DNA of 64,000 nt from Fredinandcohnia onubensis (GTDB lineage Bacteria > Bacillota > Bacilli > Bacillales > Bacillaceae_L): NCBI RefSeq assembly GCF_031181385.1, contig NZ_JAPSKV010000001.1, positions 434,001 through 498,000 of the forward strand, given 5' to 3'. Below are positions 1-64,000 of the stretch, piece after piece. Both the position numbers and the translations under genes were made by a program. Position 1 is the stretch's first letter. Every line of letters begins with the position of its first letter. The notes below the pieces were generated by a model. It searched no databases. It had not been told where the DNA came from and saw only the letters and a program-made list of their open reading frames with translations.

Positions 1-780
1 CCTTTTGAATATAGGAATAGGTAACTCCCTGTTTAAACGTAAAGAAAGTAACAACAGGAGATACATTCAGATCTTCATAAGCATTTGTATCAATTTTGAA
101 TCTAATTGAACCTTGTGATGTTGCAGGAGAAGTAACTTTGTTTGGAATCGATAATCCATTGTCAGGAGTTGTGTACTGTTTTTGAATATAAGCAGTACCT
201 TCCCCAAAGCTAATCTTATGCCAATCACCCGTTTCACCATTACGTTTTACAACTTTACCAGCCTGAAGGATCCCAACAACAGTGGTTGTGTTAGCATCCT
301 TGTAAACAGGAACATCAGAAGTTGCTTTTACGTAATCTCCAAAAGAAGGTGCAACAGTAACATTGTTTTGATGGACGAATCCGGTTAAGTCACCGATTTG
401 TACTTGGTACCAATAGCCGACTTTTTGAATGTATGAAATCGTAACTCCTTGTTTAAACTTAAAAAAGGTAACAATAGGAGAAACTGAAAGGTCCTCATAT
501 ACATTTGTATCAATTTTAAACTTTAAAGATCCTTTTGATATTAAAGAACCTGACGCTTTATTTGGAACAAGTGAACCACTATCGGCAGTAGTATCTTGTT
601 TTTTAACAAAAGCTTGGCCTTCTCCAAAGTTGATTTTGTACCAATCCCCAGCATCTTCAGCAATTTTCAATACTTTTCCGGCAGGAAGAGTACCCAAAAT
701 CGTACCACTAGACGTATCTTTGTAGACCGAAATATCTTTTGAAGCTTTAAAGAAACTAGCAGCTGTTACAGCCTGAGTTG
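1..780. repeat. Tandem ~420-bp in-gene repeat (SH3 module pairs)
   Basis: The segment starting near base 3 (TTTTGAATATAGGAAT) recurs near base 423 (TTTTGAATGTATGAAAT), with the same downstream order of conserved words such as GTTTAAAC and ACATTTGTATCAATTTT. The spacing is about 420 bases. Two units are seen and the second is cut by the window edge. It encodes repeated SH3 pairs, so it is an internal protein repeat and not a mobile repeat. Confidence 0.7.
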
Positions 781-1402
781 TGGCCATTTTTAACGTAGCC
801 GTGCTTTGCGGCTCCACGTTTTCTTCAACGACCTCATCTGATGTTTCCAAGTTAGATTTCTCAGTCCCACTTACTGTAGCAGATTCGCTAGCGTCTGTTG
901 CCTCACTTGTTGTTTCAATGCCACTTGTAGGCGTCACTTGAATCGGATACTTTTGATCCCCAAAAATAAAAAATACTGTTTCATTTTCAATAACAGTTGA
1001 TAGTTTAAGAGGGTTTAAGACTTCAATTGAAGTGACCCCACTTTGGGCTTCGTAAGTTCCAGGCTCAATTACTTGAAAGTCAGAAATATTTATAGATTCA
1101 TTCTTGTAATCTATAAGTTCTAGATTTTGTAAAGATATTGAATAAGATGAACTATCGATTGAAATCTCAAAGTTTCCATCTTCTACTATCTTTCCTTCAA
1201 TCTTTGTACCTTTACTTAACAAAGCTACAACGTTTTGCTCGTTGTCCAGTAATTCTGTTTCATCCTGGGTAGTTTCAGCCCAAGCCATACTATCATCGCT
1301 ATTGTTGGTTATTTCACTCGCATAAACTGGAATAGCTTGTACAAGTAATAACACACAAATGAAAAGGGACAAAATGGATTTCCATCTATTTAGTTTTTTC
1401 AT
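1..1402 (-). CDS. Secreted SH3-repeat protein (C-terminus beyond window)
   Basis: The frame is open from an ATG at 1402 to the left edge, so only the N-terminal part (about 467 residues) is visible. A good ribosome site (AAGGAGTG) lies about 12 bases upstream. The start shows a signal peptide: KKLNRWK, then a hydrophobic stretch, then a likely cleavage site after VYA. A roughly 150-residue region without recognisable domain follows, then an acidic Ser/Thr/Glu-rich linker. After that come SH3b-like modules with the pattern VYKD-(T/A)..G-L-AGKV-K....GDW(Y/H)KI-FGEG-A-(V/I)-KQ. The paired modules repeat with a period near 420 bases (140 residues). SH3b repeats in Gram-positive exported proteins usually bind cell wall. 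A catalytic domain (for example an amidase) may lie past the edge, so function stays open. Confidence 0.75.
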   Translation of the reverse strand, partial: MKKLNRWKSILSLFICVLLLVQAIPVYASEITNNSDDSMAWAETTQDETELLDNEQNVVALLSKGTKIEGKIVEDGNFEISIDSSSYSISLQNLELIDYKNESINISDFQVIEPGTYEAQSGVTSIEVLNPLKLSTVIENETVFFIFGDQKYPIQVTPTSGIETTSEATDASESATVSGTEKSNLETSDEVVEENVEPQSTATLKMATTQAVTAASFFKASKDISVYKDTSSGTILGTLPAGKVLKIAEDAGDWYKINFGEGQAFVKKQDTTADSGSLVPNKASGSLISKGSLKFKIDTNVYEDLSVSPIVTFFKFKQGVTISYIQKVGYWYQVQIGDLTGFVHQNNVTVAPSFGDYVKATSDVPVYKDANTTTVVGILQAGKVVKRNGETGDWHKISFGEGTAYIQKQYTTPDNGLSIPNKVTSPATSQGSIRFKIDTNAYEDLNVSPVVTFFTFKQGVTYSYIQK

Positions 1403-1541
1403 GTAGTTAAACAATCACTCCTTATAAAAAATTACTTTCCCATTTATTATAAATGATTAAGTAGAAATGTGAAGATAATTGTTGAAAAAGGTATATTTTT
1501 CGTACTTAGGTAATAAGAAACTCTAATCTTGTCAAAAAAAG

Positions 1542-1567
1542 AAAGAAGTGGTAATGACCACTTCTTT
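1542..1567 (-). terminator. Rho-independent terminator of the acyltransferase operon
   Basis: Stem AAAGAAGTGGT / ACCACTTCTTT (1542-1552 with 1557-1567), 4-base loop. On the minus strand it is followed by a T-rich run. It lies just past the stop of the DHHW protein gene. Confidence 0.8.
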
Positions 1568-1570
1568 TGG

Positions 1571-2746
1571 TTAATCTTTTATAAAATTATACATCTCACC
1601 TGAAAGGTTTGTATCATTATAAAGAATTAGTACTATATCGGTGCCATTAGAGGATACATATTTTGAAATATCACCTGTGTAATGGCGTATGTCCAATACG
1701 AATGTCTCGGAAAAATGACTTGCAATAAGTGGAATAATAGGGTTAGCATAAGAGTCTTTTAAAATTAAAAGACGATTGTTATTTGTATTTTCAAACGAAA
1801 ACTTAATTTCTGGATAATCATACGAAAAAAGGTCAGTATAGCTAACTTCTTTGTTATTTACTCCACTACCAAATACTATATTGAAGTTGGTAAGAGTTTT
1901 CCCATTTCTATCGGTTGCACTAAATTCGGATAGACCAATATTATTTGGCAGATAACGACATACTTCTTCGCCACTAGCATCAATTAGTTCGTATAATTGA
2001 ATATTTCTTGAGCCGACAAAAACTGCCTCATTGTTACATTCTATAAAAACCTCTTCTGCATTCTTTGCTTGATCACGGAAGTAAATTGATGCTTTTCCTA
2101 TTTGATTCATAATTTCTTGATATCCGATAAATGCACCTTTCATATTCCAATGGTGATCAGTTCTATAGTAGAAACTTTCTAGTTCCGCATTGGAATAATG
2201 ATTCGCGAAGTAGTCAGGTAGATCAATCAAATGCATATTTGTTGGAAACTCCGAAAGGAAATAAGACCTATTTTCAATACCTTTGTTTTCCTTTAGATAA
2301 TCAGGGTATTTATTAGAAAACAAGTTCATTGAATTTGGAGCAAGTGCAAAATAAGCTTCAACTTGATTTTTCTCAAGGAAGTTCGAGAATTTCTGAAGGT
2401 TATCTAACCCTAAATCTATCTCATTTTTATTTTCTTCAATCGGTTCTCCTAACAACCAATTATCCTCTGTAATGACAATGTTATTGATCATTGTTTTATT
2501 TAATATTAATTGGCCTTTTGTATAAACCTTAATTAAAAAATCTCTAGAAAAAAACTGATCATTAAAATAATCTTGGAAATTTGTTAAAAATTCTCCATTA
2601 AGTATATTATCTTTCGTTACATTTGGAAGTTGTGCTAGTTCTCTTTTTTCAACAGCAGAAATTTTTTTATCTGGTGTTATAAATGTAAGTATTCCAAGCG
2701 AAAAAATGATAAGGAGAAAGCTTGCTATGAAAATTTTATTTTTCAT
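1571..2746 (-). CDS. DHHW-family (AlgX/AlgJ-like) cell-surface polysaccharide O-acyltransfer protein
   Basis: The frame could open at 2776, but the ATG at 2746 has GAGGTG six bases upstream and begins MKNKIFIASFLLI, a clean signal anchor. The protein is about 391 residues. The motif TDHHW near the middle and a later GS...D/KDSYANP-type block are the marks of the SGNH-like DHHW/AlgX family, which carries out the extracytoplasmic step of polysaccharide O-acetylation. It follows the MBOAT gene by 36 bases on the same strand. The two form the usual pair in which the MBOAT protein exports the acyl group and the DHHW protein transfers it. The substrate is probably the polysaccharide made by the neighbouring locus; this is inferred from position only. 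Confidence 0.82.
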   Translation of the reverse strand: MKNKIFIASFLLIIFSLGILTFITPDKKISAVEKRELAQLPNVTKDNILNGEFLTNFQDYFNDQFFSRDFLIKVYTKGQLILNKTMINNIVITEDNWLLGEPIEENKNEIDLGLDNLQKFSNFLEKNQVEAYFALAPNSMNLFSNKYPDYLKENKGIENRSYFLSEFPTNMHLIDLPDYFANHYSNAELESFYYRTDHHWNMKGAFIGYQEIMNQIGKASIYFRDQAKNAEEVFIECNNEAVFVGSRNIQLYELIDASGEEVCRYLPNNIGLSEFSATDRNGKTLTNFNIVFGSGVNNKEVSYTDLFSYDYPEIKFSFENTNNNRLLILKDSYANPIIPLIASHFSETFVLDIRHYTGDISKYVSSNGTDIVLILYNDTNLSGEMYNFIKD

Positions 2747-2782
2747 GATACACCTCGCAGTTACTAAAAAGTACAATGAGTA

Positions 2783-4189
2783 TTAGAACCTAAAATAAAT
2801 AAAAGGATTATAGGTTGAATTAACAAGATAAATAATTGTAAGTATTAAAAGTACAATATATAAAATTCGAATTAATAAATGAATGATTCTATTAGTGCTT
2901 TTTTCCATAGCCAAAATTAACTTATTTATTATAGGGGTAGAGCATAAAATTGCAATGGAATAAAGTAAACCATAATCGTGAATATAGTAAAGAGCTTGTC
3001 TATCAACAAGTCCTTGTCCATGAATACCAAATAGGGTTTTTATATAATTGAGCGAGTATGAAAAATTATCCGCTCTAAAGAAAACCCAACCAATCATAAC
3101 AATTACCAATACATATAAATGCTGGATAGGTGCCCATGTTCTCTTTAGTAATTTCCCAAGTCCTAGTTTTTCAATAGTAAGAAGAATTCCGTAATATAAT
3201 CCCCACGCCACAAAAGTCCAACTCGCTCCGTGCCATAAACCGGTTAAAGCCCATACTAAGAAAATATTACGGTAATGTTTTAATGTAGTGACTCGGTTAC
3301 CACCCAATGGGATATAGACATAATCCCTAAACCATGTACTTAGAGAAATGTGCCATCTACGCCAAAATTCAGTAATCGATCTTGAGATATATGGATAATT
3401 AAAGTTTTCAAGGAATTCAAAGCCGAACATCTTGCCTAAGCCTATTGCCATATCTGAATACCCCGAGAAATCAAAATAAATTTGTAATGTATATGATATA
3501 ATTCCTATCCATGCCAAAGATGTGCTTATTTCTTCGGGATTCATGCTAAAGATTTGGTCTGCGATAAATCCGGTCTGATTCGCTATTAATACCTTCTTTG
3601 CTAATCCAATAATAAATCTCCGTATACCTTCTGAGAATTTTTGAGAATTAATAATCCTATCTTTTATTTGGTTCGCAATATCGTTGTAACGAACAATAGG
3701 ACCTGCTACAAGTTGTGGAAATAATGAGATATAAAGTGCTAAATCAAATGGATTTTTTTGAACATGTGAATCCTTCCTGTACACATCAATAACGTAAGAA
3801 AGTGCTTGGAATGTAAAAAAGGAAATCCCAATTGGAAGGGGAACCTCCTCGATATGGATGGAAAGTCCTAAAAGTTGGTTAATGTTATCGACAATAAAAT
3901 TAATATATTTGTAATAACCTATAATTAACAGGTTCCCAATTATCGCTAATACAAGTACAGCCTTTTTTAATGCACTTTTACTTTCAAGCTTATCAACGAT
4001 TAAGCCGAATATATAGTTCATAATGATAGAAAAAATCATTAATAAAACGTATTTGGGTTCGCCCCATGCGTAAAAGAACAAACTAAAAAGTAGTAGTAAG
4101 ATATTTCTAAATCTTTTACCTACTATAAAATACGTAAATATGACGATTGGTAAAAAAACAAATAAAAAAATCAAGCTACTAAAAACCAC
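2783..4189 (-). CDS. MBOAT-family O-acyltransferase (AlgI/DltB type)
   Basis: An integral membrane protein of about 468 residues. The longest frame starts with a GTG at 4231 that lies inside a terminator hairpin. The GTG at 4189 is preferred: it has AAGGAG nine bases upstream and gives VVFSSLIFLFVFLP, the usual family N-terminus. Family signatures are PLGGNR with RDY(V/I)YIPLGG upstream, FWRRWHISLSTWFRDY, and the catalytic histidine in LTGLWHGASWTFV. Many hydrophobic segments span the chain. It moves an acyl group, usually acetyl, across the membrane for O-acylation of an exported glycan. It is operonic with the DHHW partner downstream. Confidence 0.88.
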   Translation of the reverse strand: MVFSSLIFLFVFLPIVIFTYFIVGKRFRNILLLLFSLFFYAWGEPKYVLLMIFSIIMNYIFGLIVDKLESKSALKKAVLVLAIIGNLLIIGYYKYINFIVDNINQLLGLSIHIEEVPLPIGISFFTFQALSYVIDVYRKDSHVQKNPFDLALYISLFPQLVAGPIVRYNDIANQIKDRIINSQKFSEGIRRFIIGLAKKVLIANQTGFIADQIFSMNPEEISTSLAWIGIISYTLQIYFDFSGYSDMAIGLGKMFGFEFLENFNYPYISRSITEFWRRWHISLSTWFRDYVYIPLGGNRVTTLKHYRNIFLVWALTGLWHGASWTFVAWGLYYGILLTIEKLGLGKLLKRTWAPIQHLYVLVIVMIGWVFFRADNFSYSLNYIKTLFGIHGQGLVDRQALYYIHDYGLLYSIAILCSTPIINKLILAMEKSTNRIIHLLIRILYIVLLILTIIYLVNSTYNPFIYFRF

Positions 4190-4220
4190 AACATCAATCT
4201 CCTTACTAAAAAATGCACAT

Positions 4221-4252
4221 AAAAAGTGCACTCTTTTTAGTGTGCACTTTTT
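4221..4252. terminator. Hairpin terminator between lipoprotein gene and MBOAT gene
   Basis: AAAAAGTGCAC / GTGCACTTTTT (4221-4231 with 4242-4252), 10-base loop, A/T tracts on both sides. It directly follows the minus-strand stop of the lipoprotein gene. Read-through or a new promoter would be needed for the MBOAT operon. Confidence 0.75.
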
Positions 4253-4613
4253 ATTTTCTTCCTACTAATTCACTAGGAAACTCAATCGACTTCATTTTGA
4301 AAAGTTGGTCAACCTTGTCCCACCTTGTAACAAACAAAACATCGTTATCAGAGCCTACTCTATAAACGGTATTACCCACTCTAAAAAGTTTTGAATTATC
4401 GTATTCAGCTGCGATTTCTTTGGATTTATGAAAGTCCTCTTCAGAAATAATATCTGGTTCAACAGTCAACTCCTGGAATGTTTCCCAATTCATCTTATCG
4501 AGGTTAAACCAAATATATTGTTCTGCTTCTAACACACTTCTACTTTTCAATGGTTGAGATCCACAAGCAACCAGAGTGGAACAGACTATTAATAGAAGGA
4601 TTATTTTTTTCAA
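4251..4613 (-). CDS. Small lipoprotein of unknown function
   Basis: A frame extends to 4706, but the upstream part (Phe/Ile/Asn-rich) does not look like protein. A TTG at 4613 with AAGG about 11 bases upstream gives LKKIILLLIVCSTLVACGS, a short type II signal peptide with the lipobox LVAC. The mature part is about 100 residues, polar, with no domain I recognise. It lies between the O-acyltransferase pair and the polysaccharide locus, so an envelope role is likely but not shown. Confidence 0.6.
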   Translation of the reverse strand: MKKIILLLIVCSTLVACGSQPLKSRSVLEAEQYIWFNLDKMNWETFQELTVEPDIISEEDFHKSKEIAAEYDNSKLFRVGNTVYRVGSDNDVLFVTRWDKVDQLFKMKSIEFPSELVGRK

Positions 4614-4799
4614 GTTGATCAAAACCTTTGTCAGAATAATGTTGATATATGTAAAACAAATTTTATTATACCTTAAAGTTCTCTCAATATTAAAGAGGAT
4701 ATACAAAAAAAGCGAAAATAATTAAACAAATAATGCTAATAATAAAATTAAAGCTGTCTCGAAACTGTAATAAAGAAATAGTTTCTATTTTATTGGTTG

Positions 4800-4808
4800 T
4801 GATATAAT
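4800..4808 (+). promoter_or_regulatory. Extended -10 promoter for the polysaccharide locus
   Basis: TGATATAAT (TG-n-TATAAT, 4800-4808) is a perfect extended -10 element. The -35 position is weak. The leader to the dehydrogenase start at 4986 would be about 170 bases. Confidence 0.5.
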
Positions 4809-4985
4809 ATGAAAATTGGAAAGGTAAAGCGATTTTTGAAGGTTTTTGTCGATAGTAAACATGATACCTTTAGAAAACCGTAAATCATCTGCAGTTTTAG
4901 TAATCTATAATCGGGTCTTCTCTTTATACATAGCCTATTTGAATATAGGAAGAATATCCCGTATATAAATTGGAGGAATAGAATA

Positions 4986-6308
4986 ATGAGTGTTTCTAAT
5001 ACTTATTCAGATTTAATTGCAAAGATTTCTAATAAGGAAGCAACTATTGGTGTTGTGGGCCTTGGATATGTAGGTCTGCCATTAGCAGTAGAAAAGGCTA
5101 AAGCAGGATATAATGTTGTGGGTTTTGATGTTCAAGAACAGAAAGTAGATATGGTAAATCGTGGCGTTAACTATATTGGTGATGTTGTTGAGGAAGATTT
5201 AAAGGAAATCGTTAATCAAGGTAAGCTTACTGCAACAATCGACTATTCAAACATCGGAAATGTAGATGCCGTTGCAATTTGTGTTCCTACTCCACTTGAT
5301 ATTTATCAACAGCCAGATACTTCTTATGTAGAAAGTTCAGCAAAAGAAATTGCGAAGTATTTGAAAAAAGGAATGTTGGTGGTTCTAGAAAGTACTACAT
5401 ATCCTGGTACTACTGAAGAAGTTTTGAAGCCTATATTAGAAAATAGTGGGTTAAAATGTGGTGAAGATTTCTTTTTAGCCTATTCACCAGAAAGAGTAGA
5501 CCCAGGTAACAAATTTTATAATACTAAAAATACGCCTAAAGTAGTCGGTGGTATCACGGAAGAATGTACAAATGTTGCAGCAGCTTTATACTCAAGTGTA
5601 TTAGAAGGTGAAATCCATAAGGTTTCAAGTCCTGCTGTAGCTGAGCTTGAAAAGATACTTGAAAATACTTTTAGACATATCAACATCGCTCTTGCAAATG
5701 AAATGGCTATTTTATGTAATCGAATGGGGATCGATGTTTGGGAGGTAATTGATGCAGCTGCAACAAAACCTTATGGCTTTATGCCGTTTTACCCTGGTCC
5801 GGGATTAGGTGGCCATTGTATCCCGATTGATCCATTTTACTTAACCTGGAAAGCAAGAGAGTATAATTACCATACTCGTTTAATCGAGCTTGCGGGAGAA
5901 ATCAACAATTATATGCCTGAATTTGTAATCGAACGAATTAGTTATTTATTAAATGAAATTGGAAAGCCATTAAATGGCTCTGATATAGTGGTATTAGGGA
6001 TTGCATATAAGAAAGACATCGACGATTACCGAGAATCTCCGATTTTAAAAATTATTGAAATGCTAGAAAAAAGGGGAGCAAATGTATCGTTTCATGATCC
6101 TAATATCCCGTCTTATAAATATAAGGGACAAACTAAGGAAGGCGTTCCATTTTCAACTGAGTTACTTGAAAATGCAGATATAGTCGTAATTGCTACAGAC
6201 CATAGCGACTTTGATTATAAGACAATTGGTGAAAAGAGTAACATTATCTTCGATACAAAGAATGCAATGAAGGGTTATGAAGTGAAAAATAGATACGATA
6301 GAATATAA
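4986..6308 (+). CDS. Nucleotide-sugar 6-dehydrogenase (UDP-GlcNAc / UDP-ManNAc dehydrogenase type)
   Basis: 440 residues, GGAGG ribosome site before ATG. The N-terminal Rossmann motif VGLGYVGLPLA is at residues 24-34. The middle domain has the glycine-rich catalytic block GPGLGGHCIPIDPFYL with the active-site Cys, and the C-terminal domain has the VLGIAYKKDIDDYRESP motif. This matches the WbpA/WecC branch, which oxidises C6 of UDP-HexNAc to the uronic acid with two NAD+, more than the UDP-glucose branch (TuaD/Ugd). It opens the polysaccharide locus and is separated from the next gene by a hairpin. With the DegT aminotransferase and LbH acyltransferase downstream, the product is probably a UDP-diacetamido-uronic acid; this is inference. 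Confidence 0.87.
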   Translation: MSVSNTYSDLIAKISNKEATIGVVGLGYVGLPLAVEKAKAGYNVVGFDVQEQKVDMVNRGVNYIGDVVEEDLKEIVNQGKLTATIDYSNIGNVDAVAICVPTPLDIYQQPDTSYVESSAKEIAKYLKKGMLVVLESTTYPGTTEEVLKPILENSGLKCGEDFFLAYSPERVDPGNKFYNTKNTPKVVGGITEECTNVAAALYSSVLEGEIHKVSSPAVAELEKILENTFRHINIALANEMAILCNRMGIDVWEVIDAAATKPYGFMPFYPGPGLGGHCIPIDPFYLTWKAREYNYHTRLIELAGEINNYMPEFVIERISYLLNEIGKPLNGSDIVVLGIAYKKDIDDYRESPILKIIEMLEKRGANVSFHDPNIPSYKYKGQTKEGVPFSTELLENADIVVIATDHSDFDYKTIGEKSNIIFDTKNAMKGYEVKNRYDRI

Positions 6309-6325
6309 CATCTCCTTGAATGATG

Positions 6326-6356
6326 AGCAAAGAAGCTAATCCCTTCTTTGCTTTTC
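6326..6356 (+). terminator. Terminator/attenuator after the dehydrogenase gene
   Basis: AGCAAAGAAG / CTTCTTTGCT (6326-6335 with 6343-6352), 7-base loop, then a short T tract. It may reduce transcription into the glycosyltransferase genes or end the first transcript. Confidence 0.6.
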
Positions 6357-6388
6357 CGTCTTTTAAAAAAATTAGGAGGTATATGTAG

Positions 6389-7618
6389 ATGCAGAATGAG
6401 AGAAAAAGTAATTTATTTTTAATAACAAATCGGTTTCCATATTATCCTGGGGAAGAGTTTCTTGAAAATGAAATCCAATACTTAGCTTCTGTTTTTAACA
6501 CTGTCCATATTATTCCTTTAAATTCTGTTAAGTCACAAAAAGACAAGATGAGACAAATTCCTAGCAATGTTGTCGTACATAATAGCTATAGAGCAGGAAA
6601 TAATGTTCAAAGGATTCTAAAATTAGCTGACCCTCAAGCAATAAAATGGCTTATGAAGGAAATGGGGAGCGCTGGTAAATATCGGTCAAAGCTGTCTTCA
6701 AAGATTACAAAACATATTATTTCTGCTACTGAAGTTAGAAACTATTTACAAAAGATAATAAATAAAAATGAAGATAATGTTTTATATTCGTATTGGCTAA
6801 ATACTGGCGGGACTGCTATTGCTATGTATAGAGAATTAAACCCTGATGTATTTGGCTGTTCAAGGACTCATAGGGTTGATTTATATGCATATGCCAATAA
6901 TCCGCCGTATATTCCTTTTCAAAGTCAGGCCATTATGGGCTTGAGTAAGTTATTTGTGATCTCAACTGATGGTTACAACTATTTATTAAATAAGAATAAA
7001 GCTTATGAACCCAAATTAGAGGTTAGTCGATTAGGTGTTAATAAAGCAAACAATCTTACTAAGGGTTCTGATGATCATATGTTTAGAATTGTAACATGCT
7101 CGTATATGTCTCCGGTAAAAAGAATACATCTAATCATAGAAGCTCTCTCAAAGTGCAAGGAACCGATTCAATGGACACACATTGGAGAAGGGGATTTGCG
7201 TCCAGTTTTAGAAGAAATGGCGAGTAATTTGCCAGAGAATATTAACTGGGTATTTAAAGGGCATCTTACAAATAAAGAAGTCAATCAATATTACGAACAA
7301 AATATCATTGATTTGTTTATTAATGTAAGTGAATCAGAAGGTGTACCAGTTTCTATAATGGAAGCGTTAAGTTATGGGATTCCGGTAATGGCTACAAACG
7401 TTGGGGGAACATCTGAATTAGTAAATAACGAAAATGGTATGTTATTAGATGCAAATATAACCTCAGAAGAGTTGTTTTCTAAAATATCAAAGTATGTACA
7501 GATGCCATATTCTGAAAAAGAGAAAAAACGAAAGCTATCATACGAAACTTGGGATCAATTAGCGAACGCAGAAAAGAATTATACGGAATATGCACATAAA
7601 CTAAAAGAACTTCTTTGA
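6389..7618 (+). CDS. Glycosyltransferase, family 4 (GT-B fold)
   Basis: 409 residues with AGGAGGT before the ATG. The C-terminal half holds the GT4 pattern: a nucleotide-binding stretch (CSYMSPVKRIHLIIEAL), GEGDLRP, and the EX7E motif in ESEGVPVSIMEALSYGIPV followed by NVGGTSELV. The N-terminal acceptor half is divergent. No signal peptide or transmembrane segment is seen, so it acts at the inner membrane face, adding one sugar to the lipid-linked repeat unit. It is the first gene of a tight run to the acyltransferase at 13.1 kb. Donor and linkage cannot be read from sequence. Confidence 0.85.
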   Translation: MQNERKSNLFLITNRFPYYPGEEFLENEIQYLASVFNTVHIIPLNSVKSQKDKMRQIPSNVVVHNSYRAGNNVQRILKLADPQAIKWLMKEMGSAGKYRSKLSSKITKHIISATEVRNYLQKIINKNEDNVLYSYWLNTGGTAIAMYRELNPDVFGCSRTHRVDLYAYANNPPYIPFQSQAIMGLSKLFVISTDGYNYLLNKNKAYEPKLEVSRLGVNKANNLTKGSDDHMFRIVTCSYMSPVKRIHLIIEALSKCKEPIQWTHIGEGDLRPVLEEMASNLPENINWVFKGHLTNKEVNQYYEQNIIDLFINVSESEGVPVSIMEALSYGIPVMATNVGGTSELVNNENGMLLDANITSEELFSKISKYVQMPYSEKEKKRKLSYETWDQLANAEKNYTEYAHKLKELL

Positions 7619-7638
7619 TATATTGAAAGGATAATTAT

Positions 7639-8976
7639 ATGGCTAAGGCAAGTTTTGCAAAAAACACATTTTATACATTGGTTAGAATGATTGTTGGTAT
7701 TGTTATCTCTTTAGTAACTACTATTTTAATTGCCAGACTTTTGGGGCCAGAAGGACAGGGATTATACTCATTAATTATTCTCTTGCCTTCTATGCTTTTA
7801 ACCTTTATGAACCTTGGAATCGGTGTATCCACAGCCTACTATGTAGGAAAGGATGAAGTTGACCTTCACACCGTTTACAAAACGAATATATTATCAAACA
7901 TTATTTTAACTATACTATCCATTATCATTGGTGTGATTTTTGTCCTCTTTTTTAGAGAGCAATTCCTTGGTGGGGCACCTGTTCTGCTATTGTTACTAGC
8001 TTTATCAAATGTCCCATTTTTACTTCTAAATCAGTCATTACAAGGTATATTCCAAGGAAAACAAGATTTTGAATCGTTTAATGTTACGCTTATTATCGGT
8101 CACATCATAAAATTAATAGCTGTTATATTTTTGTTAGTAGTTTTTAACCTTGGCCTAAATGGTGCTATATATAGTTATGTTATTAGTAATATAATTGTTT
8201 ACGTATTAACCATTTATCTATTGAACAAGAAGCACGGTGCACGCTATAAACTAGGTACTTTTTCTACTGAATTGTTTAAAAAGACAATTGTTTATGGATT
8301 GAAAAGTCATTTAAGTAATATAGCGACATTTCTAAACTATAGAGCTGCTCTTTTACTTTTAGCCTTTTTCATTAATCCGATAGCGGTTGGTATCTATGTT
8401 GCTGCAGTTAATGTAGCCGAGCGCCTATGGGTTGTTTCACAAGCAATTTCGTCTGTTCTATTTCCAAAAATCACATCACTAACTGAAGATGATAGCAGAA
8501 ATAAAATCACATCAATCTTAAGTAGAAATATTTTATTCCTATCCATTATTTTTGGTTTGGCACTATTCGTATTGTCAGACCCTGTGATTACCATTCTCTA
8601 TGGTCAAAAATATGAAGAAGCTGGGCTTGTATTAATGCTTTTAATTCCAGGTATTATTTTAGGTTCAAACTCTAAAGTCCTCTCTAATGATATTGCAGGA
8701 AGAGGTATGCCGGAAATTAATATGTACATTTCTATCTTAAATTTAGTAATCAATGTCGTTTTAAATATTATACTTATTCCTAAATATGGCCTATCCGGGT
8801 CAGCTATCGCTACAACAATTGCATACGGGTTTGATTTCTTTGCAAAGATATTTATGTTTAAAAGGATTACCCATTTATCTTATAGAGAATTTCTATTCAT
8901 TACAAAAGAAGATCTACAGTTATATATGAAATATTTAATGAAAATGACAAAGAAGATAAACGTAAAGACAAATTAG
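7639..8976 (+). CDS. Oligosaccharide flippase (Wzx-like, MATE/MOP superfamily)
   Basis: 445 residues and strongly hydrophobic, with about 12-14 predicted membrane segments. The N-terminus (KNTFYTLVRMIVGIV) and the ARLLGPEGQGLYSL block are typical of the PST/Wzx family, as is the late GRGMPEINMYISILNLVINVVLN region. It would move undecaprenyl-linked repeat units to the outer face for polymerisation by the Wzy-like protein encoded at 13.3-14.7 kb. It starts 20 bases after the preceding glycosyltransferase and belongs to the same operon. Confidence 0.88.
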   Translation: MAKASFAKNTFYTLVRMIVGIVISLVTTILIARLLGPEGQGLYSLIILLPSMLLTFMNLGIGVSTAYYVGKDEVDLHTVYKTNILSNIILTILSIIIGVIFVLFFREQFLGGAPVLLLLLALSNVPFLLLNQSLQGIFQGKQDFESFNVTLIIGHIIKLIAVIFLLVVFNLGLNGAIYSYVISNIIVYVLTIYLLNKKHGARYKLGTFSTELFKKTIVYGLKSHLSNIATFLNYRAALLLLAFFINPIAVGIYVAAVNVAERLWVVSQAISSVLFPKITSLTEDDSRNKITSILSRNILFLSIIFGLALFVLSDPVITILYGQKYEEAGLVLMLLIPGIILGSNSKVLSNDIAGRGMPEINMYISILNLVINVVLNIILIPKYGLSGSAIATTIAYGFDFFAKIFMFKRITHLSYREFLFITKEDLQLYMKYLMKMTKKINVKTN

Positions 8977-9020
8977 TATTATTTTCTCCTCTATTTAGGA
9001 AGTGGTAAGGGAGTTTTAGC

Positions 9021-10106
9021 ATGAATCATAAGACAATCGTAGTAGGACTTGAACATTTTATAGACAAAATAGGATATCAGGCGATGGAATATAGAAGGAT
9101 AGGTATTCCAGTAAAGTATCTGGTGATGGATAAGAGCGGCCTATCTAAAACAAAGGCTGAGAAATATAAGGCTGATGTTGAGGTTGTTCCAAAAAATATT
9201 AAGAATCGAATTCTCGAAACGATTCAAGTTTATAATTCGTATAAACCAAAGTGGACTGAGATTTATGATATCGGGAAACTGACATTCATTTATGGGCTTA
9301 TTGCAAAGCTTTTTGGGACAAAATTAATTTTTATTCTACGTGGTGGAGAATTAGCTATACGCGATACGAAATTTGATATTAGGCGTTGGGGGCTTCTTCT
9401 TACTCTAAAAATGAGCAATCACATTATTGCAAAAGAAATTAATATTATGAATGATTTAGATGCCCTAAATATCCCTAAAAACAAGATAACTCATTTGCCA
9501 AACTGCGTTCCAGTTCCAGAAATAGAAAAACAAGAACAAGAGAAGGATATTGATATTCTGTTTCTCAACTCAGTACGGAAAATGAGAAATGTGGATATTT
9601 TGGTAGAAGCGCTACATAAGCTCTTGAGCAAGAAGCCTGACTTAAACATAGTGATTACAGGTTTTACGACGTTGGACGATAATGAATATAAAATGGATCC
9701 AACATTTGAGCAGGTTGTTTTAGCTAGACTAAAGGAGTTAAATTATTCACAAATTCATTATCAAGGTTTTGAAAAGAATCCGGAAAGTCTCTATAAAAGA
9801 GCAAAAATATTTGTGTTACCTGCAGATGTTATCTATTTAAATTACAGTTTACTCGAATCAATGTCCTATGGGGTCGCTCCAGTTGTAGGAGATGGTGAAG
9901 GTGCGGAATTAATTATTGATGATCACGAAAATGGTCGGATTTCTAAGAGAGATGCTGATGCTTTATGTCAGGTTTTATACGAAACAATAGATGAACAAGC
10001 CTATGAAAAGTTCGGAGAGAACGCAAGAAATACAATTATTAATAAATTTAGTATTGAAAAATGGGGAGAACGTATGTTAGAAGTAAGAAAAGGAATAAAG
10101 GGGTGA
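9021..10106 (+). CDS. Glycosyltransferase (GT4-like)
   Basis: 361 residues. Ribosome site GGTAAGGGAG before ATG. C-terminal GT-B features are visible: a strand-loop stretch IDILFLNSVRKMRNVDILVEAL, a later HYQGF-type turn, and LLESMSYGVAPVVGDGEGAELI replacing the classical EX7E block. The N-terminal half is poorly conserved. Its stop is six bases before the next start, so the two are translationally close. It probably adds a sugar to the lipid-linked repeat unit. Donor unknown. Confidence 0.78.
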   Translation: MNHKTIVVGLEHFIDKIGYQAMEYRRIGIPVKYLVMDKSGLSKTKAEKYKADVEVVPKNIKNRILETIQVYNSYKPKWTEIYDIGKLTFIYGLIAKLFGTKLIFILRGGELAIRDTKFDIRRWGLLLTLKMSNHIIAKEINIMNDLDALNIPKNKITHLPNCVPVPEIEKQEQEKDIDILFLNSVRKMRNVDILVEALHKLLSKKPDLNIVITGFTTLDDNEYKMDPTFEQVVLARLKELNYSQIHYQGFEKNPESLYKRAKIFVLPADVIYLNYSLLESMSYGVAPVVGDGEGAELIIDDHENGRISKRDADALCQVLYETIDEQAYEKFGENARNTIINKFSIEKWGERMLEVRKGIKG

Positions 10107-10111
10107 GAAAT

Positions 10112-11263
10112 ATGTCTAAAGCTGATATATGTATCCTGGCCCCAGTTCATCAATATTCCGATATTCGAGTTTTCCAAAAAGAAGCCAAAACTTTGGTTGA
10201 AAGTGGATATGATGTGACATTAATCGCGAGGATTGATGAAAATAGAGTAATTAACGGAATTAATATCGTTAAGGTACCAACCTTTGCAAGTAGACTGAAA
10301 AGATTTCTTTATCAGCCAAGACTAATAAAAGAGGTATTACGAACAAAGGCAAACATTGTTCATTTGCACAATCCAGATACAATCCCAATTGGATTCATAC
10401 TAAAGCTGTTTGGGAAAAAGGTTATTTATGATACTCATGAGGACTTTTCCAAACGAATTTTAATGAGAGATTGGATTCCAAAGCCTTTACGTAAAACAAT
10501 TGCATCTATTATAGTGTCACTTGAAAAATTAGCAGGAATCCTCTTTGATAAAGTCATTGTCACACAAGAAGAAGTAGCCAATCGAATTGGCTCGAATTCA
10601 TTGTTACTTGAAAATGCCCCTATTTCACAAGGGGAATTGATTGAAAGTGCAAAGGAAATTTCAAAGACGATTATAAGAGACCCTTCTATTTTTCGGTTTG
10701 TATATGTAGGAGGCGTATCAAACACTCGTGGATTAAAACAAATGGTAGAAGCATTATCAATACTTAATCAATCTATCGAGGCTAGACTTTGGTTAATTGG
10801 TCCGGAAATTGAGAAGGGATCAATTGAAGCCGCTGAAAAAATAGAAGGTTGGGAGTATGTAGACTATTTAGGTCCGAAACCTCAGGATGAGGCGTTTGCA
10901 TATATTATTCATTCAGATGTTGGGCTCATTACTATTCTAGATATTGGAGACCATCGTCAAACAAGTCCTAACAAGATATTTGAATATCAAACCTTTGGTA
11001 TCCCATATATCAGTTCAAATTTTCCTAAATGGAGAAGCATGCTTGAAAGTGTTGGTTCAGGAATTTTTGTAAATCCCGAAAACCCACAGGAGATAGCTGA
11101 TGCTGCTCTACATCTGGCTCGAAATAAAGAACTCAGAAAAGAAATAGGTTTTAAAGGCCAGACGTATATTCATGAACACTATAATTGGGAAAAGGAATCC
11201 AAAAAACTCCTTAACCTCTATCAAGCTTTAGATAAAATAGAACTAAAACAAACTAATAATTAA
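10112..11263 (+). CDS. Glycosyltransferase, family 4
   Basis: The frame could open at 10061, but that overlaps the previous gene. The ATG at 10112 has AAAGGGGTGA upstream and gives MSKADICILAPVHQYSDIRV, a typical start for this family. About 383 residues. The N-terminal domain has VHLHNPDTIPIGF and IYDTHEDF. The C-terminal domain has FVYVGGVSNTRGLKQMVEAL and SPNKIFEYQTFGIPYISS, the donor-binding region in GT4 enzymes of the FEYQ/FEYMA type. Cytosolic or membrane-peripheral. Donor unknown. Confidence 0.83.
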   Translation: MSKADICILAPVHQYSDIRVFQKEAKTLVESGYDVTLIARIDENRVINGINIVKVPTFASRLKRFLYQPRLIKEVLRTKANIVHLHNPDTIPIGFILKLFGKKVIYDTHEDFSKRILMRDWIPKPLRKTIASIIVSLEKLAGILFDKVIVTQEEVANRIGSNSLLLENAPISQGELIESAKEISKTIIRDPSIFRFVYVGGVSNTRGLKQMVEALSILNQSIEARLWLIGPEIEKGSIEAAEKIEGWEYVDYLGPKPQDEAFAYIIHSDVGLITILDIGDHRQTSPNKIFEYQTFGIPYISSNFPKWRSMLESVGSGIFVNPENPQEIADAALHLARNKELRKEIGFKGQTYIHEHYNWEKESKKLLNLYQALDKIELKQTNN

Positions 11264-11288
11264 AGAATCACTAAATGGAGGTATTAAA

Positions 11289-12401
11289 ATGAGAGTACCG
11301 ATGTTAGACCTAACTGAACAGTATCAGGAATTAAGAACGGAGATATTAAGTCAATTAGAGGATGTAATGTCCAAAGCCTCTTTTATACTTGGAAATAATG
11401 TAAAAAAACTTGAAGCAGACATTGCAAGCTATAGCAATGTAAAGCATGGAGTAGGTGTTGCTAATGGTAGTGACGCTCTACATATTTCATTATTGGCGTG
11501 TGGAATTAAAGAAGGTGATGAGGTCATTACAACGGCATTTACCTTCTTCGCTACAGCTGGAGCAGTAGCTCGTATAGGTGCGAAGCCCGTTTTTGTTGAT
11601 ATTGACCCACAAACATTTAATATTGACCCTACTAAGATTGAGGATGCTGTTACTGAGAAAACCAAAGCAATTATTCCGGTTCATCTATACGGTCAAACGG
11701 CTGATATGGACGCAATCAATGAAATTGCAAAAAAACATAATTTGTTTGTGATAGAGGATGCAGCACAAGCGATAGGAGCGAAATATAAAGGTAAAAAGGT
11801 TGGAGAACTTGGAACCACTGCTTGTTATAGCTTTTTTCCTACAAAGAATTTAGGGGCATATGGCGACGGCGGAATGGTAGTCACAAATGATGATGAAATA
11901 AGTGAAAAAATGAGAGTTCTACGTGTACATGGTAGCAAACCGAAATACCATCATCATGTATTAGGTTATAACAGTAGATTGGACGAGCTGCAAGCTGCGA
12001 TACTAAATGTTAAGTTCTCACGTTTAGACCAATGGTGTGAATTAAGAAGAGAAAAAGCGCTCGTATATTCTGAGTTGTTAAATGAGACTGTTGGCCAACA
12101 TGTAACAACTCCTTATATGGCAGAAGATAACTATCATATTTTTCACCAATATACACTAAGAGTGGATAGACGTGATGAGTTACAACAGTATTTAAAAGAG
12201 AATGGAATTGATACCATGATTTATTACCCAATTCCATTACATCTACAACCGGTATTCTCTGAATTAGGTTATAAAGAGGGAGACCTTCCAGAAACCGAGA
12301 AAGCATGTAAGGAAGCATTGTCTTTACCTATGTACCCTGAACTACCGTTGGAAATGCAGAAATATGTTGTTGAAAAGATAGGGGAATTCTACACTAAATA
12401 A
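11289..12401 (+). CDS. DegT/DnrJ/EryC1/StrS-family PLP-dependent sugar aminotransferase (WbpE-like)
   Basis: 370 residues, ribosome site GGAGGT. PLP-binding features are in order: NGSDAL (about 59-64), the TTAFTFFATAGA block (81-92), IEDAAQAIGAKY (155-166) and the catalytic lysine at 186 in FFPTKNLGAYGDGG. The C-terminal YYPIPLHLQPVF motif is common in UDP-3-keto-sugar aminotransferases. It transfers an amino group from glutamate to a keto-sugar nucleotide. Followed by an LbH N-acyltransferase, it fits the WbpE-WbpD step of UDP-2,3-diacetamido-uronic acid synthesis. The NAD-dependent 3-dehydrogenase (WbpB) that should supply its substrate is not in this window. Confidence 0.87.
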   Translation: MRVPMLDLTEQYQELRTEILSQLEDVMSKASFILGNNVKKLEADIASYSNVKHGVGVANGSDALHISLLACGIKEGDEVITTAFTFFATAGAVARIGAKPVFVDIDPQTFNIDPTKIEDAVTEKTKAIIPVHLYGQTADMDAINEIAKKHNLFVIEDAAQAIGAKYKGKKVGELGTTACYSFFPTKNLGAYGDGGMVVTNDDEISEKMRVLRVHGSKPKYHHHVLGYNSRLDELQAAILNVKFSRLDQWCELRREKALVYSELLNETVGQHVTTPYMAEDNYHIFHQYTLRVDRRDELQQYLKENGIDTMIYYPIPLHLQPVFSELGYKEGDLPETEKACKEALSLPMYPELPLEMQKYVVEKIGEFYTK

Positions 12402-12421
12402 TCTTAGTTAGGGTGAGAAAT

Positions 12422-13135
12422 GTGAACAAACCAAAAAGTATTGGACAAAATGTTGTAATAGACGAAACGGTACATCTTGGGGAGAATGTGACAATTGGCA
12501 ATAATGTTATCTTATACGCGGGTGTTAGTATCGGTAATGATGTTGTTATCCAAGATAATGTCGTTATTGGGAAACAACCTGCTAGAGCTAAAAATTCTAT
12601 TCTTCCGGAAACGGGTACATTACCCCCAACTGTAATTGGATCAGGTTGCACGATTGGGACATCAGCGGTTATTTATGCGAATGCACAAATTTGCGACAAT
12701 GTTTTTATTGCGGATATGGCTACAATCAGGGAGCGAGTATCGATCGGGGATGGCACAATTGTAGGAAGAGGAGTAGCCGTAGAGAATGATTGCAAGGTCG
12801 GTATACGTTGCAAACTTGAAACAAATTGTTATATAACGGCTTATTCAGAATTGGGGAATTTTGTATTTATCGCACCATGTGTTGTAACTACAAATGATAA
12901 TTATATGGCGAGATCAAAGGAAAGGTACTCTAAATTTAAAGGAGTAACCATAAAAGACGGTGGTAGAGTAGGTGCAAATACTACAATCATGCCAGGAATC
13001 GTTATAGAAGAGGATGGAACAGTTGGAGCTGGAAGTGTAGTAACAAAAAATGTGGAAAGTGGAAAATTATATATCGGGGTACCGGCAAAAGTATATAAAG
13101 ATGTTCCAGAGGATCAACTGTTAAAAAACCAGTAA
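12422..13135 (+). CDS. Left-handed beta-helix N-acyltransferase (WbpD-like)
   Basis: A frame opens with GTG at 12413. The GTG at 12422 is preferred because GGGTGA lies five bases upstream, the same layout as the gene at 10112. About 237 residues, nearly all hexapeptide repeats ([LIV]-G-x4 pattern: IGNNVILYAGVSIGNDVVI and so on), folding as a left-handed parallel beta-helix trimer. The late GANTTIMPGIVIEEDGTVGAGSVV block and GVPAKVYKD end are typical of sugar-nucleotide acetyltransferases. It probably acetylates the amine set by the preceding aminotransferase, using acetyl-CoA. Last gene of the tight operon before a terminator. Confidence 0.83.
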   Translation: MNKPKSIGQNVVIDETVHLGENVTIGNNVILYAGVSIGNDVVIQDNVVIGKQPARAKNSILPETGTLPPTVIGSGCTIGTSAVIYANAQICDNVFIADMATIRERVSIGDGTIVGRGVAVENDCKVGIRCKLETNCYITAYSELGNFVFIAPCVVTTNDNYMARSKERYSKFKGVTIKDGGRVGANTTIMPGIVIEEDGTVGAGSVVTKNVESGKLYIGVPAKVYKDVPEDQLLKNQ

Positions 13136-13184
13136 ATTTCGGTAGTTGAAAGGTTTTTTTCGACAAAATATTATGGTATTCTAA

Positions 13185-13216
13185 AACAGTATGTATTTTA
13201 ACATACTGTTTTTTTA
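13185..13216 (+). terminator. Terminator after the acyltransferase gene
   Basis: AACAGTATGT / ACATACTGTT (13185-13194 with 13201-13210), 6-base loop, then a T run. It separates the sugar-synthesis operon from the polymerase gene. Confidence 0.8.
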
Positions 13217-13282
13217 ATGAATTGAACTGGTTTTGTTCAAACTATAAAGAGAAACTAAAAGAAATAAACGGTGGGGGAAAAA

Positions 13283-14662
13283 TTGAAGAAACATCAATAC
13301 ATAAACTTAATTGCGGATAATAAACAACTTAATACAATAACGAATTATATAATCTTGGCCTTTTTTCTCTTTGCTCCATTTTCTGTGTCGGGTGTTTTTA
13401 AGGCCATCACTTCTCCAATTCCTACTAGCGTAGCGATAACTATGTTGGCAGCTGGATTTGTCTCAATCTATTTATTGAGTGACATATTGCTAAATAGAAA
13501 AATTCACCTTAGAAAAATGGATTATATTATCCTAATTGGATTTTTCCTACCAGCGTTCTTATCATTGTTTGGTTTAGTGTCAAATATAATGACGTTACTT
13601 TCCCATGAGTATATGCTTTATGTTAAAAGTGAATTTGTATCAAGGTTTATCAATATAATTGTTTTTCTCTTCTTGTTTATAGGAATAAAGAACTATTTAT
13701 CAAAAAAATCAGATATGGAACTTTTTAAATATATTAAAGCCTATTCAATTGGAATTTCGATATTAGTACTCGTAGGAATTTGGCAATTTTTGCATTTCAC
13801 ATTAGGACTACCATTTCCTGATCTCGGAACAAGAAGTTTTATTCATGGGATATCAGACGATACCCACTTATTATTTAGGCGTAGGTTAACATCGTTTGCA
13901 AATGAGCCAAGCTTCTTAGCTCCATTTTTGATTGATGGGATGATTATTGGTTTTATGGTGTTTCATCAGAATATCAAAAAGTATTTTCTCTATATCTTTT
14001 TACCTGTAGCATTTGTACTGTTTTTCTCCTTTTCTTCAGGTGGATACTTTAACTTCCTACTACTCGCAGGTATCTTAGTGGTTGTATTAATGTTTAGTAA
14101 AGTGAATGTTTTACGAATATTTAAGTCTAAAGGCTTTTTAATTGCTTCGGTTCTTTTTGTATTATTAATTGTAATTGGTTGGGACTATGTTCAAATTCTT
14201 ACAAAACCTGTTTTTGGAAGGTTCGAGACGTTTTTTGATATAAATAGTCATGCAAGACTTTATATGGTTATAATGCCGTTTGTTTGGATTTTTGATCACT
14301 CTCCATTAAGCGTTATTTTTGGAAACGGTCCAGCGTCTTATTCGTTTTTACAAACATCGAAATTTCTTCCAACAGGATATCGAGTTCATATTACATCGAA
14401 TAATTACTTCGTAGATATACTATTTGAATATGGCTTCTTAGGATTAATTTTAGCATTATGGATGTTTGCCTATATTGCGTTCAAATTTTTAAGAAAAATC
14501 AATGAACATAAATTTTACATTGTGGGGCTTTTATTAATCATACACCTAGGAATATCCTCAATGTATCGTGCTGATTTTACTTCACCACGATTTTGGTCGG
14601 TGCTTATTATCGTAACAATCATTTTCCAATTAGCAAATAGATATTCAAAGAAACCAGAATAA
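13283..14662 (+). CDS. O-antigen polymerase/ligase-family membrane protein (Wzy-like)
   Basis: The frame opens with GTG at 13271, but GGTGGGGGA there looks like the ribosome site for a TTG at 13283. About 459 residues with 10-12 hydrophobic segments and one large extracytoplasmic loop, the Wzy/WaaL topology. The sequence FANEPSFLAPFLIDGMIIG and the late NNYFVDILFEYGFLGLILA segment are typical of O-antigen polymerases and ligases. With the flippase and four glycosyltransferases in the same locus, it is the likely polymerase of the repeat unit. It is single between two terminators. Confidence 0.8.
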   Translation: MKKHQYINLIADNKQLNTITNYIILAFFLFAPFSVSGVFKAITSPIPTSVAITMLAAGFVSIYLLSDILLNRKIHLRKMDYIILIGFFLPAFLSLFGLVSNIMTLLSHEYMLYVKSEFVSRFINIIVFLFLFIGIKNYLSKKSDMELFKYIKAYSIGISILVLVGIWQFLHFTLGLPFPDLGTRSFIHGISDDTHLLFRRRLTSFANEPSFLAPFLIDGMIIGFMVFHQNIKKYFLYIFLPVAFVLFFSFSSGGYFNFLLLAGILVVVLMFSKVNVLRIFKSKGFLIASVLFVLLIVIGWDYVQILTKPVFGRFETFFDINSHARLYMVIMPFVWIFDHSPLSVIFGNGPASYSFLQTSKFLPTGYRVHITSNNYFVDILFEYGFLGLILALWMFAYIAFKFLRKINEHKFYIVGLLLIIHLGISSMYRADFTSPRFWSVLIIVTIIFQLANRYSKKPE

Positions 14663-14665
14663 ATA

Positions 14666-14705
14666 AAGGGGGTAGAACCATTATTAGTGGTACTACCCCT
14701 TTTTC
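14666..14705. terminator. Bidirectional terminator, polymerase gene / galU
   Basis: GGGGTAG-a-ACCA / TGGT-a-CTACCCC hairpin with A tract before and T tract after, placed between convergent genes. It can serve both. Confidence 0.8.
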
Positions 14706-14711
14706 TTTTTG

Positions 14712-15587
14712 TTATGCATTTACAAGCTCTTTTAACCATTTTTTTAATGGTTCTCCAATATCATCTCTCATTAAAGCAAATTCTACTGTAGCCTTAACAA
14801 ATCCATATTTATCTCCAATGTCATATCTTTTTCCATCAAACATATACGCATGTGCCATTTGATTTTGGGCTTGCACACGTAAAGCATCAGTCAGTTGGAT
14901 TTCATCACCTTTGCCTGCTTCCGTTCTTTCAAGAATATCTAGTATATCTGGAGTTAAGATGTATCTTCCCATTATCGCTAGATTTGATGGGGCATCCTCA
15001 GGATGAGGCTTTTCTACAAAATCCTTTACTTTTATGATTTTATTATTATATTGGTTGTCTCCTTCATAATCGACAATACCATACTTTGAGACGTCTTCAT
15101 TTGGAACCTCTTGTACGCCGATTACAGAGGTTTCGACTTCTTCAAAGACATCAATAAGTTGCTGGAGACAAGGCTTTTCAGAGACGACAATATCATCCCC
15201 TAAAAGGACGGCAAAAGGATCATTCCCGATAAATTTTCTTGCAGTCCAGATTGCATGTCCTAGTCCTTTAGGCTCTTTTTGTCGAATGTAGTGGATGTCA
15301 GCCATTTCACTAATACGGTTTATTTGTGACAATTCTTTGAACTTTCCTTTAGATTCTAAGATACTTTCGAGTTCTTGGGATTTGTCAAAGTGATCTTCAA
15401 TTGCCCTTTTTCCTCTTCCTGTTACAACAATAATATCCTCGATACCAGAATTAACAGCCTCTTCAATGATATATTGAATAGTAGGGGTATCTACAATTGG
15501 TAACATTTCTTTAGGTTGTGCTTTTGTTGCTGGTAAAAACCTAGTTCCCAACCCAGCGGCAGGGATAACGGCTTTTTTTACCTTCAT
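14712..15587 (-). CDS. galU: UTP--glucose-1-phosphate uridylyltransferase
   Basis: 291 residues, AGGAGG-type ribosome site before ATG. The N-terminal nucleotide-binding signature is [19 protein letters not shown], followed by [26 protein letters not shown] and KDFVEKP. These are diagnostic of GalU/GtaB, which makes UDP-glucose from UTP and glucose-1-phosphate. UDP-glucose feeds wall teichoic acid glucosylation, glycolipid anchors and the local polysaccharide. B. subtilis has its gtaB next to tagO and lyt genes, so the location is conserved. It is transcribed alone, against the polysaccharide operons. Confidence 0.95.
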
Positions 15588-15774
15588 AATAATCCTCCTA
15601 TTGCTCGTCTTATATATTGCATTATAACATACCTAATACGTTTAAAATAAATAGGCAGATGTTTGTACATAAATTATCATTATTCATCGAATTATGTCAA
15701 AAGAAAGGATATACTAAAAGTAAGATTTAGTAGTGCACCTTTGTTTTATGAAAATTATTATTACCAATTATTAA

Positions 15775-15804
15775 TTGTTATAATAATTAGGAATCGTATA
15801 TAAT
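15775..15804 (+). promoter_or_regulatory. SigA-type promoter for GT2-epimerase operon
   Basis: TTGTTA (15775-15780), 18-base spacer, TATAAT (15799-15804). It is 48 bases before the glycosyltransferase start. Confidence 0.45.
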
Positions 15805-15852
15805 AATAATTTGGCAATTAATGATGTAAATACAGCTTTGGGGGTATAATGT

Positions 15853-16617
15853 ATGGATTTAGCAAATAATCAAAATACGCCATTAGTATCTGTTATAACT
15901 CCCTCTTATAATTCAGCATTATTTATCGAGGATACAATTAAGTCTGTTCAAGACCAAACCTATACAAATTGGGAAATGATCATCGTGGATGATGTTTCAA
16001 CTGATAACACTGTTGAGATTATTAAAGAGAAAATGAAAACAGATTCTAGAATCAAATTAATACCATTGGATCAAAATGGTGGGGCAGCTGTAGCTAGAAA
16101 TACAGCTATTGAAAATGCAAACGGAAAATATATAGCTTTTTTAGATAGTGATGATTTGTGGGTTCCCACTAAGTTAGAAAAGCAAATTACATTTATGGAG
16201 AGAAATGGTTATAACTTCACATTTACTGGTTATGAAATCATGACTGAGGAAGGTGAACCTATCGGTAAAACCATCAATATTCCTCCTAAAATTAATTATA
16301 ATACTTTATTAAAGAATACGATTATCGGATGCTTAACAGTTGTGTTAAATATTGAACAACTAGGAAAGGTCCAAATGCCTGAAATCCGTACGAGACAGGA
16401 TTTAGCTACATGGTTGTCTGTTCTAAAAAAAGAAGACTATGCGTACGGTATTCAGGAACCACTAGCAAGGTATCGTAAAGTGAGTGGTTCAATCTCAAGT
16501 AATAAAATAAAAGCAGCCAAACAGAATTGGAAAGTGTACAGAGAGATTGAAAATCTTGGCTTAATTAAAGCTACCTGGGTTTTTGTTAATTACGCATTCA
16601 ATTCGTTAAGGAAGTAG
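15853..16617 (+). CDS. Glycosyltransferase, family 2 (GT-A fold)
   Basis: 254 residues with GGGGG just upstream. The GT2 domain starts near residue 10: VSVITPSYNSALFIEDTIKS, then WEMIIVDDVSTDNT, then GGAAVARNTAIENANGKYIAFLDSDDLW with the DXD-type metal-binding motif. The last third (DLATWLSVLKKEDYAYGIQEPLARYR) is typical of amylovoran/teichuronic-type transferases such as TuaG. Cytosolic, probably adding one sugar of the surface polysaccharide. It starts a two-gene operon with the epimerase 16 bases downstream. Confidence 0.88.
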   Translation: MDLANNQNTPLVSVITPSYNSALFIEDTIKSVQDQTYTNWEMIIVDDVSTDNTVEIIKEKMKTDSRIKLIPLDQNGGAAVARNTAIENANGKYIAFLDSDDLWVPTKLEKQITFMERNGYNFTFTGYEIMTEEGEPIGKTINIPPKINYNTLLKNTIIGCLTVVLNIEQLGKVQMPEIRTRQDLATWLSVLKKEDYAYGIQEPLARYRKVSGSISSNKIKAAKQNWKVYREIENLGLIKATWVFVNYAFNSLRK

Positions 16618-16633
16618 TTTGGAGGATATCTAG

Positions 16634-17557
16634 ATGAAAAAAGTGTTAGTTACCGGCGGTCTGGGTTTTATCGGAACAAATTTAATACGAGAGTATAAAA
16701 ATCAGGGGTATGAGGTAATAGCAGTTGATAATTTATCAACTGGGAAACCTGAAAATCGTATAGAAGATGTTACATATCACGAGTTAGATATAACAAGTGA
16801 AGAATTTGTAGATCTAGTTATAAGTGAGGCGCCTGACTTAATTAATCACCATGCGGCTCAAATAGATGTTCAGACTTCTTTAAAGAATCCCTTCTTTGAT
16901 GCAAAAGTGAATATCCTAGGTACTATTAATGTCTTAGAGGCAATCCGAGGGTTTGAAAAGCGCCCTGAGATTATATACGCTTCGTCTGCTGCTGTTTATG
17001 GCGTTCCTGAGTATTTAGGAGTAGATGAAAAGCATAAAGTACATCCGTTGTCGTTCTACGGAATCTCGAAACATACTCCAGAACATTATATCGAGGCATT
17101 CGCGGATCTTTATGATATTGACTTTACCATTCTAAGGTATTCGAATGTGTATGGAATTGGACAAGACCCAAAAGGTGAAGGTGGGGTTGTTTCTATTTTA
17201 GTTGACAAATTCATTCATCAACAGGTTTTCACTGTCTATGGAGACGGAAATCAAACACGAGATTTTATATGTGTTGATGATATTGTGGGTGCTAATATGC
17301 GTGCATCGGAAATTCCGAGCAATTGTATCATCAACATTGGTACGGGCGTACAGACATCTTTAAACGACTTAATAAGTGTGTTTAAAGAAGTATCTGGTAA
17401 GGAAATCGAGATTAGATACAGTGAGGCTCGAAAAGGAGATATCAAACACAGTTATTTCAATAAAAGAAAGGCATTTGATGTATTAGGTTGGAAGCCGAGG
17501 GTAAGTTTATATGAAGGTATACAAAAAACCTTTAATTATTATAAATTAAATAAGTAA
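16634..17557 (+). CDS. NAD-dependent sugar epimerase (GalE-like SDR)
   Basis: 307 residues with GGAGGAT upstream. Extended SDR signatures: the Rossmann motif GGLGFIGTNL (8-17), DNLSTG, HHAAQIDVQTSL, SSAAVYG, and the catalytic YGISK (Tyr-x3-Lys). The GVVSILVDKF and YGDGNQTRDFICVDDI blocks place it with UDP-glucose/UDP-GlcNAc 4-epimerase-type enzymes. It would supply a galacto-configured UDP-sugar to the locus. Exact substrate (Glc or GlcNAc) cannot be told from the sequence. Confidence 0.85.
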   Translation: MKKVLVTGGLGFIGTNLIREYKNQGYEVIAVDNLSTGKPENRIEDVTYHELDITSEEFVDLVISEAPDLINHHAAQIDVQTSLKNPFFDAKVNILGTINVLEAIRGFEKRPEIIYASSAAVYGVPEYLGVDEKHKVHPLSFYGISKHTPEHYIEAFADLYDIDFTILRYSNVYGIGQDPKGEGGVVSILVDKFIHQQVFTVYGDGNQTRDFICVDDIVGANMRASEIPSNCIINIGTGVQTSLNDLISVFKEVSGKEIEIRYSEARKGDIKHSYFNKRKAFDVLGWKPRVSLYEGIQKTFNYYKLNK

Positions 17558-17569
17558 CCCGGTCATGAA

Positions 17570-17617
17570 AATCCCAATTAAGCTGAATTTTTTTATCAAG
17601 CAATTGGGATTTTTTTA
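17570..17617 (+). terminator. Terminator of the GT2-epimerase operon
   Basis: AATCCCAATT / AATTGGGATT (17570-17579 with 17602-17611) followed by a T run. The loop is long and contains its own T tract. Confidence 0.75.
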
Positions 17618-17780
17618 TTCGTGAAAGACATTACAATTTAGTGACAAAATAGATGAACCATTATAATTGAAAGGAAATGTTCGAATATTATTAGTACATG
17701 CAATATATAAACATTGTTAGCTTGAAACTTATGTTTACCTAGTTTCGTCTAATTATTCGATGACAAAATTAAAAATTCTA

Positions 17781-17809
17781 TTGACAGTTAACCAAGTTCA
17801 TAGGAAAAT
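17781..17809 (+). promoter_or_regulatory. Possible SigA promoter for the initiating sugar transferase
   Basis: Perfect -35 TTGACA at 17781-17786, 17-base spacer, weak -10 GAAAAT at 17804-17809. The 297 bases between 17558 and 17854 hold the terminator, this candidate promoter and no gene that I can see. Confidence 0.3.
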
Positions 17810-17896
17810 AGTGTTTGTTACGTGTAAATACGACAATATTTTTTCTATACTAGGATGTTTAATATAGAATTAAATCATTCCGAGGTGAATAGCCAA

Positions 17897-18553
17897 ATGT
17901 CTGTACAACGAGTTGAATCAAATTATTATGAATTTAAGACATCTAAAGAACAACATATAATAATGGAACAAAAAAGCATGTATATGTTTACAAGAAGATT
18001 TATGGATTTATTTTTATCGATAATAGGGTTAATTATTACTCTACCAATTATGTTGTTTACTATGCTTGTGATAGTCTTAGAATCTCCTGGACTACCAATT
18101 TTTACTCAGGAACGTGTAGGTTTAAATGGGAAAACATTTAAAATATATAAATTACGTTCCATGCGAAATGACGCTGAAAAAAATGGTCCACAATGGGCAA
18201 GTAAAAATGATGCTCGTGTAACGAAGGTTGGTCAGTTTATAAGAAAAACACGAATTGACGAGCTTCCACAACTATTTAATGTGATTAAAGGTGATATGAG
18301 TATAATTGGTCCACGTCCTGAGAGACCTGTTTTCGTGAAACAATTTAATGAAGAGATTCCAGGCTTCAATAAGAGACTTTTAATTAAGCCAGGTCTAACA
18401 GGTTGGGCGCAAGTAAATGGGGGATACGAATGTTCTCCAGAAGAAAAACTTAATTATGATATTTATTACATTAAAAATATGAGCTATCTATTAGATGTAA
18501 AGATTGTTTTCCGAACTGTTAAAGTAATATTTACTGGTGAGGGAGCCAGATAA
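17897..18553 (+). CDS. Initiating phosphoglycosyltransferase (bacterial sugar transferase, TuaA/WcaJ type)
   Basis: The frame opens at 17855, but GAGGTGA sits seven bases before the ATG at 17897. About 218 residues: a short N-terminal tail, one re-entrant hydrophobic helix (FMDLFLSIIGLIITLPIMLF), then the monotopic PGT catalytic core with QERVGLNGKTFKIYKLRSM, RKTRIDELPQLFNVIKGDMS, IGPRPERP and KPGLTGWAQVNG. It moves a sugar-1-phosphate from a UDP-sugar to undecaprenyl phosphate, the first step of the repeat unit. It closes the polysaccharide locus, with its own terminator. Confidence 0.92.
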   Translation: MSVQRVESNYYEFKTSKEQHIIMEQKSMYMFTRRFMDLFLSIIGLIITLPIMLFTMLVIVLESPGLPIFTQERVGLNGKTFKIYKLRSMRNDAEKNGPQWASKNDARVTKVGQFIRKTRIDELPQLFNVIKGDMSIIGPRPERPVFVKQFNEEIPGFNKRLLIKPGLTGWAQVNGGYECSPEEKLNYDIYYIKNMSYLLDVKIVFRTVKVIFTGEGAR

Positions 18554-18560
18554 TAATAAA

Positions 18561-18590
18561 GACTGCTGAATAGTGTTCAGCAGTCTTTTT
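18561..18590 (+). terminator. Terminator of the initiating transferase gene
   Basis: GACTGCTGAA / TTCAGCAGTC (18561-18570 with 18576-18585), 5-base loop, then TTTTT. Confidence 0.9.
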
Positions 18591-18615
18591 ATCACATTAT
18601 TTATTATTTAACACA

Positions 18616-18643
18616 AAAAGGGCACCACGTTTGGTGCCCTTTT
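18616..18643 (-). terminator. Terminator of tagO
   Basis: Perfect 12-bp stem AAAAGGGCACCA / TGGTGCCCTTTT with 4-base loop (18616-18643), just after the minus-strand tagO stop. Confidence 0.85.
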
Positions 18644-18664
18644 GATTGTAATTAAGCCCGCATA

Positions 18665-19741
18665 TTAATCCTGGTAGTGTTTATACCTTCTAAATGATTT
18701 TAACTTGCTGATGATACTTAGAATAAAGGTACGTTTTCCTATGAGTCCTAAAAGCTCTGCTCCAATTTGAATAATGAATATAAATACAAAAAGAATCGCT
18801 AATCCGAGCCATGCTGTAGACCTTGATACTGTTATTGCAATTAAACCGAAGATAATACTTATAACGTAAATAATATATACTGCAGAGGGATGGCTTAAAC
18901 CTAATTGCATTAATCTGTGATGTAGGTGTGATTTGTCAGGAGCTGTAATATTCTGCTTATTGTAGATTCTCCTCATTATTGCAAATAGTGTATCTAGGAT
19001 TGGTACGCCTAAAATAATGATTGGAGCCAAAAGGCTAAAAATTGTAACACTTTTATAAAGTCCAACTACAGCTATGACGGCTAACATAAAGCCCAAAAAT
19101 TGAGATCCACTGTCGCCCATAAAAATTTTTGAAGGATAAAAGTTGTGAATCAAGAATCCCACAGTACTGCCTATTAAGATTAATGAAAGCGAAATGACTA
19201 ATAAATTTCCTTGTGTTGCTGCCATGTATACCATCGAACATAATGCAATAACAGAAATTCCCCCAGCTAAACCATCTAGTCCATCTATTAAATTTATGGC
19301 ATTTGTAATCGCGATAATCCAAATAATTGTAATAATGTAACTAAATATCCCGAAGTCGAGATGTATGTCAAAAGGCAAATGTATATATTCGATCTTAATA
19401 TCCGCAATGAACACAACAATTAGACTTGCAAGAGTTTGACCAAACAGTTTATAAATTGGTGTCAGAGTAAAAATGTCATCAAGTATTCCAAAAATGACTA
19501 TGATGGATGAAGCTATCAGTACTGCCATTATTGACTTCGAGAACAACTCTAAATAACAGACACCTAAAACGGTACCAAAATAAATCGCTAATCCGCCTAG
19601 TCTCGGTTTTACATTTTGATGGACTTTTCGATAATTTGGTTTATCAACTGCACCAACTAAAAAAGAGAGCCTGACCATGATGGGGGTAAAAAGAGCAGAG
19701 AAAAAAAAGCATAATAATATTGCTACTATTTGATTCGACAT
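18665..19741 (-). CDS. tagO: Undecaprenyl-phosphate GlcNAc-1-phosphate transferase
   Basis: 358 residues, polytopic (about 11 membrane segments). Polyprenyl-P HexNAc-1-P transferase signatures: VDKPNYRKVHQ with PRLGGLAI near the N-terminus, a DD pair in FGILDDIF, the NAINLIDGLDGLAGGIS block, FMGDSGSQFLGF and the late DKSHLHHRL His-rich loop. This is TagO/WecA, which loads GlcNAc-1-P onto undecaprenyl phosphate to start wall teichoic acid and some other glycans. It lies between the polysaccharide locus and the LCP gene, as in B. subtilis. Confidence 0.93.
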   Translation of the reverse strand: MSNQIVAILLCFFFSALFTPIMVRLSFLVGAVDKPNYRKVHQNVKPRLGGLAIYFGTVLGVCYLELFSKSIMAVLIASSIIVIFGILDDIFTLTPIYKLFGQTLASLIVVFIADIKIEYIHLPFDIHLDFGIFSYIITIIWIIAITNAINLIDGLDGLAGGISVIALCSMVYMAATQGNLLVISLSLILIGSTVGFLIHNFYPSKIFMGDSGSQFLGFMLAVIAVVGLYKSVTIFSLLAPIIILGVPILDTLFAIMRRIYNKQNITAPDKSHLHHRLMQLGLSHPSAVYIIYVISIIFGLIAITVSRSTAWLGLAILFVFIFIIQIGAELLGLIGKRTFILSIISKLKSFRRYKHYQD

Positions 19742-19861
19742 TGTTTTTTACACCTCATAGAGCATTTTTGAACTACATCTTTAGGTTATGCCTATAGAAA
19801 GTTAATATATACCCAATATCTAGAAATGTTTTTAATTTGAAATGAATTTGTTGTATATAAA

Positions 19862-19894
19862 AAGACTTACTTTTTTTAAGTAAAAGTAAGTCTT
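19862..19894 (-). terminator. Terminator of the yvyE-LCP operon
   Basis: AAGACTTACTTT / AAAGTAAGTCTT arms (19862-19873 with 19883-19894); on the minus strand a T run follows. Confidence 0.8.
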
Positions 19895-19901
19895 GGATGG
19901 G

Positions 19902-20909
19902 CTACTCATTATTTGTCTGGTAATTATCGGTTTTATGTTCTAAATGTGCCTGAAGGCTTTGCTTAAGCTCGTCTAAATTTTCGTCGTCTGGGTGAAAATA
20001 ATAAACATTATCCATATATTCATCATAACCTTGAATTGACAATTTATCAATATTTGATGAAGAGAAATTTTGATAAGCTTTCTGTAGTGAAAGCCCTTGA
20101 GATACCGTTAAGTTTGTTTCAACATTTTTTCCAACAGCTTTCGCAACATCATCAAGTTTTAAAAGCATATTTGGTGATGTAATTCTATCTACAACAGCAC
20201 CGATAATTTGTTTTTGTCTATCGTTACGTCCGAAATCTCCCCTAGGGTCTCGTTTTCTCATTCTTGCGTATGCTAATGCTTCTTCCCCGTTAAGTTTCAT
20301 TTTTCCCTCTTCAAAATAAAGTCTTCTTTGACCTGGTTCATCACTTTTCTCCCAAAAATCGAATGGAACATCAACTGTAACACCACCAATTTCATCAATA
20401 ATCGTCTTGAAGCCATTAAAATTAATTGTTGCGTAGTAGTCAATTGGGATATCTAAAAATTCTTCTACTGTTTCAATGGTGGATTCTTCTTCACCAGAAC
20501 CATAGGCATGATTGATTTTATCTTTATAGCCTTTATTCGGTATATAAACAAGTGTATCACGTGGAATACTCAATAACTTCATTGAATGATTTTTAGGGTT
20601 TAGAGTCGCTACTAAAAGTGTATCCGTTCTACCGCCGTTTCCACCACTAGAATAGTCTTCAACACCCATTAGTAATATAGATACAGGATCTTTCGCAATT
20701 TCGACTTCCTTTTCCCTAAGCTTTGATTTGCTGCCACGGTCAAGCTCTTGATATGATTCATTTGCAGCGTTTAAAGCTGTGGTTGCTAGATAAACTCCAT
20801 AACCAATTGGTATTAAAAGTAAAATCAGGAGAACAAAAAGTACTCTCTTTAATCTTAACTTTTTTCTTCTTTTTTTCTTCTTATATTGTGATCTAGTATT
20901 ATGGCTCAC
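19902..20909 (-). CDS. LytR-CpsA-Psr (LCP) family glycopolymer ligase
   Basis: The frame opens at 20930, but a GTG at 20909 has AAAGGGAG seven bases upstream and gives MSHNTRSQYKKKKRRKK. This is a basic cytosolic tail followed by one membrane helix. About 335 residues. LCP landmarks: GGRTDTLLVATLNP, SIPRDTLVYIP, KINHAYG, GGVTVDVPFDF, and ARMRKRDPRGDFGRNDRQKQII with the conserved arginines that hold the polyprenyl pyrophosphate. These enzymes attach teichoic acid or capsule to peptidoglycan outside the membrane (TagT/U/V, LytR). It shares an operon with yvyE, whose stop lies 27 bases upstream. Confidence 0.92.
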   Translation of the reverse strand: MSHNTRSQYKKKKRRKKLRLKRVLFVLLILLLIPIGYGVYLATTALNAANESYQELDRGSKSKLREKEVEIAKDPVSILLMGVEDYSSGGNGGRTDTLLVATLNPKNHSMKLLSIPRDTLVYIPNKGYKDKINHAYGSGEEESTIETVEEFLDIPIDYYATINFNGFKTIIDEIGGVTVDVPFDFWEKSDEPGQRRLYFEEGKMKLNGEEALAYARMRKRDPRGDFGRNDRQKQIIGAVVDRITSPNMLLKLDDVAKAVGKNVETNLTVSQGLSLQKAYQNFSSSNIDKLSIQGYDEYMDNVYYFHPDDENLDELKQSLQAHLEHKTDNYQTNNE

Positions 20910-20936
20910 TTTTTCTCTCCCTTTACACATTTGTGT

Positions 20937-21569
20937 TTATACGATTTCCTCCAGATACTCCACATTACCTGACGAAACTTGCGCCTGTCCATTGGTAAGC
21001 TCTGTCATCCATTCGATGAATTGTGGTGTTTGGCTTTCTTCTACATAGGTTTCGATTTCGACTGCGTCAATATACTTAATTTCTTTGATTTGGTAAATGG
21101 ATGACCGCAATTCGTTTTCGACTTTGCCTAGCCAAGTATAGTCGATTTTTGTATGCATGACTCTCATAAGTTTGCGTTCGACGATTCCGGTTGCTTGGAG
21201 GCCTTCTGAGGTTGATTTTCCGTATGCGCGGATAAGCCCCCCTGCACCTAATTTTATTCCTCCAAAATACCTAGTTATGACAACAACTGTATCTTTTAGA
21301 TGTTTTTTCTTTAATACCTCGAGTATTGGCACGCCAGCTGTTCCGCTTGGTTCGCCATCATCGTTTGCTTTTTGAATTTGATCGTTTTCCCCAATGAGAT
21401 ATGCGGAACAATTATGGGTAGCATCCCAGTTTTGTTTTTTAATTTTTTGAATGAATTCCTGCGCTTCTTCTTCAGATGTAGCGCGGTCAATATATGCAAT
21501 AAAGCGTGATTTTTGAATATTTATTTCATGCTCGCCATACCCTTTTACTGTATAATAGGAATGAAGCAT
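20937..21569 (-). CDS. yvyE: YigZ/IMPACT-family protein YvyE
   Basis: 210 residues, AGGAGG seven to nine bases before ATG. UPF0029 N-terminal domain with KSRFIAYIDRATSEEEA, HNCSAYLIG, DDGEPSGTAGVPILEVL and ITRYFGGIKLGAGGLIRAY, the last being the family signature. The C-terminal DUF1949 (ferredoxin-like) follows. The molecular role is not settled; a link to translation control is proposed from the eukaryotic IMPACT homologue. Its place divergent from degS and next to an LCP gene is conserved in Bacillus. Confidence 0.93.
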   Translation of the reverse strand: MLHSYYTVKGYGEHEINIQKSRFIAYIDRATSEEEAQEFIQKIKKQNWDATHNCSAYLIGENDQIQKANDDGEPSGTAGVPILEVLKKKHLKDTVVVITRYFGGIKLGAGGLIRAYGKSTSEGLQATGIVERKLMRVMHTKIDYTWLGKVENELRSSIYQIKEIKYIDAVEIETYVEESQTPQFIEWMTELTNGQAQVSSGNVEYLEEIV

Positions 21570-21806
21570 TATGAAATACCTCCTATCCTGGGCTTCATTG
21601 CGAAAAATAGGCTTGGTAAAGGTAGTGCGACAGAATTCGGCACTAATCTAGTTTTTCTGTAATTTTTGCCCATTCTTCTATTATAAAACGACATAATTTT
21701 TACATCAATGGTTTGTTTTTGGCATAGGCTGAATGTAATACAAATGTAACTGTTATGAAACGCTGTAAAAAACAAATCGGTATATAATTTAGATGGAGGT
21801 GGGGAG

Positions 21807-22946
21807 ATGGCCACCAAGGGACTTGATATTAAAGTTCTGGATTCAATTTTGGAAAAAATGGTGCAAACCGTTGATCATAGTAAAGAAGAGGTTTTTAGGA
21901 TTGGCGAACAATCACGCCAAGAATTTGTGAGTTTAACAGACGAGTTAAAGGAAATTAAGGAACGTGTTGGGACGATTATTGATGAAGTGGATAAACTAGA
22001 AGTTCATACTCGTTTTGCGAGGAAGCGTTTGTCTGAAGTGAGCAGTCATTTTAAAAAGTATTCCGAAGAGGAAATTCGTAGTGCATATGAGAAGGCTCAT
22101 GACCTGCAGATGCAATTGACTGTAGTAAGGCAGGAAGAAAAGCAGCTTCGTGAACGTCGCGATGAGCTTGAAAGACGATTGATTGGTTTAAATGAAACAA
22201 TTGAACGTGCGGATCATCTTGTCGGCCAAATTTCCGTTGTACTCAATTACTTAAATAGTGATTTTAAAATGGTTGGCGAAATTCTTGAGGACGCCAAGCA
22301 AAAGCAGGCATTCGGACTAAAGATTATTGAGGCTCAAGAAGAAGAACGTCGTAAGCTTTCTCGTGAGATTCATGATGGACCAGCCCAGATGCTCGCGAAT
22401 GTCATGCTGCGCTCACAAATTATTGATAAAGTATACCGCGAGAGTCCGGATCAAGGCGTGAAGGAAATTCATGATTTGCGTAAAATGGTTCGCTCGGCGT
22501 TGTATGAAGTTCGTCGGATTATATATGACCTACGTCCGATGGCATTGGATGATCTTGGATTGGTTCCGACCCTCAAAAAGTACCTATCCACGATCGAAGA
22601 ATATAATGGAGACACTTCGATTTCATTTACATTTATTGGTTCAGAGCAAAGAATACCTTCTAAATTTGAGGTAGCATTATTCCGGATGGTACAAGAAGCT
22701 GTCCAAAATGCGCTAAAACATGCGGAAGCTCGTGAAATCGTGGTTAAGCTTGAAATAAGTAGACATCATGTAACGGTTGTCGTAAAAGATAATGGAAAAG
22801 GCTTTGATATCCGCGAAAAGAAAAAAGACTCGTTCGGCTTAATCGGGATGAGAGAACGAGTAGATTTACTTGATGGAAATCTTACCATTGATTCGAGTGT
22901 TGGTGCCGGTACGATTGTAATGCTACAGGTACCGATTGAAGTTTGA
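21807..22946 (+). CDS. degS: Sensor histidine kinase DegS (cytosolic)
   Basis: 379 residues with GGAGGTG upstream. No membrane segment. The N-terminal ~170 residues form a coiled-coil sensor region. The HisKA_3 motif REIHDGPAQMLANV holds the phospho-acceptor His189, the same number as in B. subtilis. The HATPase region has NALKHAEA (N box), DNGKGFD and GLIGMRER. DegS phosphorylates DegU and steers the choice between motility, exoenzymes, biofilm and competence. degU follows after 191 bases. Confidence 0.95.
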   Translation: MATKGLDIKVLDSILEKMVQTVDHSKEEVFRIGEQSRQEFVSLTDELKEIKERVGTIIDEVDKLEVHTRFARKRLSEVSSHFKKYSEEEIRSAYEKAHDLQMQLTVVRQEEKQLRERRDELERRLIGLNETIERADHLVGQISVVLNYLNSDFKMVGEILEDAKQKQAFGLKIIEAQEEERRKLSREIHDGPAQMLANVMLRSQIIDKVYRESPDQGVKEIHDLRKMVRSALYEVRRIIYDLRPMALDDLGLVPTLKKYLSTIEEYNGDTSISFTFIGSEQRIPSKFEVALFRMVQEAVQNALKHAEAREIVVKLEISRHHVTVVVKDNGKGFDIREKKKDSFGLIGMRERVDLLDGNLTIDSSVGAGTIVMLQVPIEV

Positions 22947-23137
22947 TTTTCCCTTTTCAATCCGTGAGAAAATTTCGGTAATTCATGATACGTTACAAGA
23001 AATGGTCCAACTACTATACGCTACTTATTTATATTGAGTATATAAGAATAATCCTACTAATATGGTCTGTTAATACTGCTTTAGGAGTATTGACCGAAAT
23101 TGCCTCGATTGTAAAATGAAAGGGGGAGGCGTTATTT

Positions 23138-23827
23138 ATGAAAACAAGCATAGTTATTATTGATGATCACCAATTATTTCGCGAAGGTGTAAAACGAATA
23201 CTAGATTTTGAAACAACCTTTCAAGTCGTAGCAGAAGGTGACGATGGGGAACAGGCGCTAGCACTCATTGAGCAACATAAGCCAGATGTTGTCATCATGG
23301 ATATCAACATGCCTAACTTGAACGGGATTGAAGCAACGAAACAATTAATTGACACTTACCCTGATACGAAGGTCATTATTTTATCCATCCACGATGATGA
23401 AAGCTATGTGACGCATGCCCTTAAAACTGGAGCAACTGGTTATTTATTAAAAGAAATGGATGCGGATTCTCTAGTGGAAGCGGTTAAAGTCGTAGCAGAG
23501 GGTGGATCTTACTTGCATCCAAGAGTAACACATAATTTAGTAAAAGAATTCCGTCGACTTGCTGTTGCAAGTGGCCAATCCGTTTCAACGCATTCACATG
23601 CAACGGTTGAAGTTCGCCGCCCATTGCATCTATTAACGAGAAGAGAATGCGAGGTTCTTCAGCTATTAACGGATGGACGCAGCAACCGCGGTATTGGTGA
23701 CGACCTATATATCAGTGAAAAAACGGTTAAAAACCACGTAAGTAACATCCTACAAAAAATGAACGTAAACGACCGAACTCAAGCAGTTGTAGTTGCGATT
23801 AAAAATGGCTGGGTCGAGGTTAAATAA
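23138..23827 (+). CDS. degU: Response regulator DegU (NarL/FixJ family)
   Basis: 229 residues with a strong AAAGGGGGAGG site. Receiver domain: DDHQLFREG at the start, phospho-acceptor Asp55 in [10 protein letters not shown], switch region [11 protein letters not shown] and Lys in [11 protein letters not shown]. The C-terminal LuxR-type HTH is [23 protein letters not shown] followed by [17 protein letters not shown]. Phosphorylated DegU activates extracellular proteases and represses motility genes in B. subtilis. Here a large extracellular S8 protease gene lies immediately downstream, so direct control is plausible but not demonstrated. Confidence 0.96.
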
Positions 23828-24259
23828 TAGAATAGATTGCTAGAAGGCTGAGCTCTTAGATGGGGCTTGGCTTTTTTGTTTTAATGGGTATGGAATTAAG
23901 CGCTTCTTCTAAAGACGTATAGTTAAAAAGACCTATCTTAAAGACAAAATTATGACAAAACATAAAGATTCTATTTTTGTCATATTTTGCATAAAAGTAT
24001 CTAATGTGTAGAAATAACAAAGATTTTTTCCGCTAAATATTTATCCTTTTTATGTATTTTTATTACAAATTTCTGCTAAAATATTATAAAATGTCGATTT
24101 TTTTCGAATTTTAAGTATTTATAGACCGATGAGACTATAGTAACATTTTAGATGTTCCAAAAGAATAAAAAATAGGAAAAAAGGGGAGAGGCAACAGAAG
24201 ACAGAGATAATAAGAAAAGTGTCTACAGAGATATGAGAAATGAAAGAGGGGAATAGGTA
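23828..24259. other. 432-base intergenic region degU to protease gene, with a perfect inverted repeat
   Basis: No gene is seen. It contains TATGACAAAA at 23951-23960 and its exact reverse complement TTTTGTCATA at 23975-23984, spaced 14 bases. There is no T run after it, so it looks more like a binding site than a terminator. The remainder is very AT-rich up to the ribosome site of the protease gene. Confidence 0.5.
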
Positions 24260-27200
24260 TTGTCGAAAAGTAGTAAGTTCTACAAATTATTTAATAGTTT
24301 ACTAATCTTAAGCCTAGTATTCTCGTTTTTTGCTCCTGGATTGGTATCCGCAGAATCAACTTCTACGAAAAATATAAACTTAGACGAACGAAAAGCTGTA
24401 ATGAAGCAAGTAATTGAAGAACAAGAAGCTCTTGTTTCAGAAAAACCAACGATTCACCCTTCCTTGGTAAATTTAAATGGAAATAAAAAAGTTCCTGTTA
24501 TTATACAACTTTCAGAGAATCCAGTTGCTCTTGAAAAAGGGAAAAAGGAACTGATGGGTCAATCATTTTCAGCATCGCAGGAAGCAGCTGCTGAAAAGAA
24601 AATTGTTGACCAACAGGCTTCATTTGATCAGAAACTAAAGGAAGCAAAGATTGATGGGAAGAAAGGATACTCCTATCAAAAAGTATTTAATGGTGTGTCT
24701 TTAACATTAGCTGCAAATGACATCCAAAAGCTTGTAAATATTAAAGGCGTTGTAAGAGTTGAGCCGGATAGTGAACGTTATGCGTTACAAGAAATTACGC
24801 CTGTTGATGGGGAAGTTTCTGCGGCGATGAACATTAGTAATTCTTACTTAGATATTCCTGCCATCTGGGATATGGGTTATGAAGGTGAAAATGTAAAGGT
24901 AGCAGTACTAGATACTGGAATTGACTACAATCACCCTGAATTTGAAGGCGTTTATAAAGGTGGATACAACTTTGTACTACATGGTAGCGATTATGCTCGT
25001 GAACGTGCTGATAATGATCCATATGAGACAACGCCGGAGGATCGACCAGAACATAAGCCTGAAGTTAATACAACTGGTCATACGTTCTATACAGACCATG
25101 GAACACACGTTGCAGGAACAATTGCTGCAATTGGTGCCAATCAATATGGCATTAAAGGAATTGCACCAAAGGTTGACCTTTACGCATACCGTGTACTAGG
25201 TGCTTATGGTAGTGGAGCAACTTCTGGAATTATTGCTGGTATTGAGAAGGCTGTAGAAGAAGGTATGGATATTATCAACCTTTCATTAGGTGGCGGAAGT
25301 AATAGCGAAACTGCTCCGGATTCTATCGCGATTAACAATGCTGTTCTTAAAGGTGTAACAGCAGTAGTTGCAACAGGCAATAGTGGACCAGGACGATCGT
25401 CTATCGGAAATCCATCTACTGCTTCTCTAGCTATTTCAGTTGGAAACTCTACATTACCTTCTGAAACAATACAATCTACTATCGCTGTTAAAGCTGGAGA
25501 ATTCGAGGATGAGTATAATGTAGGCTTAATGGGCTGGACATTTGCAGCAGATCCAGAACAAACTTTATCAGGAACATTTGATGTAGTTGCAGTACCAGGA
25601 CTAGGTGCACCTACAGACTATAACGGTCTAGATGTCAAAGGAAAGGTAGCGCTTGTATCACGTGGTGAAATTGCGTTTGTTGATAAGATTGCTGCTGCAA
25701 AAGCGGCTGGTGCATTAGGTATCATTATACATAATAATGTTCCAGATGCAGGTCCGGCAGGATTCTTATTAGGGGATTCATTCAAATTTATCCCTACATA
25801 TGATATTCCAACCGCAAAAGGAAAGGAATTCAGAGATGCAATTGCTGCGACCGATGACAAGCTAGGTCAAGTAACTTTCAGCAATTATGTAAAAGGAACA
25901 ATAGCTGGAGACGATATTAATGATTCAAGTTCACGTGGTCCATCTACGCCGAACTTTGATATTAAGCCAGATGTATCGGCCCCAGGTACAAATATTATGT
26001 CATCCGTACCAGCATATGGGAAGGATTATCCTGATGCAGATTATTCGGAAAGCTATGACCGTTTTACTGGTACAAGTATGGCAACACCGCATGTAGCGGG
26101 AATTGCGGCATTACTATTATCAAAGAATCCAGATTGGAATCCATTTGATATCAAAGTAGCTTTATCGAACACAGCAAAGCAACTAGACACTGGATTATAT
26201 GACGTGTTTGCTCAAGGTGCTGGACGTGTTCAGCCACTAAAGGCTATTAATGCGGAAGCTCTAGCATATGCATTGGATACAACAGAGTTTGAAGGAAAAA
26301 CAGTCAACTATGAAAAAGGAACCGTTACTTTTGGCAAAGTAACTCCTAATCCTGATGCAGAAACTACTATCACAAAGCAAATTGAGGTTAGAGACTTAGT
26401 AAATAAATCTACTAGCTTTGATGTAAGTGTTGAAGTAACGAAAGCTGCAACTGGCGCATTAGCTGACGCTAAGGTAACAGTTGATCAATCAACATTTACA
26501 CTTAACGGCACAGAAACACTTAATGTAACATTAACTGTTCCGGCTGGTGAAGATTCTCCAGGAAACGAATTACTTGGATATATCCACATCGTAAGTGAAG
26601 GAACGAAACTAGCATTACCATTTGCTGTGGCATTTTCTGATGAAGGTCCTTCAGGGCTGGAGTATTATTACCTAAATGAGTATGGTATTTCACCTAATGG
26701 TGATGGAAAATCTGATGAAACAAGTCTAGAAATAGGATTGTTGGGTGATGAAGATTTAATTACAATTGAATTATGGGATGCAGTTAATCCAGATGGTGGG
26801 GAATTTGGTGATGGCTATTTAGGATTCATGATTGCACAGGCTCTTCCGGCTGGATACTATACATTGAACGGCATTGACGGCACCTATATCGATTGGGGTA
26901 CGGGACAAGCTGCTGTTGCACCGGAGGGTGTTTATACAGTAGATATGATTTCGTGGAATGCAGCAACATTTGTACCAGAAACATTGCTGGGAGATGATGG
27001 ACCATTATTTATTAAAACATCTTCACCAGAAATTTCATTCGACACAGTTGAAGGAGAAATTGAGGGATCTGAATTTACTGTGAAGGGTTCAGTCACAGAT
27101 AAATTTATTGACTTCAAATCAACTGTTGAAGGTATGTTTGGTATTCCTTACGACGTAAATGAACAATTAGATGTTTCGTATGTACTAACAAATAAAGATG

Positions 27201-28762
27201 GAAGCACAATTGGTGGAGGTTCAATTACCATTGCACAAGATGGTACATTTGGAATCCCATTAACAGTTCTTCAGGCTGGTGAAAATACACTAACTCTTAC
27301 TGTTGAGGATAGCGTTGCAAACTCTGTAACTCAAGAAGTTAAACTTCAAGTTAAAGAAGCTGAAGAGCCAAAAGATATTGTCATTTCATTAACACCTTCT
27401 ACAACTGAAGAAACAGAAGGGCCAGTTACTGTAACAGTTGCTACTGACAGTGAAGAGGAACTTGTTGCTCTTAAATGGTTGAAAGGTGAAAAAACAGCTG
27501 CAGATTTTGTTGCGGGTGGAATCGATATTAGCCTTGAAGAAATGACATTTGACGTAGTTGAAAACGGTACTTACACAGTTTATGCAAAAAATAGTGTGGG
27601 TGTAGAAGCGGTACAAACTATTACTGTTGGGAATATCGTTGTGCCACCAGCGCCGATCTCGATAGAATTAACACCATCAACTACAGAACCGACTGAAGGT
27701 CCAATCACTGTCACCGTTACAACAAACAGTGAAGAAGAACTTGAAGCGGTAAAATGGTTAGAAGGACAGAAAGAGGTTTCTGATTTTGCAGAGGCTGGAA
27801 ATGAAGTAAATCTTGAAGCGCTGGCATTTGAGGTATCTGCTAACGGTACGTATACTGTATATGCGAAAAATACTGCAGGTGTAGAAGCGGTGCAAACAAT
27901 TGTTGTGGACAATATTGTTGAACCAGTAAAACCAATTTCAATCGAACTAACTCCATCAACAACAGAACCTACAGAAGGTCCTGTATCGATTACAGTTGCA
28001 ACAGATAGCGAAAGTGATCTAGTCGCAATGAAATGGTTACAAGGTGAAAAAACAGCTGAAGACTTTGCGAATGCTGGGGCAGACATTGATCCAGAAACAA
28101 AAACGTTTGATGTTGTTGTAAATGACACGTATACAGTTTATGTAAAAAACCTTGATGGTGCAGAAACACTAAAAACCATTAAAGTGGCAAATATTGTTGA
28201 GCCGACTGAACCAGTTACATTTGAACTAACTCCATCCACTACAGAGCCAACAGAAGGTCCAGTTATTATTAATGTTGATGTAGATGATGATGTTCAAGAG
28301 TTGAAGTGGTTAGAAGGCGAAAAGACAGTCGCTGATTTCCAAGATGCTGGAATGGATATTGACCTTGAGGAGAAATCTTTTACAGTCATTAAAAATGGTT
28401 CGTACACAGTCTACGTGAAAAACAGTGATGGAACTGAGGCTGTTCAGGTAATCAAAGTGAACAATATCAAGCCAAAAGAAGATCCTGAGAACCCAAGACC
28501 AGGAACTCCGCATCCACAACCAAATCCAGATCCAAAGGATCCTAAACCAGAAGATCCAAAACCACAGGATCCGAAACCGGACAATTCAGGAAAACAACCG
28601 GGTGGATCGAACGATAATGGGGATAACGATGACAATGGAGGCAAGCTTCCAACAACGGCAACTTCCATATTTAATTACCTATTATTAGGGGGAGCTTTAT
28701 TACTTGCTGGAGTGATTGCACTGTTTATCCTAAATGGAAGAAACAAAAACGTGTCACTTTAA
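24260..28762 (+). CDS. Large cell-wall-anchored subtilisin-like (S8) serine protease, Vpr-like
   Basis: 1500 residues from a TTG with GAGGGGAATAGG upstream. Order: signal peptide (cut after VSA, ~31); inhibitor I9-type propeptide (~70-170); S8 catalytic domain with Asp in VAVLDTGIDYNHPEF, His in DHGTHVAGTIAA and Ser in FTGTSMATPHVAGIAAL; a PA insert between His and Ser; Fn3-like domain; further beta domains; four 93-residue repeats; a Pro/Asp/Lys-rich wall-spanning linker; the sorting signal LPTTA, a hydrophobic helix and a short basic tail (NGRNKN). The LPxTA form is the type used by class D sortases, and such a sortase is encoded at 32.0 kb. It is placed between degU and degV, where B. subtilis has no such gene. 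Probable DegU target (inference). Confidence 0.93.
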   Translation: MSKSSKFYKLFNSLLILSLVFSFFAPGLVSAESTSTKNINLDERKAVMKQVIEEQEALVSEKPTIHPSLVNLNGNKKVPVIIQLSENPVALEKGKKELMGQSFSASQEAAAEKKIVDQQASFDQKLKEAKIDGKKGYSYQKVFNGVSLTLAANDIQKLVNIKGVVRVEPDSERYALQEITPVDGEVSAAMNISNSYLDIPAIWDMGYEGENVKVAVLDTGIDYNHPEFEGVYKGGYNFVLHGSDYARERADNDPYETTPEDRPEHKPEVNTTGHTFYTDHGTHVAGTIAAIGANQYGIKGIAPKVDLYAYRVLGAYGSGATSGIIAGIEKAVEEGMDIINLSLGGGSNSETAPDSIAINNAVLKGVTAVVATGNSGPGRSSIGNPSTASLAISVGNSTLPSETIQSTIAVKAGEFEDEYNVGLMGWTFAADPEQTLSGTFDVVAVPGLGAPTDYNGLDVKGKVALVSRGEIAFVDKIAAAKAAGALGIIIHNNVPDAGPAGFLLGDSFKFIPTYDIPTAKGKEFRDAIAATDDKLGQVTFSNYVKGTIAGDDINDSSSRGPSTPNFDIKPDVSAPGTNIMSSVPAYGKDYPDADYSESYDRFTGTSMATPHVAGIAALLLSKNPDWNPFDIKVALSNTAKQLDTGLYDVFAQGAGRVQPLKAINAEALAYALDTTEFEGKTVNYEKGTVTFGKVTPNPDAETTITKQIEVRDLVNKSTSFDVSVEVTKAATGALADAKVTVDQSTFTLNGTETLNVTLTVPAGEDSPGNELLGYIHIVSEGTKLALPFAVAFSDEGPSGLEYYYLNEYGISPNGDGKSDETSLEIGLLGDEDLITIELWDAVNPDGGEFGDGYLGFMIAQALPAGYYTLNGIDGTYIDWGTGQAAVAPEGVYTVDMISWNAATFVPETLLGDDGPLFIKTSSPEISFDTVEGEIEGSEFTVKGSVTDKFIDFKSTVEGMFGIPYDVNEQLDVSYVLTNKDGSTIGGGSITIAQDGTFGIPLTVLQAGENTLTLTVEDSVANSVTQEVKLQVKEAEEPKDIVISLTPSTTEETEGPVTVTVATDSEEELVALKWLKGEKTAADFVAGGIDISLEEMTFDVVENGTYTVYAKNSVGVEAVQTITVGNIVVPPAPISIELTPSTTEPTEGPITVTVTTNSEEELEAVKWLEGQKEVSDFAEAGNEVNLEALAFEVSANGTYTVYAKNTAGVEAVQTIVVDNIVEPVKPISIELTPSTTEPTEGPVSITVATDSESDLVAMKWLQGEKTAEDFANAGADIDPETKTFDVVVNDTYTVYVKNLDGAETLKTIKVANIVEPTEPVTFELTPSTTEPTEGPVIINVDVDDDVQELKWLEGEKTVADFQDAGMDIDLEEKSFTVIKNGSYTVYVKNSDGTEAVQVIKVNNIKPKEDPENPRPGTPHPQPNPDPKDPKPEDPKPQDPKPDNSGKQPGGSNDNGDNDDNGGKLPTTATSIFNYLLLGGALLLAGVIALFILNGRNKNVSL
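27370..28470 (+). repeat. Four tandem 279-bp repeats in the protease gene
   Basis: Units begin near 27391, 27670, 27949 and 28228, marked by the encoded TPSTTE(P/E)TEGP word, so the period is exactly 279 bases (93 residues). Each ends with (N)GTYTVYAKN..G.EAVQTI..NIV. They are probably Ig-like stalk domains. The fourth unit is slightly diverged. Confidence 0.85.
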
Positions 28763-28775
28763 TCCATGATAAAAA

Positions 28776-28818
28776 CCTACCTTTACTGCAAAATTTCATA
28801 GTAAAGGTAGGATTTTTT
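28776..28818 (+). terminator. Terminator of the protease gene
   Basis: CCTACCTTTACT / AGTAAAGGTAGG (28776-28787 with 28800-28811), then a T run. Confidence 0.9.
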
Positions 28819-28852
28819 TATAGCAGCATACATAAATTACAAGGAGATGAAT

Positions 28853-29389
28853 ATGAAGAGAATCCTACTTTACCTTATTGGCGGGATTATAGTCGTTTGT
28901 TTCATCATTTTTTATATACAAGAGAATTCCGTTGATTTTATGGAAGAGGAGAAGGGTACAATTAAAACGGAGGGTGAGGCAGAAATGAGGGATAATCATA
29001 AAAAGTTAGGAAAGATTACTAGTTCAAAGAAAAAAATCATGTTATTGAATCATATAGAAACCTCTATTTCAAAAAAGGAAACGAACAATGGAATTTCAAT
29101 AATTTACGAAATTTATAATGCGGGAGAACAGGATATTCGTTTACAATTCCCATCCGCTCAAGAGTATGATTATGAAATATATAATGAAACTGGAGATTTA
29201 ATGTACCGTTACTCAGATGAACATGTTTTTGCACAAGTTATTAGGGATGTTTTATTTGCTAAAGGCAAGTCTTTAGCCTTTGTGGCTGGACTCCCCAAAT
29301 TAGAAAAAGGTGAATATAGAATTTCCATTTGGGCAGCAGCTAGAGGAATGGATAGTTTGAAAGAAGAATTAACTTTTCGGGTTGAATGA
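28853..29389 (+). CDS. Membrane-anchored BsuPI-type proteinase-inhibitor-domain protein
   Basis: Two in-frame ATGs (28847, 28853) are available. The first touches the AAGGAG ribosome site, so the second is chosen (178 residues). A single N-terminal membrane helix (RILLYLIGGIIVVCFIIFYI) is followed by a polar linker. The C-terminal beta-sandwich has the pattern EIYNAGEQDIRLQFPSAQEYDYEI, LMYRYSDEHVFAQ and LEKGEYRISIWAA, which matches the intracellular proteinase inhibitor BsuPI fold. It sits directly downstream of the S8 protease. It may restrain that or another subtilisin at the cell surface, but no inhibition evidence can come from sequence alone. Confidence 0.72.
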   Translation: MKRILLYLIGGIIVVCFIIFYIQENSVDFMEEEKGTIKTEGEAEMRDNHKKLGKITSSKKKIMLLNHIETSISKKETNNGISIIYEIYNAGEQDIRLQFPSAQEYDYEIYNETGDLMYRYSDEHVFAQVIRDVLFAKGKSLAFVAGLPKLEKGEYRISIWAAARGMDSLKEELTFRVE

Positions 29390-29531
29390 ATCTTATTAGG
29401 TTTTCAGGGTAGCCATTAACAGTCGACTGAGCATATCTCCCCCAGTCCTACATACATATAAACAAGTGACATCCCCGTCAATTTCATTTAAAATGGAAAT
29501 TATAAAGAAACAGGACAGGAAGGTAAAAAAC

Positions 29532-30374
29532 ATGAAAACGGCGATTGTAACTGATAGTACAGCTTACATACCACTGGAACTCCGTGAAAAACTTAATATA
29601 CATATGATTCCGTTAAGTGTCGTATTTGGTAATGAAAGCTACCGTGAGGAAGTCGATATTACAGCGGAGGCGTTTTACGATGAACTGAAGGCACGTAAGG
29701 AATTGCCAACAACTTCACAGCCACCAATTGGTGAATTCGTAGAGCTTTTTGAAAAGCTTGGAAAAGAAAATGATGCGATCATCAGCATTCATCTTTCAAG
29801 TGGAATTAGCGGGACTTACCATGGTTCCGTGACAGCAGGTGAAATGGTAGAGGGTGTGCAGGTTTACTCATTTGATTCGGAAATCAGCTGTATTGTGCAA
29901 GGTTTTTATGCGCTTGAAGCGGCTGAGTTGGCGAATGAAGGCAAGTCCGCAGACGAAATAGTAGCCCGACTCGAAGAAATGAAGCAAACGATGAGGGCTT
30001 ACTTTATGGTAGATGACCTCACTAATCTACAGCGTGGTGGCCGTTTGAGCGGTGCAGCTGCTTTTGTTGGAAGCTTGCTTCAGGTGAAGCCAATCCTTAA
30101 CTTCGAGGATAAAGTGATTGTTCCATTTGAAAAAATTCGCACACGTAAAAAAGCATTAAATCGGGTATTCGAATTATTTGATGAAGATGCGAGTAAAGGT
30201 GTGCCAATGCGTGCAGCACTGATTCACGCAAACATCGAGGAAGAAGCGAAGCAATTAAAGGCTGAGCTTGAAAAGAAATACCCACATGTTGAGTTTTTAC
30301 TAAGTTATTTCGGCCCTGTAATTGGAACCCATCTTGGTGAAGGTGCAATTGGGTTAGGTTGGTATCAGAAATAA
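29532..30374 (+). CDS. degV: DegV family fatty-acid-binding protein
   Basis: The frame runs from 29466, but the ATG at 29532 has AGGAAGG upstream and gives MKTAIVTDSTAYI, the standard DegV start. About 280 residues. Family landmarks: TSQPPIGEFVELFE, IHLSSGISGTYHG, DDLTNLQRGGRLSGAAAFVG and LLQVKPIL. DegV/FakB proteins bind a fatty acid for the kinase FakA. In B. subtilis the gene follows degU directly; here the protease and BsuPI genes lie between. A strong hairpin follows. Confidence 0.93.
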   Translation: MKTAIVTDSTAYIPLELREKLNIHMIPLSVVFGNESYREEVDITAEAFYDELKARKELPTTSQPPIGEFVELFEKLGKENDAIISIHLSSGISGTYHGSVTAGEMVEGVQVYSFDSEISCIVQGFYALEAAELANEGKSADEIVARLEEMKQTMRAYFMVDDLTNLQRGGRLSGAAAFVGSLLQVKPILNFEDKVIVPFEKIRTRKKALNRVFELFDEDASKGVPMRAALIHANIEEEAKQLKAELEKKYPHVEFLLSYFGPVIGTHLGEGAIGLGWYQK

Positions 30375-30384
30375 GTTTGGTTTG

Positions 30385-30414
30385 GCGCCGTACTTGGGTG
30401 CGGCGCTGTTTTTT
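30385..30414 (+). terminator. Terminator of degV
   Basis: GCGCCG / CGGCGC (30385-30390 with 30401-30406), 10-base loop, T run after. Confidence 0.8.
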
Positions 30415-30437
30415 GAAAAATAAAATGGAGGTTACCC

Positions 30438-31928
30438 ATGAGATTTTTACTAGAAAACAAAATATTAATCCCCGAACCATTATCGAGCAAGCCAGGAGTC
30501 AAACGAATTTCTGACCATGAATCTGGCTACTCTCAACCACTAAATCCTTCTTATGACTACTCTTCAGAACTCCAACACCTACTCTACGGCAAGCAACTCT
30601 TACTCGAAGAAATTCCATTTACCCTTGAAGACATACAACAACATTATTTGAATGGTTTTGTTCACTATCGAAAATGCATCATGAAAACAAAAGATGGGTA
30701 TTCATGTGTTCGCTGTGGCAATTCAGATCAAAAGTTGTTTGCGTCTTTTGGATGTGCAAGATGTCGGCAGGAATGTACGTATTGTCGGAAGTGCATTAAT
30801 ATGGGACGAATGAGTGAGTGTACGATTATGGTGAGATGGGAAGGGCCAAGTCCGACGGTAGAAATCCCTGATAAACCACTTGTATGGGAAGGAACACTTT
30901 CAGCGGGACAACAAAAAGCTTCCACTGAACTTATTCAAGCTGTTCGGTCCAATGACCAGCTCTTGATTTGGGCCGTGTGTGGAGCGGGAAAAACGGAAAT
31001 CCTTTTTGAAGGAATTGAATCGGCACTTCAAGCGGATAAAAAGGTTTGTATCGCCACACCACGAACCGATGTTGTCATCGAACTTGCCCCTCGAATAAAA
31101 GCCGCATTTCCACAGGTTGATGTCATCGCCTTGTATGGAGGAAGCGAGGACCGCAACAAGACAGCCCCCATCACACTCTCTACAACCCACCATTTGCTTC
31201 GCTTTTACAAAGCCTTTGACATGGTCATCATCGATGAAGTGGACGCTTTCCCGTATTCCGTGGAACCGATGCTTCAATACGCCGTTGACCAAGCGAAAAA
31301 GGACATCGCCTCGACCATCTACCTTACCGCAACACCAAACAAAACATGGAAAAAAGAAATTTCAGCTGGTAAAAGAAAAGCTGTTACGATTCCGGCGAGG
31401 TATCATCGCCATCCATTGCCAGTGCCTGAATATGTATGGTGTGGGAACTGGGAAAAGAGATTAAAAAAGAAGAGGTTGCCAGGGAATGTGATGACATGGA
31501 TTAAGGAACATCTGGATATCGGAAAACAAGGCTTCTTGTTTGTCCCGAGGATTACCTATCTAGAAAGCATCGTTCAAATTTTACAAACCCTCGACCCACG
31601 AATACAAGGTGTCCATGCCGAAGACACGGAGCGCAAAGAAAAGGTAGCGCGCTTCCGCACTGGCGAAATCCCAATTCTAGTCACAACGACCATTTTAGAA
31701 CGAGGCGTAACCGTTCCGAATATTGATGTGGCTGTCCTGGGTGCGGAGGATCGAATTTTTACGGAGAGTGCCTTGGTGCAAATTTCAGGCAGGGTTGGAC
31801 GCAGTGCCCAATTTCCGACTGGTGAGATTTTACTTTTTCATTTCGGAAAAACAAAAGAAATGTTAAAGGCGAAACAACATATTGAAAAAATGAACAAAGA
31901 GGCCCTCCAAAACGGCTTCATAGATTGA
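30438..31928 (+). CDS. comFA: Competence DNA-uptake helicase/translocase ComFA
   Basis: 496 residues with TGGAGG before ATG. The N-terminal part has a four-cysteine zinc-finger region (CVRCG ... CARCRQECTYCRKC). The SF2 ATPase core has Walker A CGAGKTE (near 178), motif Ia TPRTDVVIEL, motif II DEVD, motif III TATPN, and motifs V/VI in TTTILERGVTV and QISGRVGRS. ComFA drives single-stranded DNA through the ComEC channel during transformation. It is followed by the sortase gene, then comFB and comFC; in B. subtilis comFA and comFB adjoin, so the sortase is an insertion. Confidence 0.95.
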   Translation: MRFLLENKILIPEPLSSKPGVKRISDHESGYSQPLNPSYDYSSELQHLLYGKQLLLEEIPFTLEDIQQHYLNGFVHYRKCIMKTKDGYSCVRCGNSDQKLFASFGCARCRQECTYCRKCINMGRMSECTIMVRWEGPSPTVEIPDKPLVWEGTLSAGQQKASTELIQAVRSNDQLLIWAVCGAGKTEILFEGIESALQADKKVCIATPRTDVVIELAPRIKAAFPQVDVIALYGGSEDRNKTAPITLSTTHHLLRFYKAFDMVIIDEVDAFPYSVEPMLQYAVDQAKKDIASTIYLTATPNKTWKKEISAGKRKAVTIPARYHRHPLPVPEYVWCGNWEKRLKKKRLPGNVMTWIKEHLDIGKQGFLFVPRITYLESIVQILQTLDPRIQGVHAEDTERKEKVARFRTGEIPILVTTTILERGVTVPNIDVAVLGAEDRIFTESALVQISGRVGRSAQFPTGEILLFHFGKTKEMLKAKQHIEKMNKEALQNGFID

Positions 31929-31994
31929 TTTTGTAGCCCATTTTGATTATGATTAAAGATAACGGACAAAGAACGAAAATGGTGGTGATTTCCA

Positions 31995-32582
31995 GTGAAA
32001 AAGGTTGTTTATACGTTTGCGCTTTTGTTAATCATCGGTGGAGTATCATTGACAGGTTACTCAATTTTTCAAATTTGGGATTCAAATCAGGCACAAAAAG
32101 AAGCGTTGGTTCAGGCAGAGGAACTCATTTCAGCACCTCCTGTAGAGGAAGTGGCAGAGAAGGAAATTGTGATTCCAACCTTTGAAAAAGGTGAGACAAT
32201 GGGAGTTTTAGAAGTTCCAAAGCTTGGTGAGAAAATGCCAATCATCGAGGGAACGGATGAGGACGAGCTCGCAAAGGGTGTGGGGCATTATCTTGGCACT
32301 GCGCTTCCGACGCAAAAAGATCAAATCGTTCTATCAGGTCACCGCGATACCACTTTTAGACGTTTTGATGAACTTGCAATCGGTGACACATTTGTTGTGA
32401 AAATGCCATACGGTTACTTTACTTATGAAATTGTTGACACAAAAATCGTTGATGCGGATGACCGGACCATTATTAAATCAACGGCGCCAAACGAGGAGCT
32501 TGTTGTGACAACCTGTTATCCATTCGGATACATTGGAGATGCGCCACATCGCTTTATTTTTTATGGAAAAATGGTGAATTGA
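31995..32582 (+). CDS. Class D sortase
   Basis: 195 residues from GTG with GGTGGTGA upstream. N-terminal membrane anchor (VVYTFALLLIIGGVSLTGYSI), then the sortase beta-barrel: catalytic His in LSGHRDTTFRR, catalytic Cys in VVTTCYPFGY, and Arg in APHRFIFYG. The GVLEVPKLGEKMPIIEGT block is typical of class D enzymes such as B. subtilis YhcS, which prefer LPxT(A/S)-type signals. The protease encoded at 24.3-28.8 kb ends with LPTTA and is the obvious local substrate. The gene interrupts the usual comFA-comFB junction and has its own terminator. Confidence 0.93.
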   Translation: MKKVVYTFALLLIIGGVSLTGYSIFQIWDSNQAQKEALVQAEELISAPPVEEVAEKEIVIPTFEKGETMGVLEVPKLGEKMPIIEGTDEDELAKGVGHYLGTALPTQKDQIVLSGHRDTTFRRFDELAIGDTFVVKMPYGYFTYEIVDTKIVDADDRTIIKSTAPNEELVVTTCYPFGYIGDAPHRFIFYGKMVN

Positions 32583-32590
32583 AAATATGA

Positions 32591-32630
32591 CCTCTAAGTT
32601 GGAATAAATTATCCGACTTAGAGGTTTTTT
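32591..32630 (+). terminator. Terminator of the sortase gene
   Basis: CCTCTAAGT-t-GGA / TCC-g-ACTTAGAGG hairpin followed by a T run (32591-32630). Confidence 0.85.
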
Positions 32631-32769
32631 AATTATTTTGCATGGTGAAAAAAGGGAAATTTACATTTTTGTCTAATTTATAAGGTGAAAGGTTAGTATA
32701 ATTTGAAAACCTCCTAATTGTGTTTATTGTATAATAGTAAAGGAAGACAGTGGGAATGGAGAGGTTCAT

Positions 32770-33051
32770 GTGAAGGTTTTTAATGCAATGGAACCATTGG
32801 TAACTGAAGCAATAAATGAAAATTGGTCTGAATACAATTTACCTTGTAAATGTGAGCAATGTAAAAATGATGTATTTGCCCTCACTTTAAATAATTTAAA
32901 GCCGCGCTATGTCTCGAAAGATAGCGGTATGGCATACGTAAAAGCACAATACTTTGATAAACAAATGATGGCGAATATCTATGTGAAAATCGCAGAAGCT
33001 GTTAACATTGTAGCGGAAAATCCTCAATGCGAATATTTGAGAAGGAGTTGA
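32770..33051 (+). CDS. comFB: Late competence protein ComFB
   Basis: 93 residues from a GTG with GGAGAGG upstream. It contains CKCEQCKNDVFALTLNNLKPRYV, the ComFB signature with a CxC..C cysteine cluster, and GMAYVKAQYFDKQ. The family is small and lies in comF operons; in cyanobacteria ComFB-like proteins have been reported to bind cyclic di-nucleotides, but in Bacillus it is not needed for transformation. It is three bases before comFC. Confidence 0.9.
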   Translation: MKVFNAMEPLVTEAINENWSEYNLPCKCEQCKNDVFALTLNNLKPRYVSKDSGMAYVKAQYFDKQMMANIYVKIAEAVNIVAENPQCEYLRRS

Positions 33052-33054
33052 ACG

Positions 33055-33759
33055 ATGGCTACATGTATTCTTTGTCACAATTATTTTGAAGAAGTGGATT
33101 CATGGGCTACCCTGTTTTCTTTAGTAGAACCTGATCCACTTTGTTCTACTTGTAGTGATAAATTCGAAAAAATAGAAGGTGAACTTTGTGAAAAGTGTGG
33201 TCGACCTTTTTCGGGTGTGGCCGAAGAGCATCGTGAAGGAAACCTCTGCTATGACTGTGTTCGCTGGGAAAAGGATCCTCACTTTCAAAGTGTCCTCACA
33301 AAGAACCGGTCGATATACCTCTATAATGACTTTGCAAAAGAAGTTATCTCCCTCTATAAATTCCGCGGTGATTTTGTAATTTCTTCTATATTTAAAACCC
33401 CTCTTAAAAAAGCTTTTAATACTCATTTTAATTCTTCCTATTTAGTAGTTCCGATTCCTTTAAGTAACGAGCGTTTGTATGAACGTGGATTTAACCAGGC
33501 TAAGGCGCTGGCGGGATTGTTGGGTGTGCCGGTACACGAAGTGCTGGCGCGGACTCATTTGGAGAAGCAATCGAAAAAAGGTCGTTCAGAGCGGATTGCT
33601 GGTGAAAATGTGTTTCGGCTTACTGATGAAGTTCACGGTAAGGATATTTTGTTAGTGGATGATATTTATACGACGGGCTCGACACTGAGGCATGTGGGGA
33701 AGGTGCTTTTAGAGGCGGGGGCGAAATCGGTTTCGTCGTTGACGTTGATGAGGGGGTAA
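33055..33759 (+). CDS. comFC: Competence protein ComFC (ComF-family phosphoribosyltransferase-like)
   Basis: 234 residues. The N-terminal zinc finger has CILC, CSTC, CEKCGRPF and CYDC cysteine pairs. The C-terminal PRTase-type domain has VVPIPLSNERLYERGFNQA and the PRPP-loop DILLVDDIYTTGSTLRHV. ComFC is required for DNA uptake and interacts with ComFA. It starts four bases after comFB stops (shared operon). Confidence 0.94.
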   Translation: MATCILCHNYFEEVDSWATLFSLVEPDPLCSTCSDKFEKIEGELCEKCGRPFSGVAEEHREGNLCYDCVRWEKDPHFQSVLTKNRSIYLYNDFAKEVISLYKFRGDFVISSIFKTPLKKAFNTHFNSSYLVVPIPLSNERLYERGFNQAKALAGLLGVPVHEVLARTHLEKQSKKGRSERIAGENVFRLTDEVHGKDILLVDDIYTTGSTLRHVGKVLLEAGAKSVSSLTLMRG

Positions 33760-33796
33760 GAATAGTTATATAATAAATTAAAGGAGTGATTGGCTA

Positions 33797-34033
33797 ATGA
33801 AACCACTTAAAATTGTAGATCATGAATTAAAAAATGCTATAACCTCAGGGGATTACTACTTGGAAGTTGGGAAACGAAAATTTATGTTATTTGAAGTAGA
33901 TGAAATTAATGAATCGAATGTTTATCATGTAATCGATAAAAGTGAAGAAAGTGAGATTTTAGATGCATTAAATGAGGAAAACAATCCAATATTGTCTGAA
34001 GAGGAAATTAGCAGAATGCTGAAGGGGAAGTGA
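33797..34033 (+). CDS. Small conserved-looking hypothetical protein (78 aa)
   Basis: 78 residues with AAGGAGTG before ATG. Acidic, with a likely beta-rich first half (YYLEVGKRKFMLFEVDEI) and a helical acidic tail (SEEEISRMLKG). No family recognised. It begins 37 bases after comFC and stops just before the next small frames. The two-small-gene layout resembles an antitoxin plus partner, but nothing else supports that. Confidence 0.55.
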   Translation: MKPLKIVDHELKNAITSGDYYLEVGKRKFMLFEVDEINESNVYHVIDKSEESEILDALNEENNPILSEEEISRMLKGK

Positions 34034-34076
34034 TGAGAGTTTACGGAGCGATTCAATCGATAACCGAGTTGGATAA

Positions 34077-34328
34077 ATGAAGAATAGCAATGGACTTACC
34101 TACTATAGGAAGGTCCTACAGCTAAACATAGAGAGTTACATCAAACATCAGGATTTTTCAATTCATATACCCGGAAAAACAGTGTATATAAAAGGTTTAC
34201 CCATTGATCTAAGAAAGGTCCTGCTATCAGTAGGAAAATCAGAGCCTTACAAAATTTATTATCGACTTACCACGGGAAATGTGGTGATATTCCTTGTTAA
34301 ACATCCACGTCAAAAACCCCTAACATAA
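34077..34328 (+). CDS. Small basic hypothetical protein (83 aa)
   Basis: 83 residues, basic, no membrane segment, not recognised. Its ATG overlaps the stop (AAATGA) of a 15-codon frame that starts at 34033 immediately after the 78-residue gene, so the two may be one gene broken by a frameshift or a leader peptide coupled to it. No good ribosome site is seen before 34077, which fits translational coupling. It lies just upstream of the flagellar operon. Confidence 0.4.
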   Translation: MKNSNGLTYYRKVLQLNIESYIKHQDFSIHIPGKTVYIKGLPIDLRKVLLSVGKSEPYKIYYRLTTGNVVIFLVKHPRQKPLT

Positions 34329-34415
34329 ATCTACATAAGGCCCCATACAAAAAATTTATCTATAGTTGTTATCCTCAATTGCTAAAGTACAATTCCATTT
34401 CAAAAAAACTGTCAC

Positions 34416-34442
34416 TATAAATTCCTCTAAATCCACCGATAT
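34416..34442 (+). promoter_or_regulatory. Probable SigD promoter for yvyF
   Basis: TATA-N15-ACCGATAT (34416-34419 and 34435-34442) compared with the SigD consensus TAAA-N15-GCCGATAT. It is 38 bases before the yvyF start. Confidence 0.5.
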
Positions 34443-34479
34443 ATTTAATAGAAATAATGTATTCGAGGAGAGAATTAAC

Positions 34480-34887
34480 ATGACTGAACTAATGAATTGC
34501 CCGAATTGCGATAGTCTTTTTGTAAAAACAAATCTGCGTGATGTATGTGAAAAATGCTATAAGGAAGAGCAAATTGCATTTGAAACGGTTTATACATTTA
34601 TTCGAAAAAAGGAAAATCGAACTGCAACTATTTTTGAGACCTCAGAGGGAACGGGTGTGGATGAAGAATTAATCATCAAATTTATTAGGACTGGACGTTT
34701 GAGGCTAGCTCAATTTCCAAACCTCGGATATCCTTGCCAAAAATGTCGCACCATAATACGCGAAGGGAGTTTATGTGACGATTGTACAAAGGAACTTCGT
34801 GACGAATTATCATCTTTTGAAAAAGAGCAAGAACGAATGCGTGAACTCCAAATTCGTGAAAAAAGAACGTATTATGTTGAGAAATAA
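34480..34887 (+). CDS. yvyF: Flagellar operon protein YvyF (TIGR03826 type)
   Basis: The frame runs from 34366, but ATG at 34480 with GAGGAGAG upstream gives MTELMNCPNCDSLFVK, the family start. About 135 residues. Two zinc-ribbon pairs (CPNC ... CEKC and CQKC ... CDDC) flank a MerR/Xre-like helical middle (VDEELIIKFIRTGRLRLAQFPNLGYP), followed by a charged coil. Function is not known in detail; it is always next to flgM in Bacillus. Confidence 0.9.
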   Translation: MTELMNCPNCDSLFVKTNLRDVCEKCYKEEQIAFETVYTFIRKKENRTATIFETSEGTGVDEELIIKFIRTGRLRLAQFPNLGYPCQKCRTIIREGSLCDDCTKELRDELSSFEKEQERMRELQIREKRTYYVEK

Positions 34888-34889
34888 TC

Positions 34890-34916
34890 TAAACTTTTTC
34901 ATGTCGCTGCCGATAT
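34890..34916 (+). promoter_or_regulatory. SigD promoter of flgM (perfect match)
   Basis: TAAA (34890-34893), 15-base spacer, GCCGATAT (34909-34916): an exact match to the Bacillus SigD consensus. It starts 3 bases after the yvyF stop and would add SigD-dependent transcription of flgM-flgN-flgK-flgL. Confidence 0.9.
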
Positions 34917-34959
34917 AATAAAAAAGGAATAAAGTTCGGATAGAAAGCGAGGTTTTACA

Positions 34960-35220
34960 ATGAAAATTAACCAGTTCGGACCAGTTGGAATGAATCCCTA
35001 TAAAAAGCAAATGAACAAGGTTGCTGCTACCGAAAAGTCAACTCAAACGGATAAAGTTGAAATTTCTTCGGCTGCAAAACAGTTGCAGGAAACATCACCG
35101 ATTACCGCTGAGCGCCAACAAAGGGTTGAAGCATTAAAGCAACAGGTTCAGAGCGGTACATATAAAGTTAAAGCAGAGGACATTGCGAAAAGCGTTTACG
35201 ATTTTTATTTTAAAAAGTAA
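34960..35220 (+). CDS. flgM: Anti-sigma factor FlgM (inhibits SigD)
   Basis: 86 residues, ribosome site AAAGCGAGG. The C-terminal half has the SigD-binding region VEISSAAKQLQE ... RVEALKQQVQSGTYKVKAEDIAKSVYDF, the FlgM family signature. FlgM holds SigD until the hook-basal body is complete and then is exported or degraded. The SigD promoter in front makes a negative feedback loop. Confidence 0.95.
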   Translation: MKINQFGPVGMNPYKKQMNKVAATEKSTQTDKVEISSAAKQLQETSPITAERQQRVEALKQQVQSGTYKVKAEDIAKSVYDFYFKK

Positions 35221-35240
35221 TGTGAAAAAGGAGGGTTATT

Positions 35241-35723
35241 ATGTCAGCTGAAAACTTAGTAGAAATGCTCAAAAAGATACTTATTTTACATCAAAACTTA
35301 CTTAAGCTTTCTGAGCGAAAAACAAACATCCTGAAAAAAGGCGACATCGATGCCCTCAACGAACAAATGAAAGAAGAACAAAAATACATTTTAGCGATCA
35401 AGCAAATGGAAAATGAACGGATTTCCATTGTTGATAAATTGCTTGGACCACGTGTTCAAGAGAAGACATTATCGAAATGTATTGAAGCTACTACTGAGCC
35501 AATTGGTTCGGAGTTGGCAGAATTACATGAGGACCTGCTTAAAGTGACTCGAGAATTAAAAACAGTTAATGAGTTAAATCAGCAGCTTACACACCAGTCA
35601 CTGCAGTACGTGAACATGTCGTTGGACATGCTTCTGCCACAAGAGCAAAACGCTACCTATGGAAACCCAGCGGGAACAAAAGAGAAAAAGCAGACACGTT
35701 CGATGTTCGACTCAAAAGCTTAA
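35241..35723 (+). CDS. flgN: Flagellar chaperone FlgN (YvyG)
   Basis: 160 residues, AGGAGGG before ATG. All-helical, with a long coiled coil (LLKLSERKTNILKKGDIDAL and KVTRELKTVNELNQQLTHQSL), fitting the FlgN export-chaperone family for FlgK and FlgL. It is between flgM and flgK as in B. subtilis. Confidence 0.9.
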   Translation: MSAENLVEMLKKILILHQNLLKLSERKTNILKKGDIDALNEQMKEEQKYILAIKQMENERISIVDKLLGPRVQEKTLSKCIEATTEPIGSELAELHEDLLKVTRELKTVNELNQQLTHQSLQYVNMSLDMLLPQEQNATYGNPAGTKEKKQTRSMFDSKA

Positions 35724-35738
35724 ACGGAGGATGGAAAA

Positions 35739-37289
35739 ATGGTATCAACTTTTCATGGATTAGAAACTGCACGCCGCGGCATGATGACCCAGCAAAGTGC
35801 ACTATACACAACTGGACATAATATTGCGAATGCGAACACACCTGGTTACACAAGGCAGCGTGTCAATTTTACACAGACAACTCCATATCCATCTCCTGGT
35901 CTAAATGCACCAAAATTTCCTGGTCAGCTTGGAACGGGTGTTGAGGCTGGAACGATCCAACGTGTGCGTGAAAGCTTTATAGACGTACAATTCCGGGGCG
36001 AGCAAACTAAAGCAAGCTATTGGGATGCACGAGCAAATGCTTTGGGTAAAATGGAAGAAATCATGAATGAGCCATCTGAAACAGGCCTTGCAAACACTAT
36101 GAACCAATTCTGGCAGTCCTTGCAGGACTTAGCTGTGAATCCAGAAGACCAAGGGGCTCGTTCGGTTGTGCGCCAACGTGGTGAAATGGTAGCAAATACG
36201 TTCAACTATCTATCAAACTCATTAACTGCTATAAAAGATGACTTTGGTAAACAAATCAGTGTAACTGTGAAAACAGTAAACTCGCTTTCTGACCAAATAA
36301 GTAAATTAAACAAGCAAATTTCCGAAATTGAACCTGTCGGTTATTTACCAAATGATTTATACGACGAACGTGATCGGTTAATTGATGAGCTTTCGAAATT
36401 TGTAGAAATTAAGGTTCACCCTCCGAGAAGCAGTGGTGGCGATTCCCTACCGGTTGCAGAAGGTATTTTAGATATTTCAATCGTTGGTGAGAATGGGACA
36501 GAGACCAAGTTGATTGAAGGAAGTAATTTTAAAAAGCTTTCAGTCGTACCTGCAATTGATTCCGATGGAGACTTAGTAAATGATCAACCAACAGGACCAG
36601 TTACAGGATTCCAATTAGATGGACAAGCGGTTCCTTTTGTACGTAGTGGTGAAATGAAAGCATTAGTTGAAGCATACGGATATGTGGAAAATGGTGAAGA
36701 AAAAGGCATTTACAACAAAATGCTAGATGACTTAGATAAAATGGCATATTCATTCGCAACACAGTTCAATGCTGTGCATAGTCAAGGGTATACGTTGAAA
36801 ACTTCAACAGAAGCGAGTGAACAAGGAGGCGACTTCTTCGAGCCATTTACAAATGGTTATCAAAATGCAGCATCAACGATTAGTGTTTCTTCAAACATTG
36901 ATAACCTCAGCCGTATTGCTGTTTCAACGATTCAAGGTCAATCAGGAAATGGCTATAATGCTACAAATCTAGCAAATGTGAAAAATGCTGATTTCGGTAA
37001 ATTAGCTGGTTATCCAATTACATCTGGAAGTATCCAGTCCTTCTATGAATCTCTCATCGGTTCTATGGGGGTAGATTCGCAGGAAGCCAATCGTCTGTCA
37101 AAAAACTCTGCTGTGTTACGAGACTCTGTTGAAAATAGACGTCAATCGATTAGTGCGGTTTCATTAGACGAAGAGATGACAAATATGATTAAATTCCAAC
37201 ATGCATACAACGGGTCAGCAAGAATGATTACAGTACTCGATGAAATGCTTGATAAAATCATTAACGGAATGGGCGTTGTAGGAAGGTAG
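35739..37289 (+). CDS. flgK: Flagellar hook-associated protein 1 FlgK
   Basis: 516 residues with GGAGGATGG upstream. N-terminal flagellar rod/hook domain: STFHGLETARRGMMTQQSALYTTGHNIANANTPGYTRQR split over residues 3-41, with the ANxNTPGY motif. C-terminal conserved helix ends in HAYNGSARMITVLDEMLDKIINGMG. FlgK is the first hook-filament junction protein. The middle D2/D3 part is variable as expected. Confidence 0.96.
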   Translation: MVSTFHGLETARRGMMTQQSALYTTGHNIANANTPGYTRQRVNFTQTTPYPSPGLNAPKFPGQLGTGVEAGTIQRVRESFIDVQFRGEQTKASYWDARANALGKMEEIMNEPSETGLANTMNQFWQSLQDLAVNPEDQGARSVVRQRGEMVANTFNYLSNSLTAIKDDFGKQISVTVKTVNSLSDQISKLNKQISEIEPVGYLPNDLYDERDRLIDELSKFVEIKVHPPRSSGGDSLPVAEGILDISIVGENGTETKLIEGSNFKKLSVVPAIDSDGDLVNDQPTGPVTGFQLDGQAVPFVRSGEMKALVEAYGYVENGEEKGIYNKMLDDLDKMAYSFATQFNAVHSQGYTLKTSTEASEQGGDFFEPFTNGYQNAASTISVSSNIDNLSRIAVSTIQGQSGNGYNATNLANVKNADFGKLAGYPITSGSIQSFYESLIGSMGVDSQEANRLSKNSAVLRDSVENRRQSISAVSLDEEMTNMIKFQHAYNGSARMITVLDEMLDKIINGMGVVGR

Positions 37290-37299
37290 GTTAGAGGTA

Positions 37300-38178
37300 A
37301 TGCGGGTAACACAATCCATGCTAACAAATAATATGTTGCGAAATCTAAGTAGCAGCTACGAAAAATTAGGGAAGTATCAAGATCAACTTAATACGGGAAA
37401 GAAGATTACGAAACCATCAGATGACCCAGTTATTGCGATTAAAGGTATGAGATATCGAACGGACTTAACAGAGGTTGAGCAATATAAACGTAATCTATCT
37501 GAAGCATATACATGGATGGAGTCTGCAGACGATGCAATGGATAAAATGACCCAGGCTCTGCAACGCGTCCGAGAACTGACTGTACAAGCGAGTACCGGTA
37601 CGAACGGTCCCGATGAAAAAAAGAGTATTGCTATAGAAATTGAACAGTTAAAGGAACATATTGCAACCATTGCCAATACAAAGGTAGGAAATAGGTATAT
37701 TTTTAATGGTACGAATACAACCGAAGCCCCAGTCGATCTATCTGCAAATGCAATTCCAACGGCAAGTAATGATGTTTTACTAGAGGTTTCTAAAGGGGTA
37801 CACATGAATGTGAATGTGAAATCGACTGATCTTCTAAAAGGTAGCAACCCAAATGATATTTTTACAGAGCTTGATAATCTTATAACAGATCTAAACGCTG
37901 ATGGTGATGTTGGAAAATATCTTGGTTCCTTAGAAGGACATCTAACAAATGTTGTTGGAACACGTGCCGACCTTGGGGCGCGCTATAATCGAGTAGAATT
38001 AATTAATGAACGCTTAGGCTCTCAAGAGGTAATCGCAAATAAAATTATCTCTGAAAACGAGGACGCAGATATGGAAAAAGTCATCATTAATCTAACAACC
38101 TCAGAAGCACTTCATCGAGCTGCATTAAGTGCGGGTTCAAGAATTATTCAACCAACACTTTTAGACTTTTTACGTTAA
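37300..38178 (+). CDS. flgL: Flagellar hook-associated protein 3 FlgL
   Basis: 292 residues, AGGTTAGAGGT before ATG. N-terminal MRVTQSMLTNNMLRNLSSSYEKLGKYQDQL with TGKKITKPSDDPV is the flagellin/FlgL N-domain. The C-terminal helix ends ALHRAALSAGSRIIQPTLLDFLR. It forms the second hook-filament junction ring. A terminator hairpin overlaps its stop codon. Confidence 0.96.
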   Translation: MRVTQSMLTNNMLRNLSSSYEKLGKYQDQLNTGKKITKPSDDPVIAIKGMRYRTDLTEVEQYKRNLSEAYTWMESADDAMDKMTQALQRVRELTVQASTGTNGPDEKKSIAIEIEQLKEHIATIANTKVGNRYIFNGTNTTEAPVDLSANAIPTASNDVLLEVSKGVHMNVNVKSTDLLKGSNPNDIFTELDNLITDLNADGDVGKYLGSLEGHLTNVVGTRADLGARYNRVELINERLGSQEVIANKIISENEDADMEKVIINLTTSEALHRAALSAGSRIIQPTLLDFLR

Positions 38179-38206
38179 GCTATCTTGTTATGAGATAGCT
38201 TTTTTC
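38178..38206 (+). terminator. Terminator/attenuator after flgL
   Basis: AGCTATCT / AGATAGCT (38178-38185 with 38193-38200), 7-base loop, then a T run. It separates flgM-flgL from yviE-fliW-csrA, allowing partial read-through. Confidence 0.75.
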
Positions 38207-38220
38207 ATAGGAGTGATCAC

Positions 38221-38811
38221 ATGCAACTAGCTCAAATCAGATTAGAGTCTCAATACGCAAAAATTGGTTTAAAAACGACACCACCTGTTCAAGAAATTCA
38301 ACAACCTAAGGCTGATTTATCGATTGAACAGCCTAAAGCAGAGTTAACGATTAGAACCACACCCGGAAAGTTAACAATTGACCAAACGAAAGCAAGGGAA
38401 GATGTTGACTTAAAAAGCATTTCAAAAAGAATAGCAGAGTTTGCGGACAAAGGGTATCAGGATTCTCTTGAAGGAATCGCAAGGCGAGCACAAGAAGGAT
38501 ATGCCCTGATGAGGATAGAGGATGGAGGGAATCCAATTGCCAAAATCTCAAAAACGAATAGTGAAGGACCTGAACTTCGATTTAATATTGGATGGATACC
38601 GTCACACTTTAGTGTCAAAACTAATTACACACCGGCAGAAGTGGATATCGATGTGAAGGTAAATAAACCGATAATCAATAGTCAAACCAATAAGCCCATC
38701 CACAACTATACACCTGGAAAAGTAAACATTGACTTGGAACAAAAACAATCATTAAAAATAGATTTTGTAAATTTAAAATATGTTGGAATCAATTATGAGC
38801 AAGAGATCTAA
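38221..38811 (+). CDS. yviE: DUF6470-family flagellar-locus protein YviE
   Basis: 196 residues, GGAGTGAT before ATG. It has short beta-type repeats of the form Q(Q)PKA(D/E)L(S/T)I and YTPG(K)V(N/D)ID at both ends, and a helical middle (DLKSISKRIAEFADKGYQDSL). It matches the YviE family found between flgL and fliW in Bacillus. Function unknown. Confidence 0.85.
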   Translation: MQLAQIRLESQYAKIGLKTTPPVQEIQQPKADLSIEQPKAELTIRTTPGKLTIDQTKAREDVDLKSISKRIAEFADKGYQDSLEGIARRAQEGYALMRIEDGGNPIAKISKTNSEGPELRFNIGWIPSHFSVKTNYTPAEVDIDVKVNKPIINSQTNKPIHNYTPGKVNIDLEQKQSLKIDFVNLKYVGINYEQEI

Positions 38812-38829
38812 CTATAAGGTTGTGAAAAA

Positions 38830-39267
38830 ATGAAAATTGAAACGAAATACCATGGTGAAGTACATATTGATGAAAATGAGATCCTCACGTTTTCAAATGG
38901 AATACCTGGATTTCTAGAAGAAAAGAAATTTGTGATTCTTCCGTTTGGTGAGAATACTGGCATCTCTGTTATGCAGTCATTTGGCAATGCACAGGTAGCC
39001 TTTGTCGTAACAAATCCGTTTTTCTTTTTAAAGGATTATGATTTCACAATAGACGACCAGGCTGTCGAACAGCTCAAGTTAGAGAATGAAAAAGATGTAT
39101 CCGTATTTGCCATCTTAACTGTGCAGGATCCGTTTGAAAAAACAACGGCTAATCTACAAGCACCTGTTGTCATAAATAATAAAAGAAAACTTGGTAAACA
39201 GGTTATATTGATGAATACAAATTATCAAACGAAACACTCTATCTTTGATAAAGTGCCTACGAAATAG
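38830..39267 (+). CDS. fliW: Flagellar assembly factor FliW
   Basis: 145 residues. FliW signature: ILTFSNGIPGFLEEKKFVILPF at residues 18-39 and the NPFFFLKDYDF and VFAILTVQDPFEKTTANLQAPVVIN blocks. FliW binds CsrA to inhibit it and binds flagellin, so free flagellin releases CsrA to repress hag translation. csrA starts 12 bases downstream. Confidence 0.96.
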   Translation: MKIETKYHGEVHIDENEILTFSNGIPGFLEEKKFVILPFGENTGISVMQSFGNAQVAFVVTNPFFFLKDYDFTIDDQAVEQLKLENEKDVSVFAILTVQDPFEKTTANLQAPVVINNKRKLGKQVILMNTNYQTKHSIFDKVPTK

Positions 39268-39279
39268 GGGGTGGGAGAA

Positions 39280-39513
39280 ATGCTTGTTCTTACAAGAAAA
39301 ATAAATGAAGCAATAAAGATAGGTGATGATATAGAACTAACGATATTGTCTATTAGTGGGGATCAAATAAAAATAGGGATCGATGCACCGAGACATGTCG
39401 AAATTCATCGAAAAGAAATTTACCTAGATATTCAAAATGAAAATAACAATGCCTCCCAAACCTCAATTGATTTACTGAAAAAATTAAATATAAACTTTAA
39501 AAACACCCCGTAA
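39280..39513 (+). CDS. csrA: Carbon storage/translation regulator CsrA
   Basis: The frame opens at 39271 (GTG), but GGGGGTGGGAG serves ATG at 39280, giving [20 protein letters not shown]. 77 residues. The [18 protein letters not shown] core is conserved. CsrA dimers bind ANGGA in RNA hairpin loops; the hag leader about 160 bases downstream has a near-perfect site. The stop codon lies inside a terminator hairpin. Confidence 0.96.
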
Positions 39514-39533
39514 AGCATTTGTTTACGGGGTTT
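39506..39533 (+). terminator. Terminator overlapping the csrA stop
   Basis: CCCCGTAAA / TTTACGGGG (39506-39514 with 39522-39530), 7-base loop, TTT after. The csrA TAA (39511-39513) is in its left arm. Confidence 0.85.
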
Positions 39534-39577
39534 AGTATAATTTCAAAAATTTTGAAGAAAAATATCCGTAAATCTAT

Positions 39578-39603
39578 TAAACAATTAAAAATAATGTCGA
39601 TAC
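39578..39603 (+). promoter_or_regulatory. SigD promoter of hag
   Basis: TAAA (39578-39581), 14-base spacer, GTCGATAC (39596-39603), two bases from the SigD -10 consensus GCCGATAT. Same spacing as the flaG promoter at 44.8 kb. The leader to the hag start is about 105 bases. Confidence 0.65.
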
Positions 39604-39669
39604 TAAGTATGTAAAGCAAACAAGTACCAAAGGCGGCCGACTTTCGTACCGTTTGTTAAAATTTTACTT

Positions 39670-39683
39670 CCACAAGGACGTGG
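39670..39683 (+). promoter_or_regulatory. CsrA-binding hairpin in the hag leader (site 1)
   Basis: CCAC-AAGGAC-GTGG: a 4-bp stem presenting AAGGA in the loop. ACAAGGACGT is one base from the known CsrA consensus core ACARGGAUGU. A second GGA site overlaps the ribosome site AAGGAGGA at 39698-39705. This two-site layout is the known arrangement for CsrA control of B. subtilis hag. Confidence 0.75.
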
Positions 39684-39713
39684 GAGACCAAACATTCAAG
39701 GAGGAAATAAGAA

Positions 39714-41328
39714 ATGAGAATTAATCACAATATTGCTGCGTTAAATACTCACCGTCAATTAGGTGCAGCTTCTAACGCACAATCAAAATCAATGGAAAAA
39801 TTAGCTTCAGGTCTTCGTATCAACCGTGCAGGAGATGACGCTGCTGGATTAGCAATCTCTGAAAAAATGCGTGGACAAATTCGTGGATTAGATATGGCAG
39901 CTAAAAATGCCCAAGACGGTAGACTTGAAATGCCGCTCTAAGCAGTAATGCTTAGTTGAAAACTTCGTGAATTCGGTGGAACCCCAAACCAGCAAATAGT
40001 GGATGGTGGGCAATACCGAGCCAAGCCTAATGAATCGATAGAAAAGTAGTTAGGAAGGTGTGACGGTCAGGTGGTGAGGAATCGTACCAATAATCCACCC
40101 AAGAGCGCGGGGCACCCTAATAGGGTGAAGATATGACCTGAACTTTATGGAAACATAAAGAAGCAGAGGATAAAAAGCCACTGCGATAACAAAATTGATT
40201 TCTCTAATCCAAACAGCTGAAGGTGCTTTAAACGAAACACATTCAATTCTTCAACGTATGCGTGAATTGGCTGTTCAATCTTCTAATGATACTAATACAA
40301 CAACGGACCGTTCTGAGATACAAAAAGAAATTAATCAGTTAGTTGAAGAAATTGATCGAATTGGTAACACAACTGAATTTAACACAAAAAAATTAATTAA
40401 TGGTGGAGCAAATGTTTCGGGGACAGTTGGATCAAATCTAACTGGTATTGAAGTAGTTGGTGGTACTGGTGATACTACTGTAGGTGCATCTATTACTCTT
40501 ACTGCTGTAACTGATGCAACAAAAGCGGCAGAAACTAAGTCAGGTGCATTCACGACTGGAGCTGTAGCAGGTTCTGCACTATCCTTTACTGTAAATGGAA
40601 CAAGTTTTTCATTTGCTGTAGGTACTACTAATGAAAAGGTTGCTGAAACAATAAATGATGCTGGACTGGGTGTTACAGCATCATTTACTGCAGCAGATTT
40701 AACGATTACATCAAACACTGCGGGAAGTGCCTCTAAATTAAGTACTACTTTATCTGGTTCATTAGTAACAACTGCTGGTACGGATGCAACAGTTACATTA
40801 TCAGGTGGAGAACAGTATTCTGCTCAAGGCAATAATGTAACTATTGAAAGCGGGAATGCTAAAGGTTTAGAGTTTACTGTTAGCCAAGATTTATCCAGTC
40901 TATCTGCAAACAATACAATTACAGTAGCGAGTAACGGAACTCTTAACTTCCAGATTGGTGCTAACGAAAATCAAGAAATGAATATATCTATTAAAGATAT
41001 GAGATCAGGAGCTCTTGGTGTAAGTGGTATTGATGTGACTTCACAAACTAGTGCTTCTACTGCAATTACAACTATTAATAAAGCAATTGAAACTGTATCA
41101 GGTGAACGTTCAAAACTAGGTGCTTACCAAAACCGTTTAGATCACACTATCAATAACTTAGGTACATCTTCTGAAAACCTAACTGCTGCGGAATCTCGTA
41201 TCCGTGACGTAGACATGGCGAAAGAAATGATGGAACAAACTAAGAACTCTATCCTTTCTCAAGCAGCTCAAGCTATGTTAGCTCAAGCTAACCAACAACC
41301 ACAAGGAGTTTTACAACTTCTTCGTTAA
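39714..41328 (+). CDS. hag: Flagellin Hag, interrupted by a group I intron (join 39714-39920, 40198-41328)
   Basis: Exon 1 (69 codons) encodes [20 protein letters not shown] ... [12 protein letters not shown], the flagellin D0/D1 N-domain. Without splicing, translation leaves the flagellin frame after GGT and stops 7 codons later. Exon 2 resumes exactly at [15 protein letters not shown], with no residue missing compared with known flagellins. It ends in the C-terminal D1/D0 region ([44 protein letters not shown]). The joined product is 445 residues. The centre (about 150-320) is a Thr/Ala/Ser-rich variable domain. Translation start has CAAGGAGGAA, overlapping a CsrA site. Expression should need SigD, relief of CsrA and RNA splicing. 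Confidence 0.93.
39921..40197 (+). ncRNA. Group I self-splicing intron (277 nt, no endonuclease ORF) in hag
   Basis: Splice sites: exon 1 ends in CGGU (39917-39920), which pairs with GCCG (39932-39935) in the intron to form P1 with the required U.G pair. The intron ends in G (40197). P10 is clear: GAAAT (39927-39931) pairs with exon 2 ATTTC (40198-40202). Core: P4 TCGGT (39973-39977) with ACCGA (40015-40019) in the classical Q word ATACCGAGCCAAGCC; P7 GGTCA (40065-40069) with TGACC (40134-40138) in the S word AAGATATGACCTGAAC; P8 hairpin CACCCT-aat-AGGGTG (40113-40127); P9 CTTTATG-gaaa-CATAAAG (40143-40160). No homing endonuclease frame fits. Group I introns in flagellin genes have been reported in other Bacillaceae. 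Confidence 0.93.
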
Positions 41329-41338
41329 TTTTAATTAT

Positions 41339-41371
41339 TAAAGAGGCTCTAGTTCTTGCTAGGGTCTCTTT
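41339..41371 (+). terminator. Terminator of hag
   Basis: AAGAG-g-CTCTAG / CTAGGGT-CTCTT imperfect hairpin followed by TTTTC; immediately after the hag stop. Confidence 0.75.
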
Positions 41372-41511
41372 TCTTTCAATCTTGAATTGACTAATGAACT
41401 ACGGATTGCAATTACTTTTCCAAATCTTGTACTTCATGTATAAGTTTGTTAAATTGCTTATTCGACCGGGGGATTTCTAGTGTAGTGTAGTACGTTCAGG
41501 ATTGAGAAGTT

Positions 41512-41619
41512 TTGAGCGATTTCCTTCATTTCGAGGTAGATGATGTGTTTGCGGCTAACGTATTAATTCTAATGGCACTAAGTATGGCTAGTCAGCAACA
41601 AACTAATTCTTATTACTAA
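41512..41619 (+). CDS. Possible 35-residue peptide in the hag-toxin gap
   Basis: The 358 bases between hag and the toxin gene hold the hag terminator and little else. One frame from TTG (41512) with AGGA about 11 bases upstream encodes a short chain with a hydrophobic centre (VFAANVLILMALSMA) and a polar tail (SQQQTNSYY). It could be a small membrane peptide or a chance frame. No family recognised. Confidence 0.2.
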   Translation: MSDFLHFEVDDVFAANVLILMALSMASQQQTNSYY

Positions 41620-41686
41620 AAAGACAAATCTCCCAAATTATAGCTATAATAGAAAAAAATACATAGGATTAAAGTAGGGGGTCGCT

Positions 41687-42646
41687 ATGAGCCTGATAAG
41701 AGGTATAGGCAAAGGTCTAGGTAAGGGGGCCGGTTTTCTTTTAGGAAAACCGATTGAATTTGTAGGTGAGGTAACAGGTTCCAATTTGATAGGTGACATT
41801 GGAAAAGGTGTGCAAAAGGCTTCTGAGTTTGCGGGAGATACAGCCGGACAAGTAGTGGGTGGGGCAGTTGATACCGTTTCAGGCATTATCAGTGAAGACC
41901 AAACCAAAAGAGATAAAGGTCTTGGGGAAATGGGAAATGCTGTTTCACGAACTGCAAAGGGTGTTGCTGTAACAGCGAAGAATGCGATCCATGATGGTGG
42001 CGATGTGATTGGCGGTTTCTTGGACGGTGATCACAACCGAATGAAAAAAGGTGCTTCCTCTCTTGTCAAAACTGTTGCAGTCGGAACAATAGCTGTAGGT
42101 GTAGTTGATGTAATAGATGGTGGGGGAGTAGCACAAGCTGAATCGGTAGATACTCCTAACACTCCTACACCAACTAGCGAAGCAGCACCTGCTATTGATG
42201 GAGTAGGAGAAGGTCCAGTAACCATTGAGACGACGAATGACCATTTAGCAGGAACTGTTCATCCTGAAACCAACGTTCCTTTTGAAACAAATACAGTTCA
42301 GCTTCCTAGTGGACAAGAAGTAACTGGGGTTTTTCCAATATTTGATGTAGAGCATGAGGTTCATATGGATAAGAGCTTGTATCTTCAGTCAGATTATGTG
42401 CATTTTTCTTATGCTAACGCCGAATTATATGATGATATACAAGTTAATCCTCAGCTTGCAGATGATTTAGGATTAAGTGAACAGGACATTCAAGCTTTAA
42501 CCAATGGCGATACTCCACAAGGTTTTACTTGGCATCACCACGAAGAACCAGGTGTCCTACAATTAGTTGATGAAGAGATTCACGCGAATACAGGGCATGA
42601 TGGTGGTAGAGTACTATGGGGTGGTGGAGAAGAATTTCGCCACTAA
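41687..42646 (+). CDS. Polymorphic toxin with C-terminal WHH-type HNH/EndoVII nuclease
   Basis: 319 residues, GGGGG before ATG. The first ~145 residues are Gly/Ala/Val-rich amphipathic segments (GKGLGKGAGFLLGKPIEFVG, VAVGTIAVGVVDVIDGGG) with no standard signal peptide. A Pro/Thr linker (TPNTPTPTSEAAP) follows. The C-terminal ~120 residues end with FTWHHHEEPGVLQLV, EIHANTGHDGG and W: the conserved WHH nuclease pattern of the HNH/EndoVII superfamily found in secreted bacterial toxins. Catalytic histidines are intact. No obvious immunity gene follows on the same strand; a convergent unknown gene lies next door. Target is presumably nucleic acid of competing cells (inference). Confidence 0.8.
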   Translation: MSLIRGIGKGLGKGAGFLLGKPIEFVGEVTGSNLIGDIGKGVQKASEFAGDTAGQVVGGAVDTVSGIISEDQTKRDKGLGEMGNAVSRTAKGVAVTAKNAIHDGGDVIGGFLDGDHNRMKKGASSLVKTVAVGTIAVGVVDVIDGGGVAQAESVDTPNTPTPTSEAAPAIDGVGEGPVTIETTNDHLAGTVHPETNVPFETNTVQLPSGQEVTGVFPIFDVEHEVHMDKSLYLQSDYVHFSYANAELYDDIQVNPQLADDLGLSEQDIQALTNGDTPQGFTWHHHEEPGVLQLVDEEIHANTGHDGGRVLWGGGEEFRH

Positions 42647-42675
42647 TATAGGTAATGAAATCTATATAACAGTAG

Positions 42676-42715
42676 AGGACAAGATGGTAATCACTACTCT
42701 TGTCCTTTGATTTTA
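42676..42715. terminator. Hairpin between the convergent toxin gene and its neighbour
   Basis: AGGACAAGA / TCTTGTCCT (42676-42684 with 42698-42706), then TTGATTTTATT. It can terminate the toxin transcript. Confidence 0.7.
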
Positions 42716-43546
42716 TTCCTTAGGGATATGTTTTAACAGATTGTTAACCTGTTTTATCCCACTTTTTAATTTATCATTCTTTAGACTTTCTGAGTTTACT
42801 AAATTTGAAATGAGTTCTTGCGCAATAGGTATGTAATTTTGATACTTAGTAGCATGGGACTGATTGTGGGAATGATTACTTAACATTTCGAGTGATTGGT
42901 TAACAAAGTTTTCATAATCCTCTGTATTTTTCTTGAATGCAACCATTGTATCAAGTTCATTTTTAGTATGCTTTCCTTTTTTCGCTTTATCTTGAATTGA
43001 TTTTGCAAGTAAAGGTCTACCTATAATTGGGATAGAAGCGCCACCTAGGAGGGACCACTCGACCTCAGAATGAATACTTTTAATTTGTTGATCAAGTTTA
43101 TCTATGATTTCCTTTTGTTGGTCCAGTGAATCATCTAGAGATTTTTTTGAAAGAGTTAACCAATCTTCTGAATCAATAGTTCCACCTAGTAATGCCCAAC
43201 TTAGCCCAACATAACTTTGAATGTAACCTAGGATAAATAGATCTTTATAATCCTTAGTTGATTTTGCTTCATACATACCAAGACTTGATATGAAGTGTTG
43301 TTTTGCTTGCTGGATTAATTCATAACGTTCTTTATCGGTCCGGTGTTCCTTTTTTGCATCTTGAAGAAAAGTCATGCCTGAATAGAATGGACCAATCTGT
43401 AAAGTTTCTATACTTTGATGGATCGACGCTAATTTGTCTGCTTGTCGTTTCTCTACTACAAGTAATTCGTTTAGTAAATGCTGGTTAATCTGATTTTGAG
43501 ATAATTTTACAGCTAGGCTTATAGCTGTTAGTAATTCGCTATACAT
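42713..43546 (-). CDS. Predominantly helical protein of unknown function
   Basis: 277 residues with AGAGGAC before ATG. It lacks a signal peptide. The predicted content is mostly amphipathic helices rich in Lys, Gln, Ser and Leu (LLNELLVVEKRQADKLASIH; SLDDSLDQQKEIIDKLDQQI), with one apolar patch (LLGGASIPIIGRPLLA) near residue 170. No family is recognised. It converges on the WHH toxin gene, which is unusual for an immunity gene but does not exclude one. Region content (toxin, broken gene, riboswitch-controlled orphan) suggests acquired DNA. Confidence 0.7.
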   Translation of the reverse strand: MYSELLTAISLAVKLSQNQINQHLLNELLVVEKRQADKLASIHQSIETLQIGPFYSGMTFLQDAKKEHRTDKERYELIQQAKQHFISSLGMYEAKSTKDYKDLFILGYIQSYVGLSWALLGGTIDSEDWLTLSKKSLDDSLDQQKEIIDKLDQQIKSIHSEVEWSLLGGASIPIIGRPLLAKSIQDKAKKGKHTKNELDTMVAFKKNTEDYENFVNQSLEMLSNHSHNQSHATKYQNYIPIAQELISNLVNSESLKNDKLKSGIKQVNNLLKHIPKE

Positions 43547-43711
43547 GAATGTCCTCTTTTCATTTAAGCTACCCTTATTTTAACACCAATCACATAATAT
43601 CCTTTTTAGAAATTTTAATTTAATAAATACGAACAAGGGCATATTTCTGATCTGGAAACTTATCAAACAATTTTATTTTTAATTCAGTTTCAACAGGCTA
43701 AATTTTATCCT

Positions 43712-43945
43712 TTAATTAACACCCACCATAGAACCACAAACCTTTGCATATGCTTTTTCAAGATTCCCCAATAAATCCTTCCGAAATATATCACCACATA
43801 TAAAATCATTCGTAATTTCCCTTTTTACTGATGAATAGGCAAATTCTACACTTTTACTAAAAGACAGATTCTGTGATTGTTCAATAGACATTTGGTTAAC
43901 TATTTCTTTTTCGAAATATTCAACAGTTCCAAATAGCACGGTCAC
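43712..43945 (-). CDS. Small unknown protein under c-di-GMP riboswitch control
   Basis: A frame opens at 43984, but AAGGGG precedes a GTG at 43945 by about nine bases, giving a 77-residue protein starting MTVLFGTVEYFEKEIVNQMS. It is soluble-looking, partly helical, with two cysteines (FICGDIF and KVCGS). No family recognised. Its leader on the minus strand holds a c-di-GMP-I aptamer (44105-44188) and then a terminator (44031-44058), so its expression should depend on c-di-GMP. It is the only gene between the riboswitch and a 165-base gap, so it is the regulated target. Confidence 0.65.
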   Translation of the reverse strand: MTVLFGTVEYFEKEIVNQMSIEQSQNLSFSKSVEFAYSSVKREITNDFICGDIFRKDLLGNLEKAYAKVCGSMVGVN

Positions 43946-44030
43946 GATAAACAGCCCCTTTTTATATAGAATTGTGGCTACCACACTAATTTATAATTAC
44001 AGATTGTTGATAGCTTTTTATAAAAATAAT

Positions 44031-44058
44031 AAAAAAATCCACCAAAAAGATGGTGGAT
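44031..44058 (-). terminator. Riboswitch expression-platform terminator
   Basis: ATCCACCA / TGGTGGAT (44037-44044 with 44051-44058), 6-base loop; on the minus strand a run of at least six T follows. It lies between the aptamer and the 77-residue gene. Confidence 0.85.
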
Positions 44059-44104
44059 AAATTAAAAAAATGGTTATTTTTAACCAATATATTTATTCAC
44101 AAAC

Positions 44105-44188
44105 TTTTTGGCAACTCGGCGATCATAGTTATCAGAACTTTAGACCCGTAGCTTTGCGTCCTTACCTTTCGATAAGTTTGCCTTTTTC
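44105..44188 (-). promoter_or_regulatory. c-di-GMP-I (GEMM) riboswitch aptamer, minus strand
   Basis: Read on the minus strand: GGCAAAC at 44182, GAAA tetraloop hairpin (CTTATC-GAAA-GGTAAG), the invariant GGACGCAAAGCTACGGG, a variable stem, then CGCCGAGTTGCC ending at 44110. P1 is GGCAA / TTGCC (44178-44182 with 44110-44114). GACGCAAAGC plus the tetraloop receptor is diagnostic of the c-di-GMP-I class. A terminator follows, then the 77-residue gene. Confidence 0.9.
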
Positions 44189-44403
44189 AATTTTTGTCAA
44201 TAGTTTTAAAATACTAATTTAATAATAAAATGAAAGTAGTGGTTTTTCAACAAATTTCAACAAAATACGATTTCATACCCTAAAAATAGATAATTATACC
44301 TATAACAAGGGTTGGATACCTTGGTGAACCTACCAAGTTAAAATAATCGTTTCAATGGATTAACATGTACAAGGGATCGAAATTTTAAGTCTAACAAAAA
44401 TTA

Positions 44404-44428
44404 AAATGGCCACTATAAAAGTAGCCAT
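44404..44428 (-). terminator. Hairpin downstream of the broken STAS-like gene
   Basis: ATGGC-ACT / AGT-GCCAT arms (44406-44428) with AAAATT/TTTTAATTTT on the minus-strand 3' side. It probably ended the transcript of the degraded minus-strand gene. Confidence 0.5.
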
Positions 44429-44550
44429 CTTTCCATGGATATTGATATGACACAAACTAAGCCAACTTACACTTCAAACCCTTCTACTAATTTATTACTT
44501 AAAGGGATTCCGTTCTACACTTTTCTTTTCTTGTTGGTGAGATTCACCAT

Positions 44551-44726
44551 TTAGAACTCCATGATATCAAATACACCTAATGTTTAAAATGCTCAGCCAT
44601 TGTACTATTTATACCTGTGAAATAAACAATAGACCCCATATGGTTTGCCGTGAAAACTATGTTTGTAATGTCGTTTAATCCATCTCTATCAAATGCTTCT
44701 AATTTACTAAAATCAAATAAATCCAT
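44551..44726 (-). pseudogene. Frameshifted STAS-like domain remnant
   Basis: From ATG at 44726 the minus frame reads MDLFDFSKLEAFDRDGLNDI ... GSIVYFTGINSTMAEHFKH and stops at 44577. Adding one T at that stop restores LGVFDIMEF and a stop at 44551. The pattern (DFSKLE-FD..GL..., G--VYFTGI....AEHF..LG-FD) looks like the C-terminal part of a STAS (anti-sigma antagonist) domain. The first strands of the domain are missing, so the gene is truncated as well as frameshifted. Low certainty on family. The 843 bases from 43985 to 44828 otherwise contain the riboswitch, two hairpins and the flaG promoter. Confidence 0.35.
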
Positions 44727-44767
44727 AATTTTTCACAGTGCCACGTAACGAATTTTTTAAATCAACT

Positions 44768-44793
44768 TAAAAAATATCAATTTCCTCCGATAT
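44768..44793 (+). promoter_or_regulatory. SigD promoter of flaG-fliD-fliS-fliT
   Basis: TAAA (44768-44771), 14-base spacer, TCCGATAT (44786-44793), one base from consensus. The flaG start is 35 bases downstream. Confidence 0.7.
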
Positions 44794-44828
44794 AACTTAT
44801 AAAGGCTCGTCGTTTAGGAGGAACTGAT

Positions 44829-45206
44829 ATGTCCATTGATAAAATCTCTTCTAGTACAACGATGAATTTCAACATAGATTACTTTCAACAAAAAAATTCC
44901 CATGAAACTGATAAAAAAGGGGATATCGTGAGGGACAACAAACATGTCCCTTTGTCCCAGAACCTGAATGAAAAGCAAAACTCAAAAGAGAATGTTAAAC
45001 AGGTGATTGATAGTCTGAACAAATTTTTAGAGCCGAATCATACATCTTTAAAGTTTGAGCTGCATGAAGAGCTTAATGAATATTACGTTACGATCGTCAA
45101 TAATGAGACTAGAGAAGTTATTAGAGAGATTCCTTCTAGGAAAATTCTAGATATCTATGCTGCTATGACAGAGTTTCTAGGATTTGTTGTAGATAAAAAG
45201 ATCTAA
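44829..45206 (+). CDS. flaG: Flagellar protein FlaG
   Basis: 125 residues, TTAGGAGGAA before ATG. The FlaG domain is in the C-terminal half: FLEPNHTSLKFELHEELNEYYVTIVNNET as two adjoining pieces, then REVIREIPSRKILDIYAAMTEFLGFVVDK. FlaG is thought to limit filament length. It is operonic with fliD 14 bases downstream. Confidence 0.93.
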   Translation: MSIDKISSSTTMNFNIDYFQQKNSHETDKKGDIVRDNKHVPLSQNLNEKQNSKENVKQVIDSLNKFLEPNHTSLKFELHEELNEYYVTIVNNETREVIREIPSRKILDIYAAMTEFLGFVVDKKI

Positions 45207-45220
45207 GGTGGTGAACACCA

Positions 45221-46789
45221 ATGAATATGAGGATTGGTGGATTAGCAAGTGGAATGGATATTGATTCAATTGTTACTGATTTAATGAAGGCGGAGCGGAT
45301 TCCTTTAAACAAACTGAATCAACAAAAGCAAACCTATGAATGGCAACGTGATCAATATCGTGAGATGAATAAACTTTTAGCAGATTTAGATACAATGGCA
45401 TTTGATATGACACTACAACGAACGTATCAAACGAAGACGGCAACGAGTTCTAACCCAGGGGCTGTTACAGCGACAGCAAATACAACTGCGTCAAATGGGA
45501 ATTATAAAATTAAAGTTGATCAACTTGCAACAGCCGCTACACGAGTTAGTGCAACTGGCATATCCGCAGGAGGTACAAAGATTGACCCAAATAAGGCATT
45601 AAGTACACAATCTTTTGCAGGTGGAAATGATTTTAGTGATTTTACAATCGTCACCTATAATGAGGATGGAACAAGAAAAGCACCTGTAACGTTTCAAATT
45701 GACCCTACTACAGATACACTAAATTCAGTTCTAAAAAAGATAACAGACTCCGATTTAGGAGTACGTGCTTTTTATGATAGTACCTCCGATAAAGTCGTAC
45801 TAGAACGTACAGTTACTGGGGATTTCAATAAGACAGGAGATTCTACTGAGTTTTTGGGAGCCGAAATAGGGTACAACGGTACTACTGCTAGTTTCCTTGC
45901 AAATACCCTACAAATTAAGGCAGGTACTCAACAACCCGATGGGTCTTGGGCCACGAATGAAACCGGCGGGACCAATGCGAAGTTCACATATAACGGAGTT
46001 TTAACGGTTGAGCCAACTAAAAATGAATATACAATAAATGATATTACATTGAAATTCAATGCGGTTACTTCTGGTGAAGAGACTATTTCAGTTTCTCAAA
46101 ATACGGAAGATGCCTTCGATAAAATTGTAAAATTCATTGATAAATATAATGAAATGATTGAAAAAATAAATGGTAAGCTCACGGAAGAGCGCTATCGTGA
46201 TTATCATCCATTGTCTGATGAAGAACGTGAAGCAATGTCAGATAAACAGGCTGAAAAATGGGATAAGATGGCTCAAAGTGGCATATTACGAAATGATTCT
46301 ATTTTATCAAGTGGTCTCAATCAAATGCGGATGGATTTTTATTCACCACTTTCTGGTGCAGAAAGAGGTTTTAGTCAACTGGCTGAAATAGGTATAAAAA
46401 CATCATCCAATTATATGGATAGAGGAAAGTTGCTCATTTCCGATCCCGATAAATTGAAACAAAAGCTCCAAGAAGATCCAAATGCGGTGTATCAATTATT
46501 TGCTGCTGATGGTGCTTCTTATGAAACAACTGGGATTGCGAGACGATTAAGAGATTCTATTAAAGGGACGATTACGAATATCGAGTCTAAGGCTGGTAAA
46601 TCAACGTGGACCACTCAGAAGTACACGATTGGTAAGAACCTCGATCAGTTGGAAGATAGTATCGGCCGATTTGAAGACCGCCTTATCCAAATTGAAGACC
46701 GTTATTGGCGTCAATTCACTGCAATGGAAAAAGCCATTCAGCGAGCCAACCAACAATCTGCGTATTTAATGCAACAATTCAGTTATTAA
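45221..46789 (+). CDS. fliD: Flagellar filament cap protein FliD (HAP2)
   Basis: 522 residues, AAGGTGGTG upstream. N-terminal FliD domain: RIGGLASGMDIDSIVTDLMK, KQTYEWQRDQYREMN. C-terminal domain: coiled segments INGKLTEERYRDYHPLSDEE and ending LDQLEDSIGRFEDRLIQIED ... QFSY. FliD caps the filament and helps flagellin fold into place. It is followed after six bases by fliS. Confidence 0.96.
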   Translation: MNMRIGGLASGMDIDSIVTDLMKAERIPLNKLNQQKQTYEWQRDQYREMNKLLADLDTMAFDMTLQRTYQTKTATSSNPGAVTATANTTASNGNYKIKVDQLATAATRVSATGISAGGTKIDPNKALSTQSFAGGNDFSDFTIVTYNEDGTRKAPVTFQIDPTTDTLNSVLKKITDSDLGVRAFYDSTSDKVVLERTVTGDFNKTGDSTEFLGAEIGYNGTTASFLANTLQIKAGTQQPDGSWATNETGGTNAKFTYNGVLTVEPTKNEYTINDITLKFNAVTSGEETISVSQNTEDAFDKIVKFIDKYNEMIEKINGKLTEERYRDYHPLSDEEREAMSDKQAEKWDKMAQSGILRNDSILSSGLNQMRMDFYSPLSGAERGFSQLAEIGIKTSSNYMDRGKLLISDPDKLKQKLQEDPNAVYQLFAADGASYETTGIARRLRDSIKGTITNIESKAGKSTWTTQKYTIGKNLDQLEDSIGRFEDRLIQIEDRYWRQFTAMEKAIQRANQQSAYLMQQFSY

Positions 46790-46804
46790 GAAGGAGTGAA
46801 GTAT

Positions 46805-47206
46805 ATGGCAATCACTAACCCATATCAAGCATATCAATCGAACTCAGTGTCAACAGCAACACCGGGTGAGCTTACGTTAATGCTCTATAATGGTTGCTTG
46901 AAATTTATAAAACTCTCACGTAAGGCGATTGAAGAAAATAATATTGAGGCAAAAAATACAAACCTTCAAAAGGCGCAAAACATCATTCGTGAGTTTATGG
47001 TTACGTTAAATATGGATGTGGAAATGTCCAAGAACATGATGGTGATGTACGATTATATCAATCGTCAGCTATTGGAAGTAAACTTAAAAAACGACCTCGA
47101 TATTTTAACAGAGGTTGAGGGACTTGTAACTGATTTCCGTGATACGTGGAAAGAAGTTGTTCAAATGGGACGTCAACGTCAGCATTCGCAGGGTGGACAA
47201 GCATAG
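46805..47206 (+). CDS. fliS: Flagellin export chaperone FliS
   Basis: The frame opens at 46796, but AAGGAGTG serves ATG at 46805 giving MAITNPYQAYQSNSV. 133 residues. Landmarks: TATPGELTLMLYNGCLKFIKLS, NLQKAQNIIREFMVTLN, LYDYINRQL-type helix and VTDFRDTWKEV. It binds the flagellin C-terminus before export and also links to FliW. Its TAG overlaps the fliT GTG. Confidence 0.95.
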   Translation: MAITNPYQAYQSNSVSTATPGELTLMLYNGCLKFIKLSRKAIEENNIEAKNTNLQKAQNIIREFMVTLNMDVEMSKNMMVMYDYINRQLLEVNLKNDLDILTEVEGLVTDFRDTWKEVVQMGRQRQHSQGGQA

Positions 47207-47556
47207 TGAATTCAGTTATTACACTCTTTCGCATCACAAAGGAATTACACAGCATGATAACAGAGTCTATTCAACAGGACAAACGTGATGAGGCAATCGA
47301 AAAAATTGCTGGACTGCTTGACGAAAGGGAACGACTCATTAAAGAAGTCCAACCTCCCTATACAGAGGAGGAACGGAAGCTTGGAGCAGAAATCATCCAG
47401 ATGAACGTCTATATTGAAGAAAAACTAGAAGCTCTAAAAAGTGAGATTAAACTAGACCTCACAAATCTTAAAAAACGAAAACACTCCACAACCAAATACG
47501 TTAATCCTTACAATTCAGGACCTTCTGATGGGATGTTTTTTGATAAGAAGAAATAG
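47206..47556 (+). CDS. fliT: Flagellar chaperone FliT
   Basis: GTG at 47206 shares its G with the fliS TAG (translational coupling), with GGGTGG upstream. 116 residues, helical: LFRITKELHSMITESIQQDK, DEAIEKIAGLLDERERLIKE, ending in a basic tail. It is the chaperone of FliD. In B. subtilis the next gene is hpf; here about 15 kb of adhesin and pilus genes lie between. Confidence 0.87.
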   Translation: MNSVITLFRITKELHSMITESIQQDKRDEAIEKIAGLLDERERLIKEVQPPYTEEERKLGAEIIQMNVYIEEKLEALKSEIKLDLTNLKKRKHSTTKYVNPYNSGPSDGMFFDKKK

Positions 47557-47584
47557 AAGGAAATTTATAACGCTTAGTATAATC

Positions 47585-47612
47585 GGGTTATTCTATTTGA
47601 ATGGAATAACCC
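47585..47612 (+). terminator. Hairpin after fliT
   Basis: GGGTTATTC / GAATAACCC (47585-47593 with 47604-47612). The 3' side has no clean T run (ATACTTTATA), so termination efficiency is uncertain. AT-rich candidate -10 elements (TATAAT at 47634 and 47671) lie between it and the riboswitch. Confidence 0.5.
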
Positions 47613-47707
47613 ATACTTTATACCAGATAATAGTATAATGTACCTATTTTCTAAAATAGTATAAAGGTAATATAATAGTAAAGAATTAACAAAAAACCAA
47701 AGTGAAA

Positions 47708-47796
47708 AAGGCAAATTATAGGAAACTATAAGACGCAAAGCCATGGGCCTGACCCACATGATCGTATGATTCATGCGGATGGTAGCCGGTTGCCAC
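47708..47796 (+). promoter_or_regulatory. c-di-GMP-I (GEMM) riboswitch upstream of the FN3 adhesin
   Basis: GGCAA (47710-47714) pairs with TTGCC (47790-47794) as P1. Inside are the P2 hairpin TTATAG-GAAA-CTATAA, the invariant GACGCAAAGCCATGGGCCT, a variable P3 stem, and GGTAGCCGGTTGCC. All class hallmarks (GAAA tetraloop, GACGCAAAGCC, receptor strand) are present. A terminator (47822-47850) lies between it and the adhesin start at 47879. Confidence 0.93.
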
Positions 47797-47821
47797 AAGG
47801 AAACATAGTCTTTTAACCTAT

Positions 47822-47850
47822 GAACCTTGTTAGAGGTTCTTTTTCTTTTG
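47822..47850 (+). terminator. Riboswitch terminator before the adhesin gene
   Basis: GAACCT / AGGTTC (47822-47827 with 47834-47839), then TTTTTCTTTT. It is 30 bases before the ATG, so termination must be relieved for expression. Confidence 0.8.
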
Positions 47851-47878
47851 GCTTTTTTAAGAAAGGTAGGACTATTGG

Positions 47879-50800
47879 ATGAAAAAAAGGATGAGAAGGA
47901 ATGTAGCACTACTTGCATTATTGCTTATGGTTACTCAAGTATTTTTTCCGTTTACCAAAGCTCTAGCAAACAGTAACATGCTTCCTCCTAGTAATCTTGC
48001 ATCTCAACACGCAACGCCTGATGATGTGAAATTGACTTGGAGTGCAGTTTATGGAGCAACCGGGTACAATGTGTACGAAATAACTGAGGGTCAACTTATA
48101 CTAAGGGATAAGGTTACATCTACTAGTTATAATTTGAACAACCTAGCAGAAGGATCTTACAGATATGTTGTATCTACCTTAAGTGGGGAAGGAGAATCTG
48201 GTCCAAGTGCTCCAGTAGAGTTTGATATTGTCTATCCGACCATGGCCCCACCAGTGACTTTGACACACACAATCAGAAATGGGAATGATATTGTCCTTAG
48301 TTGGAGCGAATCTGATTATGCAGAACAATATCATCTTTATGAGATTAAAGAGGATGGTCAAAGAACTTTGCTTACTTCAACAGCTGAAAGATCCTATACG
48401 ATAAGTAATGCTGCTGAAGGTAACTATGAATACGCCGTTTTAGCTGAGAATTCCTTATATGGGGAATCGCCATTATCAACTTCAGTCCAAGTTGATGTTG
48501 TTCATCCTGTAATGAAGACTCCAAGTAACTTTACGTATTCAGTAACGAATGGGAATGATGTCACGTTAAAATGGGATTCAGTTCCTTATGCAACAAACTA
48601 TAAGCTTTATCAGATTAATGCTGAAGGAAAAACCATAATAAGTACATTAACGACTACAACAACAAAATTCACAAATGTAGCCGCAGGCACCTATAAATAC
48701 GAAATCCATTCTTTCAGTGATCGATATGGAGAATCTGCTGGTGAAGACGGTCAACTCAATGTCGTAGTTGATGAAGTGACAATGGCCGCACCAAGTAATT
48801 TTTCATATAAGCTTCAAAACATCAATGATGTCATTTTGACATGGGGAAGTGTACCCTATGCAACTAGTTATAAAATCTACCAACTAAAAGATGGAGAGAA
48901 AACATTAACAAGTACAGTAACTGGTACTAGCGTTACATATGCGAAGGTTCCAGCAGGAGATCATGTGTATGAGATTTACTCATATAGTGACCGTTTTGGT
49001 GAATCTGCAGTAGGGAGTCAAGTTTCGTTTAACGTTGATGAGGTGAAGCTTGCTGCACCAAGTAATTTTACACATAAAATCCAAAACGGTAACGATATCA
49101 TTTTGAACTGGGACAGTACAGCAAATACGACAAGCTATAAAGTGTATCAAGTTATCAATGGTGAAAAGATTTTAAAAAGTGCAATTGCTGGTACAACGAT
49201 TACCTATTCAAATATGCCAGCTGGTGATTATATTTTTGAAGTTCATTCGTTTAGTGATCGATTTGGAGAATCGGTAGAAGCAAGTAGACTTATTTTTACT
49301 CTAGAAGAAATCATCATGGAAAAACCGGCCAATTTCTCATATAAGATTTTAAACGGGAATGATCTCGTCTTTAGCTGGGAAACGGTGCCTTATGCCAACA
49401 ATTATAAAATCTATCAAATTGTTGATGGGAAAAAGGTATTAAAAAGCACAGTGACTGGCACAACGATTTCGTATGTAAATATGCCAGCGGGCGAGTATAC
49501 CTATGAGATTTACGCTTATTCTACAAGATTTGGAGAATCGATAGAAGGAAGTAAAGTATCTATTTCACTCGTACATCCAGCGATGAAGCCGCCTGCGAAT
49601 GTCATTGAAACCATCAAAAATGATACTGATTTTTCATTGAGTTGGGATGCTTCTGAGTATGCAAATAGTTATAGAGTGTACCAAATTGTTGATGGGAAAA
49701 AGGTCTTAAAAAGCAATACCCCAGCTACAAGTGTAACCTATACAAACATGCCGTCCGGGGATTATACGTATGAGGTATATTCTTACTCTTCTCGATTTGG
49801 TGAGTCTGCTGAGGGAACTCAAGTTGCATTTACGTTAAAAGGGAAGACGATGCAGGCGCCTACTGAGCCGACTTATAGCATCGTAAATGGTAATGATATC
49901 AAGCTAAGCTGGAACGCATCAGAATATGCGACTGGCTACAAAATCTATCAAATCGTTGATGGAGCAAAGGTTCTAAAGAATACAACGACCGGTACAGCAA
50001 TCACGTATACGAATCTACCAGAGGGAGAATATCAATATGTCATTCATTCATATTCCTCTTTATTTGGAGAATCGGCAGATAGTGCTAACCTTACCATTCA
50101 GCTCGTACATCCAACCATAAAAGGACCTAGCAATCTAGCATACAAAGTCCAAAATGGGAATGATGTTGTGCTTAATTGGGAAGCAGTGGAGTATGTTGAC
50201 TCTTATAAGATATATGAGATGGTTGATGGGGAAAAGATATTGAAAACTACCGTATCTTCTTTGTCTACGGTTCTCTATAGGGTGCCAGCAGGAGACCATA
50301 CGTATATCGTCCACTCAGTGAGTAACCGTTTTGGTGAGTCTTTAGAAGGAAGTAGCCTGACTATTAAGATGGATGAGCATATCATGGATGCTCCTGAAAA
50401 TCTGACTCATACGATTAGTAACATTAATACAGTTACCTTAAAATGGGATCCTGTCACCTATGCAACTCGATACAAGGTATATCAAATTGTTGATGGTGAG
50501 AGAGTCTTAAAAAGTACATTGACTGGAACAACGGCAAGCTTTAGCAATCTAGCTGAGGGTGAACACAAATACGAGGTCTATTCTTTTAGTGACCGTTTCG
50601 GTGATTCACCAGAAGGTAGTCAAGTATCCGTTGAGATCGTTTATCCAACCATGCTGGCACCAACTAATTTGACATACAAAGTCCTAAACGGCAACGACTT
50701 AGTTTTTAGTTGGGAAGCAGCTGAGAATGCGAATCAATATAAAATATATGAACTAATTGAAGGCGAAAAAGTACTAAAGGCTACAGTGCCATCATTATCT

Positions 50801-53551
50801 GGGACGCTTGTGAATGTCTCAGAAGGTGACCATACGTATTTAATTCATACAGTAAGCTCACGCTTTGGTGAGTCTAAAGAAGGAAAAGAGATAAAGGTAC
50901 CACTAACTCATCCAACTATGCAGGCACCGGGAGAACTCCAGCATAGTATTGCGAGCGGGAATGATCTGACACTCACATGGCAACCTTCTACTTATGCGAC
51001 TAGCTATAAGGTATATCAGGTGATTGATGGAGAGAAGGTCTTACGGAATACTGTTTCAGGAACGTCTATACGATATACTAATCAACCAGAGGGTGATTAT
51101 CAATTTGAGGTTCATTCGTATAGTACTCGCTTTGGCGAATCACCAGAAGGCCAAAAATTGTCGTTTCCATTGGTTTGGCCAATCATGCAAGCACCTGAAA
51201 ATGCGACCTATACAATTACGAACGGAAATGACCTTACATTAAAATGGGATAGCTCAACGTATGCAACAGGATACAGAGTATATCAAATCATTGATGGGAA
51301 AAAGGTGTTAAAAAGTACGTTAACAGGTACTTCGGTAAAATATATCAATCAACCCGAGGGTGACTATCAATTCGAAGTTCATTCGTATAGTACTCGTTTT
51401 GGCGAATCACCAGAAGGACAAAAATTATCATTTCCTTTGATTTGGCCGATCATGCAAGCACCAGAGACGGTGACTTATACAATAACGAATGGGAATGACC
51501 TCTCATTAAAATGGGATAGCTCAACGTATGCAACAGGCTACAGAGTGTATCAAGTCATTGATGGAGAAAAGGTGCTAAAAAGTACGTTAACAGGTACTTC
51601 GGTTACGTATATCAATCAACCCGAGGGTGACTATCAATACGAAGTTCATTCGTATAGTTCACGATTCGGTGAATCACCAGAGGGGCAAACGTCATCGTTT
51701 CCATTGGTTTGGCCGATTATGCAAGCACCAAACAATCTGACACATAGTGTTACAAATGGAAATGACCTTACCCTAAGATGGAGTGGCTCAACATATGCGA
51801 CAGCATACAATGTTTATCGTATTGTGGAGGGCAAACAAGAATTGATTAAAACAATAACAGGGACGACAATAACTTTAATCAATATGCCTGAGGAAGATTA
51901 CAAATATGTCGTCCATTCATACAGCAATCGCTTTAATGAATCACCGGAAGGAAACGAAGTAGATTTCACGTTAACTTGGCCAGTTGTTCAAGCACCTCAA
52001 GTAAATGAGAAGGTATTTAATATCAACAATATTACCTTGTCTTGGACAGCCGCTGCTTGGGCAAATGAATACAGAGTATATCAAACAACTGATGGTCATA
52101 AACAATTGATTTATAAAGGAACTGCACGTACTTTTACAGCTCACAATTTAACAGAAAATATCCATACATTTGAAGTGACAGCATTTAATACACGCTTTGG
52201 TGAATCTAAACCTTCTAATCTTATAACTGAAAAGATTGTGTATCCAGTTATGGAATCTCCAATTGCAACATTAAAGCTATTAAGTGATACAAGTGCAAGA
52301 ATTTATTGGGATTTTATCACCTATGCAAATGGATACAATATCTATGAAATCATTGATGGCGAGAAAGTGTTAATTGCGGAGAAGGTTAACAACCTATCCT
52401 ATACAATTTATAATCTTTCATATGCTAACCATGAATACATTGTGATGTCCTATAGCAATTCATTTGGAGAGTCAGCTCCTTCAAATGTGGTGTTAGCGAA
52501 ACTAATATTAGACGAAGAAGCACCTGTCACAACAATTAACGCACCCACTGATTGGGTAAATGAGAGTGTGAATGTTAGTCTAGCAGCTACTGACAATGAG
52601 GTAGGAGTTGCGAAGACATTCTATTCTCTAAACAATGATCTTTTTGTTGAAGGAACTGATTTCACTATCGAAGAAGAAGGGATTCACAAAGTTTCTTATT
52701 ATTCTAGTGATAAAGTCGGTAATACAGAAAAAGTAAATACAGCTGAAGTAAAAATTGACAAGTCAAAACCAACTACATCATTAAATACAGAAGATCTATG
52801 GTCAAACAAAGACGTGCAAGTTGAACTAACGGCAACTGACAACCTAAGCGGAATAGCCCAAACATTCTATTCAGTAAACGGATCTGAATTTATAGAAGGC
52901 ACAAGCTTAACAGTAGGTGAAGAAGGAATCACTGAAGTATCATTTTACAGTGTTGACGTTGCAGGGAACAAAGAAGAAGTCCAAACAGTCCAAGTGAAAG
53001 TCGATAAAACAGCACCAACTATTTCTCTAGATGTAGCTGAGGAATATGCTTTAGGAACTGATTTACAATTAGTTTATTCTGCATCAGACAATCTATCAGG
53101 AATCGCACATGAACAAATGACTGTTAATGGTAAAAAAGTTCGAAACGGTGAAAAAGTTTCGTTCGATCAACCAGGTCAATATGTAATTGAAGTTGAAGCA
53201 ATAGATCATGCCGGATGGACAACAAAGATTACAAAAACAATCCTTGTTTTTATTCCAGCAACTGTTGAAGTATTACCTAAGGTTATGAACGGAAACAAAG
53301 GTGTTTTCACAGTTCAAGTATCTTTACCAATGGGGTATAACCCTAAAGACTTTGATTTAGATAAAGCGACTCTTGATGGGGTTTCAGCTTTAACATCAAA
53401 CAAAGGCTATTACCAACAAGCGAAAAAAGGCCAGTTCAAGTTTGAAAGACAAGACTTCTATTGGGTTCGTGGCCAAATGACAATGAACTTCGAAGGTAAA
53501 CTGGGAGACTTTGTTGTAAAAGGCCAGGCAGATGTGAAGGTAATCAAATAA
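47879..53551 (+). CDS. Giant secreted fibronectin-III-repeat protein, probable adhesin
   Basis: 1890 residues, GAAAGGTAGG before ATG. Signal peptide with basic start KKRMRRN, hydrophobic core, cut near ALA. Then 17 FN3-like modules of about 88-89 residues, each starting (M)xxPxN(L/F)xY...NGND(L/I/V)xLxW and containing Y(K/R)(I/V)YQ(I/V)(I/V)DGEK and SYSxRFGES. Three OmpL47/Ig-like modules follow (APVTTINAPTDWVNESV type), then a C-terminal beta domain. No LPxTG signal, SLH, LysM or membrane helix is seen, so how it stays on the cell is unclear. Control by a c-di-GMP riboswitch fits a role in attachment or matrix. Confidence 0.85.
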   Translation: MKKRMRRNVALLALLLMVTQVFFPFTKALANSNMLPPSNLASQHATPDDVKLTWSAVYGATGYNVYEITEGQLILRDKVTSTSYNLNNLAEGSYRYVVSTLSGEGESGPSAPVEFDIVYPTMAPPVTLTHTIRNGNDIVLSWSESDYAEQYHLYEIKEDGQRTLLTSTAERSYTISNAAEGNYEYAVLAENSLYGESPLSTSVQVDVVHPVMKTPSNFTYSVTNGNDVTLKWDSVPYATNYKLYQINAEGKTIISTLTTTTTKFTNVAAGTYKYEIHSFSDRYGESAGEDGQLNVVVDEVTMAAPSNFSYKLQNINDVILTWGSVPYATSYKIYQLKDGEKTLTSTVTGTSVTYAKVPAGDHVYEIYSYSDRFGESAVGSQVSFNVDEVKLAAPSNFTHKIQNGNDIILNWDSTANTTSYKVYQVINGEKILKSAIAGTTITYSNMPAGDYIFEVHSFSDRFGESVEASRLIFTLEEIIMEKPANFSYKILNGNDLVFSWETVPYANNYKIYQIVDGKKVLKSTVTGTTISYVNMPAGEYTYEIYAYSTRFGESIEGSKVSISLVHPAMKPPANVIETIKNDTDFSLSWDASEYANSYRVYQIVDGKKVLKSNTPATSVTYTNMPSGDYTYEVYSYSSRFGESAEGTQVAFTLKGKTMQAPTEPTYSIVNGNDIKLSWNASEYATGYKIYQIVDGAKVLKNTTTGTAITYTNLPEGEYQYVIHSYSSLFGESADSANLTIQLVHPTIKGPSNLAYKVQNGNDVVLNWEAVEYVDSYKIYEMVDGEKILKTTVSSLSTVLYRVPAGDHTYIVHSVSNRFGESLEGSSLTIKMDEHIMDAPENLTHTISNINTVTLKWDPVTYATRYKVYQIVDGERVLKSTLTGTTASFSNLAEGEHKYEVYSFSDRFGDSPEGSQVSVEIVYPTMLAPTNLTYKVLNGNDLVFSWEAAENANQYKIYELIEGEKVLKATVPSLSGTLVNVSEGDHTYLIHTVSSRFGESKEGKEIKVPLTHPTMQAPGELQHSIASGNDLTLTWQPSTYATSYKVYQVIDGEKVLRNTVSGTSIRYTNQPEGDYQFEVHSYSTRFGESPEGQKLSFPLVWPIMQAPENATYTITNGNDLTLKWDSSTYATGYRVYQIIDGKKVLKSTLTGTSVKYINQPEGDYQFEVHSYSTRFGESPEGQKLSFPLIWPIMQAPETVTYTITNGNDLSLKWDSSTYATGYRVYQVIDGEKVLKSTLTGTSVTYINQPEGDYQYEVHSYSSRFGESPEGQTSSFPLVWPIMQAPNNLTHSVTNGNDLTLRWSGSTYATAYNVYRIVEGKQELIKTITGTTITLINMPEEDYKYVVHSYSNRFNESPEGNEVDFTLTWPVVQAPQVNEKVFNINNITLSWTAAAWANEYRVYQTTDGHKQLIYKGTARTFTAHNLTENIHTFEVTAFNTRFGESKPSNLITEKIVYPVMESPIATLKLLSDTSARIYWDFITYANGYNIYEIIDGEKVLIAEKVNNLSYTIYNLSYANHEYIVMSYSNSFGESAPSNVVLAKLILDEEAPVTTINAPTDWVNESVNVSLAATDNEVGVAKTFYSLNNDLFVEGTDFTIEEEGIHKVSYYSSDKVGNTEKVNTAEVKIDKSKPTTSLNTEDLWSNKDVQVELTATDNLSGIAQTFYSVNGSEFIEGTSLTVGEEGITEVSFYSVDVAGNKEEVQTVQVKVDKTAPTISLDVAEEYALGTDLQLVYSASDNLSGIAHEQMTVNGKKVRNGEKVSFDQPGQYVIEVEAIDHAGWTTKITKTILVFIPATVEVLPKVMNGNKGVFTVQVSLPMGYNPKDFDLDKATLDGVSALTSNKGYYQQAKKGQFKFERQDFYWVRGQMTMNFEGKLGDFVVKGQADVKVIK
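50900..51980 (+). repeat. Near-identical 267-bp FN3 repeat units
   Basis: Units starting near 51182, 51449 and 51716 are spaced exactly 267 bases (89 residues). Long stretches are close to identical between them (for example the block encoding WDSSTYATGYRVYQ). They are more alike than the other units in the gene, showing recent duplication. Confidence 0.85.
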
Positions 53552-53560
53552 TTTCTAATG

Positions 53561-53594
53561 GGCATCCAGTTTTTTAACTTGGATGTCTTTTTTT
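53561..53594 (+). terminator. Terminator of the adhesin gene
   Basis: GGCATCCAGTT / AACTTGGATGTC imperfect hairpin (53561-53587) with a T run after. Confidence 0.8.
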
Positions 53595-53917
53595 ATAATT
53601 ATTCGAAGGCCTACCCGGAAAGAAATAAAAAATAGCAGAACGTATGTTTCGTTTGTGTTAAAATATATCTATAGGATTTGTAATGATAACTTAACCTCCA
53701 GAAAATAAACCTTCCAACATTACCTCTAGATAAACACATTTTCTGTATATGAATACCCATACAAATTAATGAAAAATTTTATTTAATAAGAGGAAAGGAG
53801 AGAGTTTTGAATTAAATGGAGAAGCGAATATAGATGATTATCGCTTTACCTTAAATATCTATCGAGTCTATTAAGCTAAAAAAAATTATGATATATTAAA
53901 AAGTAGGAGGAATTATT
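53595..53917. other. Intergenic region with a LexA-like box and a start-less frame
   Basis: AGAACGTATGTTTC (53637-53650) matches 13 of 14 positions of the Bacillus LexA box CGAACRNRYGTTYC. An extended -10 element, TGTTAAAAT (53656-53664), follows. Downstream a frame ending at 53874 reads LNGEANIDDYRFTLNIYRVY before its stop but has no start codon with a ribosome site. It may be the tail of a lost gene. No other gene is seen. Confidence 0.4.
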
Positions 53918-54274
53918 ATGAATGAAATGGTGGACTTGTTAAGATCAGTCTTAAAAGAAGAATTAAATCCGATTCATAAGCGTTTAGACGGAATGGACAA
54001 GCGTTTTGATGGGATAGACAAGCGTTTAGACGGAATGGACAAGCGTTTTGATGGAATAGACAAACGTTTAGACGGGATTGACCAACGATTGGAACGACTA
54101 GAGATAAACCAAAATGAGCTTAAAATTGGACAAGAAAAACTTCAAAAGAATCTTATCGAAAGTCTTGGCAATTATACCGAAAAAATTACAGAACATGTAG
54201 ATAATCAAACCTCCGCATTAAATAAACGAATTTTTAAAGTTGAGACAGAAATTGAACGGTTAACAAGACAATAA
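53918..54274 (+). CDS. Coiled-coil protein with heptad repeats, function unknown
   Basis: 118 residues, AGGAGGAA before ATG. Residues 21-55 are five exact heptads of the type KRLDGMD/KRFDGID, followed by more heptads (QRLERLEINQNELKIGQEKL) and a C-terminal helix (VETEIERLTRQ). This predicts a long parallel coiled coil, cytosolic, without membrane segment. Similar heptad proteins occur widely in Bacillus and phages with no set role. A hairpin terminator follows at 54358. Confidence 0.7.
   Translation: MNEMVDLLRSVLKEELNPIHKRLDGMDKRFDGIDKRLDGMDKRFDGIDKRLDGIDQRLERLEINQNELKIGQEKLQKNLIESLGNYTEKITEHVDNQTSALNKRIFKVETEIERLTRQ
53978..54082 (+). repeat. Five 21-bp tandem repeats (alternating as a 42-bp unit)
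   Basis: AAGCGTTTAGACGGAATGGA and AAGCGTTTTGATGGGATAGA alternate with period 42 from 53978 to 54082; codons, not only residues, are conserved, which points to recent slippage or duplication. Confidence 0.85.
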
Positions 54275-54357
54275 ATGTATTTGAATTCGATATGAGTTCA
54301 CATTTTTTTTCGTTGATTTATACTTGCAATAATATGAAAACATAAATATTAAAGGAA

Positions 54358-54400
54358 AAATCACTCACCATCTGCTGCTATCGTTTGAGGGATTTTTTTT
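54358..54400 (+). terminator. Terminator of the coiled-coil gene
   Basis: AAATC-CTCA / TGAG-GATTT arms (54358-54367 with 54386-54395) followed by T8. Confidence 0.6.
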
Positions 54401-54442
54401 GTTTACCCAGGGAAACAGCAATTTCCCCTGACGGCCCACCAC

Positions 54443-54775
54443 TCAAACTTCAACTACACAACCCACCTTAATCCCAAACTCCCGAATCGACCCAACTGGC
54501 ATTTCAATCGTTTTATACGCATTTTTCACAGGGAAAATAACGGTCCACGGTTTAACATTTTCCTTCGCTTTCACAACTCGATTTTCTTTATCAAGAAAAA
54601 CAACATCAATTGGAAAAAACATGAAGAACATATGAATGGAATTACAAGGCTCTAAAATAATGGCTTCGTTTTTGATTGGTTTTCGTTGAAACATTAAGCC
54701 TTTTAACCGTTTTGAGAAAGTGTTATAGGCCTTTAGTTTGAGAGGTAGGGTGAGGATATTTTCGTTTTTGCTCAT
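54443..54775 (-). CDS. DUF192 family protein
   Basis: The frame opens at 54796; the ATG at 54775 after GGCAGGAAAG is chosen, giving 110 residues. DUF192 landmarks: FSKRLKGLMFQR, ILEPCNSIHMFFMFFPIDVVFLD, NVKPW and VGSIREFGIKVG. The family forms a small beta barrel of unknown role and often lies beside Flp/Tad pilus genes in Gram-positive genomes. Here it is divergent from the pilus operon, with the operon promoter and riboswitch starting upstream of its start. Confidence 0.88.
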   Translation of the reverse strand: MSKNENILTLPLKLKAYNTFSKRLKGLMFQRKPIKNEAIILEPCNSIHMFFMFFPIDVVFLDKENRVVKAKENVKPWTVIFPVKNAYKTIEMPVGSIREFGIKVGCVVEV

Positions 54776-54806
54776 ATATCTTTCCTGCCTTTCCATTATC
54801 TACTGA

Positions 54807-54836
54807 TTGTTTGATACATTAGTCGCATGATATATT
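54807..54836 (+). promoter_or_regulatory. Promoter of the Tad/Flp pilus operon
   Basis: TTGTTT (54807-54812), 18-base spacer, extended -10 TGATATATT (54828-54836). Transcription would start about 25 bases before the riboswitch aptamer. Confidence 0.55.
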
Positions 54837-54865
54837 CTTACTCGTAAGGCAAACAACAATGACAA

Positions 54866-54952
54866 ATTCGATAAGGGCAAACCTGGGGAAACCTAGCGAC
54901 GCAAAGCTATAGGGGCTTCATTGATTATTCAATATGCTCGCCAGCTACCGAA
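54866..54952 (+). promoter_or_regulatory. c-di-GMP-I (GEMM) riboswitch upstream of the Tad/Flp pilus operon
   Basis: GGGCAAAC (54875-), P2 hairpin CTGGG-GAAA-CCTAG, invariant GCGACGCAAAGCTATAGGGGC, a variable stem with loop (CATTGATTATTCAATATG), then CGCCAGCTACCG. P1 pairing is weaker than in the other two copies (3' side CTACC instead of TTGCC). A long terminator follows, then the pilin gene. Confidence 0.88.
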
Positions 54953-54971
54953 AAATAAATCGAACCCATGA

Positions 54972-55011
54972 GGGGCGATATTATTCTTTCGGATAATATT
55001 GCCCCTTTTTT
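54972..55011 (+). terminator. Riboswitch terminator before the pilin gene
   Basis: GGGGC-ATATTAT / ATAATAT-GCCCC (54972-54984 with 54993-55005), 8-base loop, then T6-7. Strong Rho-independent terminator 60 bases before the pilin ATG. Confidence 0.93.
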
Positions 55012-55069
55012 GTTCCGAATCGATTGTCAAAAAAATAGACAAAACAAATTATAGGGGGAACAATATATC

Positions 55070-55267
55070 ATGCAAAAAATCAAACAATTTTTCACAGAAG
55101 AAAAAGGTCAAGGAATGACTGAGTACGGTTTAATTCTTGGACTAATCGCTCTTGCAGCTGTTGCAGTAATGACACTATTCGGAAAAGAAATTGCGAATAA
55201 ATTCCAAGCTGTTGTTGATCAACTTAAAGGTACAACGTCAACTGACACTACAACAACTACTCCATAA
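55070..55267 (+). CDS. flp: Flp-family type IVb pilin
   Basis: 65 residues, AGGGGGAA before ATG. Short basic leader ending in KGQG, then MTEYGLILGLIALAAVAVMTLFG: the Flp prepilin motif G/xxxEYGLI with processing after Gly, followed by the hydrophobic assembly helix. Tail rich in Thr (STDTTTTTP). It is the major pilin of the Tad apparatus encoded downstream. A hairpin after it would leave the pilin message more abundant than the rest. Confidence 0.94.
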   Translation: MQKIKQFFTEEKGQGMTEYGLILGLIALAAVAVMTLFGKEIANKFQAVVDQLKGTTSTDTTTTTP

Positions 55268-55290
55268 AAATATGTAATAATTAACCAACG

Positions 55291-55331
55291 TCCCCTACTA
55301 TCCTAAAAAATGCGAGAGTAGGGGATTTTTA
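55291..55331 (+). terminator. Partial terminator between pilin and tad genes
   Basis: TCCCCTACT / AGTAGGGGA (55291-55299 with 55317-55325), T run after. It probably limits read-through, giving high pilin to machinery ratio. Confidence 0.8.
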
Positions 55332-55358
55332 AATGAACTTTAAAAATGGGGTGAATAA

Positions 55359-55850
55359 ATGCTTAATGTATTTCTATTCTTTGCACTAGTGATTTCTTTT
55401 ATTACGGATATAAAAGAAAGAAAAATATATAACATTGTTACCTTTCCAACTATGGTTATCGGTCTAACATATCATACAGTGACAAATGGATGGGATGGCC
55501 TACAGTGTAGCTTTTTAGGCATTCTAACAGGATTTGGTCTCCTATTAATTCCTTACATACTTGGAGGAATGGGAGCGGGTGATGTAAAGCTACTTGGTGC
55601 GATTGGCGCTTTAAAGGGTAGCTATTTTGTTTTTCAATCATTCTTCGTGATTGCGATTATCGGTGGGATCATTGCATTTGTTATTTTAATGTCTAAAAAA
55701 GAGGTAGGTTTCTTTCTCAAAAAAATCTTTTTTGCGATGCGTTTCCGTACCCTTGATGGTCTCGATAAAGAGGATATGCATCATGCTTTTCCTTATGGAG
55801 TTGCGATTGTGATTGGGACACTGCTTTATAGTGGAGTTGAGTTTGTGTGA
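55359..55850 (+). CDS. tadV: Type IV prepilin peptidase, CpaA/TadV type
   Basis: 163 residues, GGGGTG upstream. Polytopic A24 aspartic peptidase: first catalytic Asp in ITDIKERKIYN (about residue 17) and second in GGMGAGDVKLLGAIGALKG (about residue 72). It lacks the N-methyltransferase domain, as usual for TadV. It processes Flp and the TadE-type pseudopilins. Its TGA overlaps the next GTG. Confidence 0.93.
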   Translation: MLNVFLFFALVISFITDIKERKIYNIVTFPTMVIGLTYHTVTNGWDGLQCSFLGILTGFGLLLIPYILGGMGAGDVKLLGAIGALKGSYFVFQSFFVIAIIGGIIAFVILMSKKEVGFFLKKIFFAMRFRTLDGLDKEDMHHAFPYGVAIVIGTLLYSGVEFV

Positions 55851-56227
55851 TAAAAAAGCAGAATGGGCAAGGAATTGTAGAGATGGCACTGTCCATCACA
55901 TTTCTCTTGTTTTTAGTATTCGGCATTATTGACTTTGGACGGATTTTTTCAGCTTATTTAACACTCAATCATGCAAGTAGAGAAGCCGCTAGAGTTGCTA
56001 GCGTAGGTGGGAGTAATGAGGATATCCTACGGACAGCTATTGGGGCAACCGATTTAATGTCGAGCGAATTGGTTAAAGTGAACATTTCACCCGAAATGGG
56101 TCGCACAAGGGGTGAATTTGTAACCATTGCGATTTCTTATCCAGTTACGCTGACAACCCCTCTTCTAGATCGTATTGTACCGAATCCTTTTCAACTTGAA
56201 AATGAAACAACAATGAGGATTGAATGA
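55847..56227 (+). CDS. tadE: TadE-like pseudopilin
   Basis: 126 residues from a GTG overlapping the tadV stop. N-terminus KKQNGQGIVEMALSITFLLF has the TadE prepilin-like motif (G/xVEMAL) followed by a membrane helix and FGIIDFGRIFSAYLTLNHASREAARVA, the TadE family signature. It is a minor pseudopilin needed for Flp assembly. The stop overlaps the start of the next gene. Confidence 0.9.
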   Translation: MIKKQNGQGIVEMALSITFLLFLVFGIIDFGRIFSAYLTLNHASREAARVASVGGSNEDILRTAIGATDLMSSELVKVNISPEMGRTRGEFVTIAISYPVTLTTPLLDRIVPNPFQLENETTMRIE

Positions 56228-57132
56228 TGAAACTTTTTAAAAAAGAAGATGGGGCAACTATTGTTCTAGTAGCAATCATGATGAGTGTGTTTTTAGGATT
56301 ACTTGCATTGGTCGTTGATGTAGGAAATCTGTATTTAGAAAAAGCCAAAATTCAAAAGGTAGCGGATGCGGCTGCTTTGGCGGGTGCTGGGGAGCTTCCA
56401 CTTAATCAAAATCAGGCTCAGTCCATGGCAACAAAAACGGTAGAACTGAATAAAGAGAATCCAAGTGATTTTTCGATCTTTATCCAAAATAACGCAACTA
56501 CGATTGAGGTTATAGCAAATAAGGAAGTTAAGCTATTCTTCGCTAATACACTTGGTTTTGAGAATCCGGTAATCCGAGCTAGTGCCTCTGTGGACTTAAT
56601 GCCGATTACATCAGGAATTGGGGCTGTGCCGCTAGGAGTTGAATACTCTACTTCTTTAGTTTTTGGAACTGTAGTGAAGTTAAAGGTTGCAGATGCTACC
56701 TATGGAAACTTTGGGGCACTTGCATTAACTGGCCCTGGTGCCAAAAACTATGAAACAGATTTATTAAATGGATATAACTTTGAAATAAAGGTTGGCGATA
56801 TCTTAAACACTGAAACAGGTGCAATGGCTGGAAAGACCTATACTGCTGTGTCAAATCGGATCCAAGCATGTCCAAGCCAAACCTATTTAAATTACAGTGA
56901 CGATTGTAAACGACTTATACTAGTACCGGTTTTTAAGCCAATTATAATTGACAGTGCGAAGCAGGTTAAGCAGGTTGAAGTTGTGGGATTTGCTACTTTC
57001 TTTATTGAAAATGTTACTTCAACTAGTAGCAATTCTGAAGTAATCGGTAGGTTTATCCAAACAACGTACCCAGGAAGTATGTCTTCAACACAAACAAACT
57101 ATGGCACATATGGTTATAAATTAACAAAATAG
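56224..57132 (+). CDS. tadG: TadG-like pilus assembly protein
   Basis: 302 residues; ATG overlaps the tadE TGA. N-terminal KKEDGATIVLVAIMMSVFLGLLALVVDVG and NLYLEKAKIQKVADAAALAGA form the Tad_N (putative Flp pilus-assembly TadG-like) domain. The extracytoplasmic part is beta-rich with a Cys pair (RIQACPSQ, SDDCKRL) that may form a disulphide. It lacks a von Willebrand domain found in longer TadG proteins. Confidence 0.88.
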   Translation: MMKLFKKEDGATIVLVAIMMSVFLGLLALVVDVGNLYLEKAKIQKVADAAALAGAGELPLNQNQAQSMATKTVELNKENPSDFSIFIQNNATTIEVIANKEVKLFFANTLGFENPVIRASASVDLMPITSGIGAVPLGVEYSTSLVFGTVVKLKVADATYGNFGALALTGPGAKNYETDLLNGYNFEIKVGDILNTETGAMAGKTYTAVSNRIQACPSQTYLNYSDDCKRLILVPVFKPIIIDSAKQVKQVEVVGFATFFIENVTSTSSNSEVIGRFIQTTYPGSMSSTQTNYGTYGYKLTK

Positions 57133-57142
57133 GTGGGGTAAT

Positions 57143-57628
57143 ATGAACGGAAAAAAGCTCTGGATGTTTGCAATCTCCTTTGGATTGCTTTCAGCGACTT
57201 TATTATATTTTATTACGGAATCGAAGAATACAGAGTCCGTACAAGCTGCCGATACGCAAAGCATTGCTTCAAGTGAACAAGAAGAAGCAAGCAATCCTAA
57301 ACAAGTAAAACAGCTGTTGGCGATAGATGATGGGAAGAGAGCCATCACAATTTCAGTCAATGAGCTTCAAGGTGTTTCGGGATTTATTGTGCCAGGCTCT
57401 TATGTAGATGTGATTGCGACTTCTGCGGAGAATAACAGTCAACTTTTGGTAGAAAATAGTAAGGTCCTAGCGGTTGGGAGATCGAAGACTGTAGCCGAGG
57501 ATCCAAGTACAAATAATTATCAAACGATCACATTAGAGGTAGCACCTGAAGATGGGATTGCCATTACCAATGCGACAAGCAAAGGTGTCATAAATCTGAT
57601 GTTAAAAGGGAGTCCTGATACGCAATAA
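57143..57628 (+). CDS. cpaB: Short CpaB/RcpC-like pilus assembly protein (SAF domain)
   Basis: 161 residues, AGGTGGGG upstream. One N-terminal membrane helix (LWMFAISFGLLSATLLYFI), a linker, then GKRAITISVNELQGVSGFIVPGSYVDVIAT and the VLAVG-type strand: the second half of the CpaB/RcpC family. The usual first SAF domain is missing, so the protein is shorter than the typical 230-300 residues. Reading frame is intact. Confidence 0.83.
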   Translation: MNGKKLWMFAISFGLLSATLLYFITESKNTESVQAADTQSIASSEQEEASNPKQVKQLLAIDDGKRAITISVNELQGVSGFIVPGSYVDVIATSAENNSQLLVENSKVLAVGRSKTVAEDPSTNNYQTITLEVAPEDGIAITNATSKGVINLMLKGSPDTQ

Positions 57629-57661
57629 TCCTCGTAGGATCATTAGTAGAAAAGGTGATTT

Positions 57662-58840
57662 ATGGTGATTCACTATTATATTTTGATGGATAAACATGTT
57701 CATATCGAAAGAATGAAGGGCTTTATTGGAAAAAACAATGTAGTTTCAAGTTACCAGACAGTAACGGAACTTCAGTCGGCATTAAAAAGTGCTGAAGGGG
57801 AGACGATTGTTTTACTTGGTGAAGTCGCGGTAAATGATACGTATACAGTTTGTCAGGAAATTACGTATCATTACCCTCAAGTCGCTGTTGTCTTAATGGT
57901 ACCGGATGAAAGTATCGATTTGAAGAAAGCCATGTATTCCGGTGCCGTTGATGCAGTTAGTATATACAGTGACCAGGAATGTATAAAAGCCATTGAGAAG
58001 GCTAAAGAAGTCGCCCACTTGAAGAGTCAGCGCCTACCCCAAGAGGAAACAATAGAAGGTAAGGTTATTACCGTTTGTAGTACAAAGGGTGGGGTTGGAA
58101 AGACAACGATCAGTGTAAACCTAGCTGTGGCTTGTATGAAGAATAACTTGAAGGTAGCGGTGATTGACTTAGATTTGCAATTTGGAGATGTCTCGCTTTT
58201 ATTTGATCAAAAGCCAAAAAAGACTATTTATGAGTGGATGAAAGAGGGATATGAAGAAGGGGCAACTTCCCTTGAAGGCTATCTTACAAAGGACGAGACT
58301 GGAATTGAAATACTAGCTTCTCCACATTTACCGGAGTATTCGGAACTTGTTACAGGTGAACACATCTATACCATTATTCAAGAACTGAAAAAGACGTTTG
58401 ACGTCATTATTATCGATACTCCACCAGCTTTTGTCGAAACTAGCTTAGTCGCTTTGGAAAATTCGGATGAAATCTTGTTAATCACTAGTCTTGATTTACC
58501 GTCTTTAAAAAATGGAAAATTAGCTCTTGATACACTTGGTATTCTAGGGTTGAAAGACAGAATCAAAGTGATTTTAAATCGTGACACGGAGTCTGCCGAG
58601 TTAACGACCGAAATGATTGAAAAAGTGTTAGGATTGCCGATTAAACATCGGATCCCTAGTGATTACAAACTAGTCATTTCTTCTATTAATAAGGGTGACC
58701 CTTTCGTATCCATGTCACACCGTTCTCCGGTAGCAAAGTCTGTTCTTACATTAGCAGATGAACTCATTGAAAAACCAAAACAAAAGAATGAAACAACGAA
58801 AAAACAGTCCTTTTGGAAATCAATTTCACGTAAAAAATAA
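57662..58840 (+). CDS. tadZ: Pilus localisation ATPase CpaE/TadZ
   Basis: 392 residues, AAAAGGTG before ATG. N-terminal receiver-like (atypical CheY) domain of about 125 residues without the usual phospho-acceptor pattern. The C-terminal ParA/MinD-type ATPase has the deviant Walker A STKGGVGKTTISVNLA, switch region DLDLQFGDVSLLF and Walker B VIIIDTPPAF. TadZ proteins place the pilus machine at the cell pole. Confidence 0.92.
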   Translation: MVIHYYILMDKHVHIERMKGFIGKNNVVSSYQTVTELQSALKSAEGETIVLLGEVAVNDTYTVCQEITYHYPQVAVVLMVPDESIDLKKAMYSGAVDAVSIYSDQECIKAIEKAKEVAHLKSQRLPQEETIEGKVITVCSTKGGVGKTTISVNLAVACMKNNLKVAVIDLDLQFGDVSLLFDQKPKKTIYEWMKEGYEEGATSLEGYLTKDETGIEILASPHLPEYSELVTGEHIYTIIQELKKTFDVIIIDTPPAFVETSLVALENSDEILLITSLDLPSLKNGKLALDTLGILGLKDRIKVILNRDTESAELTTEMIEKVLGLPIKHRIPSDYKLVISSINKGDPFVSMSHRSPVAKSVLTLADELIEKPKQKNETTKKQSFWKSISRKK

Positions 58841-58852
58841 GGGGGTTCAGAT

Positions 58853-60196
58853 TTGTCACTATTAAAAAGACTTAATGAAAAAACAAATACTGTGAGCAGC
58901 ACAAGCCCTCAAGAGGTAAAACGAAAAGAAACTAGAAAGCCAAAGGAATCTGAGCTAAAGACTCAATTACACCAGCATATTATTTCGGAACTAAAGAAAC
59001 ATCCATCGATTACTGAGGATGAACAAGTTAAATTGATTGAAAAAGAATCGATGGAGTTTTTAAATGACCATGCTGACCGCTTTTTAACGCATGAAGCTAA
59101 AAAAGAACTAATTGATACGATTACAAATGAATTGATTGGATTTGGTCCGATTACACCGCTTTTAAATGATCCAGATGTGTCAGAAATTATGGTGAACGGA
59201 CCCTACCAAATTTATTTAGAGAAAAAAGGAAAGCTAGTCGAAAGTGATAGTTATTTTCGAGATGAAGCCCATGTCATGCAAGTGATTGAGAAGATTGTTT
59301 CTCCGCTAGGTAGAAGAATTGATGAGTCAAGTCCAATGGTTGATGCAAGATTACCGGATGGATCTCGTGTGAATGCGATCATTCCACCTCTTTCTCTTAT
59401 TGGCCCTGTTATCACGATTCGTAAATTCCCTAGTAAACGCTTGGAGATAACGGATTTAATTCAATTTGGAACATTAAGTGAGGAAATGGCCAAGTTCCTA
59501 GATGGTTGCGTAAAAGCTAGACTTAATATTTTTATTAGTGGTGGAACGGGCTCTGGTAAAACTACATTACTGAATGTTTTATCGTCGTTTATTCCAAATG
59601 ACGACCGGATTGTGACGATTGAGGATGCTGCTGAGCTTCAGTTAATGCAGGATCACGTAATTTCACTCGAAACGAGACCTCCTAATATAGAAGGAAAAGG
59701 CGCGATTACGATTCGTGATTTAGTGCGAAATTCCCTGCGGATGCGACCAGACCGTGTCGTAATTGGTGAGGTTCGTAGTGCAGAAGCACTTGATATGCTT
59801 CAAGCGATGAATACAGGTCATGATGGATCTCTTGCTACAGGTCACGCAAATACCCCAAGGGATATGCTATCTCGTTTAGAAACGATGGTTTTGATGGCGG
59901 GTATGGATTTACCGGTACGTGCCATTCGGGAACAAATTTCGAGTGCTGTCGATATTATTATCCAGCAATCTAGACTTAAGGATGGAAGTCGTAAAATCAC
60001 ACATATTACCGAAGTCATTGGTATGGAGGGCGACACGATCATCTTACAGGACCTTTTTACTTTTAAACAAACAGGTACAACAAGTGAAGGAAAAATAGAA
60101 GGCAGACATTCCTCATCAGGAATTCGCCCTTACGTATCTGAAAAACTAGAAAACTACGGAATTCACTTACCAAGCGATTGGTTTATTGAGGTGTAA
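58853..60196 (+). CDS. tadA: Tad pilus secretion ATPase CpaF/TadA
   Basis: 447 residues from TTG with GGGGGTT upstream. N-terminal helical domain, then the N2 region [21 protein letters not shown]. ATPase core: Walker [14 protein letters not shown], Asp box ([12 protein letters not shown]), Walker [20 protein letters not shown] and the His box [14 protein letters not shown]. It powers Flp pilus assembly. tadB starts five bases after its stop. Confidence 0.95.
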
Positions 60197-60200
60197 TGAA

Positions 60201-61166
60201 ATGTTTTTAGTCTATTTTCTTGTTTTTACTCTTTTATTTTTGGGGATGGGTTCCTATTTTTATCGTAAAAAAAATGTAGTGAAACGAAGAATCGAAACGT
60301 TCATCCCAAATGACATTCGAAGCGCAATGGTTGTTGAAGAGCAAGAGACCAATAAAAAAGAGAGCGTAAAAATGAAAGATGTCTTTCTCAAGCTCTCGAC
60401 AGTTATTCGTCCAAGAAAAAATAAAGGTGAGAGATTACAACAAGAGTTAGATACAGCAGGAATTCCATTAAAGCCAGAGGAGTTTATCTTAATTAGAGTT
60501 GTGATTGTAGGTTTTGTTGTAATCTTGACCCTAATGCTCCATCTACATGCTTTGGTTATTCTCTTGTCGAGTGCCTTTGCATGGATGATTCCTGGCTTCT
60601 ATTTAAAACATAAAAAGGAAAAGCGGCTGTTAAAATGTGCTTCACAGCTTCCTCAAGCTCTCGAAACCATGTCAACCGCGATGAAGTCAGGTTTTAGTTT
60701 TATGCAAGCAATGCAGATCATTGCAAAAGAAGTACCTGATCCAATTGGAACGGAATTTTCTCGTGCCATCCAGGACATCAATTTAGGAATTTCAATGGAA
60801 ACGGCATTTGAAACGATGTTGAAGCGTCTCCCAAATAAAGATTTAGATATTGTCGTGACCGCTTTACTGATTCAAAGAACAACGGGTGGTAATTTAACAC
60901 AGATTTTAGAAACAATTAAAGAAACTATTACAGAGCGTGTTCGAATGAAGGAAGAATTAAATGCATTAACGGCACAAGGAAAGATGTCTGCATGGGTAAT
61001 ATCTTTACTTCCAGTTATCTTAGGACTGCTCCTTAATGTTATGAATCCAGCGTATTTTAGTCCATTACTGTCACATCCACTAGGTTGGACATTGCTTGGT
61101 TTTGGATCCATATCAGGAATGATTGGTTGGCTACTCATTCAAAAAATCATCAAAATTGAGGTGTAG
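60201..61166 (+). CDS. tadB: Tad pilus inner-membrane platform protein TadB
   Basis: The frame opens at 60186, but GAGGTG serves ATG at 60201 giving MFLVYFLVFTLLFLGMGSYF. 321 residues. Type II secretion F domain with four membrane segments; LPQALETMSTAMKSGFSFMQAM, RLPNKDLDIVVTALLIQRTTGGNL and the loop ITERVRMKEELNALTAQGKM are TadB signatures. It works with TadC as the motor platform. Confidence 0.93.
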   Translation: MFLVYFLVFTLLFLGMGSYFYRKKNVVKRRIETFIPNDIRSAMVVEEQETNKKESVKMKDVFLKLSTVIRPRKNKGERLQQELDTAGIPLKPEEFILIRVVIVGFVVILTLMLHLHALVILLSSAFAWMIPGFYLKHKKEKRLLKCASQLPQALETMSTAMKSGFSFMQAMQIIAKEVPDPIGTEFSRAIQDINLGISMETAFETMLKRLPNKDLDIVVTALLIQRTTGGNLTQILETIKETITERVRMKEELNALTAQGKMSAWVISLLPVILGLLLNVMNPAYFSPLLSHPLGWTLLGFGSISGMIGWLLIQKIIKIEV

Positions 61167-61167
61167 T

Positions 61168-62097
61168 ATGAATCTACTGTTTTGGCTTACATCTTTTGTT
61201 TTTTTTACTACGCTTTTTCTTTTAGTCATCTATCAAACCAATAAAACAAAATGGAAAATGGAGCAAAGGATTTCCCCTTTTGTGAATGGTAGAAAATTAT
61301 ACGAAGAGGATTTACAGGATGTAGAGCAAAAGGAATTGGGATTTAAAGATCGAGTAATAAGACCGGTTTTGGCCTATGTTCGTAAGTTAACCTTTGGTAA
61401 AATGTCAAAATCCAAAATGGATCATTTGGAGAAGAAATTACAGGCAGCGGGTCTTCCATTTGGACTTACAGCCGTAGACTTTAAGCTCATCCAAATCTCA
61501 TTATCAGTGGTTGTCTTTATCCTTTCCTTTTTCCTGTTTGGTTCAAAATCAGGTGAAACTTTTAAAGTAATCATGATGTCATCGATATTTGCTATTTTCG
61601 TCTACGCTTATTTTAACTTTTACTTAAATGCGAAGAAGAAAGCCAGAATCAAAGAAATTGAAAAGTCGATGTCTGACTTTTTTGATATGATTACTGTTTC
61701 AATTGAAGCAGGGATGGGACTTGACGGGGCCTTGAAAAAGGTTTGCAAACAAATGCATTCACCACTTTCAACCGAGTTTATGTATGCGTTAGAGGATATG
61801 AAGTTAGGAAAAGCGAGACGGCAGGCTTTCATTGAATTAAGAGAACGGGTCCCGTCTGAGTTTTTTAGAAGCATCATGAACTCAATTATTCAAGCTGACC
61901 AACTTGGAATCGGGATGACAAAGGTTTTACAAGCCCAAACCCAGCGGATCCGCGAGAACCAACGCCAGGTAGCAAAAGAACAAGCAATGAAAGCACCCGT
62001 AAAAATGTTAATTCCTATGGTTGTTTTCATCTTTCCAACCTTGTTTATTGTCCTCTTAGGCCCAGTAGTCGTGAACCTCGTTACGAAATGGTTATAA
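61168..62097 (+). CDS. tadC: Tad pilus inner-membrane platform protein TadC
   Basis: ATG at 61168, just after the tadB stop, with GAGGTG upstream (the open frame begins earlier, inside tadB). 309 residues. T2SF domain: MSDFFDMITVSIEAGMGLDGALKKVC, LREL/VPSEFFRSIMNSIIQADQLG and the loop TQRIRENQRQVAKEQAMKAPVKMLIP. Last gene of the operon; a hairpin follows. Confidence 0.93.
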   Translation: MNLLFWLTSFVFFTTLFLLVIYQTNKTKWKMEQRISPFVNGRKLYEEDLQDVEQKELGFKDRVIRPVLAYVRKLTFGKMSKSKMDHLEKKLQAAGLPFGLTAVDFKLIQISLSVVVFILSFFLFGSKSGETFKVIMMSSIFAIFVYAYFNFYLNAKKKARIKEIEKSMSDFFDMITVSIEAGMGLDGALKKVCKQMHSPLSTEFMYALEDMKLGKARRQAFIELRERVPSEFFRSIMNSIIQADQLGIGMTKVLQAQTQRIRENQRQVAKEQAMKAPVKMLIPMVVFIFPTLFIVLLGPVVVNLVTKWL

Positions 62098-62526
62098 GAG
62101 ATGGTTGAAGTAAATCTAAATTCAAGAAAAGCGAAAAAATGATGTGACCACCTGTTTTTGAGTTTATAAAATGGGTGGTTTATTCTATTTAATTTATAAA
62201 GGTAATAGAGTTTTTACTTATTTTTCCGATTCTTCAATATTACTCCCACAATTTGGACATCCTACTACTGAAGAATTCTTCAAGCAATCTCATCTAAGAA
62301 ACCACACAAAGTTCCATTCATAACTCACCTTAGACATGCATATATTTTTACACCTACACATAATGTTTACAAATTTACATTTATAGCACGAAAAGCGGAT
62401 AGTTGGGACGACTTTATCCATTTTTTGTTGGGACAAGGGACCTGTCCCTGTGACCCATCAATACCCCGCACCTTTGTAAATGTTGTTTACAAATTCACAA
62501 TTTCTTCATATTTACTTAAAGAAAAA
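62098..62526. other. Intergenic region tadC to hpf with a terminator and small remnants
   Basis: No intact gene is seen. ACCACC / GGTGGT arms (62147-62152 with 62174-62179) form a weak terminator for the tad operon. On the minus strand, 62218-62280 encodes a start-poor fragment VVGCPNCGSNIEESEK before a stop, like the end of a zinc-ribbon protein. GGGACA-N7-TGTCCC (62430-62448) is a small palindrome of a type seen scattered in Bacillus genomes. Confidence 0.45.
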
Positions 62527-62556
62527 GCAGGAATTGGGGAGGGGTGTGTAGAAATA
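62527..62556 (+). promoter_or_regulatory. Probable SigH promoter of hpf
   Basis: GCAGGAATT (62527-62535), 12-base spacer, GTAGAAATA (62548-62556), compared with the SigH consensus RnAGGAwWW-N11/12-RnnGAATww: one base differs in the -10 core. B. subtilis hpf (yvyD) is known to have a SigH promoter. Confidence 0.55.
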
Positions 62557-62560
62557 GTGT

Positions 62561-62631
62561 ATATAACCTTAATTTAAAAAGGGTTATATTGTTACACAGG
62601 TTGGTTACCCTAAAAAGGGTCTTGGCTGTGT
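62561..62631 (+). promoter_or_regulatory. Structured hpf leader (two hairpins)
   Basis: Hairpin 1: ATATAACC / GGTTATAT (62561-62568 with 62582-62589). Hairpin 2: ACACAG / CTGTGT (62594-62599 with 62626-62631) enclosing ACCCT-AAAA-AGGGT (62607-62620). No T run follows, so this is not a plain terminator. It lies between the promoter and ribosome site and may regulate translation or stability. Confidence 0.5.
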
Positions 62632-62665
62632 CCAATGCATTAGAGTTAAAAGGAGGAGTTCATGT

Positions 62666-63223
62666 ATGAATTACAACGTTCGTGGTGAAAACATTGAGGT
62701 AACTCCAGCATTGCGAGAGTATGTTGAGAAAAAGGTAGGAAAGCTTGAACGCTATTTCGATGGCACTCCAGATGCAAAAGTAAATGTTAACTTAAAAGTA
62801 AATAATGCAAAGGATCATAGAATAGAGGTTACGATTCCGATGACACAGCTTGTGCTTCGTGCAGAGGAGTCTAATGAGGATATGTACGCAGCAATTGACC
62901 TTGTGACTGATAAGCTTGAGCGTCAAATCCGCAAGCATAAAACAAAAGTCAACCGTAAGCTTCGTGAGAAAGGCTCTACGCGCACTTTGATTGAGAATGG
63001 TGGGGCGGCTACGGCTACTGCTGTTCAAGATATCGAGGATGAAGATTACGAATTAGTTCGAACAAAGCGTTTTGATTTGAAGCCGATGGATAGTGAAGAA
63101 GCGATTCTACAAATGAATATGCTTGGCCACAATTTCTTCGTTTTCACAAACGCGGAAACCAATACAACCAATGTCGTGTATCGTCGTAAAGATGGTAAAT
63201 ACGGCATCATTGAACCTAACTAA
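62666..63223 (+). CDS. hpf: Long-form ribosome hibernation promoting factor
   Basis: 185 residues, AAAGGAGGAG upstream. N-terminal RaiA/HPF domain: MNYNVRGENIEVTPALREYV, KVGKLERYF, MYAAIDLVTDKLERQIRKHKTK. A linker and the C-terminal dimerisation domain follow (IVRTKRFDLKPMDSEEAILQ-type region with LGHNFFVFTNAET and VVYRRKDGKYGIIEP). Long HPF alone drives 100S ribosome dimers in stationary phase. In B. subtilis it lies directly after fliT. Confidence 0.96.
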   Translation: MNYNVRGENIEVTPALREYVEKKVGKLERYFDGTPDAKVNVNLKVNNAKDHRIEVTIPMTQLVLRAEESNEDMYAAIDLVTDKLERQIRKHKTKVNRKLREKGSTRTLIENGGAATATAVQDIEDEDYELVRTKRFDLKPMDSEEAILQMNMLGHNFFVFTNAETNTTNVVYRRKDGKYGIIEPN

Positions 63224-63241
63224 TAGAACTAGCTTACGAGT

Positions 63242-63273
63242 GCACAGTCTGATTTTCAGGCTGTGCCTCTTTT
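63242..63273 (+). terminator. Terminator of hpf
   Basis: GCACAG-t-CTGA / CAG-g-CTGTGC hairpin from 63242, followed by CTCTTTT. Confidence 0.8.
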
Positions 63274-63401
63274 ATGAAAAGGACAAAGCTACTATACGAA
63301 AAATAGGGGAAATCCCCCATAGCCAAAAACTCCCACATCATAGATAATACAATTGAGGGACAATCTTCACTAAATGACCATTTAATAAAGCAGGGATCTA
63401 G

Positions 63402-64000
63402 ATGACAACTATCTTACAACCTACCCTTTCAAATATTGCCATTATCTTGTTCTTGTATATGTGTATCAGTCTATTAGTATCCAACCGGAAATCCATTCAC
63501 AAGTATCTGTTTTCAGCGAGTATTCTCATTCTTACTGCGGCTTGTGTGATATCTCTTTTCTATTTGCCAATCCGTTTTGAAGGTTATAAGTTCGACCTCC
63601 GCCTTGTGCCATTGGTGATTTTCTCACTCTTGTTGGGTTGGAAACATGCGATTCCTATCCTGATCATAACGGTTAGCTGGAGGCTTGGCATGGGTGGCGT
63701 GGGAGCTGTGCCAGGCGTGTTATTCGGAATGACCCTACCTGTATTATTGGCTCTTCTTTTTCATAAAAAGGATCGAGTCATGCCTAAACCACTTACTTTA
63801 TTCAGTATCGTGATGGCTAGCTGGCTCATATCGGATGTACCGATTATTTTTCTTGTGCCAAATGGTTGGGAATTATTTGATGAAATCCATCTCGTTCGAA
63901 TGTTGGCGCTTCAGGTATCCGCGTTTATTCTGTATTTTTTCATTAACCTGCTGAGCCGAGAAATAGAGTTGAAACGAAAGCTCCGGTTTTATGCAGAACG
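63402..64000 (+). CDS. 5TMR-LYT-type membrane sensor, N-terminal part (possible diguanylate cyclase or histidine kinase)
   Basis: ATG at 63402 with weak AGGGA upstream; the frame stays open to the right edge, so about 199 residues are seen. Five to six hydrophobic segments (LSNIAIILFLYMCISLLV, LFSASILILTAACVISLFYL, LRLVPLVIFSLLLGW, and others) with GWKHAIPILIITVSWRLGMGG and GAVPGVLFGMTLPVLLALLF match the 5TM receptor module of LytS/YhcK proteins. It ends in a basic helix (LSREIELKRKLRFYAER) leading to a cytosolic output domain that is beyond the window. B. subtilis relatives carry GGDEF (c-di-GMP synthesis) or kinase outputs. This is not the usual neighbour of hpf (secA or prfB in B. subtilis). 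Confidence 0.7.
   Translation, partial: MTTILQPTLSNIAIILFLYMCISLLVSNRKSIHKYLFSASILILTAACVISLFYLPIRFEGYKFDLRLVPLVIFSLLLGWKHAIPILIITVSWRLGMGGVGAVPGVLFGMTLPVLLALLFHKKDRVMPKPLTLFSIVMASWLISDVPIIFLVPNGWELFDEIHLVRMLALQVSAFILYFFINLLSREIELKRKLRFYAE

Follow-up and report, generated by a model that had tools for sequence, protein, structure and literature searches.

Results

A group I intron separates the two halves of hag

The sequence analysed is a window of 64,000 nt from Fredinandcohnia onubensis; all coordinates are positions in the whole window, its first letter being position 1. The flagellin gene hag lies within it in two pieces, as follows.

39714–39920, plus strand: hag exon 1, 69 codons, ending ...NAQDG (ORF list, tblastn, Flagellin_N 1–67)
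39921–40197, plus strand: group I intron, 277 nt, IA-like, with a terminal G at 40197 (RF00028, covariation with n = 21, same site in 20 other genes)
39939–39941, plus strand: in-frame TAA at intron codon 7 that ends translation of the unspliced mRNA, within the 5′ strand of P2
40198–41328, plus strand: hag exon 2, from ISLIQTAEG... to the stop (ORF list; Flagellin_N 68–136, Flagellin_C)

The intron falls between Gly69 and Ile70; its length is not a multiple of 3, and exon 2 is in a different frame from exon 1. A first-pass annotation of the window had placed a group I intron at exactly 39921–40197 and claimed that joining the exons restores the reading frame, and both claims hold. Joined at U39920/A40198, the exons encode a 445-residue protein that covers positions 1–136 of 139 in Pfam Flagellin_N (1–67 and 68–136 for the separate halves) and passes the NCBI flagellin-Hag model with 380.8 bits against a cutoff of 352. 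Scored separately, the halves reach only 118.3 and 247.8 bits, both below the cutoff, in line with the expectation that routine annotation would misread hag as a pseudogene. The Infernal comparison with RF00028 that had been proposed as a check gave a match of 68.9 bits (E = 2.4e-17, gathering cutoff 50) in a permissive scan of the region, and the filters of the default Rfam scan of the whole window left the intron unreported. Together with covariation across 21 homologues (below), this match confirms that the group I intron is real. Also as first described, the unspliced message encodes a fallback peptide that stops seven codons into the intron, and 277 nt leaves no room for an endonuclease; an intron-borne ORF or an IStron is ruled out by the same shortness.

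Directly upstream of hag, at 38830–39513 (plus strand), the ORF list shows two genes that we take to be fliW and csrA, and the same two genes, under these names, also precede hag in many of the relatives' loci. A possible sigma-D promoter of hag at 39578–39603 (plus strand; TAAA, 14 nt, GTCGATAC) was read by eye against the sigma-D consensus. The flagellar neighbours of hag are intact in the ORF list. The interval between hag and flaG holds a Colicin-DNase/WHH toxin-like gene (41687–42646, plus strand), which was considered as a homing endonuclease and rejected, followed by minus-strand ORFs at 42713–43546 and 43712–43984; neither has an NCBIfam match, and Pfam returned none for 42713–43546. 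Three c-di-GMP-I riboswitches occur in or near the flagellar region, at 44107–44192 (minus strand), 47700–47797 (plus strand) and 54866–54952 (plus strand), one of them upstream of the minus-strand ORFs behind hag.

A flagellin search of the genome that contains the window found the two hag halves and a FlgL-like hook-associated gene at 28% identity, with a single flagellin C-terminus. A second intact hag, which according to the first-pass annotation would speak against its reading if it carried motility, was thus not found in this assembly of 39 contigs (listed completeness 100), in which a missing or collapsed copy is a small possibility. As the intron lies in hag and no second intact copy was found, we infer that motility depends on splicing. 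The genome-wide endonuclease search, which covered LAGLIDADG_2 and LAGLIDADG_3, gave no LAGLIDADG_2 (PF03161) match and one weak LAGLIDADG_3-like fragment with a stop (24.3 bits; genome G000, contig 12, 57861–58040, L300), on a different contig from hag; beside hag there is no relative of HEG1 or HEG2, the free-standing LAGLIDADG genes described below. A weak RF00028 match on contig 12, considered as a second intron, proved to be tmRNA.

The intron fold is supported by covariation

To evaluate the fold, 71 base pairs (P1, P2, P3–P9.1, P7.1, P7.2 and P10) were written down and counted on 21 homologous introns with their flanks. All of the helices named in the first-pass annotation (P1, P10, P4, P7, P8 and P9) could be drawn, as could P2, P3, P5, P6, P7.1, P7.2 and P9.1, so that the conserved core helices P3, P4, P6, P7 and P8 are all present. 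The principal elements are:

39915–39937, plus strand: P1, exon 39915/39917–39920 with guide 39932–39935/39937, and a U-G pair at the 5′ splice site
39927–39931, plus strand: P10 guide GAAAU, pairing with exon 2 AUUUC at 40198–40202, 5 of 5 pairs invariant in 21/21 introns
39963–40112, plus strand: P3, 39963–39969 with 40106–40112, enclosing P4–P6 and P7.1/P7.2
40065–40138, plus strand: P7, GGUCA 40065–40069 with UGACC 40134–40138
40113–40127, plus strand: P8 hairpin, one pair being UA in 13 and CG in 8 of 21 introns
40143–40184, plus strand: P9 and P9.1 hairpins, with both-sided changes in 4 of 6 pairs of P9.1 and none in P9

Pairing holds in 99.4% of the 1,491 pair cells (71 pairs in 21 introns). 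Both-sided changes were found in 11 of the 71 pairs, compared with a shuffled mean of 5.1 and none of 500 shuffles as high, and in 41 cells compared with 13.3 when shuffled; as a control, sliding the partners by 1–3 columns left 35–45% paired and at most four cells with a both-sided change. One of the five covariation measures, the number of further pair types, showed no excess (24 versus 25.2 shuffled). The both-sided changes lie in P2, P6a, P7, P7.1, P8 and P9.1, including the replacement of a G-C pair by A-U in P7, presumably the guanosine-binding helix, in 9 of 21 introns; the pair swaps in P2 are like those in P7 and P8, and the innermost pair of P8 holds in 15/21 introns only. Across the 21 introns no both-sided change was seen in P1, P10, P3, P4, P5, P7.2, P9 or the P6 stem. 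Four of the five P1 pairs are invariant in all 21, and P1 and P10, being nearly invariant, therefore provide no covariation evidence. The U-G pair at the 5′ splice site, the terminal G and the pairing of P10 with the 3′ exon are likewise conserved in 21/21. Group IA2 introns are recognized by P7.1 and P7.2 between P7 and P3; both can be drawn here, P7.1 with one both-sided change and P7.2 with two invariant pairs. Folding is only modestly more stable than in shuffled sequences (z = −2.17; 8 of 200 shuffles reached an equally low energy), and minimum-energy folding of the 277 nt did not recover the whole group I fold. The intron is almost certainly functional, and would splice itself with external guanosine.

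The same intron occupies the same site in other genera

Of 396 genomes from the order searched for the intron DNA, 39 gave any match, 25 of them partial; the other 14, including the genome of the window, have full-length copies and are distributed over eight family codes. All 14 full-length copies lie at NAQDG^ISLIQT/ISMIQT-type junctions (site 1). A pattern scan of named genomes, in which the pattern required GACGGT, returned at least 119 stretches and, by blastn, at least 13 carriers, six of which overlap with the first set. The carrier set thus comprises 21 genes, 14 found by intron similarity alone and seven by the pattern. Among the matches listed, the named carriers include Fredinandcohnia onubensis, Peribacillus asahii, Bacillus aerolatus, Aquibacillus salsiterrae, Virgibacillus subterraneus and three Oceanobacillus. 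The carriers span many genera besides the published thermophiles, in a patchy distribution: nine genomes of the genus of F. onubensis comprise four with the intron and five with an empty site. We take the carriers outside the published thermophiles, this genus included, to be mesophiles. Of 20 carrier stretches scanned with Rfam at permissive settings, five (L087, L089, L091, L183 and L187) gave no hit to the site-1 intron, so genes of this kind are probably under-annotated.

The 21 introns measure 274–283 nt, too short for an endonuclease gene in any of them, and in all of them translation from exon 1 would soon meet an in-frame stop, which is codon 7 of the intron in 18 and codon 2 in three. 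The exon 1 proteins of the 20 other carriers are 73–91% identical to that of the window, indicating that these hag genes are under constraint. The junction reads GACGGT^ATTTC, matching the P1/P10 guide, in 21/21 carriers, compared with 6 of 50 empty sites and none of five in the genus of F. onubensis; the 50 are the 52 empty sites printed minus two (L091 and L092) in which carriers had been read through, and the fetched sites are a non-random sample. This bias could reflect co-conversion of short exon flanks, a sequence requirement at the site or selection on P1/P10 pairing.

The F. onubensis record L084 (4040–9994) contains three tandem hag copies, two with introns and one without, and the two intron-bearing copies include stretches read as N. 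Other group I introns occur in the same genus (L098, L099, L100 and L101), with exons that by eye resemble ribonucleotide reductase (L098–L100) and thymidylate synthase (L101).

Across the 21 genes the intron DNA is 82–97% identical. Mean pairwise identity is highest for the introns (0.885), followed by exon 1 (0.740), the initial 180 nt of exon 2 (0.655) and fourfold sites (0.538). Of 210 pairs, 209 show greater identity in the intron than in exon 1 and all 210 greater identity than in exon 2, though part of this similarity could stem from RNA constraint. Grouping the four introns of the genus of F. onubensis as one clade was rejected (p-AU 0.026), and the same grouping of the exons of these four genomes was not (p 0.597), on which basis the site-1 intron seems to have crossed genera; elsewhere in the intron tree support is weak, with stars on 2 of 18 inner branches.

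Relatives carry two further intron sites with adjoining LAGLIDADG genes

In the hag genes of relatives, group I introns also occupy two other positions, termed site 2 and site 3. At site 2, RIRDVD^MAKEM, the introns are 337–370 nt long. Site 3 is at the C-terminus of flagellin, with C-terminal codons on both sides of the intron, which makes its boundaries ambiguous; on this arrangement, unspliced RNA with a site-3 intron may still encode full-length flagellin. The repeated codons around site 3 are seen in L086 (5716–6210), L084 (5314–5805), L085 (5803–6300) and L187 (4760–5259). Directly behind hag in these relatives, typically between hag and flaG, are free-standing LAGLIDADG_2 genes (PF03161) of two kinds, HEG1 (loci L084, L085, L094 and L132–L157) and HEG2 (loci L086, L087, L159–L161 and L306–L321).

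Matches to HEG1 occur in 34 of the 396 genomes, and in 29 the E-value is below 1e-10. At 26 of these 29 loci a flagellin could be assessed on the stretch, in every case within 2.5 kb and in 25 of 26 with HEG1 antisense, and in 23/26 the nearest flagellin contains a site-2 intron. The three exceptions are the F. onubensis record L084, in which the first hag copy has the site-2 intron, and the genomes G115 and G199, both of which have stops in HEG1. Flagellins that do have the intron can likewise adjoin a HEG1 gene that is truncated or has a stop (G051, G098, G258 and G345, among others). For HEG2, with matches in 27/396 genomes, 21 loci were taken: all are antisense, 20 lie within 2.5 kb and several have stops. 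By repeated C-terminal codons site 3 was recognized at 15/21 of these loci at the first threshold; an Rfam scan of eight of the 21 found the site-3 intron in 8/8, and at a looser E-value the repeated codons appeared in all eight, three of which the first codon test had missed. A lone group I intron-like stretch in L086 (11681–12016; 46.5 bits, below the cutoff) adjoins a broken HEG2 (12099–12960), the pair lying 6.9 kb behind hag and apart from any flagellin.

Every flagellin appears to be split at site 2 in about 57 of the 396 genomes, 29 of which were seen to be split on fetched DNA; this number derives from 60 genomes with best E-values of 1e-20 to 1e-9, read by hand, minus G011, where the gene lies at a contig end, and G080 and G141, with one half each. 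Such genomes make up 6 of the 14 site-1 carriers and 51 of the 382 others (Fisher p 0.008, kinship ignored). A PF03161 gene is present in 6 of the 14 site-1 carriers. Five of these genes lie at most 1.2 kb from a flagellin that has an intron at site 2 or 3 (in the F. onubensis record L084, the intron is in a neighbouring copy); the sixth, a fragment in G006, is 6.9 kb away from hag. Among ORF families shared around the 21 carriers, on stretches several of which end near hag, no clear endonuclease candidate emerged beyond those of HEG type. The question of how the intron spreads, left unclear in the first-pass annotation, is thereby taken further: sites 2 and 3 have adjoining LAGLIDADG genes, and none was found for site 1.

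Discussion

A probably splicing-dependent flagellin gene

Very probably, the only flagellin gene found in this genome is interrupted by a group I ribozyme, is spliced to give a normal flagellin, and carries an intron that is near-neutral to its host and has passed from genus to genus. In the course of events that we propose, ribosomes translating the 5′ half of hag would halt at intron codon 7 and so stay clear of the catalytic core. The intron would fold, with P1 and P10 aligning both exons; external guanosine held by P7 would attack after U39920, exon 1 would then attack after G40197, and the ligated mRNA would encode the normal 445-residue flagellin. The intron, free of protein-coding capacity, would travel as a near-neutral passenger. 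That hag is instead a pseudogene broken by an inert insertion, as the frameshift and early stop in a literal reading imply, is very improbable, given core helices retained with covariation, the presence of this insertion in 20 further genes whose exons are conserved, and its place in a gene that is the sole flagellin found and has intact flagellar neighbours.

The intron is a further member of a kind already known: the first-pass annotation placed such introns in some Bacillaceae, the published flagellin examples come from thermophilic Bacillus/Geobacillus, and passages of PMC3984707 and PMC4853749 cite Hayakawa and Ishizuka (2009, 2012) for temperature-dependent self-splicing of thermophilic Bacillus flagellin introns. 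Like the group IA2 intron of Geobacillus stearothermophilus and thermophilic Bacillus described in those passages, it belongs to group I and interrupts the flagellin gene of a member of the Bacillales; it differs in residing in the genus of F. onubensis. Because the published flagellin introns are temperature-dependent, according to the relevant passage of PMC4853749, the efficiency of splicing in this strain is uncertain.

Outside flagellin, the 3′ part of the intron is 73–81% identical over 68–107 nt to four phage records (L302–L305; for example Lactobacillus phage JCL1032 and Streptococcus phages Javan576 and SW13). These matches differ in host gene, lying in or beside tape measure, portal and terminase genes, and none of the 69 matching records covers 80% of the intron. 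We read the matched stretches as introns, annotated as a joined gene only in JCL1032, and they suggest that the flagellin intron may have had a phage source.

How the site-1 intron may move

In collaborative homing, a free-standing endonuclease acts at the site of an intron, as in psbA of cyanophages. The endonuclease-free flagellin introns at sites 2 and 3, each with a separate, predicted LAGLIDADG endonuclease gene nearby, resemble this arrangement; they differ in lying in a chromosomal bacterial gene, and the site-1 intron of the window has no such partner. We tentatively picture the Bacillales flagellin gene as a three-site homing hot spot, in which two free-standing antisense LAGLIDADG genes drive sites 2 and 3, the site-1 intron is a partnerless passenger of their gene conversion, and splicing-dependent motility would be common (about 57/396 genomes). 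In a literature search that covered few subscription journals, no title dealt with several flagellin intron sites or partner endonucleases.

For the window intron, this picture would mean that endonucleases encoded beside hag cut intron-less flagellins at site 2 or 3, that repair copies the site-1 intron along with the rest, and that the window has lost the other elements or never acquired them. Such hitchhiking is conceivable, somewhat short of an even prospect. It agrees with the presence of three intron sites in the relatives' hag, the company that HEG1 keeps with site-2 introns (two of the three exceptions having HEG1 with stops) and HEG2 with site-3 introns in all eight loci scanned of the 21 fetched, the excess of site-2 splitting among site-1 carriers with kinship ignored, and the exon bases beside the intron that carriers have in common. 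However, at least four site-1 genes (the window, L093, L095 and L188) have no site-2 or site-3 intron, the genome of the window lacks a LAGLIDADG_2 match, and broken HEGs also occur in intron carriers and so do not mark the intron-less cases only.

Just as possible, to our minds, is that the site-1 intron once had an endonuclease of its own, since lost both in cis and from the genome, and now moves by chance recombination at hag. All 21 introns, at 274–283 nt, lack space for an endonuclease gene, and the shared ORF families beside the carriers, stretches ending near hag included, hold no clear candidate apart from the HEG type. A rather recent movement is nevertheless suggested by the 82–97% identity of the introns against 0.54 at exon fourfold sites and by the conflict of the intron tree with the genus, an argument tempered by the capacity of RNA constraint to preserve intron similarity.

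We consider it unlikely that the intron is kept as a switch, its splicing responding to temperature or another signal so that flagellin is made only under some conditions. Passages of PMC4853749 report temperature-dependent splicing with a proposed regulatory role in thermophile flagellin introns, and a passage of PMC8987985 cites a c-di-GMP-stimulated, endonuclease-free group I intron for Clostridium difficile; the early stop (codon 7 in 18/21, codon 2 in 3/21) would make the unspliced RNA a clean off state, and the intron sequence is highly conserved. Yet no ligand aptamer reaches the Rfam gathering score beside the intron, the three c-di-GMP-I riboswitches being away from hag; the empty site in five other genomes of the genus argues against any general need for the intron; and many ordinary introns of coding genes likewise have an in-frame stop beyond the 5′ splice site, as a passage of PMC3984707 notes.

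Implications

For the near-neutral, spliced passenger that we favour, what is unusual is the single hag, the carriers in many genera and the three-site pattern with site-specific neighbours that leaves site 1 partnerless; the surroundings of hag in relatives are more novel than the intron itself. The genes of relatives suggest that flagellin genes may be a repeated landing site for several introns. The wider pattern is a natural test of how endonuclease-free introns spread in bacterial chromosomes, offering sites with and without an adjoining endonuclease gene in one gene and one genus, with empty alleles available. If expression of hag is splicing-dependent, production of a major structural protein relies on a ribozyme, with no backup gene found; and if the three-site hot spot is true, splicing-dependent motility would be common rather than exotic.
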